Shown here: piece after piece, positions 1-28,621 of the stretch | Layout of the letters: each line of letters starts with the position of its first letter | Position numbering within the stretch: position 1 is the stretch's first letter | The notes under the pieces: model-generated | Told to the model about the DNA's origin: nothing | The model's database searches: none | Seen by the model: only the letters and a program-made list of their open reading frames with translations | Program-made: the position numbers and the translations under genes | Virus record (IMG/VR): IMGVR_UViG_3300046453_000020 | Coordinates: 1 to 28,621 of that record | Reading direction: 5' to 3' (one strand) | Origin: a virus | Length of the DNA: 28,621 nt

Positions 1-157
1 TTCAGAAGCAGCTGTCAAGATGATCAATGACATGAAGGAAAACTGGGATTTATTTGAGCAGCGTACAAAGAAGGATATCATGCAGTCCATTTTTCAGAGG
101 ATTGTGATTCGGAAAACAGATAAGATCTGGACAATCGAGGAAATTATATGGGCTTAG
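1..157 (+). CDS. Large serine recombinase, C-terminal fragment (partial)
   Basis: An open frame enters from the left edge (first full codon at base 2) and stops at TAG 155-157, giving 51 residues. The tail has an alternation of acidic and basic helix with 'FQRIVIRKTD' and ends in 'IEEIIWA'. This resembles the coiled-coil and extreme C-terminal region of large serine recombinases, where a 'KK..(I/L)Q.(I/L)...I(V/I)' pattern precedes the end. The catalytic serine domain lies outside the window, so this call rests on the tail only. It is the only plus-strand gene at this end and converges on the phage lysis genes. It could be the phage integrase or a recombinase of a neighbouring element. Confidence 0.55.
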   Translation, partial: SEAAVKMINDMKENWDLFEQRTKKDIMQSIFQRIVIRKTDKIWTIEEIIWA

Positions 158-213
158 ACTATACTTGTGTGTAGACGGCTATACCGGTCAGTACATAACT
201 ATTACAAAACAGT
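158..213. other. Gap between recombinase and late terminator; possible attachment-site region
   Basis: About 55 bases separate the recombinase stop from the late-operon terminator. Serine integrase attP sites usually lie directly next to the integrase gene, so this is a natural place to look. I see only a weak symmetry (TGTA near 170, TACA near 194) and no convincing core, so this is a placement argument, not a motif call. Confidence 0.15.
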
Positions 214-242
214 AAAAAAGGCCACCCAATAAAGGATGGCCT
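214..242 (-). terminator. Rho-independent terminator of the late/lysis operon
   Basis: The stem is formed by 219-227 and 234-242 (AGGCCACCC / GGATGGCCT on the plus strand) with a 6-base loop. On the minus-strand RNA the one mismatch becomes a G-U wobble, giving nine continuous pairs, and the stem is followed by six U residues (plus-strand A run 214-219). It lies just past the holin stop and would end rightmost-to-leftmost late transcription before the recombinase. Confidence 0.85.
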
Positions 243-247
243 ACTTG

Positions 248-607
248 TCATGCGGACTTGGACTTTTGGTTATAATCAAGCACCGCTTTCTCGATTGCCG
301 CTTTAATTTCTTCTGGCGCCACTTGCATACCGGATTTCAGCAATAGGTTAGATGCGTAGTTGTACGCCTCTGATAACTTTGTTGGTCCGCCCAGAGTCTT
401 GAATTCCTTTTCAGCAAACGCATAAGCCTCCAAAGCGATCTTATGGATCAGTTCACGGTCTGCCAGTGACGTTTTACTCGCTAACCATATCTTTACCTTG
501 CTTTGCAGCACAGCCAGCAGAGAGAGCGCTATAGTGGCGATTATGCCTATGAGTGACACTACCACCGTAGCCACTTGAGGTTGTACTTGATCCCATACTT
601 CTTTCAT
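248..607 (-). CDS. Phage holin, LLH family
   Basis: This 119-residue protein has one N-terminal membrane segment (about residues 12-36) with a short periplasm-side start, followed by a long charged, largely helical domain containing 'AYAFAEKEF', 'LGGPTKLSEAYNYAS' and a C-terminal 'EEIKAAIEKAVLDYNQ'. That layout matches the LLH holin family (Holin_LLH, superfamily VI), which permeabilises the cytoplasmic membrane at the end of infection. GAAGGAGGGG sits about 6 bases before the ATG at 607. It lies 2 bases downstream of the amidase stop, the usual endolysin-holin pairing, and is the last gene before the terminator. The family call is from pattern recognition; function in lysis is inferred from family and context. 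Confidence 0.85.
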   Translation of the reverse strand: MKEVWDQVQPQVATVVVSLIGIIATIALSLLAVLQSKVKIWLASKTSLADRELIHKIALEAYAFAEKEFKTLGGPTKLSEAYNYASNLLLKSGMQVAPEEIKAAIEKAVLDYNQKSKSA

Positions 608-609
608 TA

Positions 610-1467
610 TTACCCCTCCTTCGGAATGATCAATACTCGTTTTGGATTGGATGCATCTGGCTCCATAAACACGCTACGGACAAGGCCGAGTGTCATAAGG
701 TCAACAGACCGGATATAGCTGGTATTGTTGTATATCTTGGTCTCCACCGGTGTGCCGTTGATTAAGATAGTTTTATTAGAAAATGTCCATTGCAGGAACC
801 CTAGCATGCCTAAGGTAAGCTTAGCCGGCACCCAACTGCGTCCATCAATGATAATTCCCGGCTGCTCAATATCCAAAGCGCCGATACGCACGGTGACTGG
901 GTTTGTGTTGGACGGTACTGCCTCATATTGAATGCCCAGGTACTCGCATACTCCACGGGCCACAGCCTCCGCATAACGCGGTATAAAGTCCGGGGACACG
1001 AGTATCAACTCTTCTGCGGGATTGCTTAAATACCCCGGCTCGGTTAGCGCTGCTGCCATAGTTGTTTCCCGGGTCACTGCAAGGTTGTATTTGTTGATTC
1101 CGCGGTCTTTGAATCCAGTTGCTTTCACCAGATGCTTCTGCACAATCTGCGCTAGTTTCTCACTCTCGCCTGTTCGAGTGTACTCTGTCTCAGTACCGGC
1201 GGAAGTGTTCTTGAAGCTGTTCACGTGGATGGATATAAATGCGTCAACCTTTTCTTTGTTCGCCATCTTTGCCCGTTCACTCAGTTCGATAAATACGTCT
1301 GTTGTCCGGGTTAAGGTGCATTCAATGTTTGGATTAGGCTTAAGCAGCTCAGCTACCTTCAGCGCTGTTGCAAGGTTGATGTCCTTTTCCTTTACACCAG
1401 TGACGCTGATCGCTCCTGAGTCATGCCCTCCGTGGCCCGGGTCGATCTTCACTTTTTTCTTTGCCAT
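610..1467 (-). CDS. N-acetylmuramoyl-L-alanine amidase (Amidase_3) with C-terminal stalk domain; endolysin
   Basis: The enzyme cleaves the bond between MurNAc and the stem peptide's L-alanine. Using the ATG at 1467 (AAGGAG eight bases upstream), the 285-residue protein starts with the Amidase_3 signature 'DPGHGGHDSGA' at residues 9-19. Zinc ligands are likely H12, E27 ('EKDINLA') and H81 ('SIHVNS'), and the catalytic glutamate is E143 in 'TEPGYLSN'. Residues from about 190 to the end ('VTVRIGALD', 'IIDGRSWVPAKLTLGMLG') look like the copper amine oxidase N-terminal-like stalk domain of Paenibacillaceae wall proteins, so it may act as the wall-binding part. There is no signal peptide, so export through the adjacent holin is expected. 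The frame stays open upstream to 1815 and 1860 (see separate entry), so a longer product is possible. Confidence 0.92.
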   Translation of the reverse strand: MAKKKVKIDPGHGGHDSGAISVTGVKEKDINLATALKVAELLKPNPNIECTLTRTTDVFIELSERAKMANKEKVDAFISIHVNSFKNTSAGTETEYTRTGESEKLAQIVQKHLVKATGFKDRGINKYNLAVTRETTMAAALTEPGYLSNPAEELILVSPDFIPRYAEAVARGVCEYLGIQYEAVPSNTNPVTVRIGALDIEQPGIIIDGRSWVPAKLTLGMLGFLQWTFSNKTILINGTPVETKIYNNTSYIRSVDLMTLGLVRSVFMEPDASNPKRVLIIPKEG

Positions 1468-1624
1468 CTTTAACACTCCTTCCCGGAGGATGTCCTCCAG
1501 TGATAAGGCTAATGAGATATTTGAGTTCCTCTGACCCACTCTCGCGGATCGTTTCATACGCCCATACTGCTTCGTCGGCTGCCATTTTCGCCCACCTAAC
1601 AATTCGATTTGATTCGTTGCCCAT
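1421..1624 (-). CDS. Small hypothetical helical protein, 67 aa, overlapping the amidase start
   Basis: The frame starts at ATG 1624 with GAGGA nine bases upstream and encodes 'MGNESNRIVRWAKMAADEAV', a helix with regular hydrophobic spacing, then 'ETIRESGSEELKYLISLI'. The last 25 or so residues are Pro/Gly/Arg/Lys-rich and overlap the amidase start by 47 bases, so only the first two thirds look like selected protein. I do not recognise a family. Its position between the ejection protein and the endolysin suggests a virion or lysis accessory role, but nothing proves it. See the stop-loss finding for its link to the frame upstream. Confidence 0.45.
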   Translation of the reverse strand: MGNESNRIVRWAKMAADEAVWAYETIRESGSEELKYLISLITGGHPPGRSVKDGKEKSEDRPGPRRA

Positions 1625-1815
1625 CTGCGCCAGTCCTCGTTTTCGTCGGCTAAGTAAGGGAAGTGTCCGGTCATAAACCGCCGGAACATCTTCATTCCGC
1701 TGCGCTTGCCGAATAAATAAAGGGAGTACCCTATAAGGGCCTCCCATCGGAAATCTTTTAAGTTACGAAGTACGAAGTAAATCAGATCGTAGATTGTGTC
1801 CGCTGCTCCCCACAT
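1468..1815 (-). other. Open frame upstream of and in phase with the amidase; probable small gene that lost its stop
   Basis: From ATG 1815, with GGAGGTGG nine bases upstream, a frame reads 'MWGAADTIYDLIYFVLRNLK' and then 'DFRWEALIGYSLYLFGKRSG', which looks like genuine helical protein for about 64 codons. At codon 65 it reads TGG (1621-1623), overlapping the ATG of the 67-aa gene at 1624. It then runs, without any stop, into the amidase. After codon 65 the composition turns basic and irregular, as expected of an out-of-phase reading. Either a separate 64-residue gene has lost a TGA that overlapped the next ATG, or the amidase really has a 116-residue N-terminal extension (401 aa in total). 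Confidence 0.4.
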
Positions 1816-1945
1816 CGATCGGCACCACCTCCGGGTCAAGTAGATCCGCCATTTCTGCACCGTATAGGTGCGTGATCCAGTCCAGCGCCCAGTAGGTTAG
1901 GCTGTCCTGCCATTCGGTTTCGTCATACTGGATGAGGTTTTTCAT
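1763..1945 (-). CDS. Small acidic hypothetical protein, 60 aa
   Basis: The ATG at 1945 overlaps the stop of the 1581-residue gene by one base (TGATG), so translation is probably coupled. AGGTGA lies just upstream. The sequence 'MKNLIQYDETEWQDSLTYWA' and 'LDWITHLYGAEMADLLDPEVVPID' is aromatic and acidic and reads like a real protein. The last 15 residues overlap the start of the next frame and look less constrained. No family is recognised. The place in the operon, between an ejection protein and the lysis genes, suggests a minor late protein. Confidence 0.55.
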   Translation of the reverse strand: MKNLIQYDETEWQDSLTYWALDWITHLYGAEMADLLDPEVVPIDVGSSGHNLRSDLLRTS

Positions 1946-4900
1946 CAGTTCACCTGCAATCCTAACTCTTCTTTTACCTCGTCCATGTACTCCTTGCGGA
2001 CTTCGCTGTAGATATCCTCTAGCTGGGTGATCAGTTCTTCATCTGTGCCGCCTTCGATCTCCATTACCCGGCTGATAATCTCATTCCCAATGTCCTCCTG
2101 AAGCTTTTCATAGCGCTTTGGAGGAATTGGAATCGTCACAGATTCGTCATTTTCATTCTTCCCGCGAACGCTCTTCGCAGGAGCAGTTGGAGCTATACTT
2201 GTGTCTCCAGTACGGTCCATCAGATCAACGATAAACTGACCGGCCTGAGTGTAACGGGCAACTTCGGACTTGTACGGGTTAACGTATTGGCCCATGATAC
2301 CTGGAGCATTCAGCTTGTTTTGACCTAGTGTGTTCTTGTTGGCTGGAAGAGATTGCGATAACCCGGGTATGCGCGACTTATAGTAATCCTTAACGTCTGC
2401 CACGATTCCGTCATTATAGGCTGTCTTGCGCACAATAGGATCTTGTCTCCGTGCTTCCTGTGCCAAAGCTGATGGACTGAAGGACTTCAGGAACGATTCT
2501 CCCAGCCGTGTGGCTACTCCTGTTGCCTTTTCTCCCTGAGTGCCGCCAAACTGAGGTTGGAATACATCTTGAACACCTCTCAATGTTGACATTCCAAAGA
2601 GTGAACCGGCAGCGCCAGATATGGTTCCTCCCAATTGGTTCGCTTTTCCTTTCAACGCGCTAAACTCTGCCCCGATTGCTAAAGGGAATGCCAGCGGCTG
2701 CAGTTTATTGTAGTCAAATTGCTTGTCTCCTTCTCGGTACTTCGCTGCTTTTTCTGCGGCATCCGCACCTTGACCATCTAACAGAACTGAGACATACCGC
2801 TGCAGAGCAGATGTGTTGAACCGGTATTTACCTTTACCGACTTGTTCCCGGATGTTGTCCACGTTCTTGTCTCCGCTGTCGTTTGATCCAGTGATGATGC
2901 CAAGTTTGTTCAAGTAGTAACCCACTCCAGTTAATCCAGTCCCCGTAAGTCCAAGCGATAATGTGCGGATCGCCTCGCGCTGCGTTGCATTCGACTTGGA
3001 GGACAGTTGAATCAATCCCTTGAGAATACCACCGGGGCTCATGGTGACCGCTGTAGAAGCGATATTGATAGGTGTACGAACGAATGGGAATACCGTTCGC
3101 ACGACCGGACTGATAACCTTTTGCACCTTTCCAGAACCGCTGTTAAGCCAATTCGCGGCTTCCCCGCCCAAAGTATCATTACGCTGGAATGTGGAGTTCT
3201 TCGCAATACGGTCCGCTTGTTCTAATGCTGCTTCTGGTGGATCATTCACGAACTTGCGAATATAATGTTTGATGCCGTCTTTGTCGCTTCGCTTTATGCC
3301 ATTCTCCAGCGCAGACAGGAATCCCTGTTTCTCCATTTCCCCTTTATAGATAGCTGAATACGTTGCATAGTCAGCACCTTTCGCCACTGCACCAAGAGAC
3401 CGTTCAAGGTAACTTAATGGGTTGTATTTACCCTTGTACGTAAGTCCGCGGATCTCATTGGCACCGTGTATACCCGCAGGGTTAACACCTTCCCATCCGG
3501 CTTTAGCACCAGTCTTCAGCGCTTTGAAGTATTCTGCTGTGAATTTAACAGGGTTAGCGCCGTACAATGTTGTGGTGCGCGGTGTCTTCATGATGGCGGA
3601 CAGTGTGGAGTCGATCATCACACCGAACATGTCCGCAATTCTTGCTGTCGTTGCCATGGCCGGTCCTGACAATGCATTGATGACCTGTGTGCCTGAGTTG
3701 AACAGCATGGCGATATACCGGATAGCGTTGACCTTGTCCATGATAGAAGACTTCTCGTAGCTATTTAGTATCTTTTGCATTGCCATGTCTGCTTTGGTTT
3801 TTTCCAATCCTTGCAGATCCGTCAGACTCTTGGAGAGTTTGCGAAGGGATTCAATGTCCTTCGGCGTAACCTGCGGGTTAGCGGCTACATATTTTTCGAC
3901 GATGCGCTCTTGATGATTGAGTGAAGATTTGCCTGTAATGCGCTTGAACGCGTTGTCTGCTTTGATAAAGTCTCCTTCAATAGATCCCTTCGTGACGCTG
4001 CCCACAAGCTCCTGAGCTTTTTCGAATACTTGCCGGGCTATTGGTCTGATGTCCTCACCGAATAGCTTCACAAGGTCCTCTGCGTAGGTCTCGGCCTTGA
4101 TGATGCCCTTGCCTACCTTCGCGGCGATTACAATAGAGTAATCAATCCACTCGTCCACCGGAAGTGAGTTTAAACGCCCTTTTCGTTTATTGATGCGTGC
4201 CTGTGCTGCTGCTTCTTGAGACTCCAAAAAGGATACGACTTTGTCACGTTTCCGTACATCACTCAGTTCTTTCGGCAGCTTATCCTTCACCGGTTTGGCT
4301 TTGATCTTGCTTTCTGCACTCTTCAGGTAATCGCCAAGTGCTTTTATGTCGTCCGCATTAGCGCCGCCTTGCTCCAGTCGGTTCAGAATGTCCGCAATGG
4401 CATTTTCTTCTTTACCAGCACCAGTAGTTTCTTGAACTTTCTCAGCGAGGTTTTTAAACTTCGCGCTGTCCGCAACGTCAACCACTTTCCCGTTTTTCTC
4501 AGCTGTACGAATGAGGTTGAGCAGCTGACCTTCTGGTGATAGGCGAGAGATCAATGATGCTGCCTGAACCGTCTGACCAGCCTCTGTGAGGTCTTTAGCA
4601 AGCTTGTCAGCGATAGCAAGTGCGCGAGCATGTTCGCCAGCTTTATCAAGCTCCTGCATGGCTCTATACCCGTTGCTGATGTGTTGTGCGCCAGTTGATC
4701 CTGACTTAAGGAAATCAGACTCCACTTTATTCAGATCCTGCAACGCGGCATTTGAAGTAGCAAGAACGTCCTCGTTTTTAAGCGTCTTGTACGTCTGGTC
4801 CAGTTTACCTATTTGGCGTTTGAGTGTTGACGATATCGCTTTGCTGTCGGTCATGGTCTTGAAGTTTGAACGGATGCCCGGTGTCTTCTTTTCAGCGGTG

Positions 4901-6690
4901 GTGGATAGCTTAGACACTTTTTTAACTTCAGTAGTGAGCTTTTTCTTCGGTGCCAGGCCAACCTCTTTCTTCGGCAAAACCTTCGCAGTCTCAACTTTGG
5001 GCTCTGGTTTTACATAGGTTGATCTCGTTGGTGTAGACTCTGGAAACAACTTGCTTTGATCAAATTCAGCGCTTTGCGCAAACTCGATATCTGCCTGTGT
5101 CAGTGGCTGCTTCGCATTGACCTTGTTCAGAATCTCTTGCTCGCGTGTCAACGCGTTGCTTCTGATCGTTCCTTCCGATGCTGTGCCAGTTGTACCTTTT
5201 CTTCCTAGTATTTGTCTGGGGGCGGCAGCGTCGTTAAACACTTGCGGCGCCGAACTCTTAACCGGATTGCCGACACCAGCCACTTCACGCATTTCCTGAT
5301 TAACCCGAGCCGCGCCTATCATACCTTTTTGCGGCACGCTGGTGCGTTTGGGATAGGCCAGATCAATCAGTTCGTTGAGACTCGGATCAGTGCGATCAGC
5401 CATTTGAGACCACAGATTTTCAAGCTCAATATCTTCTCGACCTGGGCTAAATGAGCGTTTCTGCGCTTCAGCAATAAGGTTCTCGAACTTCTGCCGGTAC
5501 ACATTGGTGCGTTGTTCTATCCGCGCTGTGGTCGAAGTGCTGCGTCCTGGCGGTAACGCCAGCAACTCAGGGGATTGAGGGAGAGCTAAAGGATTTGTCT
5601 CCGGCAGATTTGATCTTACTTCGCTTTGCGGCACTACTTCAGCTTTTGGCGTGAGTATTTCTTCCAGAGTGGATGCTATATCATCATCTGCGCGATTGGT
5701 ACGCTTCATAATTTTGCTCAATGCTGATGTTAGTCCTTCACCAACCGCTGCGCCAACTCCACCAAGAACACCGCCGGCCGCGGTTCCTAGGAGGGCATTA
5801 CGGGCGACTTCGTTTCCGCTGTCTTGTCCTTGTTGCAGCCCAAATCCCACGCCCTGCATCCCGCCAGCAAGCGCCTCTGTAGCTGCTGTACGGACCACAT
5901 TCTGAGACCCTGGAATAATTTTCCCGGCTGCATTTAGGATGGACTGTCCAGCCCTGCCGCTCAATGCTCTGCCTGTTGCGTCATAAGTGGACCCGATGAT
6001 GCCTTGTCCCACCGGCGCGCCTGTTGGCGTTACAAAAGGTGTCACAAAATCGTTGATAACGTCAGTTACCTTATCTACCGCTGCATTACCCGTAGAGTCT
6101 CTACGGGTGGCACCAGAGTTACCAGCAAACGCCCGGGATGCTGCTATACCCAGAGGGTTGCCGAATGTAGCGTAGTTCATGGCCCGAGAAGGTAGCTTGG
6201 CGATTTCTGGTATGTTTGTTTCATCAATCGCCTTTTTGCGTATTCCGTATTCAGATATTCCCGGTATTTGCGAAGCGTTTTCCGGGCCGCGTCCCGTTTG
6301 CTGTACAAGGTTAGCTGCTGGAACCTTATTTTGTAGTGTGGATTGAATACCTTGACCGGTTTGAATTAGGTTTGCTGCCGGTAATTTGTCCTGGAATGCT
6401 GACTGCTGTGAATTAGACTGCGCCGCTTTGAAGTCTACGGCGTATGGTGCTTTTTCTGAGATTACTGGTTCAAGGGATCTTTCCTTTAAAGCCAGCTTAT
6501 TGATAGTTTCTTCGTCTACTGATGATGGTGAAATGAGTTTTTGTGGATTTCTCAGATCATCATATTTGCTGTAATTTCCGGTCTTCTTCTTTTCTTGTTG
6601 TCCAAGCGCACTTTGGTACGCCTGGATATTATTCGCTGTCTGCTGCGTGGCCGGCTTGGTTATGGTGCGAAGATCATCATATTTGCCCAT
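1945..6690 (-). CDS. Giant internal virion / ejection-type protein with LPD38-like polyvalent domain, 1581 aa
   Basis: This is probably a large virion protein injected with the DNA. The N-terminal third is low-complexity and modular: 'KYDDLR' occurs at residues 3-8 and again at 42-47, and '(K/N)(L/V)PAANL(I/V)Q' occurs near 102-110 and 122-130. A glycine-zipper hydrophobic stretch (about 297-320, 'GTAAGGVLGGVGAAVGEGL') could insert in a membrane. Lys-rich coiled-coil regions fill the middle. From about residue 985 ('RYIAMLFNSGTQVINALSGP') to about 1350, including 'FPFVRTPINIAS' near 1197, it resembles the large polyvalent-protein-associated domain 38 family of phage polyproteins. The start at 6690 has AAGGTG six bases upstream. 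The gene follows the transglycosylase and precedes lysis genes, as expected for an ejectosome component. The exact role is inferred. Confidence 0.75.
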   Translation of the reverse strand: MGKYDDLRTITKPATQQTANNIQAYQSALGQQEKKKTGNYSKYDDLRNPQKLISPSSVDEETINKLALKERSLEPVISEKAPYAVDFKAAQSNSQQSAFQDKLPAANLIQTGQGIQSTLQNKVPAANLVQQTGRGPENASQIPGISEYGIRKKAIDETNIPEIAKLPSRAMNYATFGNPLGIAASRAFAGNSGATRRDSTGNAAVDKVTDVINDFVTPFVTPTGAPVGQGIIGSTYDATGRALSGRAGQSILNAAGKIIPGSQNVVRTAATEALAGGMQGVGFGLQQGQDSGNEVARNALLGTAAGGVLGGVGAAVGEGLTSALSKIMKRTNRADDDIASTLEEILTPKAEVVPQSEVRSNLPETNPLALPQSPELLALPPGRSTSTTARIEQRTNVYRQKFENLIAEAQKRSFSPGREDIELENLWSQMADRTDPSLNELIDLAYPKRTSVPQKGMIGAARVNQEMREVAGVGNPVKSSAPQVFNDAAAPRQILGRKGTTGTASEGTIRSNALTREQEILNKVNAKQPLTQADIEFAQSAEFDQSKLFPESTPTRSTYVKPEPKVETAKVLPKKEVGLAPKKKLTTEVKKVSKLSTTAEKKTPGIRSNFKTMTDSKAISSTLKRQIGKLDQTYKTLKNEDVLATSNAALQDLNKVESDFLKSGSTGAQHISNGYRAMQELDKAGEHARALAIADKLAKDLTEAGQTVQAASLISRLSPEGQLLNLIRTAEKNGKVVDVADSAKFKNLAEKVQETTGAGKEENAIADILNRLEQGGANADDIKALGDYLKSAESKIKAKPVKDKLPKELSDVRKRDKVVSFLESQEAAAQARINKRKGRLNSLPVDEWIDYSIVIAAKVGKGIIKAETYAEDLVKLFGEDIRPIARQVFEKAQELVGSVTKGSIEGDFIKADNAFKRITGKSSLNHQERIVEKYVAANPQVTPKDIESLRKLSKSLTDLQGLEKTKADMAMQKILNSYEKSSIMDKVNAIRYIAMLFNSGTQVINALSGPAMATTARIADMFGVMIDSTLSAIMKTPRTTTLYGANPVKFTAEYFKALKTGAKAGWEGVNPAGIHGANEIRGLTYKGKYNPLSYLERSLGAVAKGADYATYSAIYKGEMEKQGFLSALENGIKRSDKDGIKHYIRKFVNDPPEAALEQADRIAKNSTFQRNDTLGGEAANWLNSGSGKVQKVISPVVRTVFPFVRTPINIASTAVTMSPGGILKGLIQLSSKSNATQREAIRTLSLGLTGTGLTGVGYYLNKLGIITGSNDSGDKNVDNIREQVGKGKYRFNTSALQRYVSVLLDGQGADAAEKAAKYREGDKQFDYNKLQPLAFPLAIGAEFSALKGKANQLGGTISGAAGSLFGMSTLRGVQDVFQPQFGGTQGEKATGVATRLGESFLKSFSPSALAQEARRQDPIVRKTAYNDGIVADVKDYYKSRIPGLSQSLPANKNTLGQNKLNAPGIMGQYVNPYKSEVARYTQAGQFIVDLMDRTGDTSIAPTAPAKSVRGKNENDESVTIPIPPKRYEKLQEDIGNEIISRVMEIEGGTDEELITQLEDIYSEVRKEYMDEVKEELGLQVN

Positions 6691-6700
6691 GGTTCACCTT

Positions 6701-7093
6701 CTATCCACCAAGGATTTTCTTGATATAGTTTTTTGTTTCGGTTGGTGCGTATTGCAACCAATTGCTGCCGTATTTCTTAATGGCCTTGTCTACATTACCG
6801 CCGCCCCAGTTATACCCTGCCAGTGCTTTCGAAACATCTCCGTCATACTTGGCAATAAGCCCATTAAGCATCTTACCAGCAGCATCTGCAGATTGATTCA
6901 CATTATATGGATCAATGTTGTATCCTTTTGCCGTTGCAGGCATGAATTGGAACATACCTGAGGCTCCACTCTTGCTGTTGGTTGCGCTCGGATTAAAACT
7001 GGACTCCGCACTTGCAACAGCAGCAAGCAAACCATCAGGCAGTCCATATTTAGTTGTTGCCGACGATATAACTCCGGCGTATTTTGTCGGCAC
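6701..7093 (-). CDS. Lytic transglycosylase (SLT/Slt70-like), virion-associated
   Basis: This 130-residue goose-lysozyme-type fold cleaves the MurNAc-GlcNAc bond. The catalytic glutamate is E30 in 'ASAESSFNP'. The family signatures follow: 'SGASGMFQFMPATA' (about 42-55), 'ALAGYNWGGGNVDKA' (90-104) and 'NYIKKIL' (122-128). The domain is complete but minimal, with no signal peptide, so it would act from the virion, opening the wall during DNA entry like the T7 gp16 domain. The start given is GTG 7093, which has no good ribosome binding site. The frame is open back to the preceding gene's G run, so it may be made as a -1 frameshift extension of the 481-aa protein (see findings). It lies 10 bases upstream of the 1581-aa gene. 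Confidence 0.88.
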   Translation of the reverse strand: MPTKYAGVISSATTKYGLPDGLLAAVASAESSFNPSATNSKSGASGMFQFMPATAKGYNIDPYNVNQSADAAGKMLNGLIAKYDGDVSKALAGYNWGGGNVDKAIKKYGSNWLQYAPTETKNYIKKILGG

Positions 7094-7116
7094 CTTAACG
7101 GATGCTACGCCGGTCG

Positions 7117-8562
7117 TTACTCCCCCTGGCTATAAGTTTTCCGATATGCATTGATATCAGCATCACTTATTTGATACTGCTTGAACAAAGTGTCCAACTG
7201 ATCATCGTCATATCCAGAGGCTACAATCGCTGCGATTACATCATTCTTATTTTGAATTACTCCTTTGCTGTTATAACGAGCGATGGACGTAACGTAAGAT
7301 TTGGCATATTCTTGCGGCGCCATAGTTTGTGCCGCAGACGCTTGAGCATCAGCGATGGCCTGAGCTTGATTGAATGCCTGACCGTCCTGTGAAGTGTTAG
7401 CATTCTGCTGGCTAATTGCGACCTGTTGCTGCTGTAAAGCGTAGTCCAGACCATATTGTCGGGTATCTTCATCAAATTTGGCCTGATCAAACTGGTTATT
7501 CCATTTTTGTTGACCTTCGTTGAACGACTGTTGCCGGTTGAAGTTACCTTGCGTAGCGTTCAGCGGAGTGTTCGGGTTGCTGGCCTGTCTCACCAGCCCC
7601 TGCCAGTCCTCCTGAGGTGTGATCACTCTTCCGGTCATGTTGGATACTGCTGTGGCTGCATCAAGGTTAGCGTTTTTAACGGATTGATCCTGCGCAACTC
7701 CTGCGAGTGTGCGAATACTTGGATTGTTCTGGCTTGCCTGTGCAGCCGTCTTATTCGCTCCGTAGAAGCTTGGATCAATGCCCAGTGACTTCAGTTGGTT
7801 GCGGATCTGATCGGCCTGTGAGCTGAGCCCAGCGCGGTCTTGTGCGGTTATACCTTTGGATTCGGCTTGCGTTTTCAGCGATAGTAAGTTTTGAATGGCC
7901 TGTTTAGCTTCTGCCGGCAGATAGTTTCCGGTAGTTTGAGCTTCTGTCAATGGATTCTGGAAGTCCTGTTGGTTATAGTCCTGATACAAGTTACGTTGAT
8001 TGCCTATGCTGTCCTGGTACTGCTGATATGCCTGTTGCGCGTACACTGGTAGTATATTATTCGCCACATTTTCTGCGCTCTGATTAGCAAGTTGATTGGC
8101 TACTGTCTCGGAGTAAGAGGATTTACCTTGCCCGGTAGCACGCAGCTGCGCGTTTGTGTTCTTCTGGTTCACCTCAAGGTTCTGCTGAGCCGCCCGGAGT
8201 GCTGCTTGGTACGATGGATCTGTTTCGGCGTTGAAAGTAAATGGTGTGTTGACCAAGTTAGCCTGGGCCGACAGCGCCTGTTCTGTGCGCGTCTTCTGCG
8301 ATGCCGATGTAGATGCCATCATCTTTTGCGCTGCTGCTTTAGCTGCGGCTGGTACTGTTGGGACTGTAGTTCCTGAACGTACACTCTTGGCGGCCTGTAC
8401 AGCCACTGGAGGTAATCCGGTAGGCAATGGTTGCTTTGCTGGCTGTGCCATACCTCCAAGCGCACCTACTGGTGTTGTGGGCGCTGATGGCGCGGTCGCT
8501 TGGTTTGATTTGTACGTCTGCACAGCCTTTTTCCAGGCGTCCGTGTTGAATATGCTGGACAT
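7117..8562 (-). CDS. Gln/Ala/Asn-rich internal virion (ejection-type) protein, 481 aa
   Basis: ATG 8562 is chosen because AGGAGGG lies six bases upstream; in-frame codons extend to 8625 but without such a site. The protein begins 'MSSIFNTDAWKKAVQTYK', followed by a Pro/Ala/Thr linker and then long Gln/Asn/Ala-rich helices with repeated 'QQ' and 'NQ' stretches. The C-terminal 80 residues ('EYAKSYVTSIARYNSKG', 'DADINAYRKTYSQGE') look globular. The composition, lack of cysteine and membrane segments, and place before a transglycosylase and a giant polyvalent protein are typical of podovirus ejection proteins. No specific family is claimed. It ends in CAG-GGG-GAG-TAA, a five-G run that could allow slippage into the transglycosylase frame. 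Confidence 0.65.
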   Translation of the reverse strand: MSSIFNTDAWKKAVQTYKSNQATAPSAPTTPVGALGGMAQPAKQPLPTGLPPVAVQAAKSVRSGTTVPTVPAAAKAAAQKMMASTSASQKTRTEQALSAQANLVNTPFTFNAETDPSYQAALRAAQQNLEVNQKNTNAQLRATGQGKSSYSETVANQLANQSAENVANNILPVYAQQAYQQYQDSIGNQRNLYQDYNQQDFQNPLTEAQTTGNYLPAEAKQAIQNLLSLKTQAESKGITAQDRAGLSSQADQIRNQLKSLGIDPSFYGANKTAAQASQNNPSIRTLAGVAQDQSVKNANLDAATAVSNMTGRVITPQEDWQGLVRQASNPNTPLNATQGNFNRQQSFNEGQQKWNNQFDQAKFDEDTRQYGLDYALQQQQVAISQQNANTSQDGQAFNQAQAIADAQASAAQTMAPQEYAKSYVTSIARYNSKGVIQNKNDVIAAIVASGYDDDQLDTLFKQYQISDADINAYRKTYSQGE

Positions 8563-8563
8563 G

Positions 8564-8679
8564 TTAACCCTCCTTTGGCATAAATATTTATTTATTGAAT
8601 TGGGCCGGTATCTGTTTGAGTGCAATAAGGTATAGTTCGATCATCTTTTTTGAATCCATGATTAACCCTCCTTTGGCAT
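8564..8679 (-). repeat. 18-bp direct repeat carrying a duplicated Shine-Dalgarno leader
   Basis: The minus-strand sequence ATGCCAAAGGAGGGTTAA occurs at 8564-8581 and again at 8662-8679. Each copy ends just before a start codon: ATG 8562 of the 481-aa protein and ATG 8659 of a 23-codon gene. The identity covers the whole ribosome binding site, so the short gene may have arisen with its leader by local duplication. Confidence 0.8.
8588..8659 (-). CDS. Micro-gene, 23-aa peptide
   Basis: From ATG 8659 a frame encodes 'MDSKKMIELYLIALKQIPAQ' and then 'FNK' before TAA. AGGAGGG lies six bases before the start in a leader identical over 18 bases to that of the next gene. The peptide is a plausible amphipathic helix (Ile/Leu on one face, Lys/Glu on the other). 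It could be a real small virion or membrane-active peptide, or a translated leader that couples ribosomes to the 481-aa gene, whose start lies 25 bases beyond the stop. No family is known to me. Confidence 0.45.
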   Translation of the reverse strand: MDSKKMIELYLIALKQIPAQFNK

Positions 8680-8681
8680 GC

Positions 8682-8702
8682 AAAAAGGACCCCGGAGGGT
8701 CC
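8682..8702 (-). terminator. Rho-independent terminator
   Basis: The minus-strand RNA folds GGACCC (8697-8702) with GGGTCC (8687-8692) around a TCCG loop, followed by five U residues (plus-strand A run 8682-8686). It would stop transcripts coming from the 86-aa gene after they cross the DUF3892 gene in antisense. It thus separates the accessory island from the ejection genes. Confidence 0.75.
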
Positions 8703-8774
8703 CTGTTAGTTTTGGTCTATCCAATTTATTCCTTCCCTAGTAGAATGGTACGTTGGGGAGGAGGTGAAATACAT

Positions 8775-9041
8775 ATGGCACATCAAGTTATTGCAGTACG
8801 TGTTGTTGATCCCGGAACAGACGAACAACACATTACGCACTATAAGTTTGAAGATGGTCAGGTTTTCGATAAGGAACAAATGCTAGCTTCGTTGGAATTT
8901 AAGCTTAAGATGTTCTATACCCTGGAATCTGGAGTGAAAATTGAACTTATCCAGGCGCGCTCTGCATCAGGTAATTATTACGTCAAGACCGATGCTGATG
9001 GCTTTATACCGAACAATCTTTTAAGCTTACCTAGATTCTAA
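8775..9041 (+). CDS. DUF3892 domain protein, 88 aa
   Basis: ATG 8775 is preceded by AGGAGGTG with an eight-base spacer; an in-frame upstream extension exists but lacks such a site. The start 'MAHQVIAVRVVDPGTDEQHI' and the pattern 'THYKFEDGQVFDKEQM' through to 'NNLLSLPRF' match the DUF3892 family, small proteins of unknown function common in Firmicutes chromosomes and prophages. It is the only complete plus-strand gene in the window and its stop overlaps the convergent 86-aa gene by four bases. Opposite strand, good ribosome binding site and separation from the late operon mark it as a moron-type accessory gene. Confidence 0.82.
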   Translation: MAHQVIAVRVVDPGTDEQHITHYKFEDGQVFDKEQMLASLEFKLKMFYTLESGVKIELIQARSASGNYYVKTDADGFIPNNLLSLPRF

Positions 9042-9298
9042 TCAATCCAATTGGGCGCTGGATAGTATCGCTTTTCGATGGTCACATGATCAACGTTAAG
9101 CATATCGTCCACGCCTTCTTCCATATTTGGGTTATAGAACCAGAGTTTTTCCAAAGCTTCCTCATAGGTGATGTGCACACAATTGTTAACAGGTTCTGCT
9201 GTTCCATCCTTCATATGGTATACACGCACAAAACCATGTTTCATTACGGACTTAGACATCGATTCTCCAGCTTTTTTCATTACATCTACACCTAACAT
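9038..9298 (-). CDS. Hypothetical 86-aa protein downstream of a solitary CRISPR-like repeat; candidate anti-CRISPR
   Basis: ATG 9298 has GAGGAGGGG about five bases upstream. The protein has a basic start ('MLGVDVMKKAGESMSKSVMK') and an acidic middle ('YEEALEKLWFYNPNMEEGVD'), ending 'TIEKRYYPAPNWID'. It has no membrane segment and no family I recognise. The context is what is notable: an extended -10 promoter at 9387-9395, then the type I-C-like repeat at 9335-9366 in the 5' leader, then this gene 36 bases on. Transcription continues antisense over DUF3892 to the terminator at 8682-8702. Because anti-CRISPR proteins are small, orphan and often grouped with solitary repeats, it is a candidate Acr, purely from position. 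Confidence 0.6.
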   Translation of the reverse strand: MLGVDVMKKAGESMSKSVMKHGFVRVYHMKDGTAEPVNNCVHITYEEALEKLWFYNPNMEEGVDDMLNVDHVTIEKRYYPAPNWID

Positions 9299-9334
9299 TA
9301 TAACCCCTCCTCATAATAAAAGGCATCCCCTCAG

Positions 9335-9366
9335 GTTTCAATCCACACTCCCTGTGCGGGAGTGAC
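9335..9366 (-). CRISPR. Solitary type I-C-like CRISPR repeat (SRU1)
   Basis: Read on the minus strand, the 32-base element starts GTCACTCCC, has a five-base loop GCACA, then GGGAGTG, and ends in the 11-base handle TGGATTGAAAC. The stem CACTCCC/GGGAGTG is seven perfect pairs. Length, stem position and the ATTGAAAC end are those of type I-C repeats, where Cas5d cuts at the base of the stem and leaves an 11-base handle. No second copy lies at spacer distance, so it is not an array. It lies about 14 bases after a predicted transcription start and 36 bases before the start codon of the 86-aa gene. Confidence 0.75.
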
Positions 9367-9386
9367 CACCGATATTCGTTACCTAT

Positions 9387-9395
9387 ATCATACCA
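9387..9395 (-). promoter_or_regulatory. Extended -10 promoter for SRU1 and the 86-aa gene
   Basis: The minus strand reads TGGTATGAT, a TGn extended -10 with hexamer TATGAT (9387-9392). No good -35 is seen 16-18 bases upstream, which extended -10 promoters can tolerate. The predicted start near 9380 places the CRISPR-like repeat at the very 5' end of the message. A minus-strand terminator upstream (9474-9497) would insulate it. Confidence 0.5.
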
Positions 9396-9469
9396 CCCGT
9401 AGGCAATACTTTTTGATTATTTTTGTATCACATTGCTGTATAAAATGCGATATGCTAAGATACAATTAT

Positions 9470-9497
9470 AAAAGGAGCCGTGCTGTAACACGACTCC
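9470..9497 (-). terminator. Rho-independent terminator after SRU2 transcript
   Basis: The stem is 9474-9482 with 9489-9497. On the minus-strand RNA, GGAGUCGUG pairs with CACGGCUCC (one G-U) around a six-base loop and is followed by UUUUAUAAUU. It would end a transcript begun at the 9670-9678 promoter and any readthrough from the membrane protein gene. Confidence 0.65.
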
Positions 9498-9544
9498 AGT
9501 GTACAACCCGCATGAAGAGCGGTAGGCTTGACAAGGGTGATCAG

Positions 9545-9587
9545 AATAGACCGCTAACCTTGACCAGAGGGCGGTCTATTTCTTTTT
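9545..9587 (+). terminator. Plus-strand Rho-independent terminator
   Basis: AATAGACCGC (9545-9554) pairs perfectly with GCGGTCTATT (9571-9580), and the T-rich run TTTCTTTTT follows (9579-9587). It would stop plus-strand transcription coming from the DUF3892 side before the second repeat. On the minus strand the same hairpin would be an internal structure of the candidate small RNA. Confidence 0.65.
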
Positions 9588-9625
9588 GTGGAAAGATTAG
9601 CCGACCACCCTCATGCCATTGTACT

Positions 9626-9657
9626 ATTTCAATCCCCACTCCTAAATTAGGAGCGAC
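9626..9657 (-). CRISPR. Solitary type I-C-like CRISPR repeat (SRU2)
   Basis: On the minus strand it starts GTCGCTCCT, has a short A/T loop, then AGGAGTG, and ends GGGATTGAAAT. It is 32 bases, like SRU1, and agrees with it at 22 of 32 positions. Differences fall in the loop and upper stem: the pair C9-G15 becomes T9-A15, A4-T20 becomes a G-T wobble, and a new A10-T14 pair forms. The hairpin is therefore conserved while the sequence is not. It lies about five bases after a predicted transcription start, in the same orientation as SRU1 and 259 bases from it, too far for an array spacer. Confidence 0.7.
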
Positions 9658-9669
9658 TCTTACTGGATT

Positions 9670-9678
9670 ATTATAGCA
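9670..9678 (-). promoter_or_regulatory. Perfect extended -10 promoter for SRU2
   Basis: The minus strand reads TGCTATAAT, a full-consensus extended -10 (hexamer 9670-9675). No clear -35 is visible. The predicted start near 9662 leaves only about five bases before the repeat, so the repeat is the first structured element of the RNA. Confidence 0.6.
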
Positions 9679-9708
9679 GACCGTGCCTTTAGTGGGTACG
9701 GTCTTTTT
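9678..9708 (+). terminator. Plus-strand Rho-independent terminator
   Basis: AGACCGTGCC (9678-9687) pairs with GGTACGGTCT (9695-9704) with one G-U and a seven-base loop; TTTT follows. It is the second plus-strand terminator within 160 bases, so the repeat SRU2 is bracketed by barriers to plus-strand (antisense) transcription. Confidence 0.7.
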
Positions 9709-9730
9709 ACTGTCGTCAATTTGACGATAG

Positions 9731-9970
9731 TTAACCGATCCAAACTTGATCTTTTGCCCAGTAGATGAAAATCGCAATCATTACGCATACTCCAAATAAC
9801 TGCCAAGAGTCTGCTTCATAAAACTTTCTAAGAAAAATTGATGATTCACCATGTTTAATCATCAAGTGATTGTAAAGTTTTTTTGCAAGTGTCTGTAATA
9901 AAATTATCACTAGTAAACATGCTCCGGTGATTAAGAAAATAAAGAGCATAACCAACCAAAAGTCACCCAT
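9731..9970 (-). CDS. Small membrane protein with two transmembrane segments, 79 aa
   Basis: The protein has a strongly hydrophobic start (about residues 4-28), a basic middle ('AKKLYNHLMIKHGESSIFLR') and a second membrane helix (about 55-72, 'WQLFGVCVMIAIFIYWA'). Its ATG at 9970 overlaps the stop of the secreted stalk protein by one base (TAATG), so both are co-translated from the promoter at 10507-10537. I recognise no family. Small two-helix proteins in prophage accessory regions can be superinfection-exclusion or immunity factors, or antiholins, but the sequence alone does not decide. Confidence 0.65.
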   Translation of the reverse strand: MGDFWLVMLFIFLITGACLLVIILLQTLAKKLYNHLMIKHGESSIFLRKFYEADSWQLFGVCVMIAIFIYWAKDQVWIG

Positions 9971-10479
9971 TATTGCTGCAATTCTGCCAGTTGGGCTTCT
10001 GCTTTATCAAGCGATTCATTTTCCCGTTGCAAACGAAGTTCCAAATCATCAATAGAACTTTGAGCAGCGTTTTTTACACCATCAGTTGTTGCATTCTTAT
10101 ATTTTTCATTTTCCGTTTGCAGAAGATTTTTTAGTTGTTCGATCGTAATCTTTATGTTTGCAATTCCTTTTTGCAACCCGAGAATTTTATCTGCTTTTTG
10201 TTTTTCTTTCAGAGCAGTTGTATCCAACTTTGTACCTTCTTTCAAAACAACATTTTTACCATCGGTTACAACTTCATATCCGGCGGCTTCACCAATTGAT
10301 CTTACAGGAGCATAGTTTTTTCCTTCAACAACGATTGTACTAAGTGTCTGATCACCAATTTGAACAGTATATTGCGCTTGAACAGTTTTACCAATCAAAG
10401 ATTGTATGTCATCCGCGAATGCCGTTGCTGACATAGCCATGACTATACCAGCTACAAACCCGACAATGTATTTTTTCAC
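9970..10479 (-). CDS. Secreted stalk-domain (copper amine oxidase N-terminal-like) protein with coiled coil
   Basis: GTG 10479 is chosen because GGAGGG lies six bases upstream; an ATG at 10500 is in frame but poorer. The 169-residue product begins with a typical signal peptide ('KKYIVGFVAGIVMAMSATAFA', cleavage expected before 'DD'). A stalk domain follows (about 35-85, 'VVEGKNYAPVRSIGEAAGY', 'VVTDGKNVVLKEG'), then a long C-terminal coiled coil (about 95-169). It would be exported and wall- or surface-associated. It has its own promoter, is unlike virion genes, and is co-transcribed with a membrane protein. This fits a lysogenic-conversion gene changing the host surface; that role is inferred. 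Confidence 0.72.
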   Translation of the reverse strand: MKKYIVGFVAGIVMAMSATAFADDIQSLIGKTVQAQYTVQIGDQTLSTIVVEGKNYAPVRSIGEAAGYEVVTDGKNVVLKEGTKLDTTALKEKQKADKILGLQKGIANIKITIEQLKNLLQTENEKYKNATTDGVKNAAQSSIDDLELRLQRENESLDKAEAQLAELQQ

Positions 10480-10506
10480 TATAAACCCTCCATACGACAT
10501 TTTTCT

Positions 10507-10537
10507 ATAATATCCCAGACAAAAGGTGTAATGTCAA
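10507..10537 (-). promoter_or_regulatory. Sigma-A-type promoter for the stalk protein / membrane protein pair
   Basis: The minus strand has a perfect TTGACA -35 (10532-10537) and TATTAT -10 (10507-10512) with a 19-base spacer; GATATT at 17 bases is an alternative -10. It sits in the short gap after the tail gene ending at 10543, so the pair downstream can be expressed independently of the late operon, as expected of a moron. Confidence 0.6.
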
Positions 10538-10542
10538 TGAAA

Positions 10543-11217
10543 TTATGGACCTTCTAGCGCTTCCAAACGGTCATAAATCTCATTAAATTCATCCTGAAGA
10601 GTTTTGTCCTCATCTCTGTTATAAAAATGATCCCAATTATATACAGTAACCTTTGGAGCATTTAGCATCAGCTTGTCAATTCCGAATATTTCTAAATATC
10701 CCAAAGTTGTTACGAACGAGCCCACATTAACGCCATCTTTTCGAAATCTTATTGCAGGAGAACCGGAGATATCAGGCTCGAATCTAATGAAATTATTAGC
10801 ATCGTACTCTACACCAATAAAATTACCATCAGGATCTATGATAATTCTAGGATATCCACTACTGCTTTGGATAGTGGCGCCAGTAGCGAACATCTTACCC
10901 TCTTCTGTAACCTTCCACGGCGCTGCATTCTTATCCACATCCCCCGCCCAGAACCGCACATCATCCACATCCGGGTCCGGGTCGTTGTAACTGGATATGC
11001 CCACGGTGCCGTTTTTTGACTTCAGTTCGGTGAGATCGACGTTGTATCCGCCAATTTCGCGCGTGTTGCGGCTGTCCATGTTGCCGTTGATAGTAAAGTC
11101 CAGATCCTTTGCCATCAGCGCTACCGTATTTGCTAACTGCTTGACGTACTTCTGCAGTTCCTGGACATTGTCCGTGCTAGGTGGTGCCGCTATCTTCGGT
11201 GCTTGCCATATACCCAT
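10543..11217 (-). CDS. Tail/virion structural protein, 224 aa (putative fibre or appendage)
   Basis: The start 'MGIWQAPKIAAPPSTDNVQE' leads into a short coiled coil ('LQKYVKQLANTVALMAKD'). A beta-rich middle follows, with 'VRFWAGDVDKNAAPWKVTEE' and 'GKMFATGATIQSSSGYP', a pattern common in Firmicutes phage tail-fibre and baseplate-like proteins. The end is another coiled coil ('DEFNEIYDRLEALEGP'), consistent with a trimer. It follows the nozzle gene and is the last structural gene before the accessory island. Its receptor role is inferred from placement. Confidence 0.6.
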   Translation of the reverse strand: MGIWQAPKIAAPPSTDNVQELQKYVKQLANTVALMAKDLDFTINGNMDSRNTREIGGYNVDLTELKSKNGTVGISSYNDPDPDVDDVRFWAGDVDKNAAPWKVTEEGKMFATGATIQSSSGYPRIIIDPDGNFIGVEYDANNFIRFEPDISGSPAIRFRKDGVNVGSFVTTLGYLEIFGIDKLMLNAPKVTVYNWDHFYNRDEDKTLQDEFNEIYDRLEALEGP

Positions 11218-11229
11218 GGGTGATCCTCC

Positions 11230-12627
11230 TCAGTACAACGGAAGTTGGCGCTGCTGCCGCGTGTGTTCGTGCAGTCGCATCCAGCCAGTTCCGTGAAATT
11301 TAATTCGAATGTAATTTTCACGCGCATACTTGGCAGTTGGTATAATAATTCGTTGAATTTTAATTGATCCGGTACCGGTAATGCTCTGCACCAGTTCCCA
11401 ATCGCTATCACCGTATGCTGATTTGGACAAGGACACATTGAATGTGCTGCCTACAGCCAATTCGGCAAAAATAAATTGTTTGTACCAGCGCATCTTCTGG
11501 GCCATTGAGGCATTCGTAAACAGCTTGGTGATGGCATACCAGTTAATGGACGAACCGCCGTCTGTAGTGCCTCCTAGCTTAAGCACGCGACCTAGGCTAT
11601 CACCGATGTACACTTGATTGTCCAGCGTAGCAAACACCAATGGATTGAAGTCACGCCATACGGACCATGCATTTACACCGGATCTTGAGTCGTACACAAG
11701 CGTGGTGCTGGTGTTTGTTTTGAAGTAAAGTTTATCAACGTCTGCACCGGCGCATGAATCAGTTATACCCGTTAGATACCCTCCCACAATGTCTGAAAAA
11801 TCCTTGTCTGGTATAGTTCCGCCACCGTAATCGTATATCCCTTGTTCGTCAATAATCCGCATAAGTCCGCGCTGTGTAGTCCATGATTGGTTATTCATGA
11901 TGCCCACATCGTCAACGATCAGACGGACCGTGAAGTTAGACGGAAGTTCGCCGTACATCTCAAACAACGCATTCTTCATGCCGATGGTAAGTTTGGTTAA
12001 GCTCCCCGATAGCATAATGATGCTTTCTCCGCGCATGGACTCCGTATCTTTGATAAAAGAATCTTCGTCAGTAGCCTCAAACAGTTCCCATTCTTCCGGC
12101 TGATCCAAGGCGCAAGAATGAAGTTCCTTGCCTACCGCACCCCACAATCTGTTCTGATAGGTTGTGATGTAGTTTATCCCGGCCGGCGCACCGCTTAGGT
12201 CAGCAATTGTAGATCCGTCATATTTTTTAGCATTTACACCATTGGTGCCAACTAAATTTATTTCATCAAAGTTTCCTTGAAATACTGTAAAGGACCATTT
12301 TGCAGTCGTTGATAATCCAGATGTGAGAGTAGTCCACGTACTTCCAACTAGTTTCCTCCATGTACCATCATTGAACACTGCATGAAGCTCGCTCTTCCAA
12401 AAGGATAGTCCGAGTACTGCGGTTCCAAATGTTCCCGCCACTGTATATCCCGGGCGCACAGACAGTGCAGGATGATCATCACTAGTTACATTGGACGAAT
12501 CCGTAAAATAACTGTCGTCTATCATAAATGGATCGTAGGTATTCACACCTTGAAATGTACGAATAGTAACCGGAGGGAGAATCCCCCCCAGTTGCTGATA
12601 CTCCGTTTTTCCGTATTGAATGACCAT
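11230..12627 (-). CDS. Tail nozzle / stopper-like protein, 465 aa
   Basis: ATG 12627 overlaps the upstream stop by one base (TAATG) with GGTGGTGA just before; a longer in-frame start at 12669 lies inside the previous gene. After 'LPPVTIRTFQGVNTYDPF' the protein is almost all beta with repeated aromatic blades ('LSFWKSELHAVFNDG', 'YQNRLWGAVGKELHSC', 'FATLDNQVYIGDSLGR'), which suggests a beta-propeller. Such proteins close the podovirus tail (P22 gp10, T7 gp12 and SU10 nozzle types). The pairing with the adaptor-like gene directly upstream supports this. The assignment is from fold pattern and order, not from a diagnostic motif. Confidence 0.6.
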   Translation of the reverse strand: MVIQYGKTEYQQLGGILPPVTIRTFQGVNTYDPFMIDDSYFTDSSNVTSDDHPALSVRPGYTVAGTFGTAVLGLSFWKSELHAVFNDGTWRKLVGSTWTTLTSGLSTTAKWSFTVFQGNFDEINLVGTNGVNAKKYDGSTIADLSGAPAGINYITTYQNRLWGAVGKELHSCALDQPEEWELFEATDEDSFIKDTESMRGESIIMLSGSLTKLTIGMKNALFEMYGELPSNFTVRLIVDDVGIMNNQSWTTQRGLMRIIDEQGIYDYGGGTIPDKDFSDIVGGYLTGITDSCAGADVDKLYFKTNTSTTLVYDSRSGVNAWSVWRDFNPLVFATLDNQVYIGDSLGRVLKLGGTTDGGSSINWYAITKLFTNASMAQKMRWYKQFIFAELAVGSTFNVSLSKSAYGDSDWELVQSITGTGSIKIQRIIIPTAKYARENYIRIKFHGTGWMRLHEHTRQQRQLPLY

Positions 12628-13184
12628 TATGTCACCACCCCGGTGTAATTCTGTGCTGCCACGTTCCAAGCCGCCTTGTACTGCTGCTCATAATTGCTTG
12701 CTTTGATAGCGTCATCTTGCGTGTTTGCAATGAATGAAGCCAAACCCACATAGTACGTCCAGTGGTATTCGTCTGGAGCGTCTGGTACTGCGCTCAGGTT
12801 GCCCGACACAAACGTGGTAGTTGCAATCCTGGAGTAACGTAAAACGCCCTGCAAACCGGTTGCATACGGCGCAGGACGTAAGTTAAGGATATGGGTGCTG
12901 TCGTCAAAGGTGTATGTGTTCTGGATGGGATTAGCCGCGGTTGGCAGCAGTTCCTTGTACTTGATGATGCCCACCATGATCAGGTCGATGTTCTTAAGTC
13001 GTACCTCGGTGGATATGGTGTAGTCCGTTTGGTCCTTCACTGGTGTAAGTGGTATCACACGCGGGATCTTGACCACGTTGAAAAAGTCCTGGTTGAGGGA
13101 GTTCAGGGCGACTATTTTGTCTGCCAATGGAACCTCATTTGGCACCAGTAGGTCAGCTTCCGCAATTATGTCAGTTATGAACAT
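12627..13184 (-). CDS. Adaptor / tail tubular A-like connector protein, 185 aa
   Basis: The N terminus 'MFITDIIAEADLLVPNEVPL' and 'KIVALNSLNQDFFNVVKIPR' gives the helical start typical of portal-adaptor proteins. Beta strands follow ('LTPVKDQTDYTIS', 'LNLRPAPYATG'), then 'APDEYHWTYYVGLASFIANT' and a final helix with 'NYEQQYKAAWNVAAQ'. This order is that of podovirus adaptors (SU10-like, T7 gp11-like) that sit below the portal. It is translationally coupled to the nozzle gene. A second protein at 16299-16910 shows similar architecture. Confidence 0.55.
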   Translation of the reverse strand: MFITDIIAEADLLVPNEVPLADKIVALNSLNQDFFNVVKIPRVIPLTPVKDQTDYTISTEVRLKNIDLIMVGIIKYKELLPTAANPIQNTYTFDDSTHILNLRPAPYATGLQGVLRYSRIATTTFVSGNLSAVPDAPDEYHWTYYVGLASFIANTQDDAIKASNYEQQYKAAWNVAAQNYTGVVT

Positions 13185-13196
13185 CTCGATCCCCCT

Positions 13197-15062
13197 CTAC
13201 CAATTACTCGAAACTGTTTTATTTACGCCGGTTCCGCCATCAGATATAGCAGCAGTTACATTTTGATTTCCGCCAGTATTATTTACAACACTGTATCTGT
13301 CAGACGAACCCGCAGCAATCACCACTCCATATTTTTGATTACCTAATCCTAAACTTCCGCCAATGGTGCTGTTACAGATTACAAAATCACTCGTACCGGC
13401 TGCTATGGATACGCCTGAGTAAGTGCCTGAAGTGAGTGTGGAATTGCCCATAAATTTGCTTCCATTGATACTAGTCCTCTTTGCATCTACGCTTAATACG
13501 AGACCATGACTTCCACAGTTAATGAATGAGGTATCTGAAAAAGTGAATCCGTCTGTGTTGTACAGTACACATCCATTATTCGGACGATTTGAAAACCAGC
13601 ATCCAGTAAATGTGAAATCAACCGCCTTGTCAAAGAAACCACCTTCATCGGAGCTATCGAAATATACATTATTAAATCTGTTATAGGCGGGTCTTGTACC
13701 TGCTGCATTCACATTCGAGGCGGTGGTGATCGAATATTTACCACCAATAATATCCCCATTGCTTACAATCAGCGCTTCAACCTTATTCGTGATCCGCATC
13801 CCGCCAAGGGAGTGCGTATAATCTACCGCAGACACTATACATGTTGCTGCAGATGTACTACCAGTCATGGTTTCGCCAATTACTGGATTTTTGTTATCGA
13901 TGTGAATTTTTATAATTGTAGAAGTGAGCAAACTCACTATGCGACCCGTTGCGCCGTTTGTGAAAGTGACTAATTCATCATTCACAAAGGCACCCACGGT
14001 GCTTGTCACAGTATAGTAGTCGTTTGGAGCAGATATAGTGAAATTTGATATGAAGAAGTCATTGCTATTTGTACACTCAATACCCACGGCTTGTGCATCC
14101 AAAATGTCAAAGGATTCAGCACGTATAGCCACAGAATTACTAACCTTCATTCCAGTGAATGCAGAGCGTATAACAATGTCCCTCAATCTAAAATAGGATA
14201 TATTCACATCAAGAACTATACCGCCAGTTGGGAAAGCTGTACTCATATTGCTTGAAAAACTCATATTTGAGATTTCAGGGCTAATTGTTGTATTAAAAGT
14301 AAATCCATACATTACGCTTGTGTTGAATCTAAGCTCCGTTTTAAACGGTCCCTGTCCAATAGTGCGCTGCCCTTTACTCACAACAATCGGCGTATCTCCA
14401 GTGATACTAAAAGACCCTATGGGCCAGTATACAGTAGCAGATACCACACAGGAATTATACGCTTTCTGAATATCCGTCAATGCGTCAGTTGTCGTGTTTT
14501 TCTTATCACCGGCGAACCAAGTAAGATTAACTTCTTTCAGCCCAGCCACCGCGCCGGATCCTTTAAATATTTGATGCTCTTCTGAAATGATTTTTCCGTT
14601 TATTGTTACGGTTTTACCTGATTGTATTGTAAGGAATGCACCTTTTTGAAATACATAATCTCCATTTAGTGTGATGTTGTCCGCTATTAGATAATTTCCG
14701 ACTGGAACATATACCGTTGTCCCAACTGCGTCCGCATTTGTAAATGCTAACCGATCATCTGTCGTACCGTCACCTAAAGCAGCATAATCTCTAACGTTTA
14801 CTACATTAAGGTTTTTAAACCTCGTATCCGAAGCATCCAGCCTATCCTTTAGCCAGTCGTACGTGATGTTATACGGTGTGCTATATCTAGCAATCGCCGC
14901 CTCTGATCCATCACTCATGCCTGTAACAGCAAGCTTCAGCAAATGTAAGAGTTCATCATACGCCTCATCTACCTTATTCTGAGCGCCACCAGGTGTTTCA
15001 TAACGCGGATCATCCACACTTGCAATCTCTGGAGTGGTGTTGCTGCGCCATTGTATCGTCAT
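13197..15062 (-). CDS. Tailspike with pectate-lyase-like beta helix, 621 aa
   Basis: Residues 1-85 form a virion-docking region that holds 'DDPRYETPGGAQNKVD' (17-32), a motif shared with the fibre encoded upstream. At 89-103 'NVRDYAALGDGTTDD' is the classic entry to the right-handed parallel beta helix of pectate-lyase-like tailspikes. The rest repeats short strands with Asn/Gly turns ('NNVYFDSSDEGGFFDKA', 'FTGCWFSNRPNNGC', 'GVSIAAGTSDFVICNSTIGG'). Such spikes bind and often cleave surface polysaccharide; no specific catalytic residues can be assigned here. The start at 15062 has GAGG about eight bases upstream. It follows the fibre gene by 14 bases. Confidence 0.82.
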   Translation of the reverse strand: MTIQWRSNTTPEIASVDDPRYETPGGAQNKVDEAYDELLHLLKLAVTGMSDGSEAAIARYSTPYNITYDWLKDRLDASDTRFKNLNVVNVRDYAALGDGTTDDRLAFTNADAVGTTVYVPVGNYLIADNITLNGDYVFQKGAFLTIQSGKTVTINGKIISEEHQIFKGSGAVAGLKEVNLTWFAGDKKNTTTDALTDIQKAYNSCVVSATVYWPIGSFSITGDTPIVVSKGQRTIGQGPFKTELRFNTSVMYGFTFNTTISPEISNMSFSSNMSTAFPTGGIVLDVNISYFRLRDIVIRSAFTGMKVSNSVAIRAESFDILDAQAVGIECTNSNDFFISNFTISAPNDYYTVTSTVGAFVNDELVTFTNGATGRIVSLLTSTIIKIHIDNKNPVIGETMTGSTSAATCIVSAVDYTHSLGGMRITNKVEALIVSNGDIIGGKYSITTASNVNAAGTRPAYNRFNNVYFDSSDEGGFFDKAVDFTFTGCWFSNRPNNGCVLYNTDGFTFSDTSFINCGSHGLVLSVDAKRTSINGSKFMGNSTLTSGTYSGVSIAAGTSDFVICNSTIGGSLGLGNQKYGVVIAAGSSDRYSVVNNTGGNQNVTAAISDGGTGVNKTVSSNW

Positions 15063-15076
15063 GTTAGACCTCCTCT

Positions 15077-16294
15077 CTATGCAATTCTGGTTACTTTGAA
15101 ATAACTCGCTATAGCATTGGGATCAGTGGTTACCGCTATCGTGCTGATCGCATAAAGTTCAACATAATCACCGGCAGCTAATTTAAGCGTTGTTGTACCA
15201 CTGGGAGCTAAAAATCCTATTCCCGCGAAAGCAATCTTACCTAGGTTCGACATGCCTGTTCCGTTAATATATGTTCTGAGTGTGATGGTATTTCCAGCTG
15301 CCGCAGATTCATTTATGGATATTGATCCCGTTACTAAATATATACCAGCTGCGGTAGCCGTGAATTTACCCGTAGAATCACCTTCGTTAAGATGATCAAA
15401 ATTTTCGGATTGGTACAACACCTTTGTTGGTGTAGTCACCGGGATGGATTGTGTTGTACTCTGATACGCTGAGTAGGCACTGCGCGTTAACAGCGTACCA
15501 TCTCCCCACTTTGTACCCAGTTGTGTTTGGATCGCGCTTGTTACACCATCCAGGTAACCAAACTCCGCATTGCTCACAACGCCTGTGCCAATCTTAGAAG
15601 CGTCTATGGCTGCCGATGCATTTACATCAGCATTGACGATTACACCAGCTGATATGGCGGTTGTAGCGCTTCCTGCGCTGCTTGTGATGTCTCCAGTAAG
15701 CGCCGGGAGCCGTGCGGCAAGCAATGTACCGCTGGACAAGTCTCCTGCTGATTTAGTGGCAAGGTCCACGAGTGATGATCCGGTCTTGCTGATCTTTGAC
15801 CAGCCTATTGCAGCTGCTGCATTTACGTCAGCGTCTACAATTACGCCTGCCGAAATTGCTGTAACACCGTCCCCAAGGCTGGTCACATCTCCAGTATGAT
15901 TAGGATGGGTATAGTTGTTGGCATTGTTCGCGATTCCGTCAAGCTTAGCTTTGTCTGTACCAGTCATAAGACCACTATCTCCGCCAGATACAGCATCTGG
16001 CAGTACGTCATCGCCACCAGTCACATGGGTGAAAGCATGTGGTGCCGGTAGTGCGATACCTGTCGCTGTAATGACTTTTGTATTGTCCAGGAGATTGTCT
16101 GTTACCGTAATGCCTATGCCGCCCACAATATCCGGCAGCGCTTCAATTTCCTCGTCCGTGTACTCTTTGGCATCGGCAAGCGCCGTATCTGCCTTCTGCT
16201 GCGCGCCGAGTGGTGTTTCATATCGTGGGTCGTCTTCATCTGCAATTTCGTCTGAGGTGTTTCTTCCACGGTTCCAGCCGTATTGATCTGTCAT
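15077..16294 (-). CDS. Tail fibre with C1q/TNF-like C-terminal domain, 405 aa
   Basis: ATG 16294 lies four bases after the upstream stop, so it is preferred over the in-frame ATG at 16384 inside that gene. Residues 21-36 carry 'DDPRYETPLGAQQKAD', shared with the tailspike, then a short coiled coil. Then come 'HVTGGDD', 'HPNHTGDVTSLGDG' and two copies of 'TAISAGVIV(D/N)ADVNA(A/S)AAI' (145-163 and 212-230), typical fibre shaft repeats. From about 265 the end is a jelly-roll ('FTATAAGIYLVTGSISI', 'LKLAAGDYVELYAIST'), resembling C1q/TNF-like receptor-binding heads. It is likely a trimeric receptor-binding fibre. Confidence 0.75.
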   Translation of the reverse strand: MTDQYGWNRGRNTSDEIADEDDPRYETPLGAQQKADTALADAKEYTDEEIEALPDIVGGIGITVTDNLLDNTKVITATGIALPAPHAFTHVTGGDDVLPDAVSGGDSGLMTGTDKAKLDGIANNANNYTHPNHTGDVTSLGDGVTAISAGVIVDADVNAAAAIGWSKISKTGSSLVDLATKSAGDLSSGTLLAARLPALTGDITSSAGSATTAISAGVIVNADVNASAAIDASKIGTGVVSNAEFGYLDGVTSAIQTQLGTKWGDGTLLTRSAYSAYQSTTQSIPVTTPTKVLYQSENFDHLNEGDSTGKFTATAAGIYLVTGSISINESAAAGNTITLRTYINGTGMSNLGKIAFAGIGFLAPSGTTTLKLAAGDYVELYAISTIAVTTDPNAIASYFKVTRIA

Positions 16295-16298
16295 GTAG

Positions 16299-16910
16299 TC
16301 ACCATCTTTCCTTGACGACATATCTTTCATATCCGCTTGTCGCAGAGGTGTATTCCCGGTATAACTGCTGATATCTGGCATCAAAATTACCGTTTTCCGG
16401 TTGGATATCCTTTAGCACCCCGTACACCAGCAGCATGTCAAAATCCGGATCAAAACCACTGCTGCTGTTAAGGTTATCCATGGTCAATTCATTGAGTATC
16501 GCGGTGTAAAATATCTTGATACCATAAAATGTGTCATATGTGGGTGGAGGGTATACGCCAATCTGCCCAGACACAAAGTAATAATATGGTCCTCGCACTC
16601 TTTCATCGAACTGCCGCAATGGAATTCTACGCCAATCCATAGCATCATCACCGAATGTCTGGTTGGTATATATGGAATTTCGTATAGCTACCTCTGTGAC
16701 GTTTCCTGGAGGACATATGAGGGCCGTTAACCCGTTTCCAGCTGTTAAGTCAAACGCTTGGTTAAGGACGTCTGACTGAGCTTGTGCGGGGCTGAGATTG
16801 CGTAATAGGCGGTCACGCACCTGTGTGATCTTGCGAAGCAACGAAACAACCGGTGTATGGTTCTCCGGCAGCTTCTCAATGATTTCTTCGACTATTTCCT
16901 GCACTAACAT
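16299..16910 (-). CDS. Putative head-tail connector / adaptor-like protein, 203 aa
   Basis: ATG 16910 has AGGGGTGA upstream. The N-terminal helix 'EIVEEIIEKLPENHTPVVSL', the strand-rich middle ('GQIGVYPPPTYDTFYGIKIF'), and the C-terminal 'FDMLLVYGVLKDIQPENGNF' with 'RYQQLYREYTSA' match the general shape of phage adaptor proteins. In these, a conserved 'LLxYxxxxD' helix is followed by a 'YxxLYxxY' tail. It stands between small head genes and the fibre, four bases before the fibre start. Two adaptor-like genes in one phage (see 12627-13184) is a point to check; one may be a fibre-attachment protein. Confidence 0.5.
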   Translation of the reverse strand: MLVQEIVEEIIEKLPENHTPVVSLLRKITQVRDRLLRNLSPAQAQSDVLNQAFDLTAGNGLTALICPPGNVTEVAIRNSIYTNQTFGDDAMDWRRIPLRQFDERVRGPYYYFVSGQIGVYPPPTYDTFYGIKIFYTAILNELTMDNLNSSSGFDPDFDMLLVYGVLKDIQPENGNFDARYQQLYREYTSATSGYERYVVKERW

Positions 16911-16922
16911 TTCATCACCCCT

Positions 16923-17234
16923 TTAGAATGAGTTTCCGTAATAGCTCAGACTAAAAGATGTTGTATTTACAGCAGTTGTATAGCTCACTCTGAAGAATGC
17001 ACAATACAATATTTCGTCAAATTTAGCCGGAGTATTGGCTGTAATCGATGCTGTTGTCAGCGTGTGCCAGATAACTCCATCGTCAGAGTGTTGCAGGTTC
17101 AGTGTTCCGGCCTGATCGCTTATCACCTTTCCCGTTACGCGGTTGAATGTTTCTGTTCTTAGTTCTGGTGTTAGCAGTGGAGTTGCGGCGAGTACGTTGG
17201 CTGTCGATAGGTATTTCTGTGCGCGAAACTTCAT
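16923..17234 (-). CDS. Small beta-rich virion protein, 103 aa
   Basis: ATG 17234 has AAGGAAGGG about seven bases upstream. After a short basic start ('MKFRAQKYLSTANV') the chain is beta-rich: 'GTLNLQHSDDGVIWHTLTTA' and 'FFRVSYTTAVNTTSFSLSYY'. This looks like a discoidin- or carbohydrate-module-like jelly roll ('SDDGVIWH' is common in phage decoration and baseplate proteins). No specific family is claimed. The upstream coiled-coil frame overlaps it by 152 bases. Confidence 0.6.
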   Translation of the reverse strand: MKFRAQKYLSTANVLAATPLLTPELRTETFNRVTGKVISDQAGTLNLQHSDDGVIWHTLTTASITANTPAKFDEILYCAFFRVSYTTAVNTTSFSLSYYGNSF

Positions 17235-17328
17235 TATTTTCCCTTCCTTCTACTAATTTTTCGAGCAAGGCTATGATTTTCTCGTTTTGTTCGGTGTGTT
17301 TTTTCAATTCCGCCAAATGTAAAGGCAT
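17083..17328 (-). CDS. Short coiled-coil protein overlapping the next gene, up to 81 aa
   Basis: ATG 17328 is preceded by GGGGGTAAG. The first 35 residues ('MPLHLAELKKHTEQNEKIIA', 'LLEKLVEGRENNE') form a convincing coiled coil. Beyond that the frame overlaps the 103-aa gene and becomes Arg/Asn/Thr-rich, like an out-of-phase reading. The A4 run before ATG 17234 decides the outcome: one more A would place a TAA that overlaps that ATG. The true product may therefore be about 31 aa, a frameshifted fusion, or the 81 aa seen. It opens the tail block after a terminator. Confidence 0.4.
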   Translation of the reverse strand: MPLHLAELKKHTEQNEKIIALLEKLVEGRENNEVSRTEIPIDSQRTRRNSTANTRTKNRNIQPRNGKGDKRSGRNTEPATL

Positions 17329-17340
17329 ATGCTTACCCCC

Positions 17341-17374
17341 ATAAAAGAAAAGAGGGAGCTAAATAGCCCCCTCT
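17341..17374 (-). terminator. Rho-independent terminator between head and tail blocks
   Basis: Plus-strand 17351-17374 folds AGAGGGAGCTA with TAGCCCCCTCT; on the minus RNA there are about ten pairs including one G-U. It is followed by UUUCUUUU (plus-strand 17343-17350). It overlaps the stop codon of the 60-aa gene. Full termination would silence the tail genes, so it probably lowers tail expression relative to capsid. Confidence 0.8.
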
Positions 17375-17555
17375 ACTTCTCTTCCATTAGTCCATTTTCT
17401 TTTAATACGTCATGCCAAGCATTCCAGATACGTACGCCACCCTTTTCAGAGTCACTCATACCTTCCCTAAGCTTCTGTTTAGGGGCATATGGCGCCTTTT
17501 TGCTTGATATAGACAAGTTTCTTCCTCCGACTTTCCATTGCATTTCCTCAGGCAT
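17373..17555 (-). CDS. Small basic hypothetical protein, 60 aa
   Basis: ATG 17555 lies two bases after the preceding stop with GGAGGG seven bases upstream, so it is preferred to the in-frame ATG at 17588. The protein starts 'MPEEMQWKVGGRNLSISSKK' and ends 'VRIWNAWHDVLKENGLMEEK', basic in the middle and helical at the end. No family is recognised. It is the last gene before the head-block terminator, so it is likely made at high level together with capsid; a minor head protein is possible. Confidence 0.6.
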   Translation of the reverse strand: MPEEMQWKVGGRNLSISSKKAPYAPKQKLREGMSDSEKGGVRIWNAWHDVLKENGLMEEK

Positions 17556-17557
17556 GC

Positions 17558-17911
17558 TTACACCCTCCGTTTCACCACTACGCCCCATGTGCCGGACGCG
17601 AGATCAACCGTGCTTGTGCTGCAACTGGTCAATGCGATCGTGATGTTGTCTGCGGCTTGTGGAGCCGCTTGATACATGATTCCTTGCATATCATATGGAG
17701 GATATAACTCAATAGAGTCACCCAAAGCCACACCAGTCACTGCGATATCCGCCTCTGCAAATGCTCCGGTAGTAAGTGACGGTGGATTGAAAGTGATAGT
17801 CGTGTTAATAACTGTTCTTGGTTCCGATACTCCTGACGATGTCTGGAAGCCGTCAGCGATGACGACTCCCTTTCCTTTATTTGATCTGAAATCTGCTCCA
17901 TATCTACTCAT
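17558..17911 (-). CDS. Small beta-rich head-associated protein, 117 aa
   Basis: ATG 17911 has GGAGG seven bases upstream and lies 11 bases after the capsid gene. The chain has a basic, flexible N terminus ('MSRYGADFRSNKGKGVV') and a beta domain: 'TFNPPSLTTGAFAEADIAVT', 'GDSIELYPPYDMQGIMYQA' and 'TSTVDLASGTWGVVVKRR'. That alternating pattern is typical of small structural or decoration proteins encoded next to major capsid genes in Firmicutes podoviruses and siphoviruses. The exact role cannot be told from sequence alone. Confidence 0.6.
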   Translation of the reverse strand: MSRYGADFRSNKGKGVVIADGFQTSSGVSEPRTVINTTITFNPPSLTTGAFAEADIAVTGVALGDSIELYPPYDMQGIMYQAAPQAADNITIALTSCSTSTVDLASGTWGVVVKRRV

Positions 17912-17922
17912 TATGGTCCTCC

Positions 17923-18915
17923 TTAGGATGTGGCGTTAGAACCGATGATCCAAGACCAGTCGATGAATCCCTTGCCCCACAGGCCCACAACGGCGTACTT
18001 GAAGATTTCCGTGTCAAAGTCTGTTTCGTTTTTGAAGTCAGGCTTGCGGAATTCATTCCATTTGTTATACCGGCGCATGCGCGATTTGTTAATGGCGAAC
18101 CAGTTGTACGCATTCGGCAAGTAAGGATTCACGATAACATCAAATGTTCCACGGTAGATGTTAAGAGAGAAGTTAGCTTGCTCTGGAACATACTTTGCTT
18201 CTGCTTGAGTAGCCTTACGCGCATCCATGCCGGCCAATTGATAGGCAATCGACATCAGACGAGGCGATACCATCAAGCAGTCGAAGGTTACAGGCATCAG
18301 ATTTCCTTTGGAATCCACCCAGTTTTGACCTTGCACCTGCACATCATGCCATGAATCATAATCCAGTGAAGCAGAAGTGATATTGCTGTTTGTTGTGCTG
18401 GAGTTAGTAGGGCTCAATGGGTGATCTGTGGCACACAGTGCCTTGCCATCTGGGCCAGCTGATCCACCGATAATTGTAATACCGCGATAGTCGGTACCGG
18501 AAGCTGTGAATGCATTTTTGAAAGGCTCAATACCTTGATATTGCCGAGTTTGATATACAGAATCAGACAGTTTGATGACTTCATCTTTGATATCCTGGTG
18601 TTTGTTGAAGTCGAACCATTCACGGTCGATTTGAGTACCCAGAGAGTACTTCACTTGCGGAATGGACGAAGGATACAGTTTCTCGCGATCTTCATAGTAC
18701 ACCGCTTTGCCTGTAGATCCCCACGGCTGCATGAGTCCCTGTGCGCCTACGCCTTCATAGTTTTCACGCTCTTTGGTAGTTTTACCGATGTTGTACATCA
18801 TTGGCAGATAGTCTACTTGTTCTGCAACAGATTGGGTATAAACTTCTTTCAACACGTCTTCATAGATCGTGTTGAGTTCGCGCATGGATTTAAAGGTGCC
18901 TGTATTGATAGTCAT
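17923..18915 (-). CDS. Major capsid protein (HK97-fold type), 330 aa
   Basis: Position after scaffold and decoration genes, length and sequence pattern identify the shell protein. An N-terminal helix ('MRELNTIYEDVLKEVYTQSV') is followed by 'NIGKTTKERENYEGVGAQG', a long spine-helix region ('IDREWFDFNKHQDIKDEVIK'), and a C-terminal P- and A-domain segment ('VTFDCLMVSPRLMSIAYQLA', 'GTFDVIVNPYLPNAYNWFAI'). This resembles Mu-like/HK97-fold capsid proteins. No N-terminal delta domain is obvious, in line with a separate scaffold gene. The GGGG-rich site before 18915 is moderate. Confidence 0.85.
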   Translation of the reverse strand: MTINTGTFKSMRELNTIYEDVLKEVYTQSVAEQVDYLPMMYNIGKTTKERENYEGVGAQGLMQPWGSTGKAVYYEDREKLYPSSIPQVKYSLGTQIDREWFDFNKHQDIKDEVIKLSDSVYQTRQYQGIEPFKNAFTASGTDYRGITIIGGSAGPDGKALCATDHPLSPTNSSTTNSNITSASLDYDSWHDVQVQGQNWVDSKGNLMPVTFDCLMVSPRLMSIAYQLAGMDARKATQAEAKYVPEQANFSLNIYRGTFDVIVNPYLPNAYNWFAINKSRMRRYNKWNEFRKPDFKNETDFDTEIFKYAVVGLWGKGFIDWSWIIGSNATS

Positions 18916-18928
18916 TTATGAGTCCCCC

Positions 18929-19357
18929 TTAGCTGAATTGGCGGTTTTTGATGCGTACAACCGCTTTTGTTTTGGATGTGATTACGGATAGAATGGCGCA
19001 AGGTCCACCAGTTACGTCAGCAGCGTTAAGGGTAAGGCCCCCAGAGGAAATATCTGCGGTTGCCATACCTGGAAGAAACGTTGCATCTGGCGTTCCTACG
19101 TAATCCACCTTGAATTCATCACCAGGCTGAACTTCAATGACTTCAGGGTATTGCAATGGTGATGCAGGTGTTGTTACAGTCGGACCGCTATAAATACCAC
19201 CAATAGGACCGGCTGCCACAGCAGTTACCCATGCGCCTGTTGAACTAGATACAATCAGCGCTTGTCCATGTGTGAAGGTTGTGGAGGCTGTGAAAGGGAT
19301 GTCAGTAATAAACTTTGGTTGTCTAGATCCACTAGACTGGTGCCATTCGAATGCCAT
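18929..19357 (-). CDS. Head decoration protein, 142 aa
   Basis: The protein is beta-rich and Gly/Thr/Val-rich: 'FTHGQALIVSSSTGAWVTAV', 'PIGGIYSGPTVTTPASP', 'EVQPGDEFKVDYVGTPDA', and a terminal 'AVVRIKNRQF'. This arrangement, directly upstream of the major capsid gene and after scaffold, is typical of capsid decoration proteins (K-like, gpD-like folds) that stabilise the expanded head. There are no membrane segments or signal. It is separated by 13 bases from the capsid gene. The call rests on pattern and order. Confidence 0.7.
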   Translation of the reverse strand: MAFEWHQSSGSRQPKFITDIPFTASTTFTHGQALIVSSSTGAWVTAVAAGPIGGIYSGPTVTTPASPLQYPEVIEVQPGDEFKVDYVGTPDATFLPGMATADISSGGLTLNAADVTGGPCAILSVITSKTKAVVRIKNRQFS

Positions 19358-19368
19358 GTGTAATTACC

Positions 19369-20304
19369 TCACTTCTTAATGTATTTTTTTGCTGCATTTG
19401 GATTAAGGCCGAACTCAATAAAGGCCGCTGCTTTTTCTGGCGGAACTTCCGGTTCAGTATCAACTCTTGCTTCACCTTCAACTCTTGCCCGTTTGTTAAG
19501 GCGCTGCTGTTTGATTACGTCTTGTTCTGTTCGCTTTCTCTCATCAGCAATAATCCTGTCGCTGTGTATCAGGCGGTATGCGTCAATGGGGTCATAGTTC
19601 CTGTCATTGACCAGTCGTTGCATCTCGGGAGTGAACCAAGGGGCAGCAGAACCATCATCAGGTAGGTCCTCCGTCAATTGTGGATACTTTGCAAAAAGAT
19701 CTTGCCAACTTTGAATCTTGGCCTGCTCAGCTTGTTGCTTCTGTTGAACTGACTGTGACGTCTTTTCACGTTCCAAAACTTCATTTGCATGTGCAATTAC
19801 CGGATTATTGTCCAGCCACTCATCAAGGAGAGTAGGGTCAATGCCAGCGTTTTCTGCTTCTTCTCTCAGTTGTTGTCGCATAGAAGAAAATGCGTCTTCT
19901 TTTTGCTTCACAGCTTTTTGTTCCAGTGTGTCTAAGTCCGTGAGGTACTCGTCCACCTTGTCATAACCTGCGAGTTTGGCGGCTCGTGTCAGGGCTGATT
20001 CGTATTTCGTTTTACGCTCACGTTCTTTTTCCAGGGCCAAACCGCGTTCTAAAAGATCGTCAATTTGTTCCTCTGGTATCTCTACTTCCTTTTTGTTGAA
20101 TTTCACTATGCGGACATTCTTCTGTTCCTCTGTGGCAGGAGGTTCTTGTTCCGCATCTTCTTCAACCTCTTCAATGGTTTCTGGCGGTGATGGAGTGGTA
20201 GTTTTTATTCCAAACGACTCGCGCACGGCTGCTATTTCTGGGTTGATTTCCTGTTCCGGTTGAACTTCCTCGCTATGGCTGGCTGGTTGTTCAAGGTCTG
20301 ACAT
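19369..20304 (-). CDS. Capsid scaffold protein, 311 aa
   Basis: Highly charged and almost wholly helical. The N-terminal 60 residues are Glu/Pro/Thr-rich and acidic, followed by coiled-coil segments ('EQIDDLLERGLALEKERERK', 'KAVKQKEDAFSSMRQQLREE', 'VLEREKTSQSVQQKQQAEQA'). The C terminus is short and basic ('GLNPNAAKKYIKK'), as seen in scaffolds that contact the shell. It lies between portal and decoration/capsid genes, the standard place. GGAGG precedes ATG 20304. The protein would guide procapsid assembly and leave or be cleaved afterwards; no protease gene is seen in the window. Confidence 0.8.
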   Translation of the reverse strand: MSDLEQPASHSEEVQPEQEINPEIAAVRESFGIKTTTPSPPETIEEVEEDAEQEPPATEEQKNVRIVKFNKKEVEIPEEQIDDLLERGLALEKERERKTKYESALTRAAKLAGYDKVDEYLTDLDTLEQKAVKQKEDAFSSMRQQLREEAENAGIDPTLLDEWLDNNPVIAHANEVLEREKTSQSVQQKQQAEQAKIQSWQDLFAKYPQLTEDLPDDGSAAPWFTPEMQRLVNDRNYDPIDAYRLIHSDRIIADERKRTEQDVIKQQRLNKRARVEGEARVDTEPEVPPEKAAAFIEFGLNPNAAKKYIKK

Positions 20305-20357
20305 GGTATTTCCTCCTTATCGAATATGCCCTATGGCTGGGGCAGGTAATGGCAATA

Positions 20358-20388
20358 GAAAAGGCCGGGGGATTCTCACCCACGGCCT
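20358..20388 (-). terminator. Rho-independent terminator after the portal gene
   Basis: Plus-strand 20362-20388 folds AGGCCG with CGGCCT and an inner GGG/CCC (one mismatch) around an eight-base loop. The minus RNA continues with UUUUCU. It starts one base after the portal stop and about 55 bases before the scaffold start. Portal is needed at 12 copies and scaffold and capsid at hundreds, so a promoter between would be expected; I see only a weak TTGCCA with no good -10. Confidence 0.7.
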
Positions 20389-20389
20389 A

Positions 20390-27669: not shown

Positions 27670-28008
27670 TCATACCTCCTTGATTTCGAGTTCTGGGTAA
27701 CGGTTGTAAAATAGTTTCTTCCGTAGCGAATAGTCCCTGGTGATCGCTCCTTTAGCATCTTCTATCTCTTGCCGTCCGTCTGGATAAGTAACTAGGAAGT
27801 CTGCAGTGTACTTGATGGGCTGAATTACCTTACCTGTGCGCTTATGTTTGAATTTATCTATGAGTACATATTGGGGCTGCAACTCAATTTCCTTGACGAT
27901 CCCGGCGCGCTGCATCAGCAGCAACTCTCTGTACCGGTTGGCCTCTCGTTTACTGTCAAACGTTATCCCGTTAACTTGCGTCTTTTTTGCCCCGTACTTG
28001 TTTGCCAC
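27670..28008 (-). CDS. DUF1064 family nuclease-like protein, 112 aa
   Basis: GTG 28008 is preferred to GTG 28017 because GGGAGGTG sits six bases before it. The protein starts 'MANKYGAKKTQVNGITFDSK', then 'REANRYRELLLMQRAGIVKE' and 'IELQPQYVL', the DUF1064 hallmark. 'KYTADFLV' with 'EIEDAKG' supplies D70 and D84-x-K86, consistent with a PD-(D/E)XK-like nuclease core, as in Holliday-junction-resolvase-like phage enzymes. It may trim or resolve DNA before packaging. Overlap with the upstream gene is 38 bases. Confidence 0.8.
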   Translation of the reverse strand: MANKYGAKKTQVNGITFDSKREANRYRELLLMQRAGIVKEIELQPQYVLIDKFKHKRTGKVIQPIKYTADFLVTYPDGRQEIEDAKGAITRDYSLRKKLFYNRYPELEIKEV

Positions 28009-28231
28009 GCTTCGCACCTCCCTGCTGGCGTGTTGGTGGTGTCGCTATGCTGCTGTAGCTGCCGTATGGTCTGATAGGTGGTCCATACTTGGCTATTACT
28101 TCGGCCAGTTCTTCCGGTGTCAGGGTGTATGTTGTTACGATACTGTGGACTGTATCGCGATTAGGCGGCGGGAAACTGGATACTACCGGCATAGCGGTGA
28201 TACGGCTGTGTTTCTTTTGTCCACTACTCAT
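27971..28231 (-). CDS. Small basic hypothetical protein, 86 aa
   Basis: ATG 28231 overlaps the preceding stop (ATGA) and has GGAGGT six to seven bases upstream, so it is preferred over the in-frame ATG at 28306. The sequence 'VSSFPPPNRDTVHSIVTTYT' and 'LTPEELAEVIAKYGPPIRPY' contains a short helix with Pro-rich flanks, then a Lys/Arg-rich tail ('RQQGGAKRGKQVRGKKDAS') that overlaps the DUF1064 start. DNA-binding by the tail is possible. No family known. Confidence 0.55.
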   Translation of the reverse strand: MSSGQKKHSRITAMPVVSSFPPPNRDTVHSIVTTYTLTPEELAEVIAKYGPPIRPYGSYSSIATPPTRQQGGAKRGKQVRGKKDAS

Positions 28232-28521
28232 TTGATTACCTCCAGTTCCTCGGCCCACATCCCTGTATAGTCTTCGGCAAACTGAACCATGGCGTATTTC
28301 CTGCATCCCCTGTTAGCTACCATATCAACTTCACCTAATCCATAGATTCGATTACGCACCTTATCCCCCGGCTTGATGTCTGGCTGTACTGGTGGTGTGG
28401 GGTAAAAGGTGCCAGATTCCACCTCTTTAACCACTTCGTCAAAAATAACATCCGTCCAGTACCCATTGCCTCTCATTGATTTAAGCCATTCCAGCAGCTT
28501 ATCTGCGTCTATCAGTTTCAT
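28228..28521 (-). CDS. Hypothetical protein, 97 aa
   Basis: ATG 28521 overlaps the partial upstream gene's stop (ATGA) with GGGGAGGAAG before it. The protein opens 'MKLIDADKLLEWLKSMRGNG', a pattern common in small Firmicutes phage proteins, and continues with an SH3/KOW-like part ('IKPGDKVRNRIYGLGEVDMV') before 'YTGMWAEELEVIK'. Such proteins occur in early regions; function unknown. ATGA coupling on both sides shows it is part of a tight operon. Confidence 0.65.
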   Translation of the reverse strand: MKLIDADKLLEWLKSMRGNGYWTDVIFDEVVKEVESGTFYPTPPVQPDIKPGDKVRNRIYGLGEVDMVANRGCRKYAMVQFAEDYTGMWAEELEVIK

Positions 28522-28621
28522 GGTCTGTCTTCCTCCCCTGGTAGGTTGATATGGGCGTAGTGAGTGACCGATTTGGCTCCATCCACTTGACTATCCTCTC
28601 TGATGTCCCACGTTAAAGACC
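28518..28621 (-). CDS. Partial gene at the right edge, C-terminal 33 residues
   Basis: On the minus strand one frame is open from the edge to TGA 28518-28520, with end 'DGAKSVTHYAHINLPGEEDR' and a final 'P'. The stop overlaps the next ATG (ATGA), like its neighbours. The stretch is too short for a family call, but the coupling supports a real gene. Confidence 0.55.
   Translation of the reverse strand, partial: SLTWDIREDSQVDGAKSVTHYAHINLPGEEDRP

What the first reader, a model, noticed from the sequence alone, without database searches (positions are those of the whole stretch)
9299..9395. Solitary type I-C-like CRISPR repeat in the 5' leader of an 86-aa gene
The 32-base element has a seven-pair hairpin and the type I-C handle (ATTGAAAC end), starts about 14 bases after an extended -10 promoter, and ends 36 bases before an ATG, close to a type I-C spacer length. 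If host Cas5d binds or cuts it, the message would be processed within its leader and the ribosome binding site released on a crRNA-like 5' handle. The phage could thus sense or titrate Cas5d while expressing a possible anti-CRISPR protein. I know of RNA anti-CRISPRs made from solitary phage repeats, but the coupling of such a repeat to a coding gene would be a distinctive arrangement.
Basis: partly seen in the sequence, partly recalled or inferred. Interest (0 to 1): 0.9.

Follow-up and report, generated by a model that had tools for sequence, protein, structure and literature searches.

The report
Phage CRISPR-repeat decoys, one in toxin scaffold
A phage that probably infects Paenibacillus-type bacteria carries two lone copies of its hosts' CRISPR repeat, each behind its own promoter: one leads into a small protein gene, the other replaces the toxin inside a former toxin-antitoxin RNA, and both look like RNA decoys against the host's CRISPR defence.

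Summary
The repeat is real (minus strand, 9366-9335; 0 expected by chance) but not solitary: a second, different 32-nt repeat (R2, 9657-9626) lies 291 nt upstream. Each follows an extended -10 promoter. R1 matches type I-C array repeats exactly outside the loop, including a Paenibacillus array beside cas8c-cas4-cas1. Cas5d occurs in 113/300 Paenibacillaceae genomes; Cas6 was absent from all 16 tested. R1 lies 36 nt before the ATG of an 86-aa gene of unknown function, whose only homologue found has no repeat in its leader. Across viral contigs, 11 of 44 intergenic solitary I-C repeats sit 8-45 nt before a codirectional start codon (null 10.6%, P about 0.005), so leader placement is recurrent. 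The surprise is R2. It sits in a BsrG/Hol_Tox type I toxin-antitoxin locus common in Paenibacillaceae (204/300 genomes). Promoter, leader, 3' UTR, terminator and antisense-antitoxin promoter are kept; 88 nt carrying the toxin's ribosome site and ORF are gone, and the repeat sits near the start of transcription. R2 also carries a G at the Cas5d cleavage position, unseen in 129 host repeats. Best reading: two candidate RNA anti-CRISPRs (Racr), one on an mRNA and one on a gutted toxin RNA. No activity was tested.

The parts
9335..9366 (-). R1: 32-nt type I-C repeat (GTCACTCCC GCACA GGGAGTG TGGATTGAAAC), 7-bp stem, 11-nt handle
   Evidence: 0 expected by chance; stem and handle identical to host array repeats, loop differs
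9387..9395 (-). Extended -10 TGGTATGAT upstream of R1
   Evidence: sequence; not listed by the scan; inferred
9304..9312 (-). Ribosome-binding site GAGGAGGGG of the 86-aa gene
   Evidence: sequence
9038..9298 (-). 86-aa ORF downstream of R1; unknown function; 43% identical to a protein in a prophage-like region of one Paenibacillaceae genome
9626..9657 (-). R2: second 32-nt I-C-type repeat (GTCGCTCCT AATTT AGGAGTG GGGATTGAAAT), with G instead of T at position 22, the Cas5d cleavage position
9670..9678 (-). Extended -10 TGCTATAAT of the R2 transcript, homologous to the promoter of host toxin loci
9678..9708 (.). Terminator-like stem-loop upstream of the R2 promoter, shared with host toxin loci
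9595..9625 (-). Toxin-mRNA leader AGTACAATGGCATGAGGGTGGTCGGCTAATC, 29/31 identical to host loci, now directly after R2
9475..9623 (-). Body of a BsrG-type toxin mRNA lacking the toxin ribosome site and ORF (88 nt present in host loci are absent)
   Evidence: Rfam RF01412 E=1.8e-6, 33.8 bits, below the 55-bit gathering score; host loci score 61-89 bits
9470..9497 (-). Intrinsic terminator of the R2 transcript
9433..9461 (+). Promoter of the antisense antitoxin RNA (TTGCTG-17-TAAGAT), conserved in host loci
9545..9587 (+). 3' terminator stem-loop of the antisense antitoxin RNA
   Evidence: by analogy with SR4/RatA (PMC6562991)

Best explanation
The locus makes two repeat-mimic RNAs that act as candidate RNA anti-CRISPRs (Racr) against hosts that use Cas5d. 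[quoted passage not shown] R2 is carried at the 5' end of a strongly structured non-coding RNA: a former BsrG-type toxin mRNA from which the toxin ribosome site and ORF have been lost. Host Cas5d would bind the hairpins and, at least for R1, cleave after position 21. One Cas5d would stay on the hairpin, and the 11-nt handle on the downstream product would recruit Cas5d and Cas7 onto an RNA that is no usable guide. This would drain subunits from real crRNAs. Shown: repeats, promoter-like sites, terminator, host repeats and cas genes, toxin-locus ancestry, loss of the toxin ORF. Inferred: transcription, Cas5d binding and cleavage, inhibition of immunity.
For: Two different I-C repeats, 0 expected by chance, both directly after extended -10 elements and on the strand that gives correctly oriented repeat RNA. 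R1 is identical outside the loop to host array repeats, including the 41-copy array of Paenibacillus sp. MMS18-CY102 beside cas8c, cas4 and cas1 (L119). Cas5d in 113/300 Paenibacillaceae. No Cas6 in 16 genomes that carry such repeats, so Cas5d is the likely processing enzyme there. R2 sits near the transcription start of a toxin unit whose ORF is gone while promoter, leader, 3' UTR and terminator stay; the RNA folds far better than shuffles (z -6.5). RacrIC1, also a lone I-C repeat, inhibits type I-C immunity and shares a transcript with acrIC5 (PMC10651486).
Against: No exact match to either repeat in 84,980 species genomes; the loops differ from every host repeat seen, so no particular host is fixed. 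No RNA or phenotype data. R1 has no clear -35. R2 differs at position 22, so it may not be cut normally. No close relative of the phage was found in the phage collection, and neither the 86-aa protein nor the R2-toxin fusion was found in other viral contigs, so conservation of the two repeats could not be tested.
Confidence: 0.68

Rival explanations
1. R1 is mainly a Cas5d-responsive leader: binding, cleavage or Cas7 assembly on the 36 nt after the handle changes translation of the 86-aa gene, so the phage senses the host CRISPR system.
For: The 36 nt between handle and ATG is a spacer-like length and holds the ribosome site. 11 of 44 intergenic solitary I-C repeats in viral contigs lie 8-45 nt before a codirectional start codon, against 10.6% expected (P about 0.005), five of them at 22-30 nt.
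Against: The ribosome site pairs outside the repeat. Downstream genes in the survey are unrelated, for example ssDNA-binding protein, SbcC-like, head decoration, tail chaperone, which fits hitch-hiking on phage mRNAs better than specific control. The homologous 86-aa-type gene lacks a repeat.
Confidence: 0.12
2. R2 is a CreA-like guide: the 31 nt after R2 match the leader of host toxin loci, so the RNA steers Cascade to those loci and represses or cuts them.
For: 29/31 identity of the post-R2 sequence to host toxin leaders, loci found in 204/300 Paenibacillaceae genomes. CreTA precedent (PMC9458426).
Against: The match comes from common descent of the locus. Bases before the match in host loci read TAG, GCG or ACC, not the TTC known for type I-C (own knowledge). 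There is no second repeat to end the guide.
Confidence: 0.04
3. The selected product is the antisense antitoxin RNA on the plus strand, which protects the infected cell from host BsrG-type toxins; the repeat is a passenger.
For: Antitoxin promoter and terminator region conserved while the toxin ORF is lost; the 3' UTR complementary to host toxin mRNAs is up to about 86% identical.
Against: Does not explain insertion of an intact I-C repeat near the transcription start, nor the second repeat R1. Not exclusive of the main reading.
Confidence: 0.08
4. The repeats are relics of CRISPR-array fragments or chance insertions without function.
For: No expression data; loops unlike any host repeat seen; the R2 fusion is unique in the data searched.
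Against: Two different intact repeats 291 nt apart, both in sense orientation directly after promoter-like sites; stem pairing kept despite sequence differences.
Confidence: 0.08

Closest known systems
RNA anti-CRISPRs (Racr) from viral solitary repeat units, especially RacrIC1 (PMC10651486)
   Same: Lone, cas-free I-C repeats in a virus, directly after a promoter-like site, matching the subtype of likely hosts; association with a coding transcript
   Different: RacrIC1 lies 11 nt downstream of acrIC5 in one transcript; R1 lies upstream, in the 5' leader. Two unlike repeats in one locus. R2 is built on a toxin mRNA body and carries a changed cleavage position. Activity here is untested.
BsrG/SR4-type type I toxin-antitoxin loci (Rfam RF01412, Pfam PF16935 Hol_Tox)
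   Same: R2 transcript keeps promoter, leader, structured 3' UTR and terminator; antisense antitoxin promoter kept
   Different: Toxin ribosome site and ORF (88 nt) lost; a CRISPR repeat inserted near the transcription start
CreTA CRISPR-regulated toxin-antitoxin modules (PMC8501985, PMC9458426)
   Same: An ectopic repeat joined to a toxin locus
   Different: CreA lies in the host cas locus and guides repression of creT; here the repeat is in a phage, no toxin remains, and host copies lack a type I-C PAM
Virus mini-CRISPR arrays (PMC6858448)
   Same: Virus-borne repeats of host type
   Different: No second repeat after either downstream sequence, so no spacer unit

Membership tests
Solitary repeat unit (SRU) | Full-length CRISPR repeat in a virus, in an intergenic region, no repeat within 100 bp, no cas genes | tested here: met
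   R1 and R2 are 32 nt and 291 nt apart start to start; both lie between coding genes; no cas gene among the proteins checked by family search
Solitary repeat unit (SRU) | At least 90% identity over at least 90% of a known repeat (SRUFinder rule) | tested here: not met
   Nearest repeats held differ at 4 of 32 positions, 87.5% identity. R1 differs only in the loop, R2 in loop plus position 22 and one more. The published repeat database was not on hand, so a nearer repeat may exist there.
RNA anti-CRISPR (Racr) | Promoter upstream and expression as RNA | tested here: inconclusive
   Extended -10 elements present; no RNA data; consensus scan did not list them
RNA anti-CRISPR (Racr) | Hairpin and repeat sequence matching host repeat | tested here: met
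RNA anti-CRISPR (Racr) | Inhibits CRISPR-Cas immunity through Cas-protein binding | not testable with these tools
   needs experiment
Type I-C repeat | Same repeat class adjacent to a Cas5d/Cas8c operon | tested here: met
   Array beside cas8c-cas4-cas1 in L119; Cas5d within the locus in L027, L037, L045, L075, L076, L115, L116, L131. In two Paenibacillus genomes the same class adjoins Cmr (III-B) genes.
BsrG/Hol_Tox type I toxin-antitoxin | Homologous toxin mRNA structure | tested here: met
   RF01412 E=1.8e-6 over the whole model with a deletion, though 33.8 bits is below the gathering score; 85-86% DNA identity to host loci
BsrG/Hol_Tox type I toxin-antitoxin | Toxin peptide encoded | tested here: not met
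   No PF16935 match in the window; 88 nt with ribosome site and ORF absent
CreTA | Guide match next to a PAM at a toxin promoter in a cas locus | tested here: not met
   phage locus without cas; preceding bases TAG, GCG or ACC

The most novel reading that the evidence does not exclude
A phage turned a host-type type I toxin-antitoxin locus into a compact anti-defence RNA cassette: the toxin ORF was lost, a CRISPR repeat mimic (possibly cleavage-resistant through G22) was placed at the 5' end of the stable toxin RNA, and the antisense antitoxin was kept to silence host toxins, while a second repeat lets the leader of a nearby gene drain or sense Cas5d, which in Cas6-less hosts may serve both type I-C and type III-B arrays.
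Probability: 0.22. Interest if true: 0.82.

Novelty: new variant of a known kind. Interest (0 to 1): 0.62.

Why it matters
It shows how an RNA anti-CRISPR can arise: a ready-made, strongly structured toxin transcript loses its ORF and gains a repeat. It gives a matched pair (R1 normal, R2 with G22) to test what Cas5d needs. It also suggests that solitary I-C repeats often travel in 5' leaders of ordinary phage genes, which makes Cas-dependent control or dosage of phage mRNAs directly testable.

Tried and rejected
Exact or near-exact host for the repeats: none in genome contigs. Phage relatives by DNA or by the 86-aa protein: none. Other repeat-toxin fusions: the search of 400 Paenibacillaceae genomes gave one hit, a spacer inside a normal array (L177); four viral hits were an unrelated stretch without the repeat hairpin. 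Fold of the 86-aa protein: mean pLDDT 40, not usable, so no fold search was made. PADLOC, Pfam and PHROGs gave nothing for it. CreA-like targeting rejected for lack of PAM. Mini-array rejected for lack of a second repeat. A suspicion that this repeat class is type III-B rather than I-C in Paenibacillaceae, raised by Cmr genes next to arrays of P. terrae and Paenibacillus sp. GSMTC-2017, was only partly borne out: another Paenibacillus array of the same class adjoins cas8c-cas4-cas1, and no Cas6 was found in these genomes. The MAFFT alignment does not place the insertion and deletion well; they were read from the local alignments and exact strings.

Full report
The observation. The window contains the reported element on the minus strand at 9366-9335: GTCACTCCCGCACAGGGAGTGTGGATTGAAAC, a 32-nt sequence with a 7-bp stem (-12.7 kcal/mol) and the ATTGAAAC end of type I-C repeats. 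A pattern for this repeat class with up to three mismatches is expected 0.00 times in shuffles of the window and occurs twice. Each repeat follows an extended -10: TGGTATGAT at 9395-9387 for R1 and TGCTATAAT at 9678-9670 for R2. R1 ends 36 nt before the ATG of an 86-aa gene (9298-9038) with a ribosome site at 9312-9304.

The repeat class and the likely host. Neither repeat has an exact match among 84,980 bacterial and archaeal species genomes, but the class is common. Against 129 distinct host repeats, R1 is identical outside the loop to several, including the 41-copy array of Paenibacillus sp. MMS18-CY102 next to cas8c, cas4 and cas1. R2 differs from its nearest relatives in P. terrae and P. 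turicensis by two positions outside the loop and four in all. In other bacteria the same class sits beside Cas5d genes. In P. terrae and Paenibacillus sp. GSMTC-2017 it sits beside Cmr (type III-B) genes, while the I-C operons of those genomes carry a related repeat with another stem. None of 16 genomes that carry this class has a Cas6 gene by TIGR01877, whereas seven control genomes do, and 113 of 300 Paenibacillaceae have Cas5d. It follows, as inference, that Cas5d is the enzyme that a decoy would meet, and that in some hosts one decoy could affect both I-C and III-B guide production.

What R2 is. BLAST of the stretch after R2 found a Paenibacillus sequence that encodes a Hol_Tox peptide (PF16935). 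The same locus type is present in 204 of 300 Paenibacillaceae genomes, with up to 86% identity. Those loci read: terminator-like stem-loop, TATAAT, leader AGTACAATGGCATAAGGGCGGTCGGCTAATC, ribosome site and toxin ORF, then a structured 3' UTR and terminator. The phage keeps the stem-loop, the TATAAT, the leader (29 of 31 bases), the 3' UTR, the terminator and the promoter of the antisense antitoxin. It lacks the 88 nt that hold the toxin ribosome site and ORF, and it has R2 between the promoter and the leader. Rfam independently recognises the stretch as BsrG, a type I toxin mRNA, over the whole model with a gap (E = 1.8e-6, below the gathering score); intact host loci score 61 to 89 bits. The phage has no Hol_Tox match. 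The R2 transcript folds far better than its shuffles (-80.6 against -53.2 kcal/mol, z -6.5). R2 also has G at position 22, the base after the Cas5d cut (Cas5d leaves an 11-nt and a 21-nt part, PMC3890593). No host repeat in the set has G there: 124 T, 3 A, 2 C. G22 can pair with U2 and prolong the stem over the cut. A search for other repeat-toxin fusions in 400 Paenibacillaceae genomes and in viral contigs found none.

What R1 and its gene are. The 86-aa protein has no family match, no relative in the phage or viral collections and a single relative in two searches of Paenibacillaceae genomes (300 of the family and 76 of one genus, partly overlapping), 43% identical over 65 residues. That relative lies in a prophage-like stretch with a holin (PF09682), between a Hol_Tox locus and a convergent DUF3892 gene, the same neighbours as in the phage, but its leader has no repeat. 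The pair of gene and repeat is therefore not obligatory, and nothing marks the protein as an anti-CRISPR. The structure prediction was too poor to use. In the predicted leader fold the ribosome site pairs with bases downstream of the repeat, so cleavage of the repeat would not by itself free it.

Is leader placement unusual? Among viral contigs, 62 solitary repeats of the I-C type were collected, 44 of them intergenic by a simple gene caller. Eleven have a codirectional start codon with a ribosome site 8 to 45 nt downstream, against 10.6% of random intergenic positions of the same orientation (P about 0.005), and two in the mirror direction. The genes concerned are varied. It does show that R1 is one case of a recurrent arrangement.

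Mechanism. Published work shows that lone viral repeats act as RNA anti-CRISPRs, that a type I-C example (RacrIC1) protects phages, and that it shares a transcript with acrIC5, lying 11 nt downstream of it (PMC10651486). In type I-C, Cas5d cuts at the base of the hairpin, one Cas5d stays on the hairpin and another is thought to hold the 5' handle (PMC3890593). I infer that R1 and R2 bind Cas5d and divert it, with Cas7, onto RNAs that are not guides; R2 may do so without being cut. The R1 leader would at the same time place Cas proteins close to a ribosome site, so that some effect on the 86-aa gene in CRISPR-bearing hosts is possible but not shown.

Novelty and weight. As a class this is known (Racr candidates). 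New, as far as the papers searched show, are the construction of a repeat mimic on a toxin RNA that has lost its ORF, two unlike repeats in one locus, and the changed cleavage position. Everything rests on sequence; no transcript or activity has been measured, and no second copy of this phage was available to test conservation.

Noticed in passing
window 25274-25351 (-): ARAGORN calls a tRNA with a four-base anticodon (gtgg) and no assigned amino acid; Rfam scores the same place as tRNA with 43 bits.
   Followed up: no
L004 5365-5396 and L016 1144-1175 (both on IMGVR 3300032156_001598): One viral contig has two identical I-C repeats: one 29 nt before an SbcC-like gene, the other in frame within a 68-codon HNH-like ORF just after its ATG.
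   Followed up: partly
L008 6902-6933 and L019 3375-3406: Two related viral contigs share a promoter-like stretch and a lone I-C repeat but differ directly after it; L008 continues into a terminator-like hairpin.
   Followed up: no
L014, L018, L022: Three viral contigs share a repeat placed between a GAGGAG ribosome-site-like motif and an ATG four bases after the repeat.
   Followed up: no
window 8595-9041 (+) and 9038-9298 (-): Convergent DUF3892 gene and 86-aa gene, a pair also found next to a Hol_Tox locus and a holin in a Paenibacillaceae prophage-like region (L174).
   Followed up: partly
L309 and L307 (P. terrae, Paenibacillus sp. GSMTC-2017): Type III-B (Cmr) operons flanked by arrays with I-C-type repeats in genomes without Cas6, suggesting that Cas5d serves the III-B arrays.
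   Followed up: partly
window 1-28621: The phage has a P22-like portal and a terminase only about 37% identical to the nearest phage records, and no close relative in the phage collection.
   Followed up: no
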